This document shows, one piece after another, positions 1-64,000 of a DNA stretch of 64,000 nt. Both the position numbers and the translations under genes were made by a program. The notes under the pieces were generated by a model. That model was not told the DNA's origin. It saw nothing but the letters and a program-made list of their open reading frames with translations, and made no database searches. Location: NCBI RefSeq assembly GCF_008033235.1, contig NZ_CP042432.1:2790001-2854000 (forward strand). Direction: 5' to 3'. Positions within the stretch are counted from its first letter, which is position 1. Every line of letters begins with the position of its first letter. This stretch comes from Anseongella ginsenosidimutans. GTDB lineage: Bacteria > Bacteroidota > Bacteroidia > Sphingobacteriales > Sphingobacteriaceae.

Positions 1-718
1 TACGACCACCGACAAACAGTCTAAGGAAAAGATCGATGCCCTGAAGGCATTCGGCGCCGAAGTGATCGTTTGCCCCACCGATGTGGAACCCGAAGATCCC
101 CGCTCTTATTATTCCAAATCTTTTCAGCTTGAAAAGGAGATCCCCGGCAGCTGGAAAGCAAACCAATATGACAATGTGTCCAACCTCATTGCACATTACG
201 AGCAAACCGGCCCCGAAATATGGGAGCAAACTGGCGGCAAGGTCACCCATTTTATCGCCGGTGTAGGCACCGGGGGCACGATCAGCGGGGTAGGCCGCTT
301 CCTGAAGGAAAAAAATCCGGCGGTGAAGATCTGGGGCATTGATACCTATGGGTCCGTTTTTAAGAAATACAAGGAAACGGGTATTTTTGATAAAGAGGAG
401 ATCTATCCTTATATCACGGAGGGAATTGGCGAAGACTTTCTTCCCAAATGCGTTGATTTCGATGTCATCGACCTTTTTGAAAAGGTCGATGACAAGGACG
501 CCGCCCTGATGACCCGCGAAATTGCCATTAAAGAAGGGATTTTCGTCGGAAATTCTTCGGGCGCAGTCATCGCCGGCCTCCGCCGGCTAAAAGGCCTGCT
601 CGGGCCTGAAGACGTTGTCGTAGCGCTTTTCCATGACCACGGCTCCCGTTACATGGGAAAGATGTTCAACGAGGACTGGCTGCGCGAAAAAGGCTTCCTC
701 GAAGCCAAAGAAGGTTGA
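1..718 (+). CDS. Cystathionine beta-synthase / cysteine synthase-family PLP enzyme, 5' end outside window
   Basis: The frame is open from base 2, so the gene begins upstream; about 238 C-terminal residues are visible. The glycine-rich loop GVGTGGT (bases ~260-280) binds the PLP phosphate, and GNSSGA near the C-terminus is the conserved cofactor-contact segment of fold-type II PLP enzymes. EGIGEDFLP followed by a C-terminus of the type MFNEDWLREKGFL resembles cystathionine beta-synthase more than O-acetylserine sulfhydrylase. No regulatory CBS domain pair follows; the protein ends straight after the catalytic domain. It would act in the cytoplasm in cysteine/homocysteine metabolism. Which amino-acid acceptor it uses cannot be settled from this fragment. 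Confidence 0.85.
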   Translation, partial: TTTDKQSKEKIDALKAFGAEVIVCPTDVEPEDPRSYYSKSFQLEKEIPGSWKANQYDNVSNLIAHYEQTGPEIWEQTGGKVTHFIAGVGTGGTISGVGRFLKEKNPAVKIWGIDTYGSVFKKYKETGIFDKEEIYPYITEGIGEDFLPKCVDFDVIDLFEKVDDKDAALMTREIAIKEGIFVGNSSGAVIAGLRRLKGLLGPEDVVVALFHDHGSRYMGKMFNEDWLREKGFLEAKEG

Positions 719-733
719 TCAAGCCATTCTGTT

Positions 734-800
734 CCAGGAATTTTCACTATTATAGGATTCGCATCTTTTCCCGGAATTTTCACCTGTTTCAGGATTTGCA
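734..800. repeat. Imperfect direct repeat, two copies, period 36
   Basis: Two related segments of about 30 bases (734-763 and 770-800) share the pattern GGAATTTTCAC then AGGATT.GCA. They fill most of the 112-base gap between two convergent genes. No terminator hairpin with a T-run is obvious here. Function unknown. Confidence 0.45.
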
Positions 801-830
801 GTAAGAACCAGTACCGGCAGCGCTCGCGGC

Positions 831-2135
831 TTAAACTCTTTTGATTTCCGCTCCGAGGGCCTGCAGGCGCTGTTCTATGTCCTGGTAACCCCTGTCAATC
901 TGTGAAACGTTCCGGATAATACTTTTTCCTTCGGCTGAAAGAGCGGCAATAAGCAGGGAAACGCCCGCCCGGATATCGGGGGAAGTCATTTCAATGCCTT
1001 TCAGGGGATATTTTCGTCCCAGGCCAATGACATTGGCGCGATGCGGATCGCAAAGAATGATCCTGGCACCCATATCAATAAGCTTATCCACGAAAAACAG
1101 GCGGCTTTCAAACATCTTCTGATGGATCAGCACACTGCCGCTGGCCTGCGTGGCAACAACCAGCACAATGCTCAACAAGTCCGGGGTGAAGCCGGGCCAG
1201 GGAGCGTCCGCAATGGTAAGGATGGAACCGTCAATAAAAGTTTCTATCTCGTAGCTGTCCCGGGAGGGAATGTAGATGTCGTCTCCGCGCAATTCAAAGT
1301 GAATGCCGAGCTTCCTGAACACGCCTGGTATCTGTCCCAGTTCAGGATAATGCACGTCTTTAATGGTAATTTCCGAACGGGTCATGGCCGCCAGCCCGAT
1401 AAAGCTGCCAATCTCAATCATATCCGGAAGCATGCGGTGAGAGGCGCCCCCCAGTTTATCAACGCCTTCAATACTGAGCATATTGGAACCAATTCCGTTG
1501 ATAATGGCGCCCATTGAGGTCAGCATACGGCAAAGCTGCTGGATATATGGTTCGCAGGCGGCGTTATAGATAGTGGTAACTCCTTTAGCGAGTACGGCCG
1601 CCATAACGATATTGGCCGTGCCTGTTACGGAGGCTTCGTCAAGCAGCATATAAGTACCCTTCAGCTCCGTTGCCGAAAGGCTGAAAAAGCTTTCCGAAGC
1701 GTCGTAATCAAAGCGGGCCCCTAATTTTTGTAGTCCGATAAAGTGGGTGTCGAGCCTTCTTCGCCCTATTTTATCGCCCCCGGGTTTAGGTATCCAGGCT
1801 TTCCCGAAACGCGCCAGCAGCGGCCCCACGATCATGATTGAGCCGCGGAGGGCAGCGCCTTTTCTTTTGAATTCTTCTGACCGCAGGTAGTCCAGGTCAA
1901 TGGTTTTCGCCTGGAAAGCAAAACTGCCTTTTCCGTGCCGCTGAACGGCTACGCCAAGGTCTTCCAGCAGATTAATGAGATTGTTGACGTCCTTTATATC
2001 CGGAACATTCTCAATAGTGATCTTTTCTTCACTCAACAAGACTGCCGATATCACCTGCAAGGCTTCGTTCTTAGCACCCTGCGGGATAATTTCCCCTTTC
2101 AACGGCTTTCCGCCAATAATCTCAAAAGAATCCAT
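831..2135 (-). CDS. murA: UDP-N-acetylglucosamine 1-carboxyvinyltransferase (MurA)
   Basis: Transfers enolpyruvate from phosphoenolpyruvate to UDP-GlcNAc, the first committed step of peptidoglycan synthesis, in the cytoplasm. The 434-residue length and the EPSP-synthase-like repeats fit the family. The Lys-Asn pair near residue 22 (GAKNEA) matches the conserved substrate-binding pair. In the catalytic loop PGGDKIGRRRLD the usual cysteine (Cys115 of E. coli) is Asp121, the natural variant known to make MurA insensitive to fosfomycin. The ATG at 2135 (MDSFEIIGG) is chosen; a longer TTG start at 2150 lies inside a repeat. It lies downstream of the DUF4290 gene, an arrangement I associate with Bacteroidota, but a terminator separates them. 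Confidence 0.95.
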   Translation of the reverse strand: MDSFEIIGGKPLKGEIIPQGAKNEALQVISAVLLSEEKITIENVPDIKDVNNLINLLEDLGVAVQRHGKGSFAFQAKTIDLDYLRSEEFKRKGAALRGSIMIVGPLLARFGKAWIPKPGGDKIGRRRLDTHFIGLQKLGARFDYDASESFFSLSATELKGTYMLLDEASVTGTANIVMAAVLAKGVTTIYNAACEPYIQQLCRMLTSMGAIINGIGSNMLSIEGVDKLGGASHRMLPDMIEIGSFIGLAAMTRSEITIKDVHYPELGQIPGVFRKLGIHFELRGDDIYIPSRDSYEIETFIDGSILTIADAPWPGFTPDLLSIVLVVATQASGSVLIHQKMFESRLFFVDKLIDMGARIILCDPHRANVIGLGRKYPLKGIEMTSPDIRAGVSLLIAALSAEGKSIIRNVSQIDRGYQDIEQRLQALGAEIKRV

Positions 2136-2140
2136 TATTC

Positions 2141-2290
2141 TAAAGTTCAAAGTTCAAAGTTTAAAGTTCAAAGTTTTAAAATTGACAACTTTGAACTTTA
2201 AACCGTTGCGAAGAGTTTAAAGTTCAACGTTCAAGGTTTTAGAATTGACAACTTTGAACCTTAAACCTTAAACTGTTGCGAAGCAACAAT
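2141..2290. repeat. AAGTTCAAAG-type intergenic inverted-repeat element, two tandem units
   Basis: The gap is made of reiterated AAAGTTCAAAG/TTTAAAG words. In unit 1 a 17-base arm (2159-2175) is perfectly complementary to 2187-2203 with an 11-base loop. Unit 2 (2214-2283) repeats the arrangement less exactly. Each unit ends in GTTGCGAAG. It lies directly upstream of murA, so a transcript would carry two long A/U hairpins. Similar AAGTTCAAAG-rich spacers are familiar from Bacteroidota chromosomes; function unknown. Confidence 0.7.
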
Positions 2291-2297
2291 TCCAACT

Positions 2298-2320
2298 AAA
2301 AAAAGGCGTTGCCTTTTTTT
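2298..2320 (-). terminator. Rho-independent terminator after the DUF4290 gene
   Basis: AAAAAAAGGC, loop GTT, GCCTTTTTTT is a perfect 10-bp stem with A and T tracts, so it could work in both directions. It overlaps the stop codon of the DUF4290 gene and would separate that gene from murA. Confidence 0.75.
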
Positions 2321-2990
2321 AATATCGTTTTCCGCCGTTTTGGTTATATCGTTTTTTGCCGCCGCCGGTATTGCTTTGATGCGATTTGGCGGAGGCTTTG
2401 TCCCGGAGGTTGCCGCGGGTGGTGCGGGGGTCGACCTTGCTCAGGTTGACGCCTTCTTCCAGTTCCAGCTCGCCACCGGAGAGAATGCTCAGGTCGCTCT
2501 TAATGGTCTCGTCATTCACTGAATCCTTGTTCCAGGTGATGTAGGCGAGTTTCATGAAATTGGCAAGCTGGTTTACGTACATGCTTTTCCGCTCGGGATC
2601 GTCGATGGCTTTTGCTTTTTCGATCATCATTTCGACCGTTTTCCCGTAATGCCTGAACTTAATACGACCGGAAGGGTAAGTAAGTCTTTCCGGTTTATTG
2701 TTGATGCTTTCTCTTGATGGGACAGGGTAGGGGGAGTCCACATCCAGCTGGAAATCAGAGATAATAAAGAGATGGTCCCAAAGCTTGTGCGTGAAATCCG
2801 ATACGTCGCGGAGGTGAGGGTTTAGCTGGCCCATAAGCTCGATCACGGCCTGGGCGTATAGGTTGCGTTCCTCTTTGCTGGGCAGGCTCATGACAAAATC
2901 TACCATGTTCTGCACATTTCGCCCGTATTCCGCTAGTTTCAAATGGGGCCTGGTTGAATTATATTCAAAGGGCCCGGTAAATTTTTCCAT
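2319..2990 (-). CDS. DUF4290 domain-containing protein
   Basis: A 223-residue cytoplasmic protein without signal peptide or membrane segment. The N-terminal part (FEYNSTRPHLKLAEYGRNVQ and the following helices) is the Bacteroidota-specific DUF4290 family; the last 30 residues are a basic Gly/Lys/Asn tail (GGGKKRYNQNGGKRY) that could bind nucleic acid. No biochemical function is known to me. It starts 6 bases after the stop of the UvrD/PcrA helicase gene on the same strand, so the two are probably co-transcribed, and murA follows beyond a terminator. The link to the helicase suggests, but does not show, a nucleic-acid role. Confidence 0.85.
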   Translation of the reverse strand: MEKFTGPFEYNSTRPHLKLAEYGRNVQNMVDFVMSLPSKEERNLYAQAVIELMGQLNPHLRDVSDFTHKLWDHLFIISDFQLDVDSPYPVPSRESINNKPERLTYPSGRIKFRHYGKTVEMMIEKAKAIDDPERKSMYVNQLANFMKLAYITWNKDSVNDETIKSDLSILSGGELELEEGVNLSKVDPRTTRGNLRDKASAKSHQSNTGGGKKRYNQNGGKRY

Positions 2991-2995
2991 GCTTG

Positions 2996-5320
2996 TTATA
3001 ATATGGGATCGTTATTTTTTACGATCCGGAGTTTTGCGAATTTAAGTAAAAGTTGCTTTTGTCCAGCATCTTTAAATAAAACTGTTGCCTTTGAATCGGG
3101 GAGGCGGCCTTCCAGTTTAACGATCGTCCCGAAGCCGAACTTTTCATGTTCCACTTCCATTCCTTCCCGGATAGCGGCCGGATCGTCCGCGGTGAAGTTA
3201 GCTGTGGGCACATGCTTCGTTGCAGGAACAGGTTTGGCAGGCGTATTGTTTGCTTTGGGCTTTGGCCGGGAAAATGAAAGGCGCTCACCAGCGCCCGCGC
3301 TGCCGGGGGAATTGTTCCATGCCTTCCGTTCATCGTCGAAGAAGGTATTATCCGGAGCAGCTGCCGGCGACCCTATATCCAGTTCAAGGTACTTTGGATC
3401 AACTTCATCAATGAAGCGGCTCTGCTCGCAGTGAATGAGCGATCCCCAGCGATAACGGGTAGTGGCGTAGGTGAGCGTAAGTTTTTTTTCCGCCCTTGTC
3501 GCCGCCACATAAAAAAGCCGGCGTTCCTCTTCCAGATCGGTGCGGGAATTGAGGGAAAGCTGGGATGGGAACAGGTTCTCTTCCATTCCCACCACATATA
3601 CATGCGGAAATTCGAGCCCCTTGGCGGCATGGATGGTCATCAGGGAAACCGTGTCGCTGTCGCCTTCCTTTTCCTCCACCTTATCATCGCCCGTTAACAG
3701 GGCAATGTCCTGAAGGTACTGGGTAAGGCTTTTATCTTCAATATCTTCTCTTTCGCTGAATTCCTTAATACCGTTGAGGAGTTCCTGTATATTCTCATAG
3801 CGGCTCAGCCCTTCTATGGATTTATCATTGTACAGGTCTTTCAGCAGGCCCGACTGGCTGGCAATATGATGCGCTACTTCGTAAGCATGTTGATTTTTCA
3901 GCATGGCGGCGAAGCTCTTGATCATGATCGCGAAATTCTGGATAGCCTCGCCGGAACGCCCGCCGATATATTGCTTGCTGTTTTCCACCACTTCCCACAG
4001 GGATTTATCCTGTTCATCGGCAGCCAACACCAGCTTATCCATACTGGTTTTGCCAATGCCCCGGACCGGGTAATTAATAATGCGTTTCAGCGCCTGCTCG
4101 TCATTGTGATTTACCGTGAGCCGGAAATAAGAAATAAGGTCACGGATCTCTTTTCGCTGGTAAAAGGAAAGCCCGCCGTAGATCTTATAAGGTATATTGA
4201 GTTTCCTCAGTGCCTCTTCCATAGCCCTTGACTGGGCATTGGTACGGTAGAGAATAGCAAAATCATTATAGTTCATTCCCCGGGAAGCCTGTTCCGCCAT
4301 AATAGATGCGGCAACCGTCTTTCCCTCTTCGTTATCGCTGTGTGTGCGGATGACCTTTATTTTCTCGCCTGCTTCATTTTCGGAAAAGATGACTTTTTCC
4401 AGCTGGTCGCGGTTATTGGCAATGATGCTATTGGCCGCGTTAACGATATTCTTGGTGGAGCGGTAATTCTGTTCGAGTTTGAAAACTTTCAGGTCGGGGT
4501 AATCCTTTTCGAAGTTCAGTATGTTCTGGATATTGGCTCCCCGGAAAGCATAGATACTTTGGGCATCGTCACCCACTACGCAGATATTCTGGTGTACGGC
4601 CGCCAGGCGCTTGACAATAAGATACTGGGAGAAATTGGTGTCCTGGTACTCGTCCACCATGATATAGCGGAACTTATGCTGGTATTTGTGCAGGGCTTCG
4701 GGGTGATCCCTGAAAAGCACATTGGTTTTGAACAGCAGGTCGTCAAAATCCATGGCCCCGGCTTTATAACAGCGCTTTACATACGTTTGATAGATCTCAC
4801 CCATGCGTTCGCGGCCGGAAGAAATATCGTCGGCCTGTATCTGGCTGCTTTCCATATATTCCTTGGCGGAGATCAGATTGTTCTTGGCCGAAGAGATCCG
4901 GGAATAGACAAAATTGGGATTGTACAGCTTATCATCGAGCATCAGCTCTTTGAGAATAGCCTTGATCAGGCTTTTACTGTCGTCCGTGTCATAAATGGTG
5001 AAATTGGCCGGGTAGCCGATCAGCTCGGCTTCTGAACGGAGTATGCGCGCGAAAATGGAATGGAACGTTCCCATCCACAGGTTGCGGGCTTCATCGCCGG
5101 TAACCGAGGTCACACGTTCCCGCATTTCCTTCGCCGCTTTATTGGTAAAGGTAAGCGCGAGAATGCGAAAAGCATCGACTCCTTTTTGCAATAAATGGGC
5201 AATACGGTAGGTAATCACCCTCGTTTTGCCGGAACCGGCACCTGCCACAATCATCATTGGCCCTTCGGTACTTTCAACTGCTGACCGCTGCGAAGGATTT
5301 AGTAACTCAAGGTAGTTCAA
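2996..5320 (-). CDS. pcrA: UvrD/PcrA-type ATP-dependent DNA helicase
   Basis: Superfamily 1A 3'-5' DNA helicase used in excision repair and in clearing replication forks. The Q-motif (LNPSQRSAV, residue 7 on), Walker A AGAGSGKT (26-33), motif II VDEYQDTN (221-228), motif III GDDAQSIYAFRG (249-260), QNYRST (motif IV) and TIHAAKGLEF (motif V) are all present. After a low-complexity linker the C-terminus carries the PcrA-type Tudor-like module (EVEHEKFGFGTIVKLEG). The 774-residue length is normal. The divergent neighbour is cydA. A strong promoter ends only a few bases before the start codon, so the message may be nearly leaderless. Confidence 0.95.
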   Translation of the reverse strand: MNYLELLNPSQRSAVESTEGPMMIVAGAGSGKTRVITYRIAHLLQKGVDAFRILALTFTNKAAKEMRERVTSVTGDEARNLWMGTFHSIFARILRSEAELIGYPANFTIYDTDDSKSLIKAILKELMLDDKLYNPNFVYSRISSAKNNLISAKEYMESSQIQADDISSGRERMGEIYQTYVKRCYKAGAMDFDDLLFKTNVLFRDHPEALHKYQHKFRYIMVDEYQDTNFSQYLIVKRLAAVHQNICVVGDDAQSIYAFRGANIQNILNFEKDYPDLKVFKLEQNYRSTKNIVNAANSIIANNRDQLEKVIFSENEAGEKIKVIRTHSDNEEGKTVAASIMAEQASRGMNYNDFAILYRTNAQSRAMEEALRKLNIPYKIYGGLSFYQRKEIRDLISYFRLTVNHNDEQALKRIINYPVRGIGKTSMDKLVLAADEQDKSLWEVVENSKQYIGGRSGEAIQNFAIMIKSFAAMLKNQHAYEVAHHIASQSGLLKDLYNDKSIEGLSRYENIQELLNGIKEFSEREDIEDKSLTQYLQDIALLTGDDKVEEKEGDSDTVSLMTIHAAKGLEFPHVYVVGMEENLFPSQLSLNSRTDLEEERRLFYVAATRAEKKLTLTYATTRYRWGSLIHCEQSRFIDEVDPKYLELDIGSPAAAPDNTFFDDERKAWNNSPGSAGAGERLSFSRPKPKANNTPAKPVPATKHVPTANFTADDPAAIREGMEVEHEKFGFGTIVKLEGRLPDSKATVLFKDAGQKQLLLKFAKLRIVKNNDPIL

Positions 5321-5327
5321 AACCTTT

Positions 5328-5359
5328 CAAAATTAAGACTCTTTCCCTAATTGTTCAAA
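5328..5359 (-). promoter_or_regulatory. Bacteroidota-type promoter of the helicase/DUF4290 operon
   Basis: On the minus strand TTTG (5359-5356), a 20-base spacer and TAATTTTG (5335-5328) match the -33/-7 consensus TTTG...TAnnTTTG. Expected transcription starts fall at about 5315-5323, on top of the ATG at 5320. Confidence 0.6.
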
Positions 5360-5449
5360 TAAAGTTGGAACTTCCGGGCGGGAAGGCCATCCCGGGCCTG
5401 GAATCGCCTGAAAGCTTCCCGCGAACCCGCTTTTACGGGAATTTAACCT

Positions 5450-5457
5450 TATCTTTG
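5450..5457 (+). promoter_or_regulatory. -7 element of the cydAB promoter
   Basis: TATCTTTG fits TAnnTTTG exactly and lies 26 bases before the cydA ATG, predicting a leader of about 20 bases. No good -33 element is visible at the expected distance. Confidence 0.5.
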
Positions 5458-5483
5458 CGCTGTTCATCAATCCCCTCGTGTAA

Positions 5484-6813
5484 ATGGACGATCTTATTGC
5501 CGCCCGCTCACAAATGGCGCTTTCGCTTGGTTTTCACATTGTCTTTGCCTGTATTGGAATGGTCATGCCCTTTTTTATGGCGCTGTCCCATTACCGATGG
5601 CTGCGAACGGGCAATCTTGTGTATAAAAACCTTACCAAAGCCTGGAGCAAAGGGGTGGCAATTTTCTTTGCTACCGGCGCGGTTTCGGGTACCGTGCTTT
5701 CCTTTGAACTGGGGCTTCTCTGGCCTCGTTTTATGGAACATGCCGGACCTATTTTCGGAATGCCTTTTTCGCTGGAAGGCACTGCTTTCTTTATTGAAGC
5801 GATCGCCCTCGGATTTTTCCTGTACGGCTGGGATAGGTTAAACCGCTGGTTTCACTGGTTTACAGGCGTGGTGGTGGGCCTCAGCGGGCTGGCTTCCGGG
5901 ATACTGGTGGTTGCTGCCAATGCCTGGATGAATAGCCCGGCGGGCTTTGACTACATTCCCCTGCGGCCCCGGGGAAGACGGACAGTACCTGAATATTGAT
6001 CCCATTGCCGCAATGTTTAATGACGCCTGGTTTTCGCAGGCCCTTCATATGACGCTGGCGGCTTTTGTTGCTACGGGCTTTGCCGTTGCCGGCGTTCATG
6101 CCTTAATGATCCTCAAGAAGAGAAACGTGGAATTCCATACCCGCGCCTTCCGGATAGCAGCGGTGTTTGGCGCGGTAGCGGCTATCCTGCAGCCGATAAG
6201 CGGCGATATTTCCGCAAAAGATGTAGCCCGGCGCCAGCCCGCCAAGTTTGCGGCTATGGAGGCACACTTCGAGACCAGCCGTTCGGCGCCCCTGGTGATA
6301 GGAGGGCTTCCTGACGAAGAACGCAAAGAATTGAAGTATGCCATTGAACTGCCCGGAATGCTTAGCTGGCTGGCCCACGGAGATAGCGAGGCAGAAGTAA
6401 CGGGCCTGGACCGTATTCCAGACGACGAGGAACCGCCGGTACTCATCACGCACCTGGCTTTCCAGGTCATGGTTGGGCTGGGCGTATTGCTGATGCTTAC
6501 GGGTTTGCTTTATTTAATTGCCGCCTGGAGAAAGCGGGAATGGCTAAATAAAAGATGGCTGCTGAAGCTCTTTGTCATTTCCATTCCTATGGGTTTCATT
6601 GCGATTGAAGCCGGCTGGACCGTCACGGAAGTAGGCCGGCAGCCCTGGATCATTTATGAGATCATGCGTACCGCCGATGCACTCACGCCCATGCCGGGAA
6701 TCGCTTATTCCTTCTATATTTTTACCGCCGTATACATTTCTTTGAGCATTGTGGTTGTGTTTCTCCTGTACCGGCAAATAAAAATGGTTCCCGAAATTTA
6801 TGATAAACCCTGA
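5484..6813 (+). CDS. cydA: Cytochrome bd ubiquinol oxidase subunit I, reading frame interrupted
   Basis: Subunit I of the membrane quinol oxidase that reduces O2 at low oxygen. The first part (5484-5999) carries the N-terminal haem-ligand His18 (SLGFHIVF); the second frame (from ~5947) carries FSQALHM with the haem b558 His, the EVGRQPW quinol-site motif and a C-terminal helix. It is the short-Q-loop form. The two parts are in different frames, joined near NSPAGFDYI and DGQYLNIDP. Removing the 19 bases 5958-5976 restores a smooth family-like sequence, GFDYIDGQYLNIDP; a single-base correction in CCCCGGGG (5967-5974) also restores frame but leaves extra residues. cydB starts 3 bases downstream. 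As read, the gene would not make a full subunit. Confidence 0.9.
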
Positions 6814-6815
6814 TC

Positions 6816-7817
6816 ATGCTGTACGTTGTGATTACTTTCCTGGCGCTCTCCATTATTCTATACTTTTTGCTGGGAGGAGCGGATTTTGGCGCAGGGATCA
6901 TTGAACTGTTTACCTCGCAAAAGAACCGGGGCCGCACCCGAAAGGCCCTGTACCGGGCTATCGGACCGGTTTGGGAGGCCAATCATATGTGGCTTATCAT
7001 CGCCATCGTGATCCTTTTTGTAGGTTTCCCGGTAATGTATACTACCATGTCCGTTTATCTTCACATTCCCCTGCTGATAATGCTCTTGGGTATTATTGCC
7101 CGCGGTACGGCCTTTGTTTTCCGGCATTACGATGCCGTGAAGGATGAAATGCAATGGCTTTACAACCGCATATTCGTTTATTCCAGTTTTATCACGCCGT
7201 TGTTTTTAGGCGTTCTGGCCGGGAGCCTTATTTCCGGAAGAATAAACCCGGATGCCGATAGTTTTGCCGGAGCATATATTGCCGGATGGCTTCATCCTTT
7301 TTCTTTTGCCGTCGGTTTTTTTACGGTGGCACTTTGCGGATTCCTCGCGGCTATTTACCTTATCGGCGAAGCGAACAACGCCGAAGACCGGCGGCGTTTT
7401 ATCATTAAAGCCCGGCATATGCTCATCGCCGCCTGGCTGCTGGGAGGTTTGGTTTTCCTTACCGCACGCCTGGAAGCTATTCCGCTCCAGGAGTGGGTAT
7501 TCGGCAATGTTCCCGGACTGACCGCCGTCATATTGGCCAGTCTTTCGCTGATCCTGCTTTGGTATTTGCTGCTCCGGGGAAAAACGCAGGTACTGCGCGT
7601 GCTTGCCGGTTTCCAGGTTTGCATGATTCTCTTCGCAGTGAGTTACGCCCACTTTCCCGACTTTATCATTATGCAGGGAGGGCTTACCCTTTCCCTGTTT
7701 GAACATTACTCCGCTCCGGCCATTCGCGGGCTGGGCTGGGCGCTGCTTTTGGGTAGTGTGCTGATCCTTCCCTTTCTCTTTTACCTTTTTTACAGTTTTC
7801 AAAAAAAGGAGGAATAG
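6816..7817 (+). CDS. cydB: Cytochrome bd ubiquinol oxidase subunit II
   Basis: Partner subunit of CydA. The 333-residue protein has about eight membrane segments and the typical N-terminus LGGADFGAGIIELF, followed by IGPVWEANHMWLI and a second half with WLHPFSFAVGFF. The length is normal and the frame is open throughout. It starts 3 bases after cydA and must be translated from the same message. A weak stem-loop (7819-7838, GCTGAC/GTCAGC) lies just after the stop, without a clear T-run. Confidence 0.95.
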   Translation: MLYVVITFLALSIILYFLLGGADFGAGIIELFTSQKNRGRTRKALYRAIGPVWEANHMWLIIAIVILFVGFPVMYTTMSVYLHIPLLIMLLGIIARGTAFVFRHYDAVKDEMQWLYNRIFVYSSFITPLFLGVLAGSLISGRINPDADSFAGAYIAGWLHPFSFAVGFFTVALCGFLAAIYLIGEANNAEDRRRFIIKARHMLIAAWLLGGLVFLTARLEAIPLQEWVFGNVPGLTAVILASLSLILLWYLLLRGKTQVLRVLAGFQVCMILFAVSYAHFPDFIIMQGGLTLSLFEHYSAPAIRGLGWALLLGSVLILPFLFYLFYSFQKKEE

Positions 7818-7859
7818 CGCTGACACGCATAGGTCAGCCCCGGCGAAGCGGCTCTCTTT

Positions 7860-8414
7860 TTAGCGGCGAAGGGAGTTCAGGCAATTCTCTACTGTTTCCT
7901 CCGCACGGCGGTACAGGCGCGGGTCGCCCTGATCCATTTTCTTTAAGAGCTGCCGGCATTCCCTGAGGAAAACTTTCGCAAAATCAGCATCATTGGCCGC
8001 AATATCTCCTGCATTATCAATAATGTCGGCATATTTGACGGTTTGCGCCGCCGCCGGCGCTTTTGTGAGGCGCTCCGCTTCCCGGACTTTCCTTTTTTTC
8101 CTGTTCAGTTTCGGATAGGCGTCCTTCGTATAGATATCTGTCAGCCAGTCTACAAGCATCACCGTTTCCGCAGTTTCTGCCGGGTTAAAAAGGCCCTCAA
8201 GGAAAGCCTTTATTTCTTTTTTTCGCACCGGCGTGTCTTCCAGTACGTCATGAAGGAGCGCCGCTGCAAGGACAGGCTGGCTGGCGGTATATTCCCTGCA
8301 GATATTCATTACCCGGACAGGGTGTACGATATAAGGTTCATCCTTATATTTTCTTCGCTGCGCTCCGTGTGCTTTTCCCGCAAAGTCTTCTATTTCCTTT
8401 AATGCTGCATCCAT
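7860..8414 (-). CDS. HD-domain phosphohydrolase, small alarmone hydrolase-like
   Basis: A 184-residue single-domain protein resembling the hydrolase half of RelA/SpoT and MESH1-type enzymes. Visible motifs are H..QRRKYKDEPYIVHPVRV (first metal His), the HD pair in ALLHDVLEDT, and VKYADIIDNAGDI in the place of the family's KLADxxxN motif. Such enzymes hydrolyse (p)ppGpp or related nucleotides in the cytoplasm; the substrate here is not proven. The ATG at 8414 (MDAALKE) starts the domain; the frame could extend to 8459 but adds unconserved residues. It is monocistronic and convergent with cydB. Confidence 0.8.
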   Translation of the reverse strand: MDAALKEIEDFAGKAHGAQRRKYKDEPYIVHPVRVMNICREYTASQPVLAAALLHDVLEDTPVRKKEIKAFLEGLFNPAETAETVMLVDWLTDIYTKDAYPKLNRKKRKVREAERLTKAPAAAQTVKYADIIDNAGDIAANDADFAKVFLRECRQLLKKMDQGDPRLYRRAEETVENCLNSLRR

Positions 8415-8459
8415 GTTTGTATTTAAAGCATTAATTGTACCGGAGAATGTAGAAATCAC

Positions 8460-8819
8460 GGTAAATCTTCCCGCAGGCGCCTATGCGGGAAAAAGCCTTA
8501 CCATGTTGCTCCCTTAGGGTGTATTCCTAAAAGCTATAAGAACTTTCTTGGCCCGGTTCGGGCTTCTTGCTACCTTTGTGCCTGCAGGACTATTCTGCGA
8601 TGACTGCCAAACCCTATTGAAAACATGTATTGAGTCAAAAATCAGGGCGAAACATATGAATCTGCACGCATGGGGCTGCATTTGGTCACCAGGCATGAAT
8701 TCAGTTGGTTTTTACCTCCAACACGGCTGTCAATTGCCATGGGCAAAAAAGTACAACCGTTCGTTTGAAGAGCAGCAGAGGTTGAGCAGTCTGATGGTAA
8801 TGGAATCGACAGTTGGTGA
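8460..8819. other. Gap without a recognisable gene, with one orphan promoter
   Basis: A stem-loop (TCCCGCA 8469-8475 with TGCGGGA 8484-8490) lies at the left. On the plus strand TTG (8548-8550), a 20-base spacer and TACCTTTG (8571-8578) form a good Bacteroidota promoter pointing at the transposase remnant. An open frame at 8548-8883 has no familiar features and is not called. The promoter may be what is left of the transposase gene's 5' end. Confidence 0.4.
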
Positions 8820-9269
8820 GGAATCGCGCTTCGCAGCGCGGATGTTTCCTGGACAGACACACGGGAACCATTCGGTCAGGTAAAGTGGATATTCATCCAG
8901 CTGCCGGGATTTGACAAGAAGCCAGAAGAGCTGGACAGCGACCTGGAACGATGGATCTATCTGATGAAGCAGCTCCATCTGATTCAAAAGCGCCCCGCTT
9001 TCTTTAATAACACCGCATTTCGAAAACTATTTAACGTTACTGAAATTGATAAACTAAATCCGGAGGAACAGAAAATGTATAAATTAACCATTGACGCCGA
9101 TCGCAACTGGCGGAATGTAATTTCATATGCTAAATATGAAGAGAAATTAATATTTGCCGAAACGCTGATCAGGGACACCTCGTTCAACGACCAAAAAATC
9201 GCTGCATTAGTAGGTGTCGAAGAGTGCTTTGTTAGGCAAGTTCGGGCAAAAGTATCAGCCTATGACTGA
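8820..9269 (+). pseudogene. C-terminal remnant of a PD-(D/E)XK (Rpn-family) transposase/nuclease
   Basis: The frame is open from 8820 to 9269. From about 8880 it reads like the C-terminal third of Rpn/PDDEXK_2 family proteins: WIFIQLPGFDKKPEEL, DLERWIYLMKQL, then FRKLFNVTEIDKLNPEEQ and a helix ending in NWRNVISYAKYEEK. The N-terminal nuclease core is missing and no suitable start codon precedes the conserved part, although ATG 8964 is in frame. The last residues resemble an added helix-turn-helix (DQKIAALVGVEECFVRQVRAK). Its 3' end overlaps the convergent uracil-DNA glycosylase gene by 10 bases. I read it as a decayed mobile gene; a short expressed protein from 8964 (101 residues) cannot be excluded. 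Confidence 0.6.
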
Positions 9270-9850
9270 ACGGCCGCGGATTCGAGAGTTTCCTTTACCG
9301 TCTTTTGCAGAAGTGGAATAACTTCCTGCGCAAACCAGGGGTTTTTCTTGTGCCAGGCTTTATTTCGGGGCGAAGGGTGTACCAAGGGGAGGTAGCCGGG
9401 CAGATAGCGGTTGAAATTCTTTACGCGATCTGTAAGGGAAACACCCTTAGAAGCTACTAGGTAATAGTCCTGTGCGTATTTCCCGATAAGGATAGTGAGT
9501 TTGACATTCGGCATGCTGCGAAGGAGCCTTTCATGCCATAGTGGCGCGCATTCAGGTCTTGGGGGCAGGTCGCCCGAAGTACCTTTTCCAGGGTAGCAAA
9601 AGCCCATGGGTACCAACGCAAATAGCTGCTCGTTATAAAATTGGTCCTTGTTAACACCCAGCCAGGTTCTCAACTGATCGCCGCTGGGATCGTCCCAGGG
9701 AATGCCGCTTTTTTGCACCTTTCGACCGGGAGCCTGGCCGATTATGAGAATTTTTGAGTTTTCGCTGACCTGGACAACCGGCCGGGGAGCATTAGGTAAG
9801 TGGTCCCGGCAGACCATGCAGCTTTTTATCTCATTCAGGAGGTTTTTCAT
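9260..9850 (-). CDS. Uracil-DNA glycosylase-superfamily protein
   Basis: A 196-residue protein with the family hallmarks: motif A IGQAPGRKVQKSGIPWDD near residue 37, an internal VPMGFCYPG segment, and the HPSPRN motif near residue 165 that inserts at the flipped base. An N-terminal CMVCRDHLP pair of cysteines recalls the iron-sulfur ligands of family 4 enzymes, but I cannot identify a full set of four. It probably excises uracil or another damaged base from DNA. It stands alone and converges on the transposase remnant. Confidence 0.8.
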   Translation of the reverse strand: MKNLLNEIKSCMVCRDHLPNAPRPVVQVSENSKILIIGQAPGRKVQKSGIPWDDPSGDQLRTWLGVNKDQFYNEQLFALVPMGFCYPGKGTSGDLPPRPECAPLWHERLLRSMPNVKLTILIGKYAQDYYLVASKGVSLTDRVKNFNRYLPGYLPLVHPSPRNKAWHKKNPWFAQEVIPLLQKTVKETLESAAVQS

Positions 9851-9857
9851 TACGGCC

Positions 9858-9884
9858 CAAAGTTACGTTTATGGCCCAAAGTTA
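9858..9884 (-). promoter_or_regulatory. Tandem -7 elements upstream of the uracil-DNA glycosylase gene
   Basis: GCCCAAAGTTAC occurs twice, 19 bases apart. On the minus strand both copies read TAACTTTG (9865-9858 and 9884-9877), matching TAnnTTTG. They are 8 and 27 bases from the ATG. No clear -33 elements were found. Bases 9885-10021 hold nothing else recognisable. Confidence 0.4.
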
Positions 9885-10021
9885 CAGCGAAAAACCAGGC
9901 GATGCTTGTTTTGATTCGTTTTTCTTAAGCGCGGGACATGGGTCATGCAGCAGGTCTTTCTTTCGGGGGCCGGCAGAAAAGCCAGGCGAAGCTTTACCTG
10001 GTGCTTTAGCAGGGAACCCGA

Positions 10022-10543
10022 TTATTCAGAGGATTTCTTTTTCTTCTGGTATTTAAAAGTGCCTTTCTTTTCGCCGGGAAGACGATCCAATACTTTATTG
10101 AGCCATAACGTACGAAGCGCTCCTGAAACCGCGGAGCTATTCAGGTTTTTATCCTGGTTTCGGAAATGAGTAACAACGTCGCCGGCTTTCCGGTATTCAT
10201 CGTCAAAAAAGCCTTCTTCATAGACGAGCATCCGAACCAGGCGGGTAGTTTCGTTTTCCCCGTGCTTGCTGGATGGAATTTCAGGATCCTTGTTAAGAGG
10301 AAGTTTGTGATAAAATTCGTGGAGTTCGCGCGGGAGTTTTCCAAGCGCAAGAGCTACTGCTATCACCGTAGTTAGTGTTGCCCCGTGATGGCCTTTTTCG
10401 AGGCGGTATATATGGTTCCTTTCTACGTCCGCAATATTGGCCAGCTGCAGCTGAGTAAGTTTTTTTTCCAGTCGAATTTTTTTTACGTTTTGGCCAAATG
10501 CTTTTATATAAGCCGTTATATAATCCGGATAGCGCTTTTTCAC
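10022..10543 (-). CDS. XRE-family transcriptional regulator
   Basis: A 173-residue cytoplasmic protein. Residues ~14-72 form a Cro/CI helix-turn-helix: GQNVKKIRLEKKLTQLQLANIADVERNHIYRLEKGHHGATLTTVIAVALAL, interrupted here only by my reading of helix ends, with recognition helix around VERNHIYRLEKG. The C-terminal 90 residues contain a second possible winged-helix region (TRLVRMLVYEEGFFDDEYRK) and end in a very basic KKKKSSE tail. No ligand domain is recognised. It lies divergent to the thioredoxin/SusCD operon across 410 bases, so it could regulate that operon, but this is only suggested by position. Confidence 0.8.
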   Translation of the reverse strand: MKKRYPDYITAYIKAFGQNVKKIRLEKKLTQLQLANIADVERNHIYRLEKGHHGATLTTVIAVALALGKLPRELHEFYHKLPLNKDPEIPSSKHGENETTRLVRMLVYEEGFFDDEYRKAGDVVTHFRNQDKNLNSSAVSGALRTLWLNKVLDRLPGEKKGTFKYQKKKKSSE

Positions 10544-10953
10544 AATGTGAATCTGCCATCATTAGTTGGTTAATTTGCCGTCAAATTTGTAGATCAAATA
10601 ATTTTTCCTATCTTTACTTTAACCAATGTATGAAGTACATCTAATGAATAAAGCTATGAGCTGGATTCACGCACCTTAAAATAAAATTCTAATTTTGTGA
10701 ACCTTCAAAAATATTGAAGCATTCACTTTGAGTCTTGGTTTGGAAACGTAGGAATTTTCAATGACCCGGGGCAATAAGTGTGGTGCCCGCGCCGCAGGCG
10801 TGGGCTCACTTGCTCGTGGTCAGGGCTTCCTACGGCCCCCAAACCGGTAAGCTGAGTCCACACCTGCGGCTTTTTCTTTACCGGTTATCCGGCGCTTCCT
10901 CTCCGGGACGACCTGTTACCAATACCAATCTAACCAATCAATAAACCGGAATT
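10544..10953 (+). promoter_or_regulatory. 410-base divergent regulatory gap before the thioredoxin/SusCD operon
   Basis: Two plus-strand promoter candidates are visible: TTTG (10586-10589), a 19-base spacer and TATCTTTA (10609-10616); and TAATTTTG (10690-10697) without a good -33. A strong stem-loop, GCCCGCGCC (10785-10793) with GGCGTGGGC (10797-10805) and a GCA loop, lies in the predicted leader and has no T-run. The leader would be 250-330 bases long before ATG 10954. No protein-coding frame or known riboswitch is recognised. Confidence 0.45.
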
Positions 10954-12513
10954 ATGGAGTCCAAAATGGCTTTCATGGGAAGATTATGTCTTCCCGGATC
11001 AATACTACATTTTTTAAAAATAATCCTAACAAGTATACTGCTGGCTATCCTTTTATGGTCATTGACAGAAGCATCTGCGCAATCTGAACAATCTGTCGCT
11101 TCTTTGCCCGAACTAAAAATCGGCGATAAAATTCCGGAGGAAATCTGGACACTTCCCTTAACGGTTGTTAACTATCCGGATGGGGAGAAAACCATTACGT
11201 TGAATGATTATAAGGGCAAATTGATTGTTTTCGAATTATGGGCAACATGGTGCGGTCCCTGCGTCACTACACTGCCACACGTATTGGACCTCCAGGAACA
11301 TTTTAAGGACGAAATGGTGGTATTACCCGTGACCGCAGAGAACAGGAACCTGATTGCTTCCATTCTTAAGAACTCTCCTTCCAAAGGCATCGAAGCACTC
11401 AGAAAACGATCCTTTACGACCTTGGTTGGAGATAGCGTTTTATACGCGCTTTTCCCAACCGGTAGCCTTCCCCATACTGTCGTTCTTGGAAAGGACGGTC
11501 GAGTAAAGGCCATTACTCTTCCGGAATATCTGAACGAGGAAACAATACAGGAGTTGCTTGGAGGGGAGACCCCATACATACCACAGAAGGTAAAGAAAGT
11601 TACACAATTACCGCCGTTATTGACCTTCTCGCTTGGTGGTATTCAAACTTACAAACCCATTTACTATTCAACAATAATGGGAGAGCTGGATGGTGTGACA
11701 GGTCGGATGACCAACTATCAGGTAGATTCAGCTAATAATAGAATACGTTATATCGCCCGGAATAATCCTATTCTTTTACACTATGCTTTTAGTGGTTGGA
11801 ACATGGCGGCTATGCCATCAAGACGTATTCTTGAGGTAAGCGATCCTTCTAAATATACCTATTATTATGATGAGGTGACGGGGAAGGGTATATCGTACAA
11901 CCTTGAATGGAGAAGGGAAAGCCGCTATACTTATGAAGCCGTGCTGCCCCTTTCGTTCACTAAAGAATCGCTTTTCCTGAAAATGCGTGAGGATTTGAAT
12001 AATTTCTTTAACGTGAAAGCGCGCATTGAGAAGCGGGAGGTAGAGTGCTGGGTGTTAAAGCGTTTCGGAGATGCAAAGCCGTCCTTTATATCCAGCGGAA
12101 AAGGGGAATCATTATCCGTCGTTAACGGAAGCTTATATCGGAGATTGAAAGGAGATACCCTGCTTGGTCCAGCAGATAGTGGAGCGCTTACCTATGTCAG
12201 GAATGAGAAAATGAACCTGTTTGTTATCAATTGTTTGCGACACATGGATGTGTTTTATGGAAAGAGAAAGCAGTTTGCTGTTCCTCCTATTATAGATGAA
12301 ACAGGTTATACCGGAAAAGTCGATATAGATCTACCGGAAAAGTATACCAATTTAGAAGATTTACGTAACATACTTCGTCCACAGGGCCTGGACCTGGTTC
12401 CCGAAGTTCGGGAGATAGAAATGTTCGTAATTACCGAACCTGGTAATGAGACTTCTGATAGCAATGAATTACGTTTGACAAAATTCGGGTTCGTACCTGC
12501 CCGTAATCTCTGA
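10954..12513 (+). CDS. Exported TlpA-like thioredoxin with C-terminal DUF3738-like domain
   Basis: 519 residues. A membrane/signal segment at ~18-43 is followed by a thioredoxin fold with FELWATWCGPCVTTLP (active-site WCGPC at residues 99-103) and the cis-Pro region near SLPHTVVLGKDG. It would work as a thiol-disulfide reductase or oxidase outside the cytoplasm. The C-terminal half ends in a segment (ETGYTGKVDIDLPEKY, then LRPQGLDLVPEVREIEMFVIT) that resembles DUF3738, a domain found next to M56-type antirepressors and TlpA proteins. It starts the operon with susC (25-base gap) and susD, suggesting that it handles disulfides in a cargo or receptor of that system. Confidence 0.8.
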   Translation: MESKMAFMGRLCLPGSILHFLKIILTSILLAILLWSLTEASAQSEQSVASLPELKIGDKIPEEIWTLPLTVVNYPDGEKTITLNDYKGKLIVFELWATWCGPCVTTLPHVLDLQEHFKDEMVVLPVTAENRNLIASILKNSPSKGIEALRKRSFTTLVGDSVLYALFPTGSLPHTVVLGKDGRVKAITLPEYLNEETIQELLGGETPYIPQKVKKVTQLPPLLTFSLGGIQTYKPIYYSTIMGELDGVTGRMTNYQVDSANNRIRYIARNNPILLHYAFSGWNMAAMPSRRILEVSDPSKYTYYYDEVTGKGISYNLEWRRESRYTYEAVLPLSFTKESLFLKMREDLNNFFNVKARIEKREVECWVLKRFGDAKPSFISSGKGESLSVVNGSLYRRLKGDTLLGPADSGALTYVRNEKMNLFVINCLRHMDVFYGKRKQFAVPPIIDETGYTGKVDIDLPEKYTNLEDLRNILRPQGLDLVPEVREIEMFVITEPGNETSDSNELRLTKFGFVPARNL

Positions 12514-12538
12514 TAGTAGCGACTTTATACTTAATCCG

Positions 12539-15500
12539 ATGAAGTTTAAAATTTTACTGATTTTATACCTGGCTTTGCCATGCCTTGCATTAAGCCAAAA
12601 TGCTACCCGTATTATAGAAGGTCAGGTTATCGCTGAAGAGGATGGTAGGCCACTTTCTGGTGCAGCAGTACATCTTACAGGCAATTTAAAAACCGTGGGA
12701 ACCGATGCCAATGGCCGGTTCCGTATGGAAATTCCTTTTGACAGTACGGTCACTATTATATGTTCCTATTTAGGTTACCTTGATACGGCAACGCGGGTGC
12801 ATCCGGAAACACAGAGTCCTGTACTTATTGAATTAAGGAATGATGTCGCTCTGCTCGATGAAGTGGTTGTATCTACCGGATACCAGCAGCTGCCCCGGGA
12901 ACGAGCGACCGGTTCTTTTGAATACATTGACAATGAGCTTTTTAACAGGCAGATAAGTACCGACGTTATCAGCAGGCTGGATGGAATTACCGGCGGTGTC
13001 CTGTTTGATAAACGAAGTGGAGGATCAACACGGTTTAACGTACGTGGGCTTAGCACGTTTTTAAGCGAGGAAAGGCCATTGATTGTCCTGGATAATTTCC
13101 CTTACGAAGGAGATATACAGAATATTAATCCAAATGATATTGAAAGCGTCACGATTTTGAAAGATGCTGCGGCCGCTTCGATTTGGGGAACCCGTGCGGG
13201 CAACGGAGTGGTAGTGATCACGACCAAGAAAGCCACGTACAACCAGCCCTTCAAATTGTCGGTATCCTCCAACGTGAGTGTAGTCCAGCGTCCTGACTTG
13301 TTCTATCAATCGCAAATGTCGTCGGGTGATTATATTGATGCGGAACGATTCCTGTTTGAGCGTGGAGCTTATGATGCTGATATTAATAATACGCGTTCAA
13401 GGCCTGTCCTTACTCCGGTTGTGGAGATTTTAAATAAACAGCGAAACGGCCTCATCACCGAAGCAGAAGCAACCAGGCAGATCAATGCCTTGCGTAAACA
13501 CGATGTGCGAAAGGACCTGGAGGAATATTTTTACCGTAGGGCTATAAACCAGCAATATAATATGCAGTTGCAAGGGGCAGTACTAATTTAAGGTACCTAT
13601 TCTCTTCAGGCTATGATAAAAATCTCCGGAATGAGGTAGGAAATCAATATGAACGGATTACGCTGCGCGCGCTTAATACTTTTCGCCCGGTAAAAAACCT
13701 CGAACTGCAGGCTGGAATTACCTGGAGTCAAAGCCGTACTGAAAATAATCATCCCGGAGAAATCAGGCTATCATCCAGCCGTCCCCTATACCCTTATGCC
13801 CGGCTTGCCGATGAGCGGGGAAACCCGGTGGTTTTGGAGCAAGCATACCGGTTGAGTTACCTGGATACCGCCGGAGCAGGCCGGCTATTGGATTGGAAGT
13901 ATCGTCCGTTGGAAGAACTCGGCCTTTCAGACAATACAAATAAGCTTCAGGATCTACTTTTTAAATTTAACGCTCGCTATCAATTATTTCCCTTCCTAAA
14001 TGCGCAATTAAACTATCAATTTGAAAGAGCTGTATCGGAAGACCGGGATTACCGAAGTGAAGAAACATGGTTTACGCGTAATATGATCAACCGGTTTACT
14101 CAAATTGATGGTGAGGCAACTACCTATAACGTCCCTTTAGGCGGTATTCTCGACCAGTCCCGGGATGATTTGAATTCACATGCTCTCCGCGGCCAGGTAA
14201 ATGCTTATCATGTATGGAATCAACGGCATAGATTGGCTGCGCTTGTTGGAGGCGAACTGCGGGACAACCGGCGTAGATCCGACGTGAATCGTACTTATGG
14301 GTTCGATGAAGATTTGCTGACCTATCAATCTGTTGATTTTATAAACAGGTATCCTATTTACGACAATTTATCATCGTCTTCTTATATCCATGATGCGCGA
14401 TCGTTTTATGGGACTGTTAACCGGTTTATCTCTGTTTTTGGCAATGCGAGCTATACCTATGATGAAAGATATACTCTTTCAGCAAGCGCTCGCCGCGATG
14501 CCTCTAATTTGTTCGGTGTAGAAACGAACGACAAATGGAAACCTTTATGGTCCGCGGGCATAGCCTGGAACGTTGGTAATGAGAGGTTTTATAACTGGAA
14601 AGCTGTTCCCGACCTGAAATTAAGATTTACGTACGGTTATGCCGGTAATGTGAACAATTCCATTGCAGCGGTGACAACCATTGAGTATAGGAGCGTCAAT
14701 CAACGGCTTACTCCCCTTACTCATGCGTACGTTCGCAATCCGCCTAACCCAAGTCTTCGTTGGGAACAGGTAAGAACAATTAACGCCGGCGTTGATTTTA
14801 CGGTAAAAGGCGATTGGTTAAAAGGAAGCTTTGAATACTATTCGAAGAAATCAACGGACCTAATATCTCGTGTCTCTCCAACAGACGCAACAAGTGGTTT
14901 TACGGATTTAACGGTAAACAGCGCTATCCTGCGAACGGATGGTATTGATATAAACCTCGATATTGTCCCGCTGGATAGAGCAATCAGGTGGGGAAGTCAG
15001 CTGCTGTTTTCATATAACCAGCATAAGGTACTTAAGTACCTGGTTGAAGAATCATCGGTAAGCAGGATGGTAGGGCATGGAGCGGTTATTTCTCCCATTG
15101 AAGGGCATGGCGCCTATGATATCGTAAGCCATAAGTGGGGAGGCCTTGATCCGGCCACGGGAGACCCGCGGGGGTATATTAACGGTAAACTTAGCTCAGA
15201 AGATTACAGGGATTTGATCAATGATGCTACATTGAATGATGTTGTTTTTCATGGTTCGGCCCTTCCGAAATATTTCGGCGGGTTTCGAAATACCATTTCC
15301 TGGAAGAATATCTCGGTTTCTGCCAATATTACTTATAGGTTCAGCTATTTTTTCCGCAAACCAACAATCAACTATAACGAACTATACGATCGGGGACTGG
15401 TAGGGCATGGCGATTATTATCTAAGGTGGCAGCAACCTGGAGATGAACTGCATACTACCGTGCCATCTATTGGTTATCCTGTAAACAGATATCGTGACCA

Positions 15501-15746
15501 GTTCTATCAAAATTCGGAAGTTACAGTAGAGAAAGGAGATCATTTACGGTTACAGGACGTTCATCTAAGCTACGACCTTAGTAATGAGGTATGGGTATCC
15601 AGCCCCTTCCGGAAACTTTCATTGACTTTTTATGCCCGCAATTTGGGTATCATATGGAGAGCCAATGATGTAAACCTGGATCCGGACTACAGAAGCGCCC
15701 TGCCCGCCCCCTCAGCCTGAGCTTTGGGCTGAAAGCAAGTTTTTGA
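12539..15746 (+). CDS. SusC/RagA-family TonB-linked outer-membrane receptor, frame broken twice
   Basis: Imports oligomers with its SusD lipoprotein. The N-terminus has a signal peptide and a carboxypeptidase-like regulatory domain (residues ~25-105), then the SusC signature VVVSTGYQ..PRERATGSF and the plug (FNVRGLSTF, ESVTILKDAAAASIWGTRAGNGVVVITTKK), then the barrel. As read, the frame stops at 13591 and reopens. Adding one G to the GGGG run at 13574-13577 gives LQGGSTNLRYLFSSGYDKN, the expected family sequence. A second break in the CCCCC run 15707-15711 ends the frame at 15720; one more C gives the canonical ending PAPLSLSFGLKASF, stop at 15744-15746. Both are one-base losses in homopolymers, so the natural gene is probably intact. 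Confidence 0.9.
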
Positions 15747-15773
15747 CTAATTAGCAAATTTAAGATTCAGAAA

Positions 15774-17153
15774 ATGAGTACGATTACTATAAAGCAGTCA
15801 TTATGGGCAGCATTTTCAATTGGAACGCTTTTCGTTTGTGGCTGCAGCGACTATCTTTCAGTAAAGCCTGATCAGTCATTGGCTGTTCCCAATAAGCTAC
15901 AGGACTTGCAGGCAATATTGCACTATGAGAGCCATATGATAGAAAATTATCCATCTAGGGGAGCGTACGGCGCTGATTATTATTACCTGACGGATGCCAG
16001 TTGGGAGTCATTGAATGAATACGGAAGGGCTGTTTACCTATGGGATCAGGCGGCTGCGGGATTAGATCTCTATTATTACGACTGGTCGAGTAGTTATCAA
16101 CGTATTTTTGATTGCAACGTTGTATTGGACAATATCGAGGACGTCGCCCTGGGCAGTTTGACAGAAGGGGACCGGGAGCGCGTAAAAGGTAGCGCCTATT
16201 TTTTCCGTGGCTGGACATTTTATCATTTAGCACAAATTTTTGCTCCGCAATATGATCCGGGTATTGGGGCAGATATGTTTGGCATTCCCTTACGGCTGAC
16301 TTCCGATATCAACGACCCTACAGTAAGATCCAGTTTGAACGACACCTACGGACGTATTATACAAGATCTTAAAAGCGCCGCTAATTTACTGCCTGTCGGG
16401 ACCGCTTATCCAACTCAACCAAGCAAACCCGCTGTATATGGGGCATTGGCAAAGGTCTACCTGGTGATGGGTGATTATGAATTAGCCGCCAAGTATGCTG
16501 ATTCTTGCCTGGCTTTACGACCCGACCTGGTTGACTACAACACATTGGATATTGAAGCCGAGATCCCTTTTGAAGTATTCAATGAAGAAGTCCTACTGCA
16601 TACTACGATCAGTAATTCCTCGGCAATCTTTTTTCCAAACTATGCTGTTGTTGATAGTAACTTATATAAGGCCTACGCTAAAGACGATCTCAGGAAAAAT
16701 CTGTTCTTCCTGCAAAACGATAATGGCACTTATTCATTTAAAGGCAACTACGCGGCTAATCAATACCTCCTGTTCAACGGAATCGCAACCGATGAGATAT
16801 ATCTGATAAGGGCGGAAGCCAATGTTCGGGCAGGAAATGTGCCTGAAGCGAGGGATGACATAAACAAATTGCTCGTTAACCGTTGGAAGACAGGAAATTT
16901 TGAGCCTGTAACGACAAATGACGCCGAAGAACTACTGATGCGGATTCTTGAAGAACGACGGAAAGAGCTGGCGTTTCGCGGAGGAATTCGTTGGAGTGAT
17001 TTGAGGCGGTTGAATACCGACCCCAAGTTTGAAACGTCTCTTACGAGAAGAATTATGGGTAAGGATTATCAGTTGCAGCCCGGTGATTCACGATATACGT
17101 TCCACATTCCTTTGGATATCATCGAATTGACCGGTATACAACAAAATGAATAA
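15774..17153 (+). CDS. SusD/RagB-family nutrient-binding outer-membrane lipoprotein
   Basis: 459 residues with a lipoprotein signal (lipobox FVCGC, Cys24), the family N-terminus SDYLSVKPDQSLAVP, a TPR-like helical middle (VKGSAYFFRGWTFYHLAQIF, AVYGALAKVYLVMGDYELA) and the SusD C-terminal pattern EERRKELAFRGGIRWSDLRRL. It would form the lid of the SusC barrel on the cell surface. It follows susC by 27 bases past the corrected stop. The substrate is unknown; no glycoside hydrolase lies in this operon, so a peptide or other non-glycan ligand is as likely as a sugar. Confidence 0.9.
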   Translation: MSTITIKQSLWAAFSIGTLFVCGCSDYLSVKPDQSLAVPNKLQDLQAILHYESHMIENYPSRGAYGADYYYLTDASWESLNEYGRAVYLWDQAAAGLDLYYYDWSSSYQRIFDCNVVLDNIEDVALGSLTEGDRERVKGSAYFFRGWTFYHLAQIFAPQYDPGIGADMFGIPLRLTSDINDPTVRSSLNDTYGRIIQDLKSAANLLPVGTAYPTQPSKPAVYGALAKVYLVMGDYELAAKYADSCLALRPDLVDYNTLDIEAEIPFEVFNEEVLLHTTISNSSAIFFPNYAVVDSNLYKAYAKDDLRKNLFFLQNDNGTYSFKGNYAANQYLLFNGIATDEIYLIRAEANVRAGNVPEARDDINKLLVNRWKTGNFEPVTTNDAEELLMRILEERRKELAFRGGIRWSDLRRLNTDPKFETSLTRRIMGKDYQLQPGDSRYTFHIPLDIIELTGIQQNE

Positions 17154-17188
17154 ACCGGCAAACAATGCATTGCACTATTTGCCGGTTT
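17152..17188. terminator. Bidirectional terminator between susD and the DUF6520-like gene
   Basis: AAACCGGCAAA (17152-17162) pairs perfectly with TTTGCCGGTTT (17178-17188) across a 15-base loop. It sits between two convergent genes and has A/T flanks on both sides. Confidence 0.7.
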
Positions 17189-17199
17189 GTGGATGAATC

Positions 17200-17538
17200 T
17201 TACTGAGTGCGTGGCCCAGCATAGATTTTTCCGTTGGTGTAATCAATCTGCGATTGATCCGGATCCAAATCCGCTTCGAGTTCGCTCAAGTCCGGTTGAC
17301 CGCCATCATCGGGCGCGGAAATACCGCATAGAGCGAGGTCATGGTCCTGGCAGTCGCTTGGAATTCCTTCTTGAGAATAATCACCAGGATCAGTAGGGTC
17401 AGTTCCTGTGAAGGTCCAGAATACGTCTGTTTGGTTCTGAGTTTGGATCCGATCAGTAGCTGCTGTTCCAACCAGCGCTACGAGTCCAAATAATACTGCC
17501 AGCATGGGCAGTGTAAAATTGATCTTCTTCATGATCAT
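17200..17538 (-). CDS. Small exported DUF6520-like protein with two cysteines
   Basis: 112 residues. MKKINFTLPMLAVLFGLVALVGTAAT is a signal peptide or N-terminal anchor of the type seen in DUF6520 family proteins of Bacteroidota (ATG at 17532 is equally likely). The mature part is acidic, rich in Asp/Gln/Pro/Gly, and has just two cysteines, Cys63 and Cys71 (DCQDHDLALC). No enzyme motif is visible. Its downstream position to the MauE/DoxX membrane protein on the same strand, 97 bases apart, is an association I recall for this family. A role as a small exported redox substrate is inference only. Confidence 0.65.
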   Translation of the reverse strand: MIMKKINFTLPMLAVLFGLVALVGTAATDRIQTQNQTDVFWTFTGTDPTDPGDYSQEGIPSDCQDHDLALCGISAPDDGGQPDLSELEADLDPDQSQIDYTNGKIYAGPRTQ

Positions 17539-17635
17539 TGGGGTATTAAGTCTAAAATGAAAGTTGTGCTGTCGTTTTGGTAGACAGCCGCACCTGAAAC
17601 GACTCTCTCCTGGAGAGGGCCGTTTCGCACTTGGA

Positions 17636-18070
17636 TTAGCTGGTGTTCATTATTTTTTTGGATTTATTATGGAGGGGGAAAATCACCGCCAGGGTCAGGA
17701 TAAGCAAAAGTGAGTTAATCAGTAGATGCGCGCCCCAGCCCATGCTGCTGAAGATCCTCCCACAGGCGCAGGGCACATAGCCGAACGCTTCGGTGTATGC
17801 TAAAGCTGTGTAGACGGTAAAAGATAGCATTAGCGCCGCTGAGAGATGAAGGCCCGCCGTGCGGGTATGGGTGAAAAGGAGTAAGCCTGCCGCCGCCAAT
17901 TCAGCCAGCGGCAAGATCCATGTAAGTATCGAAATTGCCCAGTCGGGGAGGGGTTGCCGGGACAGTTGGATACGGAAGACATCGAATTCTATTATTTTCT
18001 GTCCGCCGGTGTAGAGGAACAATACAATCAGTATTGCAGAGATAATTTCTATCAGCTTTGGGGTTTTCAT
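17636..18070 (-). CDS. MauE/DoxX-family redox-associated membrane protein
   Basis: 144 residues with four predicted membrane helices (about 7-21, 43-66, 72-92, 113-135). It has the family N-terminus (FLYTGGQKIIEFDVFRIQL) and the conserved CAC-G motif, Cys101 and Cys103, after the third helix (YVPCACGRIFSSMGWG). MauE-type proteins pass electrons or disulfides across the membrane to periplasmic partners. It is upstream of the DUF6520-like peptide, and an exported thioredoxin opens the neighbouring operon, so the three may form one disulfide pathway. Confidence 0.8.
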   Translation of the reverse strand: MKTPKLIEIISAILIVLFLYTGGQKIIEFDVFRIQLSRQPLPDWAISILTWILPLAELAAAGLLLFTHTRTAGLHLSAALMLSFTVYTALAYTEAFGYVPCACGRIFSSMGWGAHLLINSLLLILTLAVIFPLHNKSKKIMNTS

Positions 18071-18137
18071 TTGTTCATTTTTTGTTCTGCGAGCTGGCCG
18101 GTACTTTAAAGGTCGACACAGTGATTAACAAAGCGCC

Positions 18138-18264
18138 TACGTTTCCGGGCAAATGCATACGTTTCCGGACATATTTTAAAACATCCTTTATGGCTCTGTG
18201 GCAGTGTGAGCCGCTTTTTATCCCTCGCGACATACGTTTCCGGCTAAGAAACATACGTTTGCGG
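18138..18264. repeat. Four TACGTTTCCGG repeats in two phased pairs (putative operator)
   Basis: TACGTTTCCGG lies at 18138-18148, 18158-18168 and 18233-18243, with a one-mismatch copy TACGTTTGCGG at 18254-18264. The first pair has a start-to-start spacing of 20 bases, the second 21, about two helical turns. Several copies extend to CATACGTTTCCGGACAT. All are direct repeats in the gap between the divergent MauE gene and the terpene synthase gene. AraC-type activators commonly bind such phased direct repeats, and an AraC gene follows the synthase. Confidence 0.65.
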
Positions 18265-18321
18265 ACATGCGTGGCGAAAGTGGTTTACGTAACTTGGGCG
18301 AACATCAATACCTCTAACAGA

Positions 18322-19263
18322 ATGAACACAGCTGCCCAAATGATCCATTATCCTTTTGAAAAGGGAATCAATCCTGAGATTAATTTTCTTCGCGAATGGG
18401 CCGGATTATGTATTCAGTGGCAGTATACTTGCTTATCCGCCGCTGACAGGAAGGTCGCACTGGAAACGAATTACGGCAATGTTGCGGCTTATTATTATCC
18501 AACGGCAAGCTTTAAAAAGGTTCTTCCTATTTGCAGATGGATGATTTATGTGGGGTGTTATGACGATACGTTCGGCACCAGGAGCAGGAATGTACTGGAG
18601 CGGGTGAACGCCCGTGTCAATCAAGTATACCGGGGAGAGAGGGCTCTTTCCTCAGATACGGGTTTGGAAGGAGAATTCCTCTGGCAGGTAGAAAGGATCA
18701 TGAAAGAATTCCGCCCTTTTTCCAGTACCGAATGGGAACAACGTTTTGCGGCAAATAATAAGTTATTCCTGGACGCCCTGGTGACTGCTACCGATTATAA
18801 CTACCGGGAGAAAGTCCGTTATCCGAGCCTCGAAGAATACCTGGCTATCCGTCAGAATATCGTAGCGGTTTACCCTTGTACGAATATGGCCGAGATCGTG
18901 GCTGATTTTATTCTTCCGCCGGAAGTGGAACAGCACCCGGTTATTAAACGTATTAATCAGCTCACGACGCTTTTGATGGCTTTTTGCAATGATTTCTTTT
19001 CGGTGGAGCGAGAGCGGAGAGATCATGAAGCCATGAACCTGATATTGGTGATAGAACATGAGCGGAATTGCTCTTTTACAGATGCCTGTGCGGCGGCAGC
19101 AAGTATTCACGATCGTTTTGTAAGTGAGTTTCAGAAATTGCGGTCTGATCTGCCCGATTTCGGAGAGTTGAATGCTTCATTGGAGCGCTATATTTCAACG
19201 CTGGAGTTAATGATCCATGGGAATTTATTATGGCATCTGGGAACTACGAGGCACCGTGTATGA
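18322..19263 (+). CDS. Class I terpene synthase (sesqui- or diterpene cyclase-like)
   Basis: Would cyclise a linear prenyl diphosphate after metal-assisted ionisation. The 313-residue protein from ATG 18322 shows the family landmarks at the right spacing: an aspartate pair D81-D82 in GCYDDTFG; the diphosphate-sensor Arg177 (EEYLAIRQN), exactly 46 residues before the NSE triad; and the NSE triad N223-D224..S227...E231 (CNDFFSVERE). The C-terminus GNLLWHLGTTRHRV matches the conserved end, with RH in place of the usual RY. The first motif lacks a third acidic residue (DDTFG rather than DDxxD). The frame could extend upstream to 18058, but that part lies in the repeat region and is unconserved. 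No prenyltransferase or P450 is adjacent, and the product cannot be predicted. Confidence 0.85.
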   Translation: MNTAAQMIHYPFEKGINPEINFLREWAGLCIQWQYTCLSAADRKVALETNYGNVAAYYYPTASFKKVLPICRWMIYVGCYDDTFGTRSRNVLERVNARVNQVYRGERALSSDTGLEGEFLWQVERIMKEFRPFSSTEWEQRFAANNKLFLDALVTATDYNYREKVRYPSLEEYLAIRQNIVAVYPCTNMAEIVADFILPPEVEQHPVIKRINQLTTLLMAFCNDFFSVERERRDHEAMNLILVIEHERNCSFTDACAAAASIHDRFVSEFQKLRSDLPDFGELNASLERYISTLELMIHGNLLWHLGTTRHRV

Positions 19264-19287
19264 ACGCTGCCTTATTGAGCGGGAGTG

Positions 19288-20322
19288 TCATTCCCGCGCG
19301 GCGCGGCTGGGCGGATACCCGAAATACCTGGTAAAGGCTTGTGTGAAATTTGATGAGTTTTTGTATCCGGTCTTTGCTGCCACTTCTTTCACGGAATAGT
19401 TCTTCTGCAGCAGACTGAGGGCCATTTGCATCCGCTGTTCCTGGATAAGGCCGAAAACGGTTGTGCCGAAGAGTTGTTTGAAACCCGCTTCGAGCTTGGT
19501 TTTATTCATGCCCGCCGTTTGCTTGAGTTCATTCAGGCTGTAGGCATTTTCGGGGTGCTTAATGATGGTATCTCTTATTTGGTAAATTCGTTCTATTTCC
19601 AACGGGTTGAGCAATGTGTTGGAGCCTGAAAACTTGTCTGGTGCTGTTTCGCTTTTGATCATATCCCGGAGTACCTGAAAAATCAGATCTGTGACCTTGT
19701 TTTCGTAATAATCACGTCTGTTCACAGGTGTAACCGGGCCCCTGATAAGATCCGAAACGATATGCCTCATCTCGGTTGTCAGGCGACGATGAAAAGGATT
19801 TAAGAAAGTCAGTTTGCCCTTTTGTATGTTATCCAGGAATACAGTTAAAGCGGTTGAATTATACATGTTTTTCCATTCATCCATCTCAGGGTTGGTAAAT
19901 AATACATTAAAGGTTTCGTGTTCGCCAGGTTTCCGGAAGTTAATTTCCCATTCTATGTTTGGGAGGTGGCAGAGATTGTAATAATCACCGATGATCTGCT
20001 GCTCGGGTGCTTTATTAATGGAATAGCGAAGGGTGTTCTTCCATGCGACCCATAAGAAAGTACAAAGCTTGTCAGCTGTGACCCTTAGCTTTATTCTTTT
20101 TTCAATATAGAAACGGGTATGCCAAATGCTGCAGTTTGCCAGTTCGGTTACCCGAAAATGGAGTGCGCCGTATTCATCCATAGCGAGGACCATGTATTCG
20201 CTTTTTTGGTCTTCAATGATACGAGAATCGACCGGAACAGCGGTGGGGCTTCCGGCCGGAAAAATTTCCAAATTAAGGTCGCCGTAATGCATGACAAAAG
20301 TAGTTGTCTGTCCATTTTCCAT
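19288..20322 (-). CDS. AraC-family transcriptional regulator
   Basis: 344 residues. The C-terminal ~90 residues hold the two helix-turn-helix units of AraC proteins (SLNELKQTAGMNKTKLEAGF and SVKEVAAKTGYKNSSNFTQAF, ending FTRYFGYPPSRAARE). The N-terminal 240 residues are not a recognised sensor domain and lack membrane segments. It converges on the terpene synthase gene with a 24-base gap. It is the obvious candidate to bind the phased repeats upstream of that gene, but this is inference from position. Confidence 0.88.
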   Translation of the reverse strand: MENGQTTTFVMHYGDLNLEIFPAGSPTAVPVDSRIIEDQKSEYMVLAMDEYGALHFRVTELANCSIWHTRFYIEKRIKLRVTADKLCTFLWVAWKNTLRYSINKAPEQQIIGDYYNLCHLPNIEWEINFRKPGEHETFNVLFTNPEMDEWKNMYNSTALTVFLDNIQKGKLTFLNPFHRRLTTEMRHIVSDLIRGPVTPVNRRDYYENKVTDLIFQVLRDMIKSETAPDKFSGSNTLLNPLEIERIYQIRDTIIKHPENAYSLNELKQTAGMNKTKLEAGFKQLFGTTVFGLIQEQRMQMALSLLQKNYSVKEVAAKTGYKNSSNFTQAFTRYFGYPPSRAARE

Positions 20323-20438
20323 AGGTTAATGAGGGCACATTATCCAAGATTGAACAGGTAGCTTAAAAATTACTTAGCTAAATTAATAAAAACTAAAGTA
20401 ATTCAAAAGGAAATTGTCTGTACTGCCAGCAATCGTGT

Positions 20439-20446
20439 CAAAGATA
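20439..20446 (-). promoter_or_regulatory. -7 element of the AraC-gene promoter
   Basis: On the minus strand 20446-20439 reads TATCTTTG, matching TAnnTTTG, about 117 bases before the ATG at 20322 and just past the end of the PorP/SprF gene. No clear -33 element was found. Confidence 0.35.
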
Positions 20447-20453
20447 GAAGGAA

Positions 20454-21446
20454 TCAGAATTTATAGCATCTTTCGGAATAGGAGCGTTGGTTGTCAATGT
20501 AGTAGCTTACGGACAGTTCGTGGGTTCCGTAATTGTAATTTTTAAGGGCATTGAGGGAATAGTCATAGGCGTAACCCACGCGTATCTGATCAGAAATAAA
20601 AAATTCGGCAAGGCCAACTACCGCGTTTGTTTTTTTGGGGTCGTATTCAAGGTAGCTTTTATCGTACAGGACTACGCCTGTCCGGTAGGAGGCGCCCACC
20701 CATATCCGCTCGTTCAGTAGTGCAAACAGGTTCAGGTCAAGGCTGGTAGGTCCCCCGCGATCGTCTTTCAGGAGAAAGGATGGCCTTAGGGCAAATTTGT
20801 CCGAAAAAGGAAATAAGGCTCCGGCCGTGAGATAATAATGTGGTTGGGGGGTGGGGGTGAGGAGGGTGCGGTCTTTATGCCCGTCCAGATGCATGGCTAA
20901 TAAGTTGTCTACGGAAAAGCCGGCATAGAAGTATTCATCTGAAAAAAGGACGCCTGCCCGCGAATCAAAGATGATGGAGGTTTGCATATTCTCGGGAATA
21001 TAAACGTCTCCCTGGTCAAGCGGATCCATTTTTTTTCCATCCAGGCCCAGCTGCACAAAGCCGACACCCAGGCCGAATGCCAGCTTGGAAGTATACCCGG
21101 TCTGTATTTTGTAAGAATAATTTCCGTAAGCCGAGCGATTATGCTGTGCGCCCAGTTTGTCTTCGGCCACCTGCAGGGCCAGCCCTATGCGCTTGTTATT
21201 TAGCGTGCCGTCAAATGCAAGCGAAGCCGTTTGCGGCGCGCCGGGGACACCCGTCCACTGAGACCGGAAAAATGCGTGAATGGTAGTTTCCTCCCGGTAG
21301 CCCGCATAAGCCGGATTAATATAAATATGATTAAAAATGTACTGGCTAAACTGCGCATCCTGCTGCGCGTGAAGCCTGTTCCAGCACCCGCCCGACACAA
21401 GAAGAACAAGTATGCAAGCTCCCCTGGTAATGATTTTCCGTTTCAT
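20454..21446 (-). CDS. PorP/SprF-family T9SS outer-membrane protein
   Basis: 330 residues with a signal peptide and the family opening AQFSQYIFNHIYINPAYAGYRE, followed by a beta-strand-rich barrel. PorP/SprF proteins anchor or export T9SS cargo that carries type B (CHU_C) sorting domains, and they are usually encoded next to that cargo, as here: the preceding gene encodes a CHU_C protein 15 bases away. It is the last gene of the surface-protein operon. Confidence 0.9.
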   Translation of the reverse strand: MKRKIITRGACILVLLVSGGCWNRLHAQQDAQFSQYIFNHIYINPAYAGYREETTIHAFFRSQWTGVPGAPQTASLAFDGTLNNKRIGLALQVAEDKLGAQHNRSAYGNYSYKIQTGYTSKLAFGLGVGFVQLGLDGKKMDPLDQGDVYIPENMQTSIIFDSRAGVLFSDEYFYAGFSVDNLLAMHLDGHKDRTLLTPTPQPHYYLTAGALFPFSDKFALRPSFLLKDDRGGPTSLDLNLFALLNERIWVGASYRTGVVLYDKSYLEYDPKKTNAVVGLAEFFISDQIRVGYAYDYSLNALKNYNYGTHELSVSYYIDNQRSYSERCYKF

Positions 21447-21461
21447 TGCAATCCATTTTTA

Positions 21462-22523
21462 TCAATCAGCGTTAACGCGGCCCCTCAACAGGGTAATGTA
21501 TCCTTTGAAAGCCTGCCAGCTGCCTCCGGCGGTCTTGACCTTCAGCAAGTAGTAATAGGTGCCTTCGTTGAGTCCTTCGCCCGTCCAGTTATGCTGGTAA
21601 CCTTTCTGTTCGAATACATGATTTCCCCAGCGATTGAGAATAACCAATTCGTTTTCCACAAAATTTCCCAATCCCGGAATCTGAAGCCGGTCATTTTTCC
21701 CGTCCCCATTGGGGGTGACCACATTCGGCACCCACAAGCCGGCCACATTTTTCCGGTCGATAGAAATGTTATTTGAAGGATCAGGATCGTCCTGCGAACC
21801 ACCTACGGTAGCAGTATTTTCTATCCATCCGGCCTGCAAGGCCTTCACCCTGATCTTCAGCGAGGCAGTAGCGCCTTCTTCCAGGGCGTCAATTTTCCAG
21901 ATAACCGTATGGGTAGCCGTTTCATAATCTGCCGCTCCAAGGTCGGGCAGGTCCAGCTGCTCAAATTCCAGCTCCTGAGGAAGAATATCCGTTACAAAAA
22001 CAGACGAAGCTTCCCCAGCCCCATTATTACTTACCGTCAGCCAGTAATCAAAAGTCTGGTTTACCACCACTTGCCGGTCCTCCGACTTTTTGAGTATCCG
22101 CAGATCAGCTGCAATGGTCGACTCTTCCACGATTACCTGCACCCCTTCCGACATGTCCGAAGAACATCCTTCCGCATTATAAGCAAGCACCGTATAAACT
22201 CCATCTTCACCAGCCGCATATTCCGCCTGCGAAGCTCCCGAAATTGCCTCCCCGTCCTTAAACCACATGTAAGAACTCGCCCCCTGCGAGCCGGCCCGCA
22301 AGGTAACCGATGCTCCCTTAGGGATCCGTACCTCTTGTGTGGCCGCCGCAGCCAGGCCTGCTGTAGGTGCGGAGCTTCCGCGGATTGCCGCGCTTTCAGC
22401 ACGCCCGCTACTTCCGCCATTTCCGCCACCGGACACCCCCGCCTCCTGCGCGTACGCTACCCGCCCGAAGAGCAAAATGCCCTTCAGCAGCAGTAAACGG
22501 AGGTAGGGGGTGGGGGTGAACAT
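21462..22523 (-). CDS. T9SS cargo protein with DUF11 domain and gliding-type C-terminal sorting domain
   Basis: 353 residues: signal peptide, a Gly/Ala/Ser-rich segment, an Ig-like module ([19 protein letters not shown]), a DUF11 repeat (about 143-255; [18 protein letters not shown]), and a type B sorting domain (about 268-353) starting [15 protein letters not shown] and containing [13 protein letters not shown]. The sorting domain directs it through the T9SS to the cell surface. It is probably the structural tip or anchor of the adhesin-like products of this operon. Confidence 0.88.
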
Positions 22524-22547
22524 GGGGGATAAAGGGATTGTTTTTAA

Positions 22548-23279
22548 TTAGAAAGTGATAATTGGCGCAGTCGGTAAAGCAGTTTCTGTAATGGTTAAGC
22601 CGGCTGAAGTGCCCTCAGCACAAGTAGGCGCGATCTCATATTTTGCTTTAACTGTGTATTCACCACCGTAAGCTGCTCCAGCTGCGAATGTAAGCTGGGC
22701 GCCTGTTGCAATCGGGGCTGTCTCACCCGTTTTATACCATTCAAATGTATAAGCAAATACTTCGGTAACCGTCGGGTTTGATACGGCAGAAGCATCGAGG
22801 GTAGCCCCAGCACTGGTACCCACGCAGTATGAATCATTGCCTGTTAATGCAATTGTCGGAGTAATATTGGGAAGTACGTAAACCATGAATTCGGTAACTG
22901 CGGATTCGCAGGTTTCTGCGTTTTCTGCAGATACACGATAAATGTAATAACCTGGCGTTGTAATGGAATTGTCGACAAAGTCCTCTCCATCAGTAGTGGT
23001 GGAAAGGGTGGCTGCGGCTTGTGTATGATCATTACCATCGATCCTAAACCAATTGTAGGTTAACCCTGTGCTTGTTCCGCCATTTATACTGCCCGCCGGA
23101 ATCGTAACTCCGTCATTTAGACAGTAAACCTTTTTAACATTTAGCGCATCAGCTCCGGCCATACCGTCAGCGGTTGGGAAGTCTGCTAAAGTGGAAATAG
23201 TTTGAGACGAAGCTGCAAACCCTCCCAATAAAAACAAGCCCACCAGGCTCATTTTTAGAAATGTAAATTGTCCCTTCAT
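22548..23279 (-). CDS. Secreted Ig-like-repeat protein without sorting domain
   Basis: 243 residues with a signal peptide (LVGLFLLGGFAASSQ). The mature part contains about two Ig/PKD-like modules of the kind found in Bacteroidota adhesins (YNWFRIDG, CESAVTEFMVYVLP, SYCVGTSAG, YTFEWYKTGE), with paired cysteines. It ends at ALPTAPIITF, which in related giant adhesins is the linker to the next Ig module. There is no T9SS sorting domain. It is the second gene of the operon. Confidence 0.7.
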   Translation of the reverse strand: MKGQFTFLKMSLVGLFLLGGFAASSQTISTLADFPTADGMAGADALNVKKVYCLNDGVTIPAGSINGGTSTGLTYNWFRIDGNDHTQAAATLSTTTDGEDFVDNSITTPGYYIYRVSAENAETCESAVTEFMVYVLPNITPTIALTGNDSYCVGTSAGATLDASAVSNPTVTEVFAYTFEWYKTGETAPIATGAQLTFAAGAAYGGEYTVKAKYEIAPTCAEGTSAGLTITETALPTAPIITF

Positions 23280-23331
23280 TTTATTTGTGTTTTGTTTTTT
23301 GAATTGTTTATAATTATTAATCTCTATTTTG

Positions 23332-24990
23332 CTATGGTGTCAGCGTGATAACTGGCGGCGCAGGTAGAGCATCGACAGTAACAACAACTTTTTTTAATGT
23401 GCCAGCAACATTCTCGCATTGATCCAGATTGCTTACACTAACGTAATACTCATAGGTTCCCACGGCTAATCCCGTAATAGTTAAGGTACCGTCTTGTTCG
23501 ATCTGGTAATTGATAGTACCATCCGGGGCATTTGTTATGGGCTGAGTTTTATTTTGATCGTGGTACCATTTAAATACAGGATCAGTAATGGTAGGGCTGC
23601 TTGGAGTTAATACTACATCTTCTCTTAAACAGAAGGGATCATTAGTGACAACATCGATATCAGCAGCAGAAGCACCTTCTATTACGATAACTGTTATTTT
23701 TGTCCGTTCTGAAGCTTCATCGTTACAACCCTCGCGAGTAACTGAAACATAGAACTCGTGTGATCCCACAGTAAGTCCGGCCGGCGTAAATAAAGTTCCG
23801 TCTGCAGAAACGCCGCTAGTAATTTCGGTGCCATTTTCCGCTGCATCGAACCAGCGATAAATAGCGTTTGCTTCAGGATTAATGATCGTAAGAGTTACTG
23901 GCTCGCCTTCACAAATGGTAAGAATATTATCAGTAAATCCAGCTATGATTGGTTTCGGGGCTACGCGTTCAATTTGATGTACTCGGATACCGTCCAATAA
24001 TCCAACTACGCTTTCCAAGCGGATTTGTATTCGGTCAAATTGTACCCCAGGAGGAGCATAGGAGGCAATTACTTTAGTACCGGGAGTACCTAATAACCCA
24101 AGCAGGTCAATATCAAGGAGGTCACTACTTCCGTCAATTAAAGGACCAACCTCTTGATTGCCTAAATAGGCTTGAATTTGGAAATTCGTTAGTAATTCCA
24201 ATTCCAGTAGTCCTCCGGGATCAGAGAGTACCACTCGGATGGAATCGCCTAATTTCGAAGGATTATTATAGACAACAGTTTGATGAACATATGCTAGAGC
24301 CTGAACGCCTATAGTCATCGTAGAATAGGTGTCGAGATTTTGATCAACTGAATTCCACTCATCAGATACTGTGGCAGTCGCTCCCGCCGCATTTACTCCA
24401 TAGGTACCAACGCCATATAATACATCCACTACTTCATTACAGATAACTGGTCCCGGGACCGGCTGCATAAAATAAGCATGGAAGACCTGGACTGATACTC
24501 CTAATCCGAGGGTGGGCTTTACTGATACGCGAACACCATTGTAATTTGTGCCGGGTGTAAAAGTTACCTCGGATTGGTTGGAACCTCCCAAAAGGCCTAA
24601 TAAGGCACTACCGGAATAGGCGGTTCCTACTGGACTGCCATTTAATGTGGCTTGTACAGTAACGCCTCCCAACAAATCTAGGACTGAAGAACCGAAACCA
24701 ATTTTTACCGTAATAGGCGTATTGGGAGCTGGTAAACTGGGGCCAGTAAATGTCAGATTCTGAGATGCACTTCCCACAAGGCCGAGAAGACCTATAATGG
24801 TATTTAATGTGGAATGGCTAGTAACGTCGTTATCTACAGATTTCTCCGGATCGACAACATAAGCTACTACTGGAGTTGCAGTAAATGTTTGATCATCCGC
24901 ATACACCCGCTCCATTGGCTGCTGCGCATAACAATCCACTCCCGCTAACAAAAGCAGGCCCGTGATCACCGGCCACACTATGCGCATCAT
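23332..24990 (-). CDS. Large secreted surface protein with duplicated LLG-rich modules and Ig-like domains
   Basis: 552 residues with a signal peptide ending near CYAQQ. Residues ~30-185 and ~190-345 look like two copies of one beta-rich module, each with LLGLLG-type hydrophobic motifs (SALLGLLGGSN; DLLGLLGTPG). Two Ig-like modules follow (ICEGEPVTLTI... and FCLREDVVLTPSSP...). The end, ALPAPPVITLTP, is again a linker sequence. No T9SS sorting domain is present, so export or attachment must depend on another signal or on the neighbouring CHU_C and PorP/SprF proteins. First gene of the operon. Confidence 0.7.
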   Translation of the reverse strand: MMRIVWPVITGLLLLAGVDCYAQQPMERVYADDQTFTATPVVAYVVDPEKSVDNDVTSHSTLNTIIGLLGLVGSASQNLTFTGPSLPAPNTPITVKIGFGSSVLDLLGGVTVQATLNGSPVGTAYSGSALLGLLGGSNQSEVTFTPGTNYNGVRVSVKPTLGLGVSVQVFHAYFMQPVPGPVICNEVVDVLYGVGTYGVNAAGATATVSDEWNSVDQNLDTYSTMTIGVQALAYVHQTVVYNNPSKLGDSIRVVLSDPGGLLELELLTNFQIQAYLGNQEVGPLIDGSSDLLDIDLLGLLGTPGTKVIASYAPPGVQFDRIQIRLESVVGLLDGIRVHQIERVAPKPIIAGFTDNILTICEGEPVTLTIINPEANAIYRWFDAAENGTEITSGVSADGTLFTPAGLTVGSHEFYVSVTREGCNDEASERTKITVIVIEGASAADIDVVTNDPFCLREDVVLTPSSPTITDPVFKWYHDQNKTQPITNAPDGTINYQIEQDGTLTITGLAVGTYEYYVSVSNLDQCENVAGTLKKVVVTVDALPAPPVITLTP

Positions 24991-25383
24991 GCTAATCGTT
25001 TGGGAAGGATTGGGATGTTCGGCGCTTGTGCTAGATGAAAAGAAATTGGCTCATCCGGATGTGTCCCGGGTTGGGCATAATTACGTGTGAACGCATGAAG
25101 GTGAAAAGTAAAGTTTTCTCCATATGGATTTTAATTAAGAAGAATTGATTGGGGCTTTGGAAAAAGGATCCCCTATACTCGCAGTTCTTTCGCTACTTGC
25201 CTTTTTACTGTGTTGTTTTGGCTTGTTTGGTCTACTATCTATGACTTCGTCAAAGGTAACTGTATTTTATATTGCCATGCAATGACATATATGTCAGTTT
25301 TTTTAAAATTTTCTTGTGGCGTTTTGTGCTGGTTTTTGCCTATATTTCCCTTTGAAAAGACTAACCGGATTTTACCAATTTTT
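24991..25383 (-). promoter_or_regulatory. Divergent gap with surface-operon promoter and 14-bp palindrome
   Basis: On the minus strand TTG (25282-25280), a 21-base spacer and TACCTTTG (25258-25251) form a promoter pointing at the surface-protein operon with a leader of about 250 bases. Next to its -33 element lies a perfect palindrome, TGACATATATGTCA (25283-25296), a possible operator. No comparable promoter is seen for the divergent oxidoreductase gene. No gene was found in the gap. Confidence 0.45.
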
Positions 25384-26757
25384 ATGAAAAAACTTCATTC
25401 ATCCGTATCTCGGCGCGAATTTATTTTGAAAGGGGCGGTCGCGGCCGCTACTGTGCCTTTATTATTGCGAAATTCTCCCGGTATGGCGGGACCTTTTCCG
25501 GGCCCGGGCGGGAAACTCAGACACGCTTGTATAGGAGTTGGTGGAATGGGGGCGCACGATCTGAAACAGTTCATGGCCCATGCGGGGGTGGAGATCGTGG
25601 CTTTATGTGATGTGGACGAAAATCACCTGAAAACGGCTGCAGAGATGGTTCCGGGAGCGCGTACTTATACGGACTGGCGGGAATTACTGAAGGAGGAACG
25701 GAAGAATATCGATTCGGTGAATGTGACTGTGCCGGATCATAATCATTTTGTTATTGCAAGGGAGGCGATCAGGAGGCGGAAGCATGTATATTGTCAGAAG
25801 CCGATGTGTCATGATGTAAAGGAGGTACGGGTGCTTACGGAGGCGGCGGTGAAGGCGGGTGTGATCACTCAGCTGGGAACGCAGGTGGCTTCCTCGGACG
25901 GCGACCGTACCGGAGTGCAGTGGATTAAAGAACAGCCAATAGGAAAAGTTAAGCATATTTATCTGTGTTCCAATCGGCCGGGGGCGATCAAAACTTATCG
26001 CCTGGAAGGGCCGCGGCCTGAACAGGGACAGGAACCGCCGGCGAATTTGAACTGGGATTTATGGTTGGGAACGGCTCCCGAACGGCCGTATGCTCCAACC
26101 ATCTACCATCCGGCAATATGGCGGAGCTGGCAGGATTTCGGGACGGGCTGGTCGGGCGATATCGGCTGCCATATTTTTGATGCTGTTTGGAAGGGACTGG
26201 GCTTGAAGGCGCCGAAAACTGTTATTGCCGAAGTGCAGGAATCCTGGAAAAATTCACCTGAGCGAAATAGCGATACCTGGCCGCAGGGTGATCATATAAC
26301 CTGGGTTTTCCCGGGAAATGAGATGACGGAATCGGATGAATTGACAATTGAATGGTTCGATGGGGAATTTTATCCGCCGGAAAAGGTCAGGGCGCTTTTT
26401 TCGGTAGAAAATTATCCGGCGGAGTCGGCCATGTTGATTGGTACGGAAGGCGCTTTGCTGATCCCTCATGGCGGAATGCCGGTGTTGCTGCCTGAAAGTA
26501 AGTTTGCGACGTATCCGCACCCTGCTTTAGCGACACGGAATCATTATCATCATTTTGTAGATGCTTGCCTGGGAGGAGAGAAGACGGAGTCGCACTTTGC
26601 CCAGAGCGGCCCGATGACAGAAGCTATCCTGCTGGGGACGGTAGCAATACGCGTTCCGGGACAGTTGCTTGAATGGGATCCAGTTAAAATGCGGTTTCCC
26701 AATCATCCCGAAGCGGAACAGCTCCTGGAACGCCAGTATCGCAAAGGCTGGAGATAG
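25384..26757 (+). CDS. Tat-exported Gfo/Idh/MocA-family oxidoreductase
   Basis: 457 residues from ATG 25384. The N-terminus SRREFILKGAVAAATVPLLL is a twin-arginine signal. The Rossmann fold follows (ACIGVGGMGAHDLKQF, VALCDVDENH) and the family catalytic region CQKPMCHDVKEVRVL, where the Lys of the EKP-like motif is retained. The C-terminal half is the usual beta-sheet domain (WLGTAPERPY, IWRSWQDFGTGWSGDIGCHI). Such exported members oxidise or reduce sugars or inositols, or act on glycosidic bonds, with tightly bound NAD(H); the substrate is unknown. It is a single transcription unit. Confidence 0.85.
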   Translation: MKKLHSSVSRREFILKGAVAAATVPLLLRNSPGMAGPFPGPGGKLRHACIGVGGMGAHDLKQFMAHAGVEIVALCDVDENHLKTAAEMVPGARTYTDWRELLKEERKNIDSVNVTVPDHNHFVIAREAIRRRKHVYCQKPMCHDVKEVRVLTEAAVKAGVITQLGTQVASSDGDRTGVQWIKEQPIGKVKHIYLCSNRPGAIKTYRLEGPRPEQGQEPPANLNWDLWLGTAPERPYAPTIYHPAIWRSWQDFGTGWSGDIGCHIFDAVWKGLGLKAPKTVIAEVQESWKNSPERNSDTWPQGDHITWVFPGNEMTESDELTIEWFDGEFYPPEKVRALFSVENYPAESAMLIGTEGALLIPHGGMPVLLPESKFATYPHPALATRNHYHHFVDACLGGEKTESHFAQSGPMTEAILLGTVAIRVPGQLLEWDPVKMRFPNHPEAEQLLERQYRKGWR

Positions 26758-26775
26758 TTCGTTTCCGGAAAGGAT

Positions 26776-26952
26776 TCACTTTTTTTCAGGAGGTACTTTG
26801 TACCCTTTTTCCCGGGCTTCGGAAAGTGCAATGGCAATGGCCTGGTCCCTGTCGGTGACTTTGTCGCCGCTGCTGCTTTTTAGCTTTCCTTCTTTCATTC
26901 TTTTCATGGTTTCTTCAACCAGTTCCTGGGTTTTTTCAGAATACTTTGCCAT
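26776..26952 (-). CDS. DUF6496 small protein
   Basis: 58 residues from ATG 26952 (MAKYSEKTQELVEETMKRMK). The pattern GKLKSSSGDKVTDRDQAIAIALSEAREKG is the DUF6496 family, small soluble Bacteroidota proteins with unknown function often found with stress genes. A CsbD-like gene is next to it on the same strand. The longer frame up to 27012 is not supported. Confidence 0.7.
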   Translation of the reverse strand: MAKYSEKTQELVEETMKRMKEGKLKSSSGDKVTDRDQAIAIALSEAREKGYKVPPEKK

Positions 26953-27045
26953 GATTGTATTGTTTTGTTTCAGATACTTTGGGAATTTTAAAAAACCCGG
27001 GATGGCCTGCATGTAACCGCCCCGGGGGTAAATTATCCGGGCAAT

Positions 27046-27231
27046 TTAAATATCCCGGAGGATTTTTCTGACTTCATCTCTGGATTTGCCCAGTTTGTCC
27101 TGCAGCTTTCCAATCAATTCGTCTTCTTTTCCTTCTTCGTATTTCAGATCATCGTCTGTCAGGGAACCGTAGGATTGTTTCAGTTTTCCTTTGGCCTGGT
27201 TCCATTTGCCTTTTAATTCTAGATTATCCAT
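27046..27231 (-). CDS. CsbD-family stress protein
   Basis: 61 residues. [22 protein letters not shown] followed by [27 protein letters not shown] is a clear CsbD-like sequence, a small hydrophilic helical protein induced by general stress in other bacteria. It lies upstream of DUF6496. The 203 bases between this gene and the response regulator gene hold nothing recognisable. Confidence 0.85.
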
Positions 27232-27434
27232 GACTTTTTTTGTTGATTCCCTTTAAAGAAAACAATTACTATTCCAGCGCCGGATAATGATTAAAACAGG
27301 CTGGAGAAAGTATGGCTGGATCAGAGTCTATAGAAACGGGGCAGGGGGGCTACAGGCGGGTAAATAAATCGCTGCCGTTACATCGGGCAAACACCTGGTG
27401 ACTATTGTTCTATGTACGAATTCAGATCGCAAGA

Positions 27435-27839
27435 CTAGCTCCTGGAAACGGGAAAGCTATTCAGGATGGTAGATATGTATTTGCAGATCTCGTTAAAACG
27501 GACGGGTTTCGTAAAAAAATGGTTAGCGCCCAGTTTGCGGGTTTCTTCTTCGTTTTTGGACCAGTTACTGGTGGTATAAATGCATACAGGAATGTGATGC
27601 AGGGTTTGTGTTTTCTTTATTTCCGCCAGGCACTGGATGCCGTTGAGTACGGGCATATTCAGATCCATGAAAATATAATCAGGAAGAACTGAAGGATCCT
27701 TTTTCAAAAAATCCAATGCTTCCTCGCCGTTGTAAACACTTACGCATTCAATGGTGGGATCGACTTCTTTAACGGCGTCAATGAACAGTTCCTGGTCTTC
27801 CGTATCGTCGTCGACGATTAAAAATCTAGTACCCTTCAT
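27435..27839 (-). CDS. Single-domain response regulator
   Basis: 134 residues from ATG 27839 (MKGTRFLIVDDD). It has the acidic pair D10-D11, the phospho-acceptor D59 in IFMDLNMP, the Thr region VCIYTTS and the invariant Lys in FFTKPVRF. There is no output domain. It is divergent to a histidine kinase gene 105 bases away, its likely partner. Upstream in-frame residues to 27935 are unconserved. Confidence 0.88.
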   Translation of the reverse strand: MKGTRFLIVDDDTEDQELFIDAVKEVDPTIECVSVYNGEEALDFLKKDPSVLPDYIFMDLNMPVLNGIQCLAEIKKTQTLHHIPVCIYTTSNWSKNEEETRKLGANHFFTKPVRFNEICKYISTILNSFPVSRS

Positions 27840-27899
27840 AATAATAGTTAAAATTACGAAAGAAATGTAGAAAACTGTAAAATAACCGGATAAAACTGG

Positions 27900-27907
27900 T
27901 AGATTTG
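27900..27907 (+). promoter_or_regulatory. -7 element of the histidine kinase promoter
   Basis: TAGATTTG matches TAnnTTTG, 37 bases before the kinase ATG, giving a leader of about 30 bases. No clear -33 element was found. Confidence 0.4.
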
Positions 27908-27944
27908 TTTTTATCCTGATTTGAGATAAGTCCACTAATATTCT

Positions 27945-29261
27945 ATGGCAGTAAGAATGGGAATCCCGGTGAATCCGGAAAAGGCGGTAGAAATTGAAAG
28001 TAGTTACCGCCAGCTTGTCCAGGGAATGCCAGGGGCTGTTTATACTTGTGACCGGGAAGGCCGCATTACATTTTATAACAAGGCTTCCGCCGCCCTCTGG
28101 GGCAGGAAGCCGGAAATAGGAAAGGACATGTGGTGCGGTTCCTGGAAAATATACGAAGCCGACGGCTTTACGCTTATGCCGCTTGAAAAATGCCCTATGG
28201 CTATGAAACTGCGGGGTCAGAAAGTCAAGCCGGGGACGGAAATAATTATTGAAAGGCCGGATGGAGTAAAGCGGAATGTGGCAGTTTATCCCGAAACAAT
28301 TTATGATTCATCAGGAAATATTGCCGGCGCTTTTAATATGCTAATGGATATTACCGTGCAAAAGCGGGCGGAAAACGTCCTGAGGGTGGGAAAGGAGCAA
28401 TACCGGAAATTAGCTGAAGATCTTGAAATGCGCGTTCAGAGACGAACTCAGGCGCTTAGCAAGGCAAATCAATACCTTGAGCGTTCCAACAAGGAACTGG
28501 AGCAGTTTGCTTTTGTGACTTCCCATGATCTACAGGAGCCATTACGGAAAATACAGACCTACGGCGAGATTCTTTATAATAAACACGCCGGCTCCATGGA
28601 TGAAAAGGGCCGGGCTTATCTCGGGAAAATTGTAAGCTCGTCCCGCAGGCTCTCTACGCTTATTAATTCCTTGCTTACTTTTTCTTTATTGAATCAACCG
28701 GGCGGCACGCTGGAACCTGTGGACCTTAATAAGGTATTGCACGATGTGCTGGATGATTTTGAGCTGTTGATAAAAGAAAAACAGGCCGTAATAAATGCTG
28801 ATCCGCTTCCCTGGATAAAAGCGGACCCCCTGCAGATAAACCAGATATTTTCCAATCTGGTGTCGAATGCGCTTAAATTTTCAAGAGAAGGAGTGGCGCC
28901 TGTCATAGAGATCAAGATCCGCAAGCTGCCCGCGAAAGAAATGGCTCTGCATGTTTCCCTGGATAAACACCTGTCTTATTTTGAATTGCTTGTCGTGGAT
29001 AATGGAATCGGTTTTGAGCAGAAACATGCCGAAAAGATATTCGAAATTTTCCAGCGTTTGCATGACAAGCAAACCTACAAAGGCACGGGAATTGGCCTTA
29101 CCATTTGTGCAAAAGCGGTAGCCAATCACAGGGGACATATTTATGCCCGTTCCGGCAAAAAAAAGGGAGCTTCCTTTTACGTGCTTCTGCCTTTTGAACA
29201 TGAATCAACGCCCGGGAACCTCAATCAAACGGGGGAACCGGCGCCAGCGGCGGAAAGCTGA
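27945..29261 (+). CDS. PAS-domain sensor histidine kinase
   Basis: 438 residues, no membrane segment, so a cytoplasmic sensor. A PAS domain (about 18-140; GAVYTCDREGRITFYN) is followed by a coiled coil (145-188), the HisKA helix with the phospho-acceptor His194 in FVTSHDLQEPLRK, and an ATPase domain with the N box (NLVSNALKFS), G1 (VVDNGIGF) and G2 (GTGIGLTI). This H-box form is common in kinases paired with single-domain regulators. The divergent regulator gene is the likely partner. The signal is unknown. Confidence 0.9.
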   Translation: MAVRMGIPVNPEKAVEIESSYRQLVQGMPGAVYTCDREGRITFYNKASAALWGRKPEIGKDMWCGSWKIYEADGFTLMPLEKCPMAMKLRGQKVKPGTEIIIERPDGVKRNVAVYPETIYDSSGNIAGAFNMLMDITVQKRAENVLRVGKEQYRKLAEDLEMRVQRRTQALSKANQYLERSNKELEQFAFVTSHDLQEPLRKIQTYGEILYNKHAGSMDEKGRAYLGKIVSSSRRLSTLINSLLTFSLLNQPGGTLEPVDLNKVLHDVLDDFELLIKEKQAVINADPLPWIKADPLQINQIFSNLVSNALKFSREGVAPVIEIKIRKLPAKEMALHVSLDKHLSYFELLVVDNGIGFEQKHAEKIFEIFQRLHDKQTYKGTGIGLTICAKAVANHRGHIYARSGKKKGASFYVLLPFEHESTPGNLNQTGEPAPAAES

Positions 29262-29279
29262 ATCAACGATAGGTCCGTA

Positions 29280-29313
29280 GATCAGCTTTCGCTCTCCTGA
29301 TCAGCTTTCGCTC
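29280..29313. repeat. Short direct repeat GATCAGCTTTCGCTC, two copies
   Basis: GATCAGCTTTCGCTC occurs at 29280-29294 and 29299-29313. It lies in the gap after the histidine kinase gene. No function is apparent. Confidence 0.45.
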
Positions 29314-29377
29314 CCTGAATCCACTTCCGGGAATCTGGCGATTGCGGGAAACCGATCACTTTAAGCCCAAACAAACG

Positions 29378-29620
29378 TCATTCACCTGCGGTATCAGCCC
29401 CGGTGGCGTCTGCTCCGGTCGTGTCGGCGGTGTCAATGGCCATGGAATCCCTAAGGGGCGTTTCAGGCATTCCATCCCTTACCTGGGGTTCGTCAAGCCT
29501 TTCTTTTTCATTGAGTTCGTTCGTTTCCGAAGGATCATTTGAGTTCTCCCCGGAAGGATTCTGGCAGGCATACATCGTCATGGAAAGGACGATAGCTAAA
29601 CTGATTCCTGTGATTTTCAT
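29378..29620 (-). CDS. Small acidic lipoprotein
   Basis: 80 residues with a lipoprotein signal (SLAIVLSMTMYAC, lipid Cys at residue 19). The mature part is short, acidic and of low complexity, ending in ADTTGADATGADTAG repeats. No domain is recognised. The ATG overlaps the stop region of ligD by 4 bases, so it is probably co-transcribed with the end-joining genes. Confidence 0.65.
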   Translation of the reverse strand: MKITGISLAIVLSMTMYACQNPSGENSNDPSETNELNEKERLDEPQVRDGMPETPLRDSMAIDTADTTGADATGADTAGE

Positions 29621-32274
29621 GATTTACTTGCTTTTAAAATATTACTTAGCGAGTTTTTGGTTTTTCCGGTTGCTTCCCAAAGGTCTCCCAGTTGCTTTAC
29701 CCGATTTCCGATTGTATGGATGGTAAAGTCGCCCGGGTTTAGTTTTTCGTTGACTTCCGCCCAATTTAGGGGGGCAGATACCGTGGCCTGCGGGCGGGGC
29801 CTTGCGGAATAGGGTGCCGCCAGGGTTTGGCCGCGGGTGTTCTGCAGGTAGTCGAGATAGATCTTTTTTTGCCTCTTGGAAGGGCTGCGGACCAGGCTGG
29901 TGATAGCAGGCAGTAATTCATGCGCTTTCTGGGCAATGAACTGTGCTGCGATCCGTGTTACTTCAAAATTATAGCGCCGGGTAAGGGGAATGTAAATATG
30001 CAGGCCGGTTGCGCCGGAAGTTTTACAAAAGCCGCCCAGTTCAAGGTTATCCAATACTTCCTTTACCGCCAGTGCCGCTTCAATTACGGCTGAAAAGGAA
30101 ATTTTTTCCGGGTCCAGATCAATAGCTATATAATCGGGAAAATCGATGCGGGGAGACCTCGAAAGCCAGGGATTGATTTCGATGCATCCCAGGTTGGCCA
30201 TATATAGAAGGGTGGCTTCGTTATTACAAACCAGGTAGTCGATTTCCTTATTATTCGATTCCGAATGAATGGGAACGGTTTTTATCCACTCCGGCGCGTT
30301 TTTCAGATCAAAGTCCTTTTGGAAAAATCCTGCCTTGGTAATCCCGTCAGGGTGCCGGTGCAGCGACTGGGGGCGGTCCTTCAGGTAAGGCAGCAGGTAG
30401 CCGGACATCTCCTGGTAATAAGCCACCAGATCCCCCTTGCTGATCTTTTCCCGGGGCCAGTATAATTTGCCGGGATTACTTATGGTAATATTCCGGTTCC
30501 CTGCCTTTAGCTGGAGACTTTTGCCGGATTTGGCGCCGGCCGGGCTGCTTTCTTTACCGGCACTGTCGCCTTTGACTGCGTTAGCTTTCTTAGAGGCCCC
30601 TTTACGCGCTTTCCTTGCTATACCCTCATTCGCGTTTTCCGCTTTCCCTGCGCCCTTGTTTGCGCTCGCATCCTCAGGGTCAACAGGTTTTTCATGAACG
30701 ATCATGTCCGCTGCTTTATCTTCTCTCAGGGCGATAAAAATAGGCTGGCGCATATGCCCTCCATTGGTCCATTCGGCAAATTTTACTTCGCAAACCAGTT
30801 CGGGCTTTAGCCAGGTAACCGGCGCGTTGGTTTTTGGCTTTTTATCAAAAGGGCTTTTGTCTTGTATGAGCGGCCGCATTTTTTCATAGACGTCATTGAG
30901 TGATTCCTGGTTAAACCCTCCGCCTGTGTGGCCGATGTACTTCAGCTTCCCGTTTTCATTAACGGCAAGTATCAGCGCGCCAAATTTTTTGCGGCTTTCC
31001 CTGGGATCCGTGAAACCTGCTATAATCGCTTCCTGCCGCTGATGGGTTTTTATTTTCAGCCATTGATCACTCCTGCGGCCGGGCTGGTAGCTGCTGCTGC
31101 CTGACTTTGCCAGCAAACCTTCGCCTTTTTCCCTGAGGATCTTCTTAAAATACTTCTCTCCTTCATTAATTACATACTCCGTATTTTGAACCCGGGCGTC
31201 TTTTGTTCCGGCAGATCTTAATTCCCCCAAAGAGTTAAATAATTCATTTAGCAACTCTTTGCGCTGGAAAAGCTCCATGCTTTTAAGATCATATCCTTTG
31301 AATTCCAGGAGGTCAAAAACATAATAAACGAGGGTGCCTTTGGCGCTTTTTTTATAGTTCTGTAATAGCTGGAATTCGGGTTTTCCCTGCTTGTTGAGGG
31401 CCACGATCTCGCCGTCAAGCACCAGGTCGTGTTCAATTTCCGACAGGATACCGGCTATAGGTTCATAATCTTTATTAAATGATTTGCCGCTCCGTGAATA
31501 GAGCCGGACGGCGCCGCTGCTAACTTCGGCGATGGCGCGGTAACCGTCCCATTTGTTTTCAAACAACCAGCCTTCCCTGCTGAAGGGTTTGCCTATGAGC
31601 GTGGCCAGCATAGGTTTGATGAAATCTGCGGCGGAAGCCCTGGCTGCGGTGCGTTTTGTCTCTTCACCTGCCGGGCGCCGGGATGCGCCGCTTTTTTTTC
31701 GGTTATTTTTTTTCTCCTTTATTGCGGCGGGAACCTGGTCTTCGCTATTGTAAGGTGTTTCTGTTGAAAATTTGTCTTTATGTTTAATGAGGAGCCAGGA
31801 ATTGTCTTCCGCACCCTTCATCTTCACCAGGGCAAATTCCCCTTTTAACTTTTTCCCTTTCAATAAAAACTTGAGGCTGCCGGATCTTAATTCCTTTAGC
31901 AGTTCCTTTTCCGGGTTGGCGCTTTTGTCAAGCGGCTCATAAAAGCCTTCGTCCCATTTGTACACAACGCCTGCCCCGTAATTCCCTTCAGGGATGATCC
32001 CCTCAAAGTCCTTATAGTCATAAGGATGGTCTTCCACCATCATGGCCAGGCGTTTGTCGGAAGGGTTCAGCGAAGGGCCCTTAGGTACTGCCCAGCTTTT
32101 CAGGACACCCTCCATTTCCAGCCGGAAATCATAATGCAAGCGGGAAGCATGATGGCGCTGCACTACGAACCGGAGCTTTTTGTCCTCCTTTCGCGCATTT
32201 TTGCCTTCGCGTTTTGGTTTGGGTTCAGGACTGTCCTTAAAACTCCTTTTCTTTCTATAGGTTGTTAAACTCAT
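29617..32274 (-). CDS. ligD: DNA ligase D (end-joining ligase, phosphoesterase and polymerase)
   Basis: 885 residues with all three modules of bacterial non-homologous end joining, in the order phosphoesterase-ligase-polymerase. The phosphoesterase (about 35-165) has VVQRHHASRLHYDFRLE; the ligase (about 218-530) has the adenylated Lys241 in FENKWDGYR; the polymerase/primase (about 585-885) has PGKLYWPREK and the metal-binding AIDLDPE. A low-complexity Lys/Ala linker (about 540-580) joins ligase and polymerase. It repairs double-strand breaks with Ku, whose gene ends 2 bases upstream of its start. Confidence 0.95.
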   Translation of the reverse strand: MSLTTYRKKRSFKDSPEPKPKREGKNARKEDKKLRFVVQRHHASRLHYDFRLEMEGVLKSWAVPKGPSLNPSDKRLAMMVEDHPYDYKDFEGIIPEGNYGAGVVYKWDEGFYEPLDKSANPEKELLKELRSGSLKFLLKGKKLKGEFALVKMKGAEDNSWLLIKHKDKFSTETPYNSEDQVPAAIKEKKNNRKKSGASRRPAGEETKRTAARASAADFIKPMLATLIGKPFSREGWLFENKWDGYRAIAEVSSGAVRLYSRSGKSFNKDYEPIAGILSEIEHDLVLDGEIVALNKQGKPEFQLLQNYKKSAKGTLVYYVFDLLEFKGYDLKSMELFQRKELLNELFNSLGELRSAGTKDARVQNTEYVINEGEKYFKKILREKGEGLLAKSGSSSYQPGRRSDQWLKIKTHQRQEAIIAGFTDPRESRKKFGALILAVNENGKLKYIGHTGGGFNQESLNDVYEKMRPLIQDKSPFDKKPKTNAPVTWLKPELVCEVKFAEWTNGGHMRQPIFIALREDKAADMIVHEKPVDPEDASANKGAGKAENANEGIARKARKGASKKANAVKGDSAGKESSPAGAKSGKSLQLKAGNRNITISNPGKLYWPREKISKGDLVAYYQEMSGYLLPYLKDRPQSLHRHPDGITKAGFFQKDFDLKNAPEWIKTVPIHSESNNKEIDYLVCNNEATLLYMANLGCIEINPWLSRSPRIDFPDYIAIDLDPEKISFSAVIEAALAVKEVLDNLELGGFCKTSGATGLHIYIPLTRRYNFEVTRIAAQFIAQKAHELLPAITSLVRSPSKRQKKIYLDYLQNTRGQTLAAPYSARPRPQATVSAPLNWAEVNEKLNPGDFTIHTIGNRVKQLGDLWEATGKTKNSLSNILKASKS

Positions 32275-32276
32275 GT

Positions 32277-33050
32277 TCAGGAAGCCTTTTTGTTCGATTT
32301 AAGACTGGCTTTCAACTGTTTCAGCAGGTCGTCGGACTTGGTTTTCGGAACTTTTAGTTTCCGGACGGTAGGCCGTTTACCCTTGGCTTTTGCCTTGATG
32401 ATCTTCATCAGGTCATGTGAGTACTCGTCCTTGAATTTCCGGATATCAAATTTGGCGGTGTAGCGGTCTATCAGTTCCATGGCCATCTCCATTTCCTCCT
32501 TGCCTATCTTAATTTTTTCCGGCACATTCAGGTCTTCGCTTGAACGAAGCTCTTCTTCAAAGCGAAGCTTGTTCAGCACCAGCACATTGCCTTTAGGACG
32601 AAGCACCGCCAAGCTTTCGGAACTGCGCATCACGAAGGTCGCGATCCCTGCCTTCCCGCTCTTTTCCAGGGCCTTCAGCAGTAAGCTGTATGGTTTCTGC
32701 CCTCCTTTATCCGGCTCCACGTAGTAGGGCGCTTCAAAGTACATGCTGTCTATTTCGCTTTCCTTTACGAAATCCTGGATATTTATCAGCCTGGTTTTTT
32801 CAGGGCTTGCTTCTTCAAAGTCGTCTTCTTCGAGTATAATATATTCATCATCCAGCTCGTAACCTTTGACAATATCGTCCCAGTCTACCACTTTGCCGGT
32901 ATTTTCATTGATGCGTTGGTATTTTATCCGGGAATGGTCGCGCCGGTCAAGCATATCCAGATCCAGCCTGCTGGACTGCGAGGCGCTGAACAATTTTACA
33001 GGAATATTCACCAGCCCGAAGCCAATGGAACCCGACCAGATTGCTCTCAT
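32277..33050 (-). CDS. ku: Ku protein (DNA end-binding, end joining)
   Basis: 257 residues from ATG 33050 (MRAIWSGSIGFGLVNIPVKLF), the standard bacterial Ku start; the frame reaches 33131 but those residues are unconserved. Ku homodimers ring broken DNA ends and recruit LigD. The core ends near residue 215 and a basic Lys-rich tail follows (KAKGKRPTVRKLKVPK), typical for DNA binding and LigD contact. First gene of the ku-ligD-lipoprotein operon. Confidence 0.95.
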   Translation of the reverse strand: MRAIWSGSIGFGLVNIPVKLFSASQSSRLDLDMLDRRDHSRIKYQRINENTGKVVDWDDIVKGYELDDEYIILEEDDFEEASPEKTRLINIQDFVKESEIDSMYFEAPYYVEPDKGGQKPYSLLLKALEKSGKAGIATFVMRSSESLAVLRPKGNVLVLNKLRFEEELRSSEDLNVPEKIKIGKEEMEMAMELIDRYTAKFDIRKFKDEYSHDLMKIIKAKAKGKRPTVRKLKVPKTKSDDLLKQLKASLKSNKKAS

Positions 33051-33271
33051 ATCATGTTTTTCTATAATCAGGCCCCATAATGATGCCATAGCGGCTCTGC
33101 GAACCCGCTGCCTGCCTCCCCGGCTATGCATTGTTCGTTTACCGTAGAAGCAAATCCCTTTTCGAGGAATGCTTTGCTCAGTAAGGAGCTGCTATTAGCG
33201 ATCAGCCGTAGCAGAGTTATGTCGTTGACATGAAACGGGCGCCTCGCAGCGGTTCTGGCAGTATCTTTTCT

Positions 33272-33297
33272 TTGATAACGATAGTTGATAACGATAG
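33272..33297. repeat. Perfect tandem duplication of TTGATAACGATAG
   Basis: The 13-base word TTGATAACGATAG occurs twice head to tail, 19 bases before the ATG of the AI-2E-type transporter gene. It probably arose by slippage. It lies in the leader, so copy number could alter expression; nothing shows that it does. Confidence 0.6.
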
Positions 33298-33316
33298 TCA
33301 AAGGAACCTTACCCGC

Positions 33317-34405
33317 ATGAAGCTGCATCCCCTTGTTAAGATCAATCTCATTTTACTGCTGTTTTTCCTGGTGTTCGCAGGTTTGTATTTTGCCCGGAGT
33401 TTCCTTGTGCCTATTTCCTTCGGCGCCATTTTCGCGATGGTCATGATCCCCCTTAGCAAACGCCTTGAAAACCTGGGGCTGCACAGAGCCTTGTCTGCGC
33501 TTGTCTGTTTACTGTTGCTGGTGGCGATCTTCTCGGGGTTAATTGCGCTGCTGTCATCCCAGGTAGCGAGTTTCAGCAAAGATATGGCGGTAATCGAAAC
33601 CCAGGTGAACAGGCAGCTTGACGAAGCCCAGCGGTTCATTGAGCAAAAAGTAGGCATTTCCTACGAGAGCCAGGAAAAGATGATCAAGGAACAAACTTCC
33701 GGTGATAATAGTCCCAGCACCCTGGTTGCAGGGTTAATAGGTTCTCTCACGAAGGTAATTATGAACGGTTTCCTGGTTATAATCTATCTCTTTCTTTTCA
33801 TCTATTACCGGACGCGGCTTAAAAAATTTGTTTTAAAGCTGGTAAGGGGCGAAAATAAAGAACGGGTACATGATGTGATCAGCCGCTCCAGCCAGGTAGC
33901 GCAGCATTACCTGCTGGGAAGGGGTATCCTGATGATCGTCCTCACCGTTTTTTATTTGGTAGGGCTGTCCGTGGTGGGAGTGAGGAACGCGCTCTTCTTT
34001 TCCGTACTGGCGGCCCTGCTCAGCATTGTCCCCTGGGTAGGTAACTTATTCGGGATGATACTGCCTATGCTAATGGTCTTTGTCCAGGGAGGCGATATCC
34101 GGATCATCCTGGGAGTGATGCTTGTATTCGGGATCACCCAGCTTATAGATACGTATATATTCGAGCCGCTCGTGCTTGGCTACCAGGTAAATATACATCC
34201 GCTCTTTATTATAATTATTGCCGTTCTGGGAGAAATAGTTTGGGGAATTCCCGGTCTTATTCTTTCAATTCCCGTGCTGGGGATGGTGAAGATCGTTTTC
34301 GATAATGTGGATGCGCTGGAACCCTACGCCTACCTGCTGGGGGCTCCCAGGCAAAGCCGGCGGGAATCAGCTGTGGTAAGAAAGATCAAGAGCTGGTTCC
34401 GTTAA
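33317..34405 (+). CDS. AI-2E/PerM-family membrane transporter
   Basis: 362 residues from ATG 33317 ([17 protein letters not shown]), preceded by AAGGAA. About seven or eight membrane helices with the family pattern: an N-terminal pair, a soluble loop ([17 protein letters not shown]), then [13 protein letters not shown] and the conserved end [49 protein letters not shown]. Members export or take up small molecules or ions (autoinducer-2, Na+/H+); the substrate here is unknown. Divergent to ku. Confidence 0.88.
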
Positions 34406-34422
34406 AATTGGCAGAAAAAATG

Positions 34423-34430
34423 TAATTTTG
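34423..34430 (+). promoter_or_regulatory. -7 element of the leucine operon promoter
   Basis: TAATTTTG matches TAnnTTTG and lies 28 bases before the leuC ATG. No clear -33 was found, and no leader peptide or T-box-like structure fits in the 52-base gap. Confidence 0.45.
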
Positions 34431-34457
34431 CGGGTATCTAAAATTACAGGAATTGAA

Positions 34458-35888
34458 ATGAGTACAATACCCGCTACGTTATTCGACAAAGTTTGGGATT
34501 CACACGTTGTCAGGAAAATTGAAGATGGACCTGATATTTTATTCATAGACCGTCATTTTATTCATGAAGTAACCAGCCCTGTGGCTTTCCTGGGGCTGGC
34601 TAACCGCGGTTTGAAGGTCATGTTCCCGCAAAAGACATTTGCCACCGCCGACCATAATACACCCACTATTAACCAGCATTTGCCGGTGGAAGACCCGCTT
34701 TCTGCTAAACAGCTGCAGGCCCTGGAAGTAAACACAGCCCTGCACGGCATTTCGCATTGGGGGCTGGGAAATCCCAAGAACGGGATCGTTCACGTGGTAG
34801 GCCCTGAAAACGGGATCACGCTTCCGGGCATGACCATTGTCTGCGGGGATTCCCATACATCCACGCACGGCGCATTTGGCGCTATTGCCTTTGGCATCGG
34901 GACTTCCGAAGTGGAAATGGTACTTTCTTCGCAATGCATCATGCAGCCTAAGCCGAAGAAGATGCGCATTAACGTGAACGGGCGGCTGGGTCGCGGCATT
35001 ACGCCGAAAGACGTAGCGCTTTATATTATATCGAAGCTAACGGCTGCGGGAGCTACCGGTTATTTTGTGGAATATGCCGGTGAAGTTTTTCGCAACATGA
35101 GCATGGAAGGCCGAATGACGGTCTGCAACATGAGCATTGAAATGGGAGCCCGCGGGGGCATGGTAGCGCCGGACGAAACTACGTTTGCCTATATCAGGGA
35201 CAGGGAGCAGGCGCCCTCCGGCGAAGCATGGGAGCAGGCGCTCAGTTATTGGAAGACCCTTAAATCCGACGAAGGGGCGGCTTTTGACCTGGAACACTAC
35301 TTTGACGCCGCGGATATTGAGCCGATGATCACCTACGGAACCAATCCGGGGATGGGGATGGGCATTACGCAGCATATTCCTACGGCCGGAGAAGCAGGCG
35401 GAGGCAAGTCAAGTTATGAAAAGTCCCTGCAGTACATGGGCTTCCGGGAAGCGGAAGGAATGCTTGGAAAAAAAGTGGATTATGTGTTTATAGGCAGCTG
35501 TACAAACGGCCGCATTGAAGATTTCCGCTCCTTTGCTTCCATTGTGAAGGGCCGCAAAAAGGCGGATCATGTGACGGCCTGGATCGTTCCGGGATCGCAT
35601 GTCGTTGAAAAGCAGATCAGGGAAGAAGGAATATACGATATCCTCATCGAAGCAGGCTTTGAATTACGCCAACCGGGTTGTTCAGCCTGCCTGGCAATGA
35701 ACGACGATAAGATCCCCGCCGGAAAATATGCGGTCAGCACCAGCAACCGGAATTTTGAAGGGAGGCAGGGACCTGGTTCCAGGACCATGCTGGCAAGCCC
35801 GCTGGTAGCGGCTGCGGCTGCAGTGACGGGTGTAGTGACCGATCCGCGGGAACTGCTGGCCGAAGAGGAGCTTGTAGCGAGCTTGTAA
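34458..35888 (+). CDS. leuC: 3-isopropylmalate dehydratase large subunit
   Basis: Isomerises 2- to 3-isopropylmalate with LeuD in leucine synthesis. The 476 residues from ATG 34458 ([18 protein letters not shown]) carry the 4Fe-4S cysteines in IGSCTNGR and [11 protein letters not shown], and the aconitase-fold motifs [12 protein letters not shown] and [18 protein letters not shown]. An in-frame earlier start at 34428 would overlap the promoter. First gene of the leuC-leuD-synthase-leuB operon. Confidence 0.96.
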
Positions 35889-35932
35889 CAAGCGCTTGTA
35901 ATTAAACGATCAGAATAATCAAGGATACAAAA

Positions 35933-36529
35933 ATGGCTTACGATAAATTCACCGTGTTGAAAAGCAGGGCGGTGCCCATGCCCATCGAGAACGTGGATAC
36001 CGACCAGATCATCCCTGCGCGGTTTTTGAAGGCAACGGAACGGAAGGGCTTTGGAGATAATCTATTTCGTGACTGGCGCTACGATGCCCAAGGGGCTCCC
36101 AGGAAGGATTTCGTATTAAATGACCCAACCTATTCAGGTAAAATACTGGTGGGCGGAAAGAACTTCGGCAGCGGCAGCAGCCGCGAGCATGCCGCCTGGG
36201 CGGTTTATGATTACGGCTTCCGATGCGTAGTTTCGAGCTTTTTCGCCGATATATTTAAGAATAATTCCCTGAACGTGGGCATCTTACCCGTGCAGGTAAG
36301 CCCAGAGTTTTTAGATAAATTATTTTCGGCCATTATCGCCAACCCGGAAACGGAACTGGAAGTATCCCTCCCCGAGCAGGTTATCCGCATTCCCGCAACG
36401 GGTGACAGCGAGTCATTTGACATTAACAGTTATAAGAAGCATAACCTGATGAATGGCTTTGACGATATTGACTACCTGCAGGCAATGAAAGACGATATCG
36501 GCGCTTTTGCCGAAAGGAGCCGGTATTAA
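35933..36529 (+). CDS. leuD: 3-isopropylmalate dehydratase small subunit
   Basis: 198 residues; the swivelling subunit that completes the LeuC active site. It shows NVDTDQIIPARFLK, GKNFGSGSSREHAAWAVYDYG and FADIFKNNSLNVGILPV, the standard LeuD signatures. It follows leuC by 44 bases. The next gene starts 13 bases after its stop. Confidence 0.96.
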   Translation: MAYDKFTVLKSRAVPMPIENVDTDQIIPARFLKATERKGFGDNLFRDWRYDAQGAPRKDFVLNDPTYSGKILVGGKNFGSGSSREHAAWAVYDYGFRCVVSSFFADIFKNNSLNVGILPVQVSPEFLDKLFSAIIANPETELEVSLPEQVIRIPATGDSESFDINSYKKHNLMNGFDDIDYLQAMKDDIGAFAERSRY

Positions 36530-36542
36530 CAGCATTTCCACT

Positions 36543-38066
36543 ATGCCAAAGCCAGCTGCCCGTTTCATTGAGATCATGGACACAACTCTTCGTGATGGAG
36601 AGCAAACCAATGGGGTTTCTTTTTCTCCCTCCGAAAAGCTGACCATTGCACGGCTGCTGCTGACAGAACTCAAGGTAGACCGGATTGAAATTGCCTCAGC
36701 GCGTGTGTCGGAAGGGGAGCTGGCGGCCGTAAAGGCAATCACCAAATGGGCAAAGGCAAACGATCTCCTGAACCGGGTGGAAGTACTCACTTTTGTGGAC
36801 GGGGACGTGTCTGTTGACTGGATGCTGAAAGCAGGCGCGAAAGTCATGAACCTGCTTACCAAGGGTTCCCTTAATCACCTGACTCACCAGCTGAAGAAAA
36901 AGCCGGAGCAGCATTTTGCAGAAGTTGCCGCAGTCATTGCCCTTGCCGGGAAAAAGGGCCTGGAATGCAATATTTACCTGGAAGACTGGAGTAATGGTAT
37001 GCGCCATTCCAGGGAATACGTTTTTCAGTACCTGGATTTCCTGCAGCATGAGCCTGTAAAAAGAGTCATGCTTCCCGATACGCTGGGAGTGCTGATCCCA
37101 TCAGAGGCAGCGGCTTTTATTACCGAAACAGTTCAGCGTTATCCTGCGATTCATTTTGATTTTCATGCGCATAATGATTACGACCTGGGTACGGCCAATG
37201 TGCTGGAGGCGGTAAAGGCGGGCGTAAAGGGAATCCATCTGACCGTGAACGGCATGGGAGAAAGGGCAGGCAATGCTCCGCTTGCCAGCGCCATTGCGGT
37301 GCTGAATGATTTTGTGCCTTCGGTCAGGACATCCGTGGCCGAAAAGGCGCTCTACCGGGCCAGCAAATTGGTGGAAACCTTTTCAGGGCTTCGCATACCC
37401 GGTAATAAGCCGGTAGTGGGGGAGAACGTGTTTACGCAAACGGCCGGCATTCATGCCGACGGCGATAAGAAAAATAAACTTTATTTCAGCGACCTCATGC
37501 CCGAACGTTTCGGGCGTCAGCGTGTGTACGCGCTGGGGAAGACCAGCGGCAAAGCCAATATCGAAAACAACCTGCTGCAGCTGGGCATTCACCTTTCCGA
37601 ACCCGACCTGAAAAAGGTGACAAAGCGGATCATTGAACTGGGCGACCGTAAAGAAGCGGTGACCCAGGCCGATCTTCCCTTTATTATTTCCGATATTCTT
37701 GACAGTAAAACCATCGGGGAAAAAGTAAAGATAGAGAACTATGTACTTACCCATTCCCGGGACCTGAAGCCTTCCGTTACGCTGAAGATACGGGTAGAAG
37801 GCGAGCTGTATGAAGAAAGCGCACAGGGAGACGGCCAGTACGACGCCTTTATGAACGCCCTGAAAAAGGTGTACCGGAAAAGGAAACAGGAATTACCGGC
37901 CCTTACCGATTACAGCGTGCATATTCCGCCTGGCGGAAAAAGCGATGCGCTTTGTGAAACGATCATTACCTGGAAGTACAATAAGAAAGAATTTAAGACC
38001 AGGGGGCTTGACAGCGACCAGACGGTTTCCGCCATCAAGGCAACCCAGAAAATGTTGAATCTATAA
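36543..38066 (+). CDS. 2-isopropylmalate/(R)-citramalate synthase-family enzyme
   Basis: 507 residues from ATG 36543. A DRE-TIM aldolase barrel (DTTLRDGEQTNGVSF, HFDFHAHNDYDLGTANVLEAV, VNGMGERAGNAPLAS) is followed by a linker and a LeuA-type regulatory domain (about 395-507; THSRDLKPSVTLKIRVEG). It condenses acetyl-CoA with a 2-oxo acid: 2-oxoisovalerate if LeuA, pyruvate if citramalate synthase. Its sequence is closer in feel to the second, CimA-like group that Bacteroidota often carry between leuD and leuB, so I leave the symbol open. An earlier TTG at 36507 overlaps leuD. Confidence 0.85.
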   Translation: MPKPAARFIEIMDTTLRDGEQTNGVSFSPSEKLTIARLLLTELKVDRIEIASARVSEGELAAVKAITKWAKANDLLNRVEVLTFVDGDVSVDWMLKAGAKVMNLLTKGSLNHLTHQLKKKPEQHFAEVAAVIALAGKKGLECNIYLEDWSNGMRHSREYVFQYLDFLQHEPVKRVMLPDTLGVLIPSEAAAFITETVQRYPAIHFDFHAHNDYDLGTANVLEAVKAGVKGIHLTVNGMGERAGNAPLASAIAVLNDFVPSVRTSVAEKALYRASKLVETFSGLRIPGNKPVVGENVFTQTAGIHADGDKKNKLYFSDLMPERFGRQRVYALGKTSGKANIENNLLQLGIHLSEPDLKKVTKRIIELGDRKEAVTQADLPFIISDILDSKTIGEKVKIENYVLTHSRDLKPSVTLKIRVEGELYEESAQGDGQYDAFMNALKKVYRKRKQELPALTDYSVHIPPGGKSDALCETIITWKYNKKEFKTRGLDSDQTVSAIKATQKMLNL

Positions 38067-38072
38067 TAAATC

Positions 38073-39146
38073 ATGGCAAGCAAACAGATTTTAGTTGTTC
38101 CAGGTGATGGAATAGGACAGGAAGTAACTGCAGTAGGCAAAAAAGTATTGGATAAGATAGCCGGTAAATTCGGGCATACGTTTACTTATGATGAAGCGCT
38201 GGTGGGCCATGCGGCTATCGAAGCTACCGGCAATCCGCTGCCGGATGAAACGCTGGCAAAGATGAAGAACTCAGACGCTGTCCTTTTCGGCGCGGTAGGG
38301 CACCCGAAATACGATAATGACCCTTCGGCAAAAGTGCGTCCGGAACAGGGATTGCTAAAAATGCGCAAGGAACTGGGTTTGTATGCCAATCTTCGGCCTA
38401 TTAAATTGTTTGACGAGCTGCTGGGCGCGTCCAGCATTAAGGAAGACATACTTCGCGGAGCCGATATTTTATTTTTCCGGGAACTCACCGGCGATATTTA
38501 TTTCGGGGAAAAGGGAAGGAAGAACAATGGCGACACCGCCTATGACCTGGCCGAATACAGCCGCTTTGAAGTGGAACGCATTGCCCGCAAGGCATTTGAC
38601 TCCGCCCGGACGAGAAGGAAAAAACTATGCTCAGTAGACAAGGCAAATGTGTTGGAAACTTCCAGGCTGTGGAGGGAAGTGGTGCAGAAAATAGCCCCGG
38701 AATACCCGGATGTAGAAGTGGAATACCAGTTTGTTGATGCAACGGCGATGCTGCTGATAAAGGATCCTAAGCGTTTTGACGTGGTGGTGACCGCCAATCT
38801 TTTCGGCGATATCCTTACGGACGAAGCTTCGCAAATTGCCGGTTCTATGGGCATGCTGGCTTCGGCCTCCATCGGCGACGGTACTGGCGTTTACGAACCT
38901 ATTCACGGCTCGGCACATGATATTACAGGGAAAGGAATTGCTAATCCCCTGGCCTCGGTACTTTCCGCCGCCTTATTGCTGGACATTTCTTTCGGAATGA
39001 AAGAAGAATCCGAACTGGTTATCAGCGCAGTTGATAAGCTGCTGAAGGCTGGCTTCCGTTCATCGGATATTGCAGATGCCGGCACTCCCGCCGAAAAGAT
39101 CCTTGGAACAGAAGCAATGGGCGAGCAGGTCCTGAATTTTATTTAA
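38073..39146 (+). CDS. leuB: 3-isopropylmalate dehydrogenase
   Basis: 357 residues; NAD-dependent oxidative decarboxylation of 3-isopropylmalate in leucine synthesis. It shows VVPGDGIGQEV, GAVGHPKYD, VRPEQGLLKMRKELGLYANLRPI, FRELTGDIYFG, ANLFGDILTDEASQIAGSMG and YEPIHGSAHDITGKGIANP, with the metal-binding aspartates. It ends the leu operon and converges on the PLP-enzyme gene. Confidence 0.96.
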   Translation: MASKQILVVPGDGIGQEVTAVGKKVLDKIAGKFGHTFTYDEALVGHAAIEATGNPLPDETLAKMKNSDAVLFGAVGHPKYDNDPSAKVRPEQGLLKMRKELGLYANLRPIKLFDELLGASSIKEDILRGADILFFRELTGDIYFGEKGRKNNGDTAYDLAEYSRFEVERIARKAFDSARTRRKKLCSVDKANVLETSRLWREVVQKIAPEYPDVEVEYQFVDATAMLLIKDPKRFDVVVTANLFGDILTDEASQIAGSMGMLASASIGDGTGVYEPIHGSAHDITGKGIANPLASVLSAALLLDISFGMKEESELVISAVDKLLKAGFRSSDIADAGTPAEKILGTEAMGEQVLNFI

Positions 39147-39181
39147 AGATTGCCGCAAGACAAAGCAGCGCCTGCTAATTT

Positions 39182-40273
39182 TCAGGTGCGGATTTTCCGT
39201 TTCCGCGCCAGGATCTCCCATTCTTCTGTGAGCCGCCGGTCTTTAACCACATGTGCGGTTTCGTAGAGCGCCACGGTGGGGCAAATATGGTAGGGAATGC
39301 CGTACCAAAGGTCTCCGATACGGTGTGGTTCTCCCCGGGGAACCCGGACTACGAGGTGTTCCTCGCTTTGACTGAGCATTTCCGCTTCAGGCGCGTTAAG
39401 AAAACGCACTCGCTGCTGCAAAGGATTTTCGGCGGCAACCGATTTATGGCCCAGGTCGAGGCAAAGGGTCTGCTCATCAATTATTGAAACGACCCGTGAA
39501 AGCAACACAGCTGCGCAGGTAAAAGGCATATCGGGAAGTGCCTTGCCGTACCCTTCATCCCAAAAAACAAATGTTCCCGGGCTTGTTTCCACGTTTTTCC
39601 GCCGGGCATGAATCGGGAAGGTCGGGCTGCCGCCCATAATGACTTTCAGCGGGCCTCCGTCCATGGACTGAAGAGCTTCCTGCGTAATACGAAACGTTTC
39701 ATCGGCTCTTTGGGTACGTTTGCCGGGATCTGTGTCACGAATATGGCCGTCATAGGCATGAAGGCCGGCAACCAGGATGTTTTCCAGCTTCCGGCATTCC
39801 TGGAACAGGGCGGCCGCTTTTTCCGGGGCAATACCCGTCCGGTTCATGCCGGTATTCAGGTCAATAAACACTTCAAGGACTTGCCCTTTAAATACCCCGG
39901 ATAGCATGCCTGCGGTTTCGATGTTATCAATCAGGCAGGAAAACCGTACTTCGGGATATGCGGCGGTAAGTTCCAGTAGCCGCAGGGCTTTCACTTTTGT
40001 CGGCTGATAAGCCAGCAGCACATCTGCGCAGCCGCTCATTGCCAGCATTTCCGCTTCGGCAATAGTGGCGCATTTGAACTTCCGGATCCCGGCCTCCAGC
40101 ATCATTTTTGCAATCTCCCGCATCTTATGCGTTTTCACATGGGGCCGTAACAAGGAACTATCCTTGCTTATTTCCCTCGCAAGGCGAATATTATCCGATA
40201 TCCTGTCATGATAAACCAGGAGGGCAGGGGAGTCCAGCTCTTCCGCATTGTTGATTTTATACCATTCAGCCAT
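39182..40273 (-). CDS. D-threonine aldolase/alanine racemase-fold PLP enzyme
   Basis: 363 residues. The N-terminal barrel starts with LDSPALLVYHDRISDNI and RPHVKTHKM, where the Lys of HVKTHK binds PLP, and continues with AGLHAYDGHI and KVIMGGSPTFP. The C-terminal beta domain has the DLGHKSVAAENP metal/active-site region and PYHICPTVALYETAHVV with the His-Cys metal pair typical of D-threonine aldolase and D-serine dehydratase. It would cleave or dehydrate D-amino acids; the exact substrate is unknown. It stands alone and converges on leuB. Confidence 0.85.
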   Translation of the reverse strand: MAEWYKINNAEELDSPALLVYHDRISDNIRLAREISKDSSLLRPHVKTHKMREIAKMMLEAGIRKFKCATIAEAEMLAMSGCADVLLAYQPTKVKALRLLELTAAYPEVRFSCLIDNIETAGMLSGVFKGQVLEVFIDLNTGMNRTGIAPEKAAALFQECRKLENILVAGLHAYDGHIRDTDPGKRTQRADETFRITQEALQSMDGGPLKVIMGGSPTFPIHARRKNVETSPGTFVFWDEGYGKALPDMPFTCAAVLLSRVVSIIDEQTLCLDLGHKSVAAENPLQQRVRFLNAPEAEMLSQSEEHLVVRVPRGEPHRIGDLWYGIPYHICPTVALYETAHVVKDRRLTEEWEILARKRKIRT

Positions 40274-40362
40274 TTTCCGATGAGTTTCTTTCTAGTGCAA
40301 CACCAGGTAAACTTACATCAAAATGCTTATATTTCAGCTTTTCATAATGTAAACAAACCCTG

Positions 40363-40815
40363 ATGAATAGGCTATTTAATATTCTTACCACGCTGTTCCT
40401 GATTGCTCTTTTTGCCTCCTGTTCCGCAAAAAAATCCGAACCCTGGAATCAGGAACAGTTAATGCCGCCGGAGGAACTAGCCGGGATCATTAAGGATTCT
40501 GCGGCGGCCAAACCGCTAGTCGTTTGTATTGGCCCCGGCGCCTTGATAAAAGGTTCCGTAGATGTAGGCCAGACCGGTGAAGAACCGAACCTCGAAAAAC
40601 TAAGGGGCCTGCTTGCGGAGGAAGATCGTGATAAAGCGATTGTTCTTTACTGCGGCTGCTGCCCCTTTGAAAAATGCCCCAATATACGGCCGGCGTTCAC
40701 CCTTTTGAATGATATGAAATTCACGAATCACCGCCTGCTGAATCTTTCCAACAACCTGAAGACGGATTGGATTGAGAAGGGTTATCCGGTGGAGGATCTT
40801 ACTGCTTTAGACTGA
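40363..40815 (+). CDS. Rhodanese-like lipoprotein with CGCC...C motif
   Basis: 150 residues with a lipoprotein signal (LIALFASC, lipid Cys20). The mature part has a rhodanese-like fold: DSAAAKPLVVCIGPGALIKGSVDVG, then KAIVLYCGCCPFEKCPNIRPA, where the catalytic-loop position is a cluster of four cysteines. The end, NNLKTDWIEKGYPVED, fits the family. Rhodaneses carry persulfide sulfur or bind thiophilic metals; being a lipoprotein, it acts outside the cytoplasm. It precedes a TonB-dependent receptor on the same strand, 225 bases apart, with its own terminator between. Confidence 0.75.
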   Translation: MNRLFNILTTLFLIALFASCSAKKSEPWNQEQLMPPEELAGIIKDSAAAKPLVVCIGPGALIKGSVDVGQTGEEPNLEKLRGLLAEEDRDKAIVLYCGCCPFEKCPNIRPAFTLLNDMKFTNHRLLNLSNNLKTDWIEKGYPVEDLTALD

Positions 40816-40953
40816 TTGACAGGGCAGAGTGCTGCATCCCCAACATGGACGAATAGCCGGGCCTCACATCCGGACTTGATTTATGAGTTGAGTTTCCCGG
40901 CTGCCCAGCCCCAACTTTGAAGGGATAGCCTGTCCTTATATCCGGATTGCAAT

Positions 40954-40979
40954 GCCCGGAACCCGGGCGGTTAATTTTT
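40954..40979 (+). terminator. Terminator-like hairpin before the TonB-dependent receptor gene
   Basis: GCCCGG (40954-40959) pairs with CCGGGC (40963-40968) across an AAC loop, followed by GGTTAATTTTT. It would end transcription from the rhodanese-like gene. The stem is short. Confidence 0.45.
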
Positions 40980-40991
40980 CGTAATATATTT

Positions 40992-41019
40992 TTTAGATAT
41001 ATCTAAATTTGTATTTTTG
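40992..41019 (+). promoter_or_regulatory. 16-bp palindromic operator overlapping twin -7 elements
   Basis: TTTAGATATATCTAAA (40992-41007) is a perfect palindrome. TAAATTTG (41004-41011), which shares four bases with it, and TATTTTTG (41012-41019) both match TAnnTTTG. The layout fits repression by a dimeric regulator, possibly a metal-sensing DtxR/MntR-type protein, but no such gene lies in the window. The receptor ATG is 21 bases downstream of the second element. Confidence 0.6.
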
Positions 41020-41040
41020 TATATCAAAAAATATTTTGTG

Positions 41041-43143
41041 ATGATTAGAAATATTTTACTTAGCACGGGGCTGGCGCTATGCGGGTACGGAGCCGCGGCG
41101 CAGGCTGAAAAAGGCGAACAGGAAGCGGGCGAAGAAGAACCTGCTTCTCTTGAACAAGTGGTGGTATCCGGTACCATGAAAGAGGTACTAAAACTTGAAA
41201 GCCCCGTGCCGGTGGAAGTTTATACTTCGAGCTTCTTTAAAGCTAACCCTACGCCGTCAATTTTCGATGCCCTGCAGCATGTTAACGGAGTGCGGCCGCA
41301 GCTTAACTGTAATATCTGCAATACCGGCGATATCCACATCAACGGCCTGGAAGGTGCTTATACGATGGTACTCATTAATGGAATGCCCATTGTCAGTGGT
41401 CTTTCTACCGTTTACGGACTTAGCGGCATTCCGCAGGCGCTTATTGAAAGAGTAGAGATTGTGAAAGGCCCGGCTTCGACTTTATACGGAAGCGAAGCGG
41501 TTGCGGGACTGATAAATATCATCACCAAAAAGCCGGAAGACGCGCCGGTATGGTCTGCGGATGTATTTACCACCAGCTGGGCGGAGGTCAGTGCGGACAT
41601 CGCTGCAAAATTTGAAGCAGGCAGGAAAGCGCATTCGCTTGCGGGAATAAATTACTTCAATTACCGGCACCCTGTTGACGGCAACGATGATGGTTTTACG
41701 GACGTAACGCTTCAAAACCGGTTTTCTGTTTTCAATAAGTGGGATTTTGAAAGGGAAAACGGACGCCTGTTTTCCCTTGCCGGCCGCTATATCTACGAGG
41801 ACCGCTGGGGAGGGGAAATGGACTGGAACAGGAAGTACCGGGGAGGGGATGATCTATACGGGGAAAGCATTTATACCAGCCGTTGGGAAGTATTCGGAAA
41901 TTACCAATTGCCGGTGGAAGATAATATCCTGTTCCGTTTCAGTGCAAACGGACACGACCAGAACAGCATGTACGGAACTTCTCCCTATTTGGCGGACCAG
42001 TATATTGCCTTCGGGCAGTTAACCTGGAATAAACCTCTTCAGCATCATGATCTGCTGGCAGGGCTTACCTACCGGTACACCTGGTACAATGATAATACCC
42101 CTGCTACCGCTGATTTCGATGACCCGGCCGCAGACCGCCCTGTACAAACCCGCTTGCCGGGGATTTTTCTGCAGGATGAGATCACGATCGATTTCCGGAA
42201 CAAGCTGCTGCTGGGTTTCCGTTATGATTACCATTCTGTTCACGGAAGTATTTTAACGCCGCGCCTTAATTATAAATGGAGTTCGGGAGACAAGAACAAC
42301 GTGCTGCGTCTGAGCCTTGGAAGCGGCTACCGGGTAGCCAACGTTTTTACAGAAGACCATGCTGCTCTTACGGGAGCAAGGGAGGTCGTTTTCGAAGAGA
42401 ACCTGGATCCGGAAAGATCCTGGAACGGTAATCTCAATTTCGTAAAGAAAATATTCGCCGGGAATTATACCTTCATAGGGCTTGACGCGACCTTGTTCTA
42501 TACCCATTTTAACAATAAGATAATCGCTGATTATGATACGGATCCCAATAAGATCATGTATCGTAACCTGGAGGGTTACGCCATCTCAAAGGGGATTTCC
42601 CTGAATGCGGATATCGATTTTTCCAGCGGTCTGAAAATACTGGTAGGAGGAACCTTAATGGACGTTTATAGTAAAGAGAACGGGGAAAAGCGTAGACAAC
42701 AACTAACGGAAAAATTTGCCGGTGTATGGAACATTAGTTACACCCTTAAAGGAACGGGTTTGAAGATCGATTATACGGGGAATTTGTACGGGCCAATGCG
42801 CCTGCCCCTTTTGAGCGAACAGGACCCCAGGAGCGCCTACTCGCCCTGGTGGAGTATTCAGAATATTCAGGTGAGTACCTCCCTGGGAGAAAGAATAGAA
42901 ATTTACGGCGGATTAAAGAACCTGCTGAACTGGCGGCCGGGAAGGGAAGATCCTTTTATTATTGCAAGGGCGCACGATCCCTTTGATAAACAAGTTGTAT
43001 TTGATAATGCGGGCCAGGCAATTGCCACAGATTCCAATCCCTACGGCCTTACTTTTGACCCGGCCTACGTATATGGCCCCAACCAGGGTATCAGGGGATT
43101 CTTTGGTGTCCGCTTTACTCATGGTTCTGTTTCAAAAAGGTAA
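41041..43143 (+). CDS. TonB-dependent outer-membrane receptor with cysteine pair in the plug
   Basis: 700 residues from ATG 41041. Signal peptide, then a TonB-box-like SLEQVVVSGTMKEV, a plug (about 60-165) with FDALQHVNGVRPQLNCNICNTGDIHINGLEG, LINGMPIVSGLSTVYGL and VEIVKGPASTLYGSEAVAGLINIITKKP, and a 22-strand-type barrel ending GIRGFFGVRFTHGS. The C-N-I-C pair in the plug marks a receptor subgroup widespread in Bacteroidota, whose ligand I do not know; a metal or metal complex would fit the palindrome and the rhodanese-like neighbour. No carboxypeptidase-like domain is present, so it is not a SusC. The 3' end overlaps the convergent phosphoesterase gene by 25 bases. Confidence 0.9.
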   Translation: MIRNILLSTGLALCGYGAAAQAEKGEQEAGEEEPASLEQVVVSGTMKEVLKLESPVPVEVYTSSFFKANPTPSIFDALQHVNGVRPQLNCNICNTGDIHINGLEGAYTMVLINGMPIVSGLSTVYGLSGIPQALIERVEIVKGPASTLYGSEAVAGLINIITKKPEDAPVWSADVFTTSWAEVSADIAAKFEAGRKAHSLAGINYFNYRHPVDGNDDGFTDVTLQNRFSVFNKWDFERENGRLFSLAGRYIYEDRWGGEMDWNRKYRGGDDLYGESIYTSRWEVFGNYQLPVEDNILFRFSANGHDQNSMYGTSPYLADQYIAFGQLTWNKPLQHHDLLAGLTYRYTWYNDNTPATADFDDPAADRPVQTRLPGIFLQDEITIDFRNKLLLGFRYDYHSVHGSILTPRLNYKWSSGDKNNVLRLSLGSGYRVANVFTEDHAALTGAREVVFEENLDPERSWNGNLNFVKKIFAGNYTFIGLDATLFYTHFNNKIIADYDTDPNKIMYRNLEGYAISKGISLNADIDFSSGLKILVGGTLMDVYSKENGEKRRQQLTEKFAGVWNISYTLKGTGLKIDYTGNLYGPMRLPLLSEQDPRSAYSPWWSIQNIQVSTSLGERIEIYGGLKNLLNWRPGREDPFIIARAHDPFDKQVVFDNAGQAIATDSNPYGLTFDPAYVYGPNQGIRGFFGVRFTHGSVSKR

Positions 43144-43862
43144 AAAGGCGGAGAAAACCCTTCTTTTAACAGGAGGGCCTGAGATACATTATAGACAGGG
43201 ATGCCGCCCGCTGTTGCGCCCTCCAGGGTTCCCAGGTGGGCGTGACCATGGAAGACAGCCGTTACCTGCCGGTGTTCGAGCGGTTCGGCAAGGTGGGAGG
43301 ATCCCAGGAAGGGAAATATTTGCTCAGGCTCTCCTTTTACTGTTTCCGGGATCGGGGAGTAATGCAGGAGGACAATTTTTTTAAGACCGGAGCTTTTGCT
43401 TTCCAGTCGTACCAGAGCGCGGTCCAGCCGCATGGCCTCATTTACGGAAACCTGTATGTAATCTTTGTTCATTTGTTCACCCCACATGGGGAGCATATGC
43501 TGCCCGAAACCTCCGCCGAACCCTTTTACTCCGGCAAATCCTATGTCATGGATAATTACCGACTCCCCGTCCAAGATATGGACCTGTTCCTTGTTCAGAA
43601 TATCTATGACCTCATCCTGAATGCCTGATTCGCAATCATGGTTCCCCAGCACGCCTATCACCGGAATACTGCAGGCTTCCAGTTCATCCGCAAGCACCCG
43701 GGCTTCATCGGCCCGGCCGGTATCGGTGAGATCACCGCAAATCAATAATACATCCGCCTGTGTCGAAAGCATTTCAAAATGGGCCTTCCACAGGCCCTGG
43801 TCTGTATGTCGGACGTGAATGTCTGCCATTGCCGCAATTCGTACCTTATTTTTCCTAGCCAT
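43119..43862 (-). CDS. Calcineurin-like metallophosphoesterase
   Basis: 247 residues, no signal peptide. All five metal-binding motifs are visible: ADIHVRH, ICGDLTDTGR, GVLGNHDCE, LLHYSP and FHGHAHLG. It would hydrolyse a phosphoester in the cytoplasm; the substrate is unknown. It follows the nucleotidyltransferase-like gene by 1 base on the same strand. Confidence 0.88.
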   Translation of the reverse strand: MARKNKVRIAAMADIHVRHTDQGLWKAHFEMLSTQADVLLICGDLTDTGRADEARVLADELEACSIPVIGVLGNHDCESGIQDEVIDILNKEQVHILDGESVIIHDIGFAGVKGFGGGFGQHMLPMWGEQMNKDYIQVSVNEAMRLDRALVRLESKSSGLKKIVLLHYSPIPETVKGEPEQIFPFLGSSHLAEPLEHRQVTAVFHGHAHLGTLEGATAGGIPVYNVSQALLLKEGFSPPFYLFETEP

Positions 43863-43863
43863 T

Positions 43864-44589
43864 TCAGAGATTTGTTACAGAGAATATTTTGTATCCCCAT
43901 TCAATAATATCTGCATTGTATTCATTATTCTCCAGCAGGGGGCCGCGGCAAATTTTGTCTACCGGGGCAGGAAGATCGTATTGTTCGCCGGCGCGTTTTA
44001 GCAATTCGTTAAAAAGCCACCGCGGGATATTGTCCCGTTCGCCGGGGTAAACGAATTGAAAATTAAGTAACTGTGCCAGAAGAAGCTGCCAGTGCTGCTC
44101 CATGTGCATCATTAGCCTTCTCCAATCCATTTCCCTTCCTTTCTTCAGGATCAGGTGATTGACGTCAGCGCCGTCGTAACGCTCCCTGTTCTGCACATAT
44201 ATTTTGCTCCAGATCAGTTCTTCCGGGGCGGTAAAGCTGACAGGAACACCATACAGGCTGCCTGGTACTTTGTGAGCGAACCAGGTGTCGTCCACCGGCG
44301 AAAGATTATTAGCGCTGCTGAAAATGAAGTCGATATAGTGTTCATTCTTAAAGGCCTTTGCCAGCCAGCGAGCATCTGTTGTTTCCGTTAAAATTCCCTT
44401 TCCGGATAAGAATTTCAATATGCGGGGACATTCGCCCGCTGAACATAAAATATCGAGATCCTTCGTGTCCCGGAATACGCCCGTGTGTTCTTTCAAGGCA
44501 TAAGCGCCTCCAATAAGAAAGGGAAAACCCTTCTCTTCCAAGAGTTTAAGGGTTTCCTGATAAAAACGATGTGCAGTGCCTGTTGCCAC
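43864..44589 (-). CDS. Nucleotidyltransferase-fold protein
   Basis: 241 residues. FPFLIGGAYALKEHTGVFRDTKDLDILC has the glycine and D-x-D pattern of minimal nucleotidyltransferases, followed by DFIF with a third acidic residue and EELIWSKIYVQNRERYDGADVNHLI. This domain resembles aminoglycoside- or toxin-type (DUF6036/AbiEii-like) transferases; I see no partner antitoxin. Co-transcribed with the metallophosphoesterase gene. Substrate unknown. Confidence 0.7.
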   Translation of the reverse strand: MATGTAHRFYQETLKLLEEKGFPFLIGGAYALKEHTGVFRDTKDLDILCSAGECPRILKFLSGKGILTETTDARWLAKAFKNEHYIDFIFSSANNLSPVDDTWFAHKVPGSLYGVPVSFTAPEELIWSKIYVQNRERYDGADVNHLILKKGREMDWRRLMMHMEQHWQLLLAQLLNFQFVYPGERDNIPRWLFNELLKRAGEQYDLPAPVDKICRGPLLENNEYNADIIEWGYKIFSVTNL

Positions 44590-44683
44590 TATTTTAATAA
44601 TTTAATTAAGAGATTTAAAAAAGTGCAATTATTTTACCATTTTTTTTTATTTTTATGTGGAATTTTAATCCCCAAAAGAACGT

Positions 44684-45094
44684 ATGCAGGATATCCGTGC
44701 GATAAACATCCTTATAGCGGATGATGATGAAGAGGATCTTGAACTAATCGAAGAAGCCATTTTGAATTTTGAGCCTAATGCCGTCTTACATAAGGTGAAC
44801 GATGGTAAAGCAGTCCTGGAATACCTTGATGAGCTGCAGGACGATAAACTTCCTGCACTGATCATTCTGGACTACAATATGCCCCAGATGAAAGGATCGG
44901 AGGTATTAATGTTACTGGGAGGTAAGCCTCGTTACCAGGATGTGCCTAAAATTATCCTGAGTACTTCCGGCACCCCCCTTTATGTGCATGAATGTAAAAG
45001 CAAGGGCGCCCTGGAATATTTTGTGAAACCCAATACTCAGCGGGAGTTGGATATGCTTGCTGAAAAAATGCTTGCGCTGGCCGCCATTATCTGA
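44684..45094 (+). CDS. Single-domain response regulator
   Basis: 136 residues. LIADDDEEDLELIEEA with acidic residues D13-D14, phospho-acceptor D63 in IILDYNMP, the Thr/Ser region ILSTSGTP and the invariant Lys in YFVKPNT. No output domain. Its 3' end overlaps the convergent histidine kinase gene by 8 bases, which are likely partners. Similar in type to the regulator at 27435-27839. Confidence 0.88.
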   Translation: MQDIRAINILIADDDEEDLELIEEAILNFEPNAVLHKVNDGKAVLEYLDELQDDKLPALIILDYNMPQMKGSEVLMLLGGKPRYQDVPKIILSTSGTPLYVHECKSKGALEYFVKPNTQRELDMLAEKMLALAAII

Positions 45095-46340
45095 GCGGTA
45101 TTACCGGGAAATAAAGGTTGAAGCATGCGCCTTCGCCGGGCCTGCCGCTGGCTGTGATAAATCCCTGGTGGTTCTGCATGATCTTTTTACAGATCGCCAG
45201 GCCTATCCCCGAGCCTTTTGCCTCGGAAAAATTATTGAGGCGCTGAAACACCTCAAAAACTTTTTCATTGTAAGCAGGTTCGAAGCCAATTCCGTTATCG
45301 CTGACGGAAATCATGTAATAAGGCTTTTTTCCCTCCGCTTTCCTGTTTTTTATTTCTTGGCCTTTCACAACCTGGTGGGTGATGGTGATGACACTTTGCC
45401 TGTCAGGATTCCGGTATTTTTGCGAATTGCTGATCAGATTATTAAACAGTTGCTTGCATTGAAAGGGAATTGCCTCTATCACCGGCAGTTTACTTGTATC
45501 AAAGCTGATATTTCCGCCTTGCTGCTCATCTTTCGTAGAACATATTACTTCCTTTACTATTTCATTTAAATCTACCTTGCTTAGGTTTTCTATTCGGGAG
45601 GTGGCCTTGGAGTAAGCCAGTATATTATCGATCAGCATCATCATGCGCTTCACCGCATCTATAGAACGGTCCAGGAACTCCCTTGACTTTTTGTCTAGTG
45701 TGTTTGATTGGTTTTCCAGTATATAGGTGTTGTACAGATGGACTTTTCGCAAAGGCTCTTTCATATCGTGAGAAGTTGCGTATGCGAACTCTTCCAGCTC
45801 GGAATTTTGGAATTCCAGCATTTTGCTGTATTCCTTCAGCTTATCATCGGCCAATTTTTTTTCGGTGAGATCACGCGTAACTTTGGAAAAACCAATCACA
45901 TTGCCTTGCCGGTCATGGAGGGCGGTAATGACGATGCTTCCCCAAAATCTTTCTCCGGGGTTTCTTAGCCTCCAGCCCTCGGTAACGGCTTTTCCTTCTT
46001 TTTCGGCCTGTTTCATTAACTTCTGAGGTAATCCTTTTTTCCGGTCCTCGGGCGGGTAAAAATTTTCAAAGCTTTTCCCGATGATCTCTTCCTTCGTAAA
46101 GCCTTTTATCCGTTGCGCTCCTTTATTCCAATTGAGGACTATGCCGTTCTTGTCAAGCATGATAATGGCATAATCTTCTATCTCCTCGATCATTTGAAAA
46201 TAATGAGCTTCGAGCTGCCGGATGTTTTTATTAACCTCGTTAACGGCAAAGTTTTCCAGGGAATCTCCCGGTTCCCCTTCGCCGTTTTTGTTGTTATTAC
46301 CTGTTTTGTAATATGCAGCCATATGCTGGAATGCACTCAA
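45087..46340 (-). CDS. PAS-domain sensor histidine kinase
   Basis: 417 residues, cytoplasmic. A PAS domain (about 45-165; EDYAIIMLDKNGIVLNWNKGAQ, with the FxGxFWG-like ERFWGSIV of PAC motifs) and a short coiled coil precede the HisKA His191 in YATSHDMKEPLRK; the ATPase domain has NLISNSQKYR, VSDNGIGF and GSGIGLAI. It is closely related in layout to the kinase at 27945-29261. The PAS domain of this kind often senses light or redox through a bound cofactor, which cannot be read from sequence here. Confidence 0.9.
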   Translation of the reverse strand: MSAFQHMAAYYKTGNNNKNGEGEPGDSLENFAVNEVNKNIRQLEAHYFQMIEEIEDYAIIMLDKNGIVLNWNKGAQRIKGFTKEEIIGKSFENFYPPEDRKKGLPQKLMKQAEKEGKAVTEGWRLRNPGERFWGSIVITALHDRQGNVIGFSKVTRDLTEKKLADDKLKEYSKMLEFQNSELEEFAYATSHDMKEPLRKVHLYNTYILENQSNTLDKKSREFLDRSIDAVKRMMMLIDNILAYSKATSRIENLSKVDLNEIVKEVICSTKDEQQGGNISFDTSKLPVIEAIPFQCKQLFNNLISNSQKYRNPDRQSVITITHQVVKGQEIKNRKAEGKKPYYMISVSDNGIGFEPAYNEKVFEVFQRLNNFSEAKGSGIGLAICKKIMQNHQGFITASGRPGEGACFNLYFPVIPLR

Positions 46341-46518
46341 ACCTTATGCCGTTCTTGTCAAAACCTCTGAGTAATTTCCTACTCAGCTGGTAATTAAAAT
46401 AAACAGAATCAGATTTTTAGTTTGCCGGCTTGCTTTACAGCAAGGGGAGAATGGGATTTCAGGGGGATGGAATAATAATTGGACATTCTCATTTATTGTT
46501 TAACTAAATTATAAAGTT

Positions 46519-46971
46519 ATGAATGAGGTACAAGACAGGGTGGACCAGCTGAATAAACTGGTAGTAGTAAATAATGACAGGATTCATGGTTATCAGAAAG
46601 CGGCTGAGGAAACTAAAGATCCGGACCTGAAAATGCTGTTTGATCAGTACGCTCAGCAAAGCTCCCGCTTTAAAATGGAACTTGCCGAAGAAATAGCTTC
46701 CCTCGGCGGGCAGGTTAACGAAGAAACCTCGACATCCGGCGATATGTACAGAACCTGGATGGATGTGCGCCAGGCCCTTAGCAGCAATGATAAAAAAGCG
46801 GTGCTGAAAAGCTGCGAATTTGGCGAGGATGTAGCGCTGCAGTCATACGAAAAAGTACTGAATAACGGCGAAACATTTTCTCCCGGCTGCATGGTCCGGG
46901 TGGAAAGCCAGCGTTCGGAACTAAGGGATGCCCACGATTCCATTAAGTCCCTGCGGGACGCCGTTTCTTAA
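46519..46971 (+). CDS. DUF2383 (PA2169-family) four-helix bundle protein
   Basis: 150 residues, soluble and helical. VQDRVDQLNKLVVVNNDRIHGYQKAAEET, QQSSRFKMELAEEIASLGG and the FGEDVALQSYEKVL segment match the ferritin-like DUF2383 family, usually stress-induced and of unknown function. Single gene. The spacers on both sides (46341-46518, with a small CTGAGTA/TACTCAG hairpin at 46367-46386, and 46972-47160) hold nothing else recognisable. Confidence 0.85.
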   Translation: MNEVQDRVDQLNKLVVVNNDRIHGYQKAAEETKDPDLKMLFDQYAQQSSRFKMELAEEIASLGGQVNEETSTSGDMYRTWMDVRQALSSNDKKAVLKSCEFGEDVALQSYEKVLNNGETFSPGCMVRVESQRSELRDAHDSIKSLRDAVS

Positions 46972-47160
46972 ATCCGTCCACGACGATTGCTGCGTGCAAA
47001 GGTCGCTGCTGGCAACGATCGTTGCGGCAAATAATCGCTGCTGAACCTTTTCCGAGATAATTCTCCTCTGCGGACGGTAAAATCGTTTTCGGTTATACCC
47101 TCCGCGGAAGGGGATTATTTTGGCTTTATTCTTGCTCGTACCCGCCTAAAACCTATTGAC

Positions 47161-47823
47161 ATGAAATTGAAGATGTTTTTCCTGGTTTCCATTGCGACAG
47201 TTCTTTTCACGGCCTGTCAGATCAGTTCCCGGCAAGAAGGTAATGCTTCCGGAGATACTACGGAAACTTCCGCGGGAGCAGTTGCTCTGGGAAACAGTTC
47301 TGGCGGTGAGGCAAATAATTCGGCCGGAGCGGAGCCCGCTGGCATTGAATCGCCTGCTGGAGTGGACAGGGAAGCAGTACTCCTTGAAAATACAGCCACA
47401 AAACAGTTTGACGGGCAGCGCGGCGAAGAAGTTTTCCGGGTTGCTCTGCTGGGCGATAGTGTATTGAGCGGCACGGTCGCCTTTACGATCACGAACAGCG
47501 AGGGGCAGTTAATCTATAGCGACGAATTTCCCGCTGTCATGCTGGCTGCGACCTATGATGAATCTATCAATACGCCTGCGAAGCAGGAAGCACTTGTTAA
47601 AAAACGCATCGAGGAGTTTTTTGAGGAAAAGAGATTTAAAGAACAGGCCATTGAGGGCGACCAGCCTCCTTATGACAGCTTCTTTATCACGAAGGCTACC
47701 TATGATAACCTGAAGGAAACGAGTGCGCCGGGCTTTTTGTACCTGATAGGAAAGGAAAATACAAAGCACATCGCCTGGTCTCCCCTGGAGGAAAAGGTTG
47801 TAATGTATTTTAATTGTTGCTAG
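47161..47823 (+). CDS. Lipoprotein of unknown function
   Basis: 220 residues. VSIATVLFTAC is a lipobox with the lipid Cys at residue 19. Residues 25-75 are a Gly/Ala/Ser/Asn-rich spacer; the rest is a folded-looking domain (AVLLENTATKQFDGQRGEEVFRVALLGDS, EEFFEEKRFKEQAIEG) ending in FNCC. I do not recognise the family. The NUDIX gene follows after 13 bases. Confidence 0.65.
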   Translation: MKLKMFFLVSIATVLFTACQISSRQEGNASGDTTETSAGAVALGNSSGGEANNSAGAEPAGIESPAGVDREAVLLENTATKQFDGQRGEEVFRVALLGDSVLSGTVAFTITNSEGQLIYSDEFPAVMLAATYDESINTPAKQEALVKKRIEEFFEEKRFKEQAIEGDQPPYDSFFITKATYDNLKETSAPGFLYLIGKENTKHIAWSPLEEKVVMYFNCC

Positions 47824-47836
47824 TTTTGCCCCATTC

Positions 47837-48301
47837 ATGGAGGCAACATTTCCTTTTAACGTACGCGTTTACGGTATCCTGATAAACGAGCAGAAGGAAT
47901 TGCTGGTGAGCGACGAATTCGAACACGGCATTAACTTCTCTAAGCTTCCCGGCGGTGGACTTGAATACGGCGAAGGCTTGAGGGACGGTTTAAAAAGGGA
48001 GTTTCTGGAAGAATGCCAGGCCGAAGTTACCGTAGGAGAGCATTTCTACACCACGGATTTCTTTGTTCAGTCAGCCTTTAGCAAAAACCAGGTCATCAGC
48101 GTCTATTACCGTGTCAGTTTAGTGCAGCCGCTGAACCTGGAATTCAGGGAAAAGCCTTTTGATTTCGAGGGTCAAACCGGTGAGGTGAAGCAGAGCTTCC
48201 GCTGGATACCTTTATCCCGCCTCCAACCGGAAGACATGACTTTTCCCATTGACCGCCATGTGATAAAACTGATCGTTGAAAATCCTGGCAGACTACTATG
48301 A
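47837..48301 (+). CDS. NUDIX hydrolase
   Basis: 154 residues. The Nudix box GGGLEYGEGLRDGLKREFLEE (split across residues ~38-58) matches GX5EX7REUXEEXGU, ending in ECQAEV. It hydrolyses a nucleoside diphosphate linked to another moiety; the substrate is unknown. Its TGA overlaps the ATG of the protease gene (ATGA), so the two are translationally coupled. Confidence 0.88.
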   Translation: MEATFPFNVRVYGILINEQKELLVSDEFEHGINFSKLPGGGLEYGEGLRDGLKREFLEECQAEVTVGEHFYTTDFFVQSAFSKNQVISVYYRVSLVQPLNLEFREKPFDFEGQTGEVKQSFRWIPLSRLQPEDMTFPIDRHVIKLIVENPGRLL

Positions 48302-49200
48302 AAAACGCGCTTTCCTACTTGCAGCCTTTATTAAAGGTGCTGGCTTTTTTTGGTTGTTATATTTTCCTGATGGCATTTTCGGCGGCCTTCCTGGTCCCCT
48401 TGCTGGGCCGGATCGATCCCTCAGTATTGACTCCTGCCGAACTTGATGCGATGCAGTCCAGCCCGGCTTTACTATTGTTGATGCAGCTGGCGTCCATGAT
48501 CGGGCTGATGCTTACCTTGTTCTTTTTCTCTAAGCTACCCCCTAAGAAGGATTACATCAGCCTGGGACTGACCGGGGAACATGTGTTGAAGGATATCGGC
48601 CTGGGGGCGCTGGCAGGAACAATCATTATTCTCCTTGCTTTCCTGGTATTGTGGATTACCGGCACCGTGAGCAGCCTGGAACTGAACGAAGCTTTTTCCG
48701 CCAGGGAGCTGCTGCTGTGGTTTGGAATTTACCTGATCGTAGCTTTCGTGGAAGAGGTGATGTTCCGGGGCTATTTCCTGAATGTGTTTATGGAGCGCTA
48801 TACGCCGTTCGCCGCTGTGCTGATGTCCTCCCTGTTTTTTGCCTTCATGCACCTTTTAAACCCTTCTTTCGGATGGCTCGGTTTCCTGAACATAGCCCTG
48901 GCAGGCGTGCTGATGGGCCTGCTTTTCTTTTACAGGGGGAATATATGGCTTCCCGTGGGGCTGCATTTCGGATGGAATTTCGTACAGGGAACGGTACTCG
49001 GCTTTAACGTAAGCGGCATAGACGCGGAAAATATTCTCAGCCTGCAATTAAAGGGCAGTGAACTGATAAGCGGAGGCGAATTCGGCCTGGAAGGCTCCCT
49101 GGTGACAACGCTGGTTTGCCTTTGCGCTATTATACTTCTTTACTTTTCGGGAAAGCTGGTTTTTCAGCCTTTAGAATTTGATGAACATGAACCTGATTGA
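48298..49200 (+). CDS. CPBP-family intramembrane metalloprotease
   Basis: 300 residues with seven or eight membrane segments. The abortive-infection (CAAX protease/bacteriocin-processing) motifs are FVEEVMFRGYFLN with the glutamate pair, FFAFMHLLNP and LPVGLHFGWNF with the metal histidines. Members cleave or protect membrane peptides. It overlaps the NUDIX gene by 4 bases and bioA by about 20. No bacteriocin gene is adjacent. Confidence 0.88.
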   Translation: MKNALSYLQPLLKVLAFFGCYIFLMAFSAAFLVPLLGRIDPSVLTPAELDAMQSSPALLLLMQLASMIGLMLTLFFFSKLPPKKDYISLGLTGEHVLKDIGLGALAGTIIILLAFLVLWITGTVSSLELNEAFSARELLLWFGIYLIVAFVEEVMFRGYFLNVFMERYTPFAAVLMSSLFFAFMHLLNPSFGWLGFLNIALAGVLMGLLFFYRGNIWLPVGLHFGWNFVQGTVLGFNVSGIDAENILSLQLKGSELISGGEFGLEGSLVTTLVCLCAIILLYFSGKLVFQPLEFDEHEPD

Positions 49201-50470
49201 GCGGGACAGCCGTTATGTATGGCATCCATATACGCAAATGCAAACTACGCCGGCGCCCATTGGCATTGTCCGGGGCGAAGGCGCCTACCTCTATGCCGGG
49301 GACGGCCGAAAATACTTTGACGCAGTAGCCTCCTGGTGGGTGAACCTGCATGGCCATTCGCATTCCTATATCGCGGAAAAGGTAAGCGAACAGCTCCGCA
49401 CACTGGAACATGCTATGTTTGCGGGCTTTACTCATCCGCCGGCGGTGGACCTGGCTGAGCGGCTCCTTGAGGTGCTGCCATCGGATCAGGCAAAAGTGTT
49501 TTATTCGGATGACGGATCTACTGCCGTGGAAGTGGCTGTAAAAATGGCGATGCAATACTGGTCTAATAAGGGCACACCGCGAAACAGGCTGATTGCCTTA
49601 AAAGACGCCTACCACGGAGATACCTTCGGGGCCATGTCCGTAAGCAGCCGCAGCACCTTTACCGCTCCTTTCAGCCCCCTGCTTTTCGAGGTTGATTTTA
49701 TTGACGTTCCGGTGAAAGGCAGCGAAGAGGAAGCGCTGGAACAGCTTCGCCGGATCATGCTTGAACGGGAAGACGAAATAGCTGCTTTTATTTTTGAGCC
49801 CCTTGTGCAGGGAACAGCCGGTATGGTCATGTATGAGCCAGGCCCCCTGGATCAACTGCTGAAAATCTGCCGGGAACATGGCATTCTTACCATTGCCGAT
49901 GAAGTAATGACCGGCTTTGGCCGCACAGGAAAGCTGTTTGCGTGCAATTACCTGGAACAGCAGCCGGATATATTTTGCTTTTCCAAGGGCATTACCGGCG
50001 GAACTATGGCCTTCGGGGCCACCACCTGTACACAACAGGTATTCGATGCCTTTCTTTCCGGCGACAAATTGAAAACCTTTTTTCACGGTCATTCCTTTAC
50101 CGCCAATCCTTTGGCTTGTGCAGCCTCGCTGGCAAGCCTGGATATCCTCGTGGAGCCCGAAACCATGGAAAGTATCGCCCGCATCAGCCGGCAGCATGAG
50201 GCTTTTGCGGGTAAAATAGCGGGACACCGGTCGGTCCGGCAGGTACGCTGCCGGGGAACTATTTTCGCTCTTGAATGGGAAACCGGCGACAGCACTTCTT
50301 ATTTTAGCGGACTGCGGGATAAACTGTACAATTTTTTCCTCGAAAATGGAATTATTATGCGTCCGCTGGGAAATATCATTTATATCATGCCGCCGTATTG
50401 CAGTACCGAAGAAGAGTTGGATTTTGTTTACCAAACGATAGAACTCGCGCTGGAAAAATTTTCTGCCTGA
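49181..50470 (+). CDS. bioA: Adenosylmethionine-8-amino-7-oxononanoate aminotransferase
   Basis: Makes 7,8-diaminononanoate from KAPA with S-adenosylmethionine as amino donor in biotin synthesis. 429 residues from ATG 49181 (MNMNLIERD; ATG 49187 is equally possible). VWHPYTQM near the start and WWVNLHGHSHSYI are BioA-specific, TIADEVMTGFGRTGKLFA is the class III PLP-aspartate region, and FSKGITGGTMAFGAT carries the PLP lysine. The end YIMPPYCSTEEELDFVY is typical. No other bio genes are in the window. Its stop abuts the stop of the convergent MscS gene. Confidence 0.94.
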   Translation: MNMNLIERDSRYVWHPYTQMQTTPAPIGIVRGEGAYLYAGDGRKYFDAVASWWVNLHGHSHSYIAEKVSEQLRTLEHAMFAGFTHPPAVDLAERLLEVLPSDQAKVFYSDDGSTAVEVAVKMAMQYWSNKGTPRNRLIALKDAYHGDTFGAMSVSSRSTFTAPFSPLLFEVDFIDVPVKGSEEEALEQLRRIMLEREDEIAAFIFEPLVQGTAGMVMYEPGPLDQLLKICREHGILTIADEVMTGFGRTGKLFACNYLEQQPDIFCFSKGITGGTMAFGATTCTQQVFDAFLSGDKLKTFFHGHSFTANPLACAASLASLDILVEPETMESIARISRQHEAFAGKIAGHRSVRQVRCRGTIFALEWETGDSTSYFSGLRDKLYNFFLENGIIMRPLGNIIYIMPPYCSTEEELDFVYQTIELALEKFSA

Positions 50471-51682
50471 TTAGTTTTTTTTGCCGGGTGTACCGGAAGG
50501 GTCTTCGCCGGGTGCGTCGGAAGGGCCTTTCGATGTGCCGGAAGGAGCGTTCCCGGAGGCGTCGCTCCCGCGTGCGTCGTTCCCGGACGGGTCGGTTTTT
50601 TCTTCAATAATGGCCTCCTTTGATACAACCGGCTGCAGCAGCGTTTGTGTCGGGTAGGCAAAACGGATATCGTTTTTGGTGAATTCCTCAAAAATTTCCA
50701 GGTTGATCGCCTGCTGGATATCCATGTACTTATTATAATCGCCTCCCATTACATAATAGCATACTTCGAAATCGAGGCTGAAATTGCTGTAGGAGAAGAA
50801 ATGCGCCCTGTCAAAGATGACATCTTTTTGTTTCTTCACGATAGCGGCAAGCGTTTCGGATATAAATGCCAGCTGTTCCCTCGAGGTTTCATAGACTACA
50901 CCCACCTTGAATACCACACGGCGCCTGGCCATTTTCCGGTAATTATGGAGCCGGGAATTGGTGAGGTCGGTATTGGAAAATACCAGTTCTTCTCCTCCCA
51001 GGCTGTTCAGCCGGGTTGTTTTGATGCCGATCTCGTTGACCGTTCCCATTTTATCGTCAACGATAATAAAATCGCCTATTTCAAAGGGACGATCGAAGAA
51101 TATAACAAAGTAGCTGAAAAGGTCGGTAAGGATGGTTTGCGCCGCCAGGGCGATGGCAATCCCGCCGATCCCCAGGCCGGCAATAATAGTGGTCACATCA
51201 TAGCCCAGGTTAGCCAGGAGGAATACCAGCCCGAAAATCCAGATAGTGACCGTGATGATAAGCATGATCCCCTTGGTTTGACGAAGTTTTTCTTCGCCTC
51301 GTTCCTGTTTCCGGATATAGGAAGCGATCAGGAAGGAAATAGTGGTGACAATCACCCGGACGATCAAATAGGTGACCACGATCTTGGTGATCACCTCTAT
51401 TGCCCGCTCCATTCCCGCGGGGAAGGAAAGGTGGGAAATGCCCGCATACAAACCAATGACGTAAAACAACGGTATGAGGGTCCGGTTGAGGCTATTGACC
51501 AGGAAGTTGTCAATGCTGGTCTCCGATTTTGCAGCCCATTTCTTCAGCTGTTGCAGCAGAATGCTTTTAATGAGATGGCCGGCCAGGGCTACGCCCGCAA
51601 GAATGGCAAATCCCGTCAGGTAAGCCCTTACAGTATTTCCCCAATAAATACTGTCCAGGTGTATTTGTTGTAATTCAAACAT
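50471..51682 (-). CDS. MscS-family mechanosensitive ion channel
   Basis: 403 residues. N-terminal membrane helices (TGFAILAGVALAGHLI, LIPLFYVIGLYAG, YLIVRVIVTTISFLI, IFGLVFLLANLGY) lead to the pore-lining and beta domain GLGIGGIAIALAAQTILTDLFSYFVIFFDRPFEIGDFIIV, here read as separate landmarks, and the soluble vestibule. The last ~44 residues are an unusual low-complexity tail of SGN/GSDASGN/SGTS/SDAPGEDPSGT repeats (bases 50474-50605). It opens under membrane tension to protect against osmotic downshock. It ends the minus-strand block that starts at 58635. Confidence 0.9.
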   Translation of the reverse strand: MFELQQIHLDSIYWGNTVRAYLTGFAILAGVALAGHLIKSILLQQLKKWAAKSETSIDNFLVNSLNRTLIPLFYVIGLYAGISHLSFPAGMERAIEVITKIVVTYLIVRVIVTTISFLIASYIRKQERGEEKLRQTKGIMLIITVTIWIFGLVFLLANLGYDVTTIIAGLGIGGIAIALAAQTILTDLFSYFVIFFDRPFEIGDFIIVDDKMGTVNEIGIKTTRLNSLGGEELVFSNTDLTNSRLHNYRKMARRRVVFKVGVVYETSREQLAFISETLAAIVKKQKDVIFDRAHFFSYSNFSLDFEVCYYVMGGDYNKYMDIQQAINLEIFEEFTKNDIRFAYPTQTLLQPVVSKEAIIEEKTDPSGNDARGSDASGNAPSGTSKGPSDAPGEDPSGTPGKKN

Positions 51683-51687
51683 ATCTT

Positions 51688-52356
51688 TTATAGTCCCATC
51701 AGCGCCTGACGGACCGCATCCTGCTCTATCATCTTATAGCCTTCAGGAATTTCAAATAAACTTTCCTCCAAAGGGCCCTGGTCTATGGATTGTACAGTAA
51801 TGGTTGTGTTTACGCCATTCTGTTTGCTGTGAACCTGCATGGGAAACCAATCTCCTTTAGGAAGAAATTGGTTCCCGGGTACATAAACCGGGAGCAGCTC
51901 TTTGGTGTACCACAGCTCCGAAGTGTCGGAAGAAGCTTCCCGGATAATCAGGGCTTTCCGGCAATCATAGCCCAGGATCTCTTTTTTTTCATCTATATAT
52001 CGAATCTCATATGCGCCCAATTGCTCCAGGGCTTCGTTTACCTGGGCGGAATCGGTCTTTACCGCCATCTTGTTGCCCAGGATACTCATGAGGGTAACGG
52101 CGCTATTCTTTTCATTATCGCCAAGTACGATGATTTCCGACATCGCCGTTTGGATCTCCAGTCTTGTGTGGGGGTCTTTCAGGTAAATCGTAAATTCCCT
52201 GGGCATCATACTCTGCATCTCCGGCGAAAGGTCTTTCGCTTCTACCTGCACACCGTATTCAACGGTTCCTTCAAAATTTGTTTGGGCAGTAGCATTCAAA
52301 CAACACAGCAGCATCGCGGCCAGGGCAATTGCCTTGAAAGATAAATTGTTCCTCAT
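51688..52356 (-). CDS. DUF4412-like exported protein
   Basis: 222 residues from ATG 52356 (MRNNLSFKAIALAAMLLCCLNATAQ, a signal peptide). The mature part, FEGTVEYGVQVEAKDLSPEMQ, YIDEKKEILGYDCRKALI and TSELWYTKELLPVYVPG, resembles DUF4412/GLPGLI-type periplasmic proteins. Function unknown. It sits between the enoyl-CoA hydratase and MscS genes. The frame continues upstream to 52395 but overlaps the neighbouring gene without conservation. Confidence 0.65.
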   Translation of the reverse strand: MRNNLSFKAIALAAMLLCCLNATAQTNFEGTVEYGVQVEAKDLSPEMQSMMPREFTIYLKDPHTRLEIQTAMSEIIVLGDNEKNSAVTLMSILGNKMAVKTDSAQVNEALEQLGAYEIRYIDEKKEILGYDCRKALIIREASSDTSELWYTKELLPVYVPGNQFLPKGDWFPMQVHSKQNGVNTTITVQSIDQGPLEESLFEIPEGYKMIEQDAVRQALMGL

Positions 52357-52388
52357 GAAAGCAAATATATAATTATTAAGATTATTGG

Positions 52389-53168
52389 TTACCATTGCGG
52401 TTTTTCCTTTGAAAGGAAGGCCCGAATCCCTTTTTTGAAATCTTCGCCCATGCGCGCCTTTGCATTGAGTTCCGCGGCAAGTTCAAGGCCCTGCGGCAGG
52501 GACAATCCGCTTAATGCAGCAAGCAATTCTTTGGTGTACGCAATAGAAGCTCCCGAAGTTTCCGAGGCCAGCTTCCGGGCTAATGCCCCTGCCTCGTCTT
52601 CCAGCTTTCCCTCACCGCAGATGTAATTAACCAGCCCGCAGGCCTTTGCCTGTTCCGCCGTGATGAGTTCCCCTGACAGCAGTAATTCCCTTGCCTTGCC
52701 TTCTCCCGTCTTTTGAAGCAAAAAACCTGCCACCAGGGCCGGAACAAAGCCAATCCTGCATTCAGTATAACCATAGCAGGCTTGCGGATCGCTGTATACC
52801 AGGTCGCATGCCGTTACCAGGCCGCAGCCCCCGGCAATGGCGTGCCCCTGCACCTGGGCGATCACTATCTTAGGGCAGCTGCGGATTTGCAGGAAGAGGT
52901 CTTTCAGCCGCTGGCTGTCGGCAAGGTTTTCCGCGTAGGAATTTTGCTGCAGTTCCAGCAGGTATTCCAGGTCAGCGCCTGCACTAAAAACTTCTCCCGA
53001 AGCTTTCAGTATGACTACTTTTACCTGTTCGTCATTGGCGGCCTTACCGAAAGCTTCCCGAAGTTCTTCCATCATCCCTGCATTCAGGGCGTTCTTTTTC
53101 TGCGTGCGGTTAAGCGTAATAAATGCGATCCTGTCCTGGCTATCGTATTGAATAAATTTGAAGTTCAT
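52389..53168 (-). CDS. Enoyl-CoA hydratase/isomerase-family protein
   Basis: 259 residues from ATG 53168 (MNFKFIQYDSQDRIAFITLNR). The oxyanion-hole motifs are SAGADLEYL and IAGGCGLVTACD, and the catalytic Glu lies in YGYTECRIGFVP. The crotonase-fold length is normal. It acts on an acyl-CoA in the cytoplasm; the exact reaction is unknown (hydration or isomerisation, possibly methylglutaconyl-CoA or enoyl-CoA). Its start overlaps the end of comEC by 29 bases. The frame upstream to 53309 lies inside comEC and is not used. Confidence 0.85.
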   Translation of the reverse strand: MNFKFIQYDSQDRIAFITLNRTQKKNALNAGMMEELREAFGKAANDEQVKVVILKASGEVFSAGADLEYLLELQQNSYAENLADSQRLKDLFLQIRSCPKIVIAQVQGHAIAGGCGLVTACDLVYSDPQACYGYTECRIGFVPALVAGFLLQKTGEGKARELLLSGELITAEQAKACGLVNYICGEGKLEDEAGALARKLASETSGASIAYTKELLAALSGLSLPQGLELAAELNAKARMGEDFKKGIRAFLSKEKPQW

Positions 53169-55662
53169 TTTTGTTTCCGGGTTTCCCGCCTGCGTTCGGG
53201 CTTCCTGGCAGACGGACGATGAATGCTCCTGATCTTCTGACGGAATAAAACGGTATGTCCCACTTACGGCAATACGTTTCAAGGTAGCTATCCAGGGCGT
53301 TCGATACACTCGCCCCGCTCACCAGCATCTTTACATCGAAAGATTGCCTTATCTTTTCCATGTGAAGGTAGCTATTTCCCGTGATAAGTAAAAGATCGCA
53401 GGGGAGGGCCTTTGCGCCGGTGCCCGCCTTCCCGCCGGTGCGGGGATATGTGAAGTTTTTGTCTACCAGGAGTACCCGTAGATTGAAAAATTGCAGATAG
53501 TGCCCTCGTTTTAGCAGGTAGTTGCTGCCGGGATTGTCGGCGGGTTCGCTGGTTTGCAGATGCCTGATCCCCGACTTGTCCAGGAATGGCTGAACTGAAT
53601 ATGCATAGTCCCGTTTGCTAAAGGGTTTTTCCAGCAGCAGTACCGCGGTCTTCCCAGAAAGAAAGCCGATCGCCTGGTTTTCCCGCAAATGGAAGTAAAT
53701 AAGCAGCCGTTGCCTTGCTTGCCGGTAATGTTCAAGGGTAAAGGAAAAAGCAAGGGCCAGGGAAACACATAGGGCGCCCGTTAAAAATGCCGCTTTCCGC
53801 GATAACAGGAAAAATGCAATGGCAGGTATGAGCAGGTACAGGCCGGCACACTCGGCCGGAGTGATCCAGAGGCCGTCCAGCACGGCTCCCGGTAGCTGGC
53901 TGAAAAAATACATTCCGCTTTTCATCATATCTATCAGAAAAGAAAGCTGCTCCGCAAGAAACAAGGCAGGAGCGTCTGTTCCCGAGAGCAGCAACAGCAG
54001 GATCCCGCCGTACAGGATCAGACTGGCCAGGGGAATCAGTACAAGATTGGCCGGAAGAAAGTACACCGGGAACTGGTGGAAATAAAAAACCGCCAGGGGG
54101 AAGGTAGTCAGCTGGGCTGCCAGCGAAACCGCGGCCATGGACCATATATATTTCAAAAAGCGCTGCAGTAGCCGGGGAGTCCGGCGCCGGTGCATCCCGG
54201 GGGCATAATCGCTTGGTGAATAAAGTGCCGCCAGGCGCGAATAGAAACAGATCAGTCCCAGAACAGCCAGGAAAGAAAGCTGGAAGCCTACATCGGCCAG
54301 CACCAGGGGATCACTGGCAAGGAGCAAAAAAGCCGTTAAAGCCAGCACATTCCCTGCGCTATGTTGCTTGCCAAGGAACCGTGCGATAGCATAAAGTACG
54401 ATCATCCAGGCCGCCCGGCAAACAGGAGGCGAAAGTCCCGTGATACAGGCGTACAGCGAAACCCCCGAAATAATAAGGAGCAATTGCGGAACTTTTCCAC
54501 CCGGAAAAAAGCTGAGCGGTTTCAGGATGAAGCTGATCAGCCAGTAAAGAATGGCCACGTGCAGCCCTGAAACGGAAAGAATATGGATAGTACCGGTAGC
54601 AGCAAAGGCGCTCACCGTGTCACGGTCAATCCCGCTGCGGTAACCCAGCACGAAGGCCGAAAGCAGAGCCGCATTATCTCTGTCGCTGAGCAAACGCTCA
54701 AAAACGTCTACGCAGCGTTTCTGCCATCCTGCCGCCCGTTTTATCAGCGGATTCCCGGAGTTGCTCCCCGAAGGCGTCCACTCTGCAGAAGAAACAAAAA
54801 CCTGGTGGTAAATATCCCTGGCGGAAAGGTAGGCCCGGTAATCAAAGGCTGCCGGGTTGCGGGGAGAGGGAATATCCTGCCAGGCAGCCGTGATCCATAA
54901 TCCGTCCCCGTACGCCGGAATAAGCCCGTTCTCCGGCGAAAGCTCGTTCTCCGGCGAAAGTCCGCCCTCCGGCGAAAGCCCGTTCTCCGGCGAAAGTCCG
55001 CCCTCGGGCGAAAGCTTGCCCTTTCCGGACGTTTCGTTCTTTGCAGCAGATTGATTCTCCTGGGGAAGCCGGTTCTTCTGGGGGAGCCGGTTCTTCTGAC
55101 GAATATAGACCAGCAGGCGGCCTTTCGTTTTTTTGATCGCCTGGCTCTTGCGCAGCGGAGCGGGCCGAAATGGTGTTTCCGGTACCGCCGGGAACTGTGC
55201 TTCCGGAGCCCCCGGAGATCGTGCTTCCGGAGCCCCCGGCAATCGCGTTTCCGGTACTCCCAATAATACGCGCGCCTCAAAGCGGGTGAACTTTCCCCTC
55301 TTTTCGGGAATGGAGCTTACCTGTACGTACAGCGCTTGCCAGGACTGCCGGCTGAAATGCTCCCGGAAATGCAGGCTGGTTTTGGCCCGCGCCAGCTGGA
55401 ATCCCGCGCAGAACAGGAATATAAGGCCGATGCTTCCCGGGATCCACTTCTTCAGGCCCAGGCCTTTTTTACTATATAGCGTCAGCAGGTAGGCAAGCAA
55501 CAGGAATGCCAGCAGCCCGTACATTTCCCGGTAATAGAAAGCGCTCTCCGGCGACACGTGCAAAGCCAGCGCGATACCTCCGCCAAACGGCAGCAGCAGG
55601 CGCAGCCAGGGATTTCCTGAAAGATAAAACCGGAATGTTTCCAGCGAAAACAGCTGTTCCAT
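53140..55662 (-). CDS. comEC: ComEC/Rec2-family DNA-uptake channel
   Basis: 840 residues. N-terminal membrane helices flank an OB-fold DUF4131 domain (about 100-290), which is enlarged by three sets of tandem repeats. The competence domain follows (about 320-600), with the signature GTIHILSVSGLHVAILYWLI and ITGLSPPVCRAAWMI, then more helices. The C-terminal ~150 residues look like a degenerate metallo-beta-lactamase fold without the metal motif HxHxDH. ComEC carries single-stranded DNA across the inner membrane during transformation. The genes upstream on the same strand encode a ComEA-like helix-hairpin-helix barrel and a PorV-like protein. Confidence 0.9.
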   Translation of the reverse strand: MEQLFSLETFRFYLSGNPWLRLLLPFGGGIALALHVSPESAFYYREMYGLLAFLLLAYLLTLYSKKGLGLKKWIPGSIGLIFLFCAGFQLARAKTSLHFREHFSRQSWQALYVQVSSIPEKRGKFTRFEARVLLGVPETRLPGAPEARSPGAPEAQFPAVPETPFRPAPLRKSQAIKKTKGRLLVYIRQKNRLPQKNRLPQENQSAAKNETSGKGKLSPEGGLSPENGLSPEGGLSPENELSPENGLIPAYGDGLWITAAWQDIPSPRNPAAFDYRAYLSARDIYHQVFVSSAEWTPSGSNSGNPLIKRAAGWQKRCVDVFERLLSDRDNAALLSAFVLGYRSGIDRDTVSAFAATGTIHILSVSGLHVAILYWLISFILKPLSFFPGGKVPQLLLIISGVSLYACITGLSPPVCRAAWMIVLYAIARFLGKQHSAGNVLALTAFLLLASDPLVLADVGFQLSFLAVLGLICFYSRLAALYSPSDYAPGMHRRRTPRLLQRFLKYIWSMAAVSLAAQLTTFPLAVFYFHQFPVYFLPANLVLIPLASLILYGGILLLLLSGTDAPALFLAEQLSFLIDMMKSGMYFFSQLPGAVLDGLWITPAECAGLYLLIPAIAFFLLSRKAAFLTGALCVSLALAFSFTLEHYRQARQRLLIYFHLRENQAIGFLSGKTAVLLLEKPFSKRDYAYSVQPFLDKSGIRHLQTSEPADNPGSNYLLKRGHYLQFFNLRVLLVDKNFTYPRTGGKAGTGAKALPCDLLLITGNSYLHMEKIRQSFDVKMLVSGASVSNALDSYLETYCRKWDIPFYSVRRSGAFIVRLPGSPNAGGKPGNKNELQIYSIR
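54925..55014 (-). repeat. Five 18-base tandem repeats inside comEC (LSPE[GN][GE] units)
   Basis: Five consecutive 18-base units with the core CTCCGGCGAAAG encode LSPEGG-LSPENG-LSPEGG-LSPENE-LSPENG (residues 217-246). Units alternate between two variants. Because 18 is a multiple of three, gain or loss of units would keep the frame. Confidence 0.85.
55060..55260 (-). repeat. Further in-frame tandem repeats in comEC (18-base and 24-base units)
   Basis: At 55060-55095 two 18-base units encode KNRLPQ twice (residues 190-201). At 55165-55260 four 24-base units encode GVPETRLP, GAPEARSP, GAPEAQFP and AVPETPFR (residues 135-166). Together with the five units at 54925-55014, the OB-fold domain holds three separate low-complexity inserts. 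Confidence 0.75.
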
Positions 55663-55664
55663 TT

Positions 55665-57833
55665 TCAGAAGCTTAGCCGAATCTGCATGCGGACGTCCGG
55701 CTTTTGTTTCCCCTTGATCTCATCAGGCCCCGAACCGATGCGTTGGCGGTGAAAATAACGAAGCAAGCCGCCTCGCAGGCGGATGTCCAGCGTTTTCCAG
55801 GGCTTCCATCGAATACCCAGGTAGGTTTTGAACCCTTCATCATAGTAAAAGGCCAGGCTGGCCCCCGAAAGCAGGCTGCTTTCATAGGAATAGATCCGTG
55901 AATCATAGTCGTCCGTGTTGAAATAGCTAATCCGGGCGTTGAAGCTTAGCTTCCCCGGCGCCCAGCGAATATCCTGGAAAATGCTGAAACCCGATTTTCC
56001 CGCGTCGGCATTTTCCGAACCGACGCCGGAATGTTCAACCGGCCCGGAGTCGTTCCCGGATTGTTTCGTGCCGGTCCATCCCGGCCTGGAAGCAGAACCT
56101 GCATGAAAGAAGGAATAATCTACCCGTGTCCTGAGGCGCAGCCGGCGACTAATATGATATTCCGCATGGATCCTGGCGGCCTCCTGCCTGGTTTCAGTAG
56201 CTTCCCACAGGTGATTTCCATCTATTTCCCGGTTACGTGGCTTGCTGGTCTTTCGATAGCGGCCATAGAGCAGGAACTTTTTGTCAGGGCGGAAACTTAG
56301 CTGGGCCAGCAGCTCGTACCCGCTTGAAGGAGCGTCCACCCGGTAACGCAGCCAGGACCAGGAAAAAGCATCTGCATAAGCTGTGAGTGTCCATGCAGGG
56401 GAGAAACGGCTTTCAAGACCCAGGTAAATGCCTCTTTCTCCCCAGGCGTTGGAAGATTCGCCGAAGGGAGCAGCATACAGGGCCTGATAATCCTTGCCAT
56501 AGTTACGCCAGGCCGCAGCCAGTACCAGCCCGGCGGCCGGGCTGAATAAAATGCCGTTGATAAAGGCCCAGCCCTCGCCTCCGGGAGCGCCTTTCCAATT
56601 CGCGAACCGGCTGTGCGCGATTTCCCCGAACAAAAAATAATTTGCCCGTCCAAACGTATAGTCAAGAGAAACGACGTTCAGGCTTTCCCCGCTGAATTCG
56701 TAACGCTCGTAAAGGTCGTCTCCCGGCAGCAACGGTTTGTCAAAAGACAGGCGATGGCCCGTAAAGCCTATTGAAAACTGCCTGGAAACCTGATATTCCA
56801 TGTTCAATCCAAGTAACTTTTCGCCAAGTGTCTTGCGGGCGGCAAGTTCGCCAGGACTCCGGTGGATCCCCGAACGGCGGATGGCGCTCACGGCGGAGGC
56901 GCCGTCGAATTCGCTCAGGGTGGCGTCCAGTTTCCGCGAAGAGAAAAAAGGGGTAAAGACCAGTTTTCCCCATGCAAGGCTTCCGGCGGCGCCGCGAAAA
57001 AAATAGCCTTCGCCGGAAGAGTTATGAGGTTTTATCCCCTGGGATTGCCTTGCAATATTCAGGGCCGCCGGGCCTTTACCCAGGCTGAAGCCGTTCCAAA
57101 GGGCCAGCCCCTGCCCGAACTGCAGCAGGTAATCGCCAATCAGCAGGTTTTTCAGGCTACCCCGGGCAGGCTGGACAGAAACATTCCCTGAGTAAAAATC
57201 AAAGCCCTTTACACCATTTTTGCCGGTTAATGCTTCTCCAGGATCCTTTTCGGCGAGCAGGTGCAGCCTGAAATGCTTACCCTGCCGAAACCGGTAACGG
57301 AAATTAAGCCTTTCCGGGCCTCCGGGCAAACGCGATCCATCCTGGCCGGCATATCCTTTTTGCCTGGCCAGCACCCTGGAATAATAAGCAAGTATCTCCT
57401 GTTGGGGATGCCGGAAAATGTCCCGCGGAGAGAAGGACGTAACAGGCCCTTCCGCCTTCACGGTTACGAAGGGAAGCAACTGACGCACCAGGGGAAGGTC
57501 AAAATTTTTTACCGATTGCAGTTCCAGGATATCCGCCAGCGGGCCGGCAATACGGATATGATCCAGGAGCGAGCTTATTTGGAGATCATTTAATATAAAT
57601 AAGGCATCCAGCTCTTCTGCGCTTGCGTTATTCAGGTCCAGCGGGTGCCTGAGGTGCCAGGCAAGGCGGTCTGTAATTTCGCTCAGATCGTACTCGCCGG
57701 CTTCGCTTTCGCTTAGCCTGGCGGCTTGGCTTTCCGCAAGCTGTTCCGCCAGGGAATCAATTGCCGGTTGGGCCTGCAGGCCCGCTGCAGAAAGAATCAG
57801 GAATAGCCCTGCGGGAAGATGTTTAAAATACAT
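55665..57833 (-). CDS. ComEA-like helix-hairpin-helix domain fused to an outer-membrane beta-barrel
   Basis: 722 residues with a signal peptide ending near LQAQPAID. Residues ~66-125 resemble ComEA: DLNNASAEELDALFILNDLQISSLLDHI, then DILELQSVKNFDLPLVRQLLPFV, a helix-hairpin-helix that binds double-stranded DNA in ComEA. The remaining ~590 residues are alternating amphipathic strands rich in aromatic residues with YFLFGEIAHS- and RMQIRLSF-type ends, an outer-membrane barrel. The stop is 3 bases from the comEC start. DNA binding at the outer membrane or a porin for DNA entry is inference from the fusion and context; the family is usually annotated only as helix-hairpin-helix protein. Confidence 0.75.
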   Translation of the reverse strand: MYFKHLPAGLFLILSAAGLQAQPAIDSLAEQLAESQAARLSESEAGEYDLSEITDRLAWHLRHPLDLNNASAEELDALFILNDLQISSLLDHIRIAGPLADILELQSVKNFDLPLVRQLLPFVTVKAEGPVTSFSPRDIFRHPQQEILAYYSRVLARQKGYAGQDGSRLPGGPERLNFRYRFRQGKHFRLHLLAEKDPGEALTGKNGVKGFDFYSGNVSVQPARGSLKNLLIGDYLLQFGQGLALWNGFSLGKGPAALNIARQSQGIKPHNSSGEGYFFRGAAGSLAWGKLVFTPFFSSRKLDATLSEFDGASAVSAIRRSGIHRSPGELAARKTLGEKLLGLNMEYQVSRQFSIGFTGHRLSFDKPLLPGDDLYERYEFSGESLNVVSLDYTFGRANYFLFGEIAHSRFANWKGAPGGEGWAFINGILFSPAAGLVLAAAWRNYGKDYQALYAAPFGESSNAWGERGIYLGLESRFSPAWTLTAYADAFSWSWLRYRVDAPSSGYELLAQLSFRPDKKFLLYGRYRKTSKPRNREIDGNHLWEATETRQEAARIHAEYHISRRLRLRTRVDYSFFHAGSASRPGWTGTKQSGNDSGPVEHSGVGSENADAGKSGFSIFQDIRWAPGKLSFNARISYFNTDDYDSRIYSYESSLLSGASLAFYYDEGFKTYLGIRWKPWKTLDIRLRGGLLRYFHRQRIGSGPDEIKGKQKPDVRMQIRLSF

Positions 57834-58635
57834 AGCTCAGGGTGATTTGAGGAGTGAAACCAAGCTGGCGGTGGCTGGAAGCTGACAGATCAAGCGCTAG
57901 TCCTTTATAGCGGATTCCCAGTCCGCCGTACTGCCGGAAGGGGCTGGAAGATATCCCGCACCTGAGGGCCAGGTGCGGATGTGGAAAGTATTCAAGACCG
58001 GTATTGACAGTTACCGGGAACCCGGAAATGCTTTCCAGCTCGAAGGCGGCCAGCACTTTCTCAGAGAATGAATAGGCGGCTCCCAGGGAGGCGATCAAAG
58101 GGATTTCCGCATAAAGCTCATCGTTAAAGGCCGCCCTGCCGGGGTTCGAAATTGCTGCTCCCAGCCGCAAACCTGACCTAAGAGCGGCCTGGACACCTGC
58201 GGTGACCGACCATGCCTGCTGACTCGTATAGCCCGGAAGCTTTATTCCATGATAATTAATACGGAACCCGGCGCTGAATTCCGGCGACAGGGCGCGGGCA
58301 TAACAAAGGGAAACAAGATGCTCATTATACAGGCCGGAGCCGAAAAAATTGATATTCAGGCCGAAAACCTGTTTTTTGAAAGGAATCACAGTGGTCAGCG
58401 CCCTGGTATCCAGCTCCTTCATTAAAAACCGCCGCTCAAGGGCAAAGGAGATCGCGGGCGAGCGGCAGCCGGCTATACCGGCGGGGTTTCCGATGGTATT
58501 CCAGGGGCCCTGCAAAGCAGCATCAGCGTTGGCCAGCGCCGCGGTTCTGGCGCCGTGAATCCAGGTAATGGGTTGGGAAAATGCCTGACAGGCGAAGCCA
58601 CCGCATAGCAGCAGCAGGAATGCTTTGGCAAACAT
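57823..58635 (-). CDS. PorV/PorQ-like outer-membrane beta-barrel protein
   Basis: 270 residues with a signal peptide (LLLLCGGFACQAFSQ). The mature part opens with WIHGARTAALANADAALQGPWNTIGNPAGIAG, the start of PorV/UPF0164-type barrels, and continues as beta-strands to the end SYVF. Some relatives shuttle T9SS cargo. No T9SS core gene is nearby, so its role here may be to serve the adjacent helix-hairpin-helix barrel. It overlaps that gene's start by 11 bases. First gene of the comEC block. Confidence 0.7.
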   Translation of the reverse strand: MFAKAFLLLLCGGFACQAFSQPITWIHGARTAALANADAALQGPWNTIGNPAGIAGCRSPAISFALERRFLMKELDTRALTTVIPFKKQVFGLNINFFGSGLYNEHLVSLCYARALSPEFSAGFRINYHGIKLPGYTSQQAWSVTAGVQAALRSGLRLGAAISNPGRAAFNDELYAEIPLIASLGAAYSFSEKVLAAFELESISGFPVTVNTGLEYFPHPHLALRCGISSSPFRQYGGLGIRYKGLALDLSASSHRQLGFTPQITLSYVF

Positions 58636-58677
58636 AATGGTAGATGTTGGTAAATGATAGAATAAAAATAGGGAAAA

Positions 58678-59528
58678 TCAGGGGGAATACAAAACAGCAA
58701 AGCCACCTTTTTCGAACGGGCATTCCAGGGCCAGTATATCGCCGCCTTTTACCTTGGTTTTTTTACCCCACTCCGCGGTTTCCAGCCCGATCCATTTCAG
58801 CCTGAATGTTTTCTGCTGCTCCTGAAGATCCAGTTCGACAGCTCCCCGGCCTGTGAAATATAAGACGTAAAATTTTCCTTCTTGCGCCGAAAGGAAGGCT
58901 TCGTTTTCTTTATTCTCTTTCAGCAGGTCCATGCGGGGATCGATTTCCCACATTTTTACGATCGATTCAATTTCCCGGATCGTCCGGATACAATTGAGGG
59001 AAAGAGAGCTTAGCCCCAGGCCGGAAGGTGGGCGGTGAAACCTGCTGGCGGCAAATCCGCCGGTAATATTACGGCAAAATGTCGATCAAAACGGTCACAA
59101 ACTTCTTTTTGTACAATGATTTTTCGTTTGCTTGTTTCTTCCAGCAGCTTCTCAAACCGTTCCCAGTAAACCGGGTTCCACTTTTCCAGGTCGTATTTTC
59201 CGTCGGGATTCTGGTAGAATGCCCGCTCATTTCCCGCATCCCTGTCGCTCATGGTATTCCGGATATAATTCCCTCCGGCTTTCACAAGGCTGTCAAGATG
59301 TGAAGCAATATGCGGATGCTGGAAAAGATTGTCATTATCAGTAGCGCCCAGCAGCAGCAGGGGTTTGCCCTTGTATTGCCAGTAGGACGGATAATGAACA
59401 GAGGGCTGAATACCATTCCCCGCTTTGGAGCGGGATTTTGCGGTTTGCTGTGCCAGGCCGGCTTCAGGCCAGATAACAGGAAACACTATGAGCAGGAGGA
59501 GGACCGCTCTTAGCAAATTTTTGAACAT
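58678..59528 (-). pseudogene. Internally deleted secreted hydrolase (DUF4038-type barrel with collagen-binding-like C-terminus)
   Basis: The N-terminal part (59528-~59090) has a signal peptide and the start of a TIM barrel: YWQYKGKPLLLLGATDNDNLFQ, KAGGNYIRNTMSDRD, KIIVQKEVCDRFD. The frame then stops at 59010. In another frame the C-terminal part runs from FCRNITGGFAASRFHRPPSGLGLS (about 59060) through IREIESIVKMWEIDPRMDLL to the C-terminal beta domain ending at 58678 (GKFYVLYFTGRGAVELDL). The barrel middle, about 150-200 residues in intact relatives, is missing. The joint falls between DRFD and RFxRN-like sequences. The deletion plus frameshift indicates a dead gene. An intact enzyme would act on a polysaccharide outside the cell. 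Confidence 0.7.
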
Positions 59529-59686
59529 CTCCGGGCGGTTTAGGTTGCCGCCGGCCTGTTCCGGCCTGCGGAATAAGCAAGTTAACAAATTTCAAGGGAA
59601 AAACGACCCTTGGGCTATGCTAAAGTAAAACGCGGCGCAGCTTGCAGTTAAGATACTGCACAGCATTATTATTACACAGACCGGAT

Positions 59687-61108
59687 TTAGAATTGAACAG
59701 TATCTGCAGCCAGGAGGGGAAGGCGGTAGTTGCCCGTGTCCACCCTTAGTTCCGGCCGGTTATCTCTTAACTGCTGCAGGCCGGCGGCGCTGACCCCGGT
59801 TTGATAAAGATGCACTTCCTGCAGGGCAGTCAGGTTCTTCAGATGCTGCAGTCCCTGGTCGGTTACCTGCGTGTCATACAGGTTCAGAAATCCGAGGTTT
59901 TTGCTGGCGGCCAAAAAAGACAGTCCCTGGTCGCCCACATTGGTATGGGCCAGGTGAAGACGGGTTAGATTTTCCAGGCTTGCCAGGTTTTTCAGACCTT
60001 CATTGCCAATTTCGGTATTACCCAGGTCAAGCCATACGAGTTGCTCCTTCAAAGGCAGCAGGAGCGCTGTTTCGGCATCTCCGAAAGTCGTGTCATTAAT
60101 GCAGCTTACCTGCAGGTAGGTGCTTTCCTGCGCAACGGGCAGCACTTTGATACCTCTTGCCCTGAGCGCTTCCAGGCTGCTTGCAGGGGCCGGCTCCGGG
60201 GCTTCGCCTTCCGGAAGAAAAGCATGGGCTTTCCCTGCTGCGCCGGACTCCAGGGCCAGCAATAGCGGCTTGATGGAATCGGGCTGGCTTATTTCCTTTA
60301 CTTTTTTGTCGAAAGGCGCTCCTGAGGCAATCCACCAGTGAAGGAGGCTGATCTGCTCTTCGGTAAGCGGTGTCTTTCCCTTCGGCGGCATATGATCGTC
60401 GTGATCTTCCGGAAGCAGCAAGCGGCTGATCAGTTCGCTTTCCGCCGGTCTACCCGGAGAAAGGATAGGGCCTCCTTCACCGCCTTTCAGGATCATTTCC
60501 CTGGAATCCAGGCGCAGCTCGCCTTTCATCTTATCTTCATTGTGGCAGCTTACGCAGCGCTGGGATAATACCGGGAGGACCACCTCGTTAAAAACAGCGG
60601 CTTCCTGCACATCGGGGATTACCGGCAATTCTGCTGCCTGCAGCGAAGAAAGTCCGAATATGCCGCGCACCGGGCCAGGCAGGTTTTTGCTCAGGTAATC
60701 CGAACCATGCGTAAGCGAACCGCCGTAGTGCCCTGCGGCGGTAAGAAGGAGCATCAGGAATACGAGCAAGGGGAAATGAAGCGTGTTCATACGCGGAAGC
60801 AGCGTCGGAAAACGCTTCAGCAACCAGGCAAAGGTGGCGGCTGCGGCCACCAGGATACCCAGCCATTTATGCCAGGCAAGCGTAGTTTCATTATATCCGC
60901 CGCCAAGGGACAGGAAATAACCTGCAACGCAGGACAAAATAGCTGCGATGCTTCCTGCCAGCAGAATAGCTGGAACAGCAGGCCGGAAGGCCGCGTATTT
61001 TTCTTTCCTGGCGACCCACTCCAGCAGGAAGGCCATAATAAGCATACCGATGGGTAAATGCACCAGCAAAGGATGCCAGCTTCCAATGAACGAGATGATT
61101 TCTTCCAT
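59687..61108 (-). CDS. DUF2231 membrane protein with cytochrome c and leucine-rich repeat domains
   Basis: 473 residues. Residues 1-125 are four membrane helices of the DUF2231 type (WHPLLVHLPIGMLIMAF). A planctomycete-type cytochrome c domain follows with haem motif CVSCH (185-189) and HDDHMPPKGKTPLTEEQISLLHWWIASGAPF. Residues ~340-455 are leucine-rich repeats (LVWLDLGNTEIGNEGLKNLASLENLTRLHLAHTNVGDQGL, four or so units). It would move electrons from outside the cell to the membrane, with the repeats binding a partner. It is the last gene of the DUF1553-DUF1501-isomerase cluster, 2 bases after the isomerase-like gene. Confidence 0.85.
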   Translation of the reverse strand: MEEIISFIGSWHPLLVHLPIGMLIMAFLLEWVARKEKYAAFRPAVPAILLAGSIAAILSCVAGYFLSLGGGYNETTLAWHKWLGILVAAAATFAWLLKRFPTLLPRMNTLHFPLLVFLMLLLTAAGHYGGSLTHGSDYLSKNLPGPVRGIFGLSSLQAAELPVIPDVQEAAVFNEVVLPVLSQRCVSCHNEDKMKGELRLDSREMILKGGEGGPILSPGRPAESELISRLLLPEDHDDHMPPKGKTPLTEEQISLLHWWIASGAPFDKKVKEISQPDSIKPLLLALESGAAGKAHAFLPEGEAPEPAPASSLEALRARGIKVLPVAQESTYLQVSCINDTTFGDAETALLLPLKEQLVWLDLGNTEIGNEGLKNLASLENLTRLHLAHTNVGDQGLSFLAASKNLGFLNLYDTQVTDQGLQHLKNLTALQEVHLYQTGVSAAGLQQLRDNRPELRVDTGNYRLPLLAADTVQF

Positions 61109-61110
61109 TA

Positions 61111-62019
61111 CTATTTCTTGCCGTATCTTGCTTTCAGCAGGTTCATCATATATACGTTAATATCCCATTGACTGCTTACCGGCTGCCGGGTGTATGGCAG
61201 GGTGGGCATATAGTCCGGCGGGCCGAATTCAGGAGTAATGGTAAGCAGGCTGCCACCTTGTTTTATTTTAGCGCCCACTACGCCGTCCCACCATTCCAGG
61301 TGCTGTTCCAGCACGTCTTTCCATTCCGGGGCGCGGGGATCGTTCACCTGGGGGCCTTCCGGGAAGCCCACGCGGGTATGAATATGGTCCGTGCGGCTCA
61401 AGGCCAGCGAAACCGCCGCTTCCTGATCGCCGAGCATGGATTCGTGAACGTTGCACCAGTGAGAAATATCCAGGGTCAGGCGCAGGTCCGGTATTTTTTC
61501 CAAATATTCTTTGGTAATATGAGCGGCAAAACTGAAACGCCCCCGGTGGGTTTCATGCACGACGGGAATACCGCTTTCCCTGCTGATCGCTGCCGCCGCG
61601 GCGATCAGCGCCTGGTTTTGTCCAAAGCTAAAATGATCCTTCCCTGTATGACAGTTCACCAACACCGGCTTATAACTCACCACGCGCTGCAGGTTCTGCG
61701 TAAAATTATCCAGGTAGCTTTCAAAATCTTTCCCATTTCCGCTGTTCAGGAAAATGAACTCCAGGCCGTATTTTTCAAAAGCGCTGAACATGGCGGCCCG
61801 TTCTTCTTCGTTTCCCGGCAGCCAGGTTTCTACCCCGTCGTATCCGGCGGCCTTCGCCTTTGCGCAAAAGCTGTCCCAGGATTCCTGCATCCCCCAATTG
61901 GTACAGAAAAATTTGATTTTCAGATCATTAAGCTCCGAACCTGCGGGCAGTTGCTGACTGTTCGTCATGGTAGAAAGAGTAAGCATGGAAAGCATTAAAA
62001 TAACAAGGATTCTGGTCAT
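61111..62019 (-). CDS. Exported sugar phosphate isomerase/epimerase-like TIM barrel
   Basis: 302 residues with a signal peptide (LMLSMLTLSTMTNSQQ). The AP endonuclease 2/xylose-isomerase-like barrel shows AKAKAAGYDGVETWLPG, NCHTGKDHFSF, IPVVHETHRGRFSFA, RLTLDISHWCNVHES with metal ligands Glu/Asp/His, and ITPEFGPPDYMPTLP. It would isomerise or cleave a sugar-like compound outside the cytoplasm. It sits 5 bases from the DUF1501 gene. Confidence 0.85.
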   Translation of the reverse strand: MTRILVILMLSMLTLSTMTNSQQLPAGSELNDLKIKFFCTNWGMQESWDSFCAKAKAAGYDGVETWLPGNEEERAAMFSAFEKYGLEFIFLNSGNGKDFESYLDNFTQNLQRVVSYKPVLVNCHTGKDHFSFGQNQALIAAAAAISRESGIPVVHETHRGRFSFAAHITKEYLEKIPDLRLTLDISHWCNVHESMLGDQEAAVSLALSRTDHIHTRVGFPEGPQVNDPRAPEWKDVLEQHLEWWDGVVGAKIKQGGSLLTITPEFGPPDYMPTLPYTRQPVSSQWDINVYMMNLLKARYGKK

Positions 62020-62024
62020 TGATC

Positions 62025-63520
62025 TCAGGCTATAATGGGGCGGACAACTTCCCCCGCCACATCGGTCAGGCGGAAAGGTCTTCCCTGGAATTCATAAGTT
62101 AGTCGTTCATGATCGAAACCAAGCAGATGCAGCATGGTGGCATGTACATCATGCACGGAAGTTTTACCACTCAGCGCTTCAAAGCCAATCTCGTCGGTTT
62201 CCCCGTAGCTGCCTCCCCGCTTAACGCCGCCGCCGGCCATCCAGATCGTATAGGCATCGGTATGATGGTCTCTTCCCAAAAAGGGCATTTCCTGGTTCCC
62301 CCGGTTTTCCTGCATGGGCGTGCGGCCAAACTCTCCACCCCAGACTACGAGGGTCTCGTCAAGCAACCCTCGCTGTTTCAGGTCCATCAGGAGGGCTGTC
62401 ATGGCCCGGTCTATTTGCTGGCATTTGCTGCGGAAACCTACATTTATGGCCGTGCTTTTATCCGTGCCGTGACTGTCCCATCCCCAGTCAAATAACTGAA
62501 CAAAGCGCACGCCTTTTTCTACCAGTTTACGGGCAAGCAGGCAATTGTTGGCAAAGGATTCCTGGCCGGGTTCCGTGCCGTATAACTCGTGGATATATTC
62601 CGGTTCGTCATTGATATTCATGACATCCGGAACGGCGACCTGCATTTTATAGGCCATTTCATATTGGCTGATACGGGTGATGATCTCCGGGTCGTGAAAA
62701 GCCTCGTACTCCTGCCGGTTAACTTCGTTAATGGCATTGATCGTTTGCTTCTTCAGATCGCGGTCAATGCCTTCCGGGTCGCTGATGTACAGCACGGGAT
62801 CGCCTTTGGAGCGGCATTGTACTCCCTGGTAAACCGAAGGGAGAAAGCCGCTTCCCCATACGCTTTTGCCTGCGTCGGGAGTTTTTCCGCCGGACGTAAG
62901 GACTACGAAGCCGGGCAGGTTGCTGTTTTCCGAACCCAGCCCGTAGGTGACCCAAGAGCCAATGCTCGGTCTTCCCAGCCGCGGACTGCCGGTATGCATG
63001 AACAGCTGGGCGGGGCCGTGGTTGAACTGATCGGTATGTACGGCTTTAAGAAAGCTGACCTCGTCTACCACCTGTGAAAAATGAGGCAGGTGATCCGATA
63101 CCCAGGCGCGGCTTTCGCCGTATTGCCTGAATTCGGCCTGAGGCCCCAGCATCTGAGGTACACCGCGGATAAAAGCGAACTTTTTCCCTTCCAGCAGGGA
63201 GGGGGGCAGGGTTTATTATGGAGTTTATGCAGTTCGGGTTTATAGTCGAATAATTCCAGCTGGGAAGGGGCGCCGGCCATGTGCAGGTAGATCACACTCT
63301 TTGCGCGGGGAGCAAAGTGCGGTATCTTGGGCGCCATGGGATTCGCCGGGTCTATGAGTGATGGAGCCGCTCCCGTACCTGCGATACTACTGCCGCATCC
63401 TGCCAGCAGCGAACCGAGGGCAATGCTGCCCATGCCGGCTACGCAGTCAAGCAGGAAATGCCGCCGGGTGATATAACTAAGCGCTTTCTGGTTGGCTTCT
63501 TTAAGTAATTTCTCGTTCAT
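62025..63520 (-). CDS. DUF1501 (sulfatase-fold) exported protein, frame broken once
   Basis: The N-terminus SYITRRHFLLDCVAGMGSIALGSLLAGCG is a twin-arginine lipoprotein-type signal. The body has VIYLHMAGAPSQLELFDYKPEL, DQFNHGPAQLFMHTGSPR, FDWGWDSHGTDK, VVWGGEFGRTPM and GRDHHTDAYTIWMAGGGVK, the DUF1501 signatures. As read, the frame shifts after NKPCP; adding one base to the G6 run at 63201-63206 (C6 on the coding strand) restores CPPSLLEGKKFAFIRGVPQMLGPQ. DUF1501 proteins belong to the alkaline phosphatase/sulfatase fold and accompany DUF1549/1553 proteins in Planctomycetes and Bacteroidota; their substrates are unknown. The start lies 7 bases from the DUF1553 stop. Confidence 0.88.
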
Positions 63521-63527
63521 GACGATC

Positions 63528-64000
63528 TCATGATTTTGTTAAAAATTCGTCCAGGTTCATTATGGCATTCGCCACAATGGTGAGTGCTGCCCGCTGGGGA
63601 GTGGCCCCCGTGAGGTCCGCTTCGGCGGGAAGCATTAATAATTTCCGGGCTTCTTCCGGTTCTTCCTTGTATTTTTGATAGGCCTGCCGGTACAGCTTTT
63701 CCAGTACTTCCAGCTTTTCTTCGGGAATCGGCTTCAGCATGGCTCGCTGGTATCCTTCCCGGATGGCCGCTTTTATATCTTTATCGCCTGCCTGCTCCAT
63801 TTTCAACGCCAGGCTTCGTGAGGCTTCCTGGTAAACCGGGTCATTCAGGGTCACCAGCGCCTGCAGGGGCGTATTGGTAGTGATCCGCTGTACCAGGCAA
63901 ACTTCCCGGCTGGTGGCATCAAAGCTGATAAAGGAAGGGTAGGGGCTGGTGCGTTTATGGAAGGTGTAGACCGCCCGCCGGTACTGGTCTTCTCCTTCGC
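63528..64000 (-). CDS. DUF1553 (PSD1) domain protein, 5' end outside window
   Basis: Only the C-terminal ~157 residues are visible: RTSPYPSFISFDATSREVC and LVQRITTNTPLQALVTLNDP are the PSD1/DUF1553 signature, followed by the helical end of the family (NAIMNLDEFLTKS). The full protein usually carries an N-terminal cytochrome c domain and DUF1549. First visible gene of the DUF1553-DUF1501-isomerase-cytochrome cluster. Confidence 0.85.
   Translation of the reverse strand, partial: EGEDQYRRAVYTFHKRTSPYPSFISFDATSREVCLVQRITTNTPLQALVTLNDPVYQEASRSLALKMEQAGDKDIKAAIREGYQRAMLKPIPEEKLEVLEKLYRQAYQKYKEEPEEARKLLMLPAEADLTGATPQRAALTIVANAIMNLDEFLTKS

Follow-up and report, generated by a model that had tools for sequence, protein, structure and literature searches.

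Several bacterial terpene synthases are described as active although their metal-binding or C-terminal motifs depart from the usual form. In the available part of PMC8450962, the sestermobaraene synthase SmTS1 is active with the first motif NDLTV, and the N86D exchange, which restores the usual Asp, changed little. The accessible text of PMC10509563 describes the sesterviolene synthase StSS (DDFIV) and NbEIZS (DDHRN) as active despite their altered first motifs, and also ScHS, which carries RF in place of RY and is active at low yield; the ScHS branch with deviating motifs showed low or no activity, and its authors suggest pseudogenisation. For the Bacteroidota, the excerpt of PMC12723471 describes the motifs of Chitinophaga japonensis synthases as at times slightly modified, and that of PMC7192455 reports two Chryseobacterium enzymes giving unidentified diterpenes and one giving no product; diterpenes are the published product of many synthases of this phylum. 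Literature searches combining Anseongella with terpene found nothing, a query for bacterial terpene synthases of Sphingobacteriaceae found nothing relevant, and the papers that mention Anseongella ginsenosidimutans are, by their titles, unrelated to terpenes.

The gene studied here, from A. ginsenosidimutans, lies at 18322..19263 on the forward strand of the window, that is, of the whole stretch of 64,000 nucleotides that was analysed. It translates into 313 amino acids followed by a stop, and the coordinates and start given in an earlier sequence-only reading were correct. A longer in-frame reading frame from a TTG at 18058 was dropped, because the ortholog discussed below starts at the residue aligned to M1 of the 18322 ATG. 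The protein matches PF19086 (Terpene_syn_C_2) with an E-value of 9.8e-31 and 107.5 bits against a gathering cut-off of 23.7, which excludes a chance match, and no other PF19086 match occurs in the 4.32-Mb, one-contig genome. None of the NCBIfam equivalogs matched it at its own cut-off: the best, isoafricanol synthase (NF041624), gave 94.3 bits against 500, and the family 2 encapsulin cargo terpene cyclase (NF041167), which is also among the best, gave 85 bits against 400, so that the protein is a member of neither. In a sequence search of the PDB, two sesquiterpene synthases at about 25% identity ranked best, the 10-epi-cubebol synthase of Sorangium cellulosum (7zrn) and the (+)-T-muurolol synthase of Roseiflexus castenholzii (9hqi). 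Both resemble the window protein in fold, NSE triad, sensor Arg and overall length, but they differ from it in sequence (25-26% identity), in having the third acid of the first motif (DDVCE, DDQCD) and in ending with RY. An AlphaFold2 model built from two sequences (mean pLDDT 62, pTM 0.62) has the terpene synthase fold, and at this mean pLDDT its best structural match is 9hqi (Z 27.4, 281 residues aligned, rmsd 2.7) and its second the 10-epi-cubebol synthase (Z 25.8), the same top two as by sequence. The family match, the PDB sequence matches and the fold of the model thus bear out the claim that this is a true class I terpene synthase.

For the active site we used an alignment of 141 rows of Bacteroidota terpene synthases, a sample which is weighted toward the kin of the window protein, counts near-identical rows separately and took only part of the loci matched in the genome scans. 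Two weak PF19086 matches without the motifs (L082 and L083), the source of KE and SH values in the alignment, were excluded from counts and trees. The triad N223-D-F-F-S227-V-E-R-E231 (18988..19014, +) follows the consensus ND-x-x-S-x-x-(K/R)-E, and the pyrophosphate-sensor R177 (18850..18852, +; R in 129 of the 141 rows) stands exactly 46 residues before N223, as had been read from the sequence. The first metal motif, D81-D-T-F-G85 (18562..18576, +), opens with both Asp residues of the aspartate-rich motif, the second of which occurs in 141/141 rows. D81, N223, S227 and E231, which bind Mg2+ in solved relatives, are therefore all present, as are R177 and R310. Most of the anchor residues described in the available portion of PMC8450962 are also kept: P60 and V67 (21 and 14 residues before the first motif), E191 (14 after the sensor), N239 (8 after the triad; 19036..19038, +; N in 138/141 rows) and W304 (6 before the RY place; 19231..19233, +; W in 103/141 rows). 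At the place of the anchor Arg 34 residues before the sensor the protein has Ala143, with R141 two residues off.

Two deviations remain, and the first is that neither the fifth nor the sixth residue of DDTFGT is acidic, where DDxx(x)(D/E) has its third acid. Is this motif as odd as it had seemed? The absence itself is real, but its unusualness did not survive the comparison: an acid is absent from both places in 24 of the 141 rows, and of the residues aligned with G85, 114 are D or E and 16 are G. The third acid is usual for PF19086 members and not defining, and since these relatives also lack it and active members are in print, its loss does not remove the protein from the family. In a tree of 72 rows, obtained by taking out five long-branch rows (L030, L017, L068, L065 and L051) and rows of at least 70% identity (138 reduced to 72), the window protein falls inside a 12-row group (SH-aLRT 97) in which 10 rows lack the third acid. 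In a second tree of 46 rows with outgroups, for which another 32 rows, each from family f15, were removed, the 36 rows of Sphingobacteriaceae and of family f22 are monophyletic (100/100), and support for the 12-row group is good, not full (bootstrap 89, SH-aLRT 98). The rows which share this subclade with the window protein and its ortholog (L006, L025, L031, L012, L101-L105 and L130, from Sphingobacteriaceae and a genus of f22) mostly lack the third acid as well, but they are only 28-34% identical to the window protein and all have RY. We note that in three of them from f22 (L101, L102 and L103) the last Glu of the triad follows a Trp (W-E) where Lys or Arg is usual. The 10 rows without the third acid were also tried as an exclusive clade, and this grouping, which was named after inspection of the tree, was rejected (p-AU 0.007). 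The fewest-changes count for the third acid is 7 over the 72 rows, so its state changes often.

The second deviation is the pair R310-H311 (19249..19254, +), in which the Arg of the C-terminal RY is kept and the Tyr replaced. RY is usual for class I terpene synthases and not defining, because an active enzyme with RF is described in PMC10509563. Here the impression that the end is unusual was confirmed: the position of H311 is Y in 139 of the 141 rows and H in two, the window protein and its ortholog, with the His codon CAC in both species, and six actinobacterial or cyanobacterial plasmid proteins all have RY near the C-terminal end (6/6). On the aligned sequences, the RH pair is a genuine lineage-specific rarity. 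The orientation of H311 is not readable from the model, as residues 307-313 have a pLDDT below 50.

The surroundings of the gene were as poor in biosynthetic genes as had been claimed. Ten neighbouring proteins were scanned, of which nine had matches (SusC/SusD parts, thioredoxin-like, MauE, AraC, PorP/SprF and Ig/CHU_C proteins) and one had none, and no terpene or tailoring enzyme was found among the ten. No P450 was found genome-wide at E 1e-5; two prenyl diphosphate synthase genes lie elsewhere in the genome. The divergent neighbour encodes a MauE-like membrane protein (17639..18070, -; PF07291, E 4.6e-29), for which nothing points to a role in terpenes, and the convergent one an AraC-type protein (19288..20322, -; PF12833, E 7.5e-19), a possible, though unproved, regulator of the synthase. 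Both are kept at the ortholog locus (67% and 53% identical), and beside other members of the subclade no AraC or MauE homolog was found within about 1.5 kb per side (less for L130). The gene for a 112-residue protein with a signal-like start and no Pfam or NCBIfam match (17200-17538, -) adjoins the MauE-like gene, and by eye a similar protein seems to begin at the edge of the ortholog locus.

That ortholog comes from a second Anseongella genome (G001, locus L001), the sole genus-mate with a PF19086 match, and is 65% identical across all 313 residues. Could the gene be a decaying synthase of weak or no activity, in which the RY Tyr and the third acid were lost as steps of degeneration? Both deviations lie within the diphosphate-binding network, no second pathway gene stands alongside the synthase, and pseudogenisation has been proposed for the deviating-motif branch in the excerpt of PMC10509563. 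The comparison of the two species makes this unlikely: the ortholog keeps DDTFGT, R177, the NSE triad and RH, so that both deviations and every metal ligand have been retained over 35% protein divergence, it has no stops, and the change in the first motif is spread through a subclade in two families. The loci share the order MauE-like, synthase, AraC-type, PorP/SprF and CHU_C protein, and the divergence of the synthase (pN 0.21) falls inside the range of its neighbours, close to that of MauE (0.21) and the CHU_C protein (0.19), below that of AraC (0.29) and above that of PorP (0.11). With pS at 0.83, synonymous divergence is saturated, and selection is visible only as low pN and conserved motifs. 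Within the limits of a two-genome comparison, the kept motifs, the lack of stops and a pN close to the neighbours' show that the gene is maintained and is not decaying.

It may also be asked whether the two substitutions jointly adapt active-site closure or diphosphate handling and so change the product, for instance through recapture of diphosphate or water to give an alcohol or an acyclic product. Both changes adjoin residues that surround the diphosphate in solved synthases, according to the available text of PMC8450962, and H311 is identical in both species. However, Gly is widespread without His (16 rows against 2), which uncouples Gly85 from H311, and the N86D result with SmTS1 also speaks against a joint adaptation. 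We regard such a joint adaptation as very improbable. The broader proposal, that H311 in the absence of the third acid alters the closure of the enzyme or its hold on diphosphate and leads to a new product or to an unusual diphosphate-retaining or water-trapping outcome, also seems to us doubtful.

Of 395 genomes sampled across the class, 2 had a PF19086 match, as did 13 of the 399 from the window's family and 35 of the 295 from family f15. A profile made from an alignment of seven relatives (A2) was positive in 3 genomes of a phylum-wide set of 395 and in 62 of 148 of one genus of f22 (g46), from which at most the best 30 matches, and 8 more, were taken as loci. Genomes of this genus (G1292, G1403, G1404, G1452 and others) have up to 15 terpene synthase matches each, several in tandem about 1 kb apart, a number which we find reminiscent of Chryseobacterium, where such enzymes are described in the excerpt of PMC7383580. 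Related synthases in two of them (L124 in G1404, L110 in G1452) look degenerate, with EDYYELC, a triad NSFASIEKK or NSFASIENK, and HY for RY. In f15, many of the PF19086 proteins (among L035-L049, L041 and L046 aside, and L054, L057 and L058) are about 515-577 residues long, with a long N-terminal part preceding the synthase domain. A scan of viral_contigs with the subclade alignment gave one locus at 21% identity, which was not used further. In a viral collection, L099 (IMGVR_UViG_3300043618_000036, 4842-7121) encodes a protein of 759 residues whose two halves both look like terpene synthases and, by eye, carry separate sets of metal motifs; we take it to resemble double-domain synthases, of which geosmin synthase is one.

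The reading that we prefer, with a probability of about 0.83, is that the enzyme is active and acts as a stand-alone class I terpene synthase, a view that leans on conserved residues and on comparison with relatives. The two prenyl diphosphate synthase genes, as a supply of substrate, were counted in its favour; Ala143 and the branch of low or no activity in the available text of PMC10509563 were counted against it. D81 and the NSE triad would hold three Mg2+ ions and so bind the substrate, a prenyl diphosphate, by its diphosphate group. Ionisation of this substrate would give a carbocation that cyclises, yielding a hydrocarbon or alcohol which would be released without further oxidation. Gly85 would then be an inherited and tolerated variant of the subclade, and H311 would probably hydrogen-bond the diphosphate in place of the Tyr. 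By analogy, FPP may be a little more likely as the substrate than GGPP, since the nearest solved enzymes use it, though this is a weak guide in view of the many Bacteroidota synthases reported to make diterpenes. The likeliest picture is of a single enzyme that releases a volatile or membrane-soluble terpene, whose identity is not predictable.

What does this mean for the family? By their published motifs, SmTS1, StSS, NbEIZS and ScHS are like the window protein in having a non-canonical first motif or, with RF, an altered RY pair, but they are actinobacterial. The product of the gene is a further member of a known synthase family, and one lineage-specific substitution in it deserves testing; new chemistry is unsupported by the present evidence, and the low identity of about 25-26%, which refers to solved synthases only, is no proof of a new product. 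The variant of the first motif is a mark of most of a Bacteroidota synthase subclade and is useless for singling out one gene as strange. We identified no characterised enzyme in this subclade, so an assay of one member might yield its first product. The RH pair, for its part, is a natural test of the need for the Tyr of the RY pair.

Follow-up and report, generated by a model that had tools for sequence, protein, structure and literature searches.

Tandem helix-hairpin-helix (HhH) proteins of the ComEA type, described from Bacillus, Geobacillus and Vibrio, are small, either free or membrane-anchored, and carry no barrel, and in B. subtilis ComEA the best conserved DNA-contact residue is K164 (PMC9747964). 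The same HhH motifs can serve more than one ligand: those of Pasteurella ComE1 bind both fibronectin and DNA (PMC2601033). Within the Bacteroidota, a transformation screen in Riemerella anatipestifer yielded its own set of unfamiliar genes (RA0C_RS02645, RS04915, RS04920 and ComEC), and transformation there requires ComEC, a triple-HhH protein and an outer-membrane barrel alike (PMC8459023). Here, we describe a locus that likewise combines ComEC, HhH motifs and an outer-membrane barrel, but in which an HhH domain and a barrel, separate genes in Riemerella, are fused.

Gene order and the comEC gene

The window analyzed here, a stretch of 64,000 nucleotides from Anseongella ginsenosidimutans (contig NZ_CP042432.1, positions 2,790,001 to 2,854,000), contains three minus-strand genes encoding, in order, a PorV-type barrel, a protein with an HhH domain fused to a large barrel (hereafter, the HhH-barrel), and ComEC (Table 1). 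The initial annotation proposed these genes as a DNA-uptake module spanning both membranes, and the tight arrangement it described was borne out, with an 11-bp overlap between the first two genes and a 2-bp gap between the HhH-barrel gene and comEC. The directon, however, is longer than first described, continuing almost gaplessly beyond comEC through an enoyl-CoA hydratase gene, the ATG of which, at about 53168, overlaps the 3' end of comEC, and on to DUF4412/GLPGLI and MscS genes, so that tight packing alone is uninformative with regard to function.

Table 1. Features of the locus and of the adjoining directon, with window coordinates
Feature	Coordinates	Strand	Evidence
PorV/FadL-type 14-strand outer-membrane barrel, 270 aa, signal peptide and barrel	57823..58635	-	PorV_fam, AlphaFold2, PDB fold match
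HhH-barrel protein, 722 aa	55665..57833	-	ORF, phylum-wide family, AlphaFold2
Degenerate ComEA-type (HhH)2 domain, residues ~50-125 of the HhH-barrel	57459..57686	-	Family profile against 8dss; relatives against HHH_3
Large predicted outer-membrane beta-barrel, residues ~140-722 of the HhH-barrel	55668..57416	-	AlphaFold2 strands; usher alignments
comEC, 840 aa, DUF4131 and Competence	53140..55662	-	Pfam
Low-complexity tandem repeats inside comEC	54922..55254	-	Tandem Repeats Finder
Enoyl-CoA hydratase/isomerase, outside the proposed module	52389..53168	-	PF00378, 2.2e-59
DUF4412/GLPGLI protein	51688..52395	-	Continues the directon
MscS	50471..51682	-	Continues the directon

The window ComEC has the Competence (PF03772, 6.1e-57) and DUF4131 (PF13567, 1.9e-13) domains that it shares with ComEC/Rec2 proteins. 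The C-terminal Lactamase_B domain, which is optional in ComEC, had no Pfam match in the window protein, and the HxHxDH metallo-beta-lactamase motif was not found in ComEC from the window or from 7 relatives; this nuclease motif is usually missing from Bacteroidetes ComEC (PMC6299819). The window protein also differs from ComEC/Rec2 in that its soluble N-terminal region carries a repeat-rich insertion (18/36-bp and 24-bp units in the DNA), and owing to these repeats it is ~140 aa longer than relatives of ~700 aa.

Two apparently disrupted regions were observed in the window. One (58680-59588), which looks like a frame-disrupted gene, lies upstream of the PorV-like gene: a glycosidase-like frame ends early (59588-59010), and glycosidase-like coding resumes in another frame to about 58680. 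Farther along, at 62025-63520, a single DUF1501-type protein seems to have been split by a frameshift into two overlapping ORFs on the minus strand (63520-63065 and 63152-62025), adjoining DUF1553-like, sugar isomerase-like and LRR/cytochrome-type genes.

Predicted folds and HhH domain ancestry

The AlphaFold2 model of the HhH-barrel (pLDDT 78.9) comprises a signal helix, a helix at residues 24-40, five HhH helices at residues 50-122, and finally a very large barrel of ~580 residues with roughly 24-26 strands as read from the strand list, in agreement with the fusion originally proposed. The FimD/PapC usher barrels align over residues 127-722 (3.6-4.0 A for the FimD cryo-EM entries), but, as with AlgE-type barrels, the likeness, at ~10% identity, is only general, and a PDB fold search with the large barrel returned general barrel matches without a specific family, the lack of other hits being uninformative. 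The model is that of a large predicted outer-membrane pore bearing a putatively periplasmic HhH domain.

The PorV-like protein was modeled with higher confidence (pLDDT 89.5) as a 14-strand barrel, with the T9SS PorV as the best PDB fold match (8gl6_F, E 3.5e-10, TMq 0.79), followed by FadL/TodX types. Its similarity to the NCBIfam PorV_fam model (5.1e-14, 52.6 bits) falls below the 90-bit cut-off, and the true PorV of the same genome is a separate gene scoring 423.5 bits. Short and sub-threshold in comparison with the T9SS shuttle, the protein belongs to a subfamily of its own, with a distribution that follows that of the HhH-barrel.

Taken by itself, the window protein reached 13.1 bits against HHH_3 in a Pfam search (cut-off 27), too weak a match to identify its HhH domain, for which we therefore turned to relatives and profiles. 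HHH_3 was matched at E<0.01 by 37 of 44 close relatives, whereas distant members reached about 52-68 bits and also matched ComEA models, with TIGR01259 (ComEA) detected down to 1.1e-13. The best PDB sequence match of the family profile was ComEA 8dss (E 0.003), aligned at residues 60-120, where the homologous tandem HhH of ComEA aligns end to end, and a canonical distant member matched the ComEA-related protein 2duy at 2.3e-9. The VNINTA-like lead-in of ComEA is represented by PLDLNNAS in the window protein. These comparisons identify the domain as ComEA-derived and uphold the assignment to the ComEA/HhH families made at the outset.

Given this homology, the HhH-barrel might itself be a ComEA-like DNA receptor, with the fused domain gripping DNA as it leaves the pore, and a few distant members do have canonical GxG loops and a positive charge. 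The window protein and its aligned relatives, however, retain neither the glycines of the hairpins nor the lysine with which ComEA contacts DNA. In the alignment of 44 close relatives, no sequence has Gly at residue 80, where the first hairpin glycine would lie, and 41 have Phe there, and position 112, at the end of the second hairpin loop, is Asp in 42 and Asn in 2 instead of Gly; phylum-wide, the first hairpin glycine is kept in only 7 of 41 HhH-barrels (4 have gaps). The position of ComEA Lys164 is occupied by Gln85, which is invariant across the family alignments, and the net charge of the window domain is -5. Because the GxG loops are gone, the lysine position holds Gln and the domain is acidic, the window HhH domain is probably not a DNA clamp, contrary to the ComEA-like role first assigned to it, and we consider the receptor reading improbable.

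For gripping DNA in the periplasm, a separate protein encoded at another site in the genome is the better candidate. This 335-aa protein is membrane-anchored and contains three canonical HhH motifs; its gene (L002:886-1890, about 1945.5-1946.4 kb) is located just before an adenine phosphoribosyltransferase-like gene, and it is likely the counterpart of the transformation-essential Riemerella HhH protein of the RA0C_RS02645 type.

Partners across the Bacteroidota

We detected the HhH-barrel in 226 of 296 sampled Bacteroidota genomes, representing 107 of 140 genera, and literature searches found no paper describing it. Outside the Sphingobacteriaceae, partners were counted at 40 loci from about 30 families: a PorV-like gene lies just upstream of the HhH-barrel in 26, and comEC is nearby in none, yet is present elsewhere in all of these genomes. 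Thus, the HhH-barrel represents an undescribed, phylum-wide family with a PorV-type barrel as the usual partner, and a universal partnership with comEC is rejected. The PorV-like subfamily is absent where the HhH-barrel is absent. The HhH-barrel was not found in the sampled genomes of two families, f3 and f4, presumably Flavobacteriales, which keep comEC and HhH proteins; no replacement barrel was recognized within about 10 kb of comEC in these genomes, which left the RS04915/RS04920 arrangement of Riemerella untraced.

This distribution bears on an alternative in which the two proteins form a PorV-assisted outer-membrane transporter of non-DNA cargo (protein, lipid or polysaccharide), with the HhH domain docking a protein and the comEC adjacency being a lineage-specific gene order that persists because the genes are translationally coupled or share expression, and not because they act jointly. 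That the phylum-wide partner is the PorV-like gene and not comEC, that the presence or absence of the PorV-like subfamily follows that of the HhH-barrel, that DNA-contact features are lost in most of the family, that PorV is itself the partner of a giant barrel, SprA, in the T9SS, and that the PorV-like model best matches PorV from a T9SS complex all favor this alternative, as does the capacity of ComEA-type HhH motifs to bind a protein, fibronectin, besides DNA (PMC2601033). Less readily accommodated is the persistence of the barrel-comEC pair in several genera of Sphingobacteriaceae while its flanks turned over, and in several genomes after loss of the PorV-like gene (see below). On balance, we give the non-DNA transporter slightly less than an even chance.

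A more specific version of a PorV-dependent function would be a role in the T9SS itself. Besides the PorV-type partner, such a role could draw on the divergent genes found beside the pair at 17 of 41 loci (L103, L097 and 15 others, all outside the Sphingobacteriaceae), which fall into a single cluster and proved to be PorD in the two cases tested. However, genomes of family f17 have the HhH-barrel without PorD, those of f3 and f4 have PorD without the HhH-barrel, and the window genome encodes its own true PorV. A T9SS role is therefore rejected on distribution, and we regard it as very improbable.

The link to comEC in Sphingobacteriaceae

Within the Sphingobacteriaceae, the picture is different. 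comEC directly follows the HhH-barrel gene in 29 of 29 relatives of the window's family and, out of 80 named loci, in all 75 from Sphingobacteriaceae that had enough flanking sequence to tell; of the other 5, one is a contig end and four are MAG contigs that carry the label Bacteroidales or Bacteroidetes. The family (f1) includes Hufsiella arboris, Daejeonella oryzae and Pedobacter glucosidilyticus. The same order was found in 20 of 20 loci of 8 further genera of the family, in which the flanking genes differ (gyrB/recQ, NUDIX/recQ, DUF4412, alaS/MerR, or amidase/aldehyde dehydrogenase). A PorV-like gene lies upstream in 12 of these 20 loci, and several genomes of genera g2 (probably Sphingobacterium) and g6 have lost it altogether but kept the barrel-comEC pair. 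Chance adjacency is rejected, given that the pair recurs while its flanks change. The barrel-comEC link is specific to the Sphingobacteriaceae and resistant to rearrangement; the conserved comEC neighborhood anticipated by the initial annotation therefore holds within this family and fails in the rest of the phylum.

The link is not without losses. One genus of Sphingobacteriaceae, g4, lacks both the HhH-barrel and the PorV-like subfamily but keeps comEC, in a neighborhood resembling that of the window (NUDIX, aminotransferase, DUF4412, comEC, then MerR and alaS), and some g2 HhH-barrels (L193, L194) are interrupted beside an intact comEC. Since ComEC is near-universal and is retained even where competence is unknown (PMC6299819), such losses count against a role in DNA transport without disproving it.

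In the window genome, profile searches detected neither a secretin (PF00263), in line with the secretin-free route suggested initially, nor a T2SSE (PF00437) ATPase of the PilB/PilT/GspE type, two components of DNA uptake via a type IV pilus and secretin. In this setting, we tentatively favor the following scheme. The PorV-type barrel and the HhH-barrel would constitute an old two-barrel outer-membrane transport module of the Bacteroidota, that is, a wide pore bearing a periplasmic (HhH)2 domain, together with a partner of the PorV family. In the Sphingobacteriaceae, where the pore gene became fixed beside comEC, the HhH-barrel might act as the outer-membrane port that hands its substrate, DNA, to ComEC in cells without a secretin or type IV pilus ATPase. 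In this lineage, the HhH domain would more likely serve for docking, or as the mouth of the pore on the periplasmic side, than grip DNA; the separate triple-HhH protein would hold the DNA in the periplasm, and the DNA would cross the inner membrane through ComEC.

The sequences and models establish gene order, predicted folds, conservation, the loss of DNA-contact residues, and the lack of a secretin and PilB/PilT; DNA as the substrate, the formation of a complex and the direction of transport are inferred. The link to comEC, the ComEA-type ancestry of the HhH domain, the missing secretin and T2SSE, the triple-HhH gene, the parallel with Riemerella and the co-absence of the PorV-like subfamily speak for a DNA port; the lack of comEC at all 40 loci elsewhere, the loss of hairpin glycines and lysine, the absence from g4, the broken g2 barrels, the f3 and f4 genomes, and the metabolic genes in the directon speak against it. 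We therefore put forward an outer-membrane DNA port feeding ComEC, formed by the HhH-barrel and its PorV-type partner, as a tentative candidate function in the Sphingobacteriaceae, about equally likely as the transporter of non-DNA cargo. A more far-reaching proposal, in which the two barrels would serve as a secretin-independent outer-membrane DNA port of the Bacteroidota and, encoded alongside ComEC in the Sphingobacteriaceae, would complete a compact DNA importer across both membranes, appears rather unlikely.

Nevertheless, the HhH-barrel is a testable candidate for the outer-membrane DNA door in those Bacteroidota that have neither a secretin nor pilus ATPases: a widespread family in which a domain of ComEA origin sits on a predicted wide pore, encoded next to comEC, offers one clear gene to knock out. 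If the cargo is not DNA, the pair would still represent an as yet unassigned outer-membrane transport system, a phylum-wide two-barrel module with a PorV-type partner outside the T9SS.
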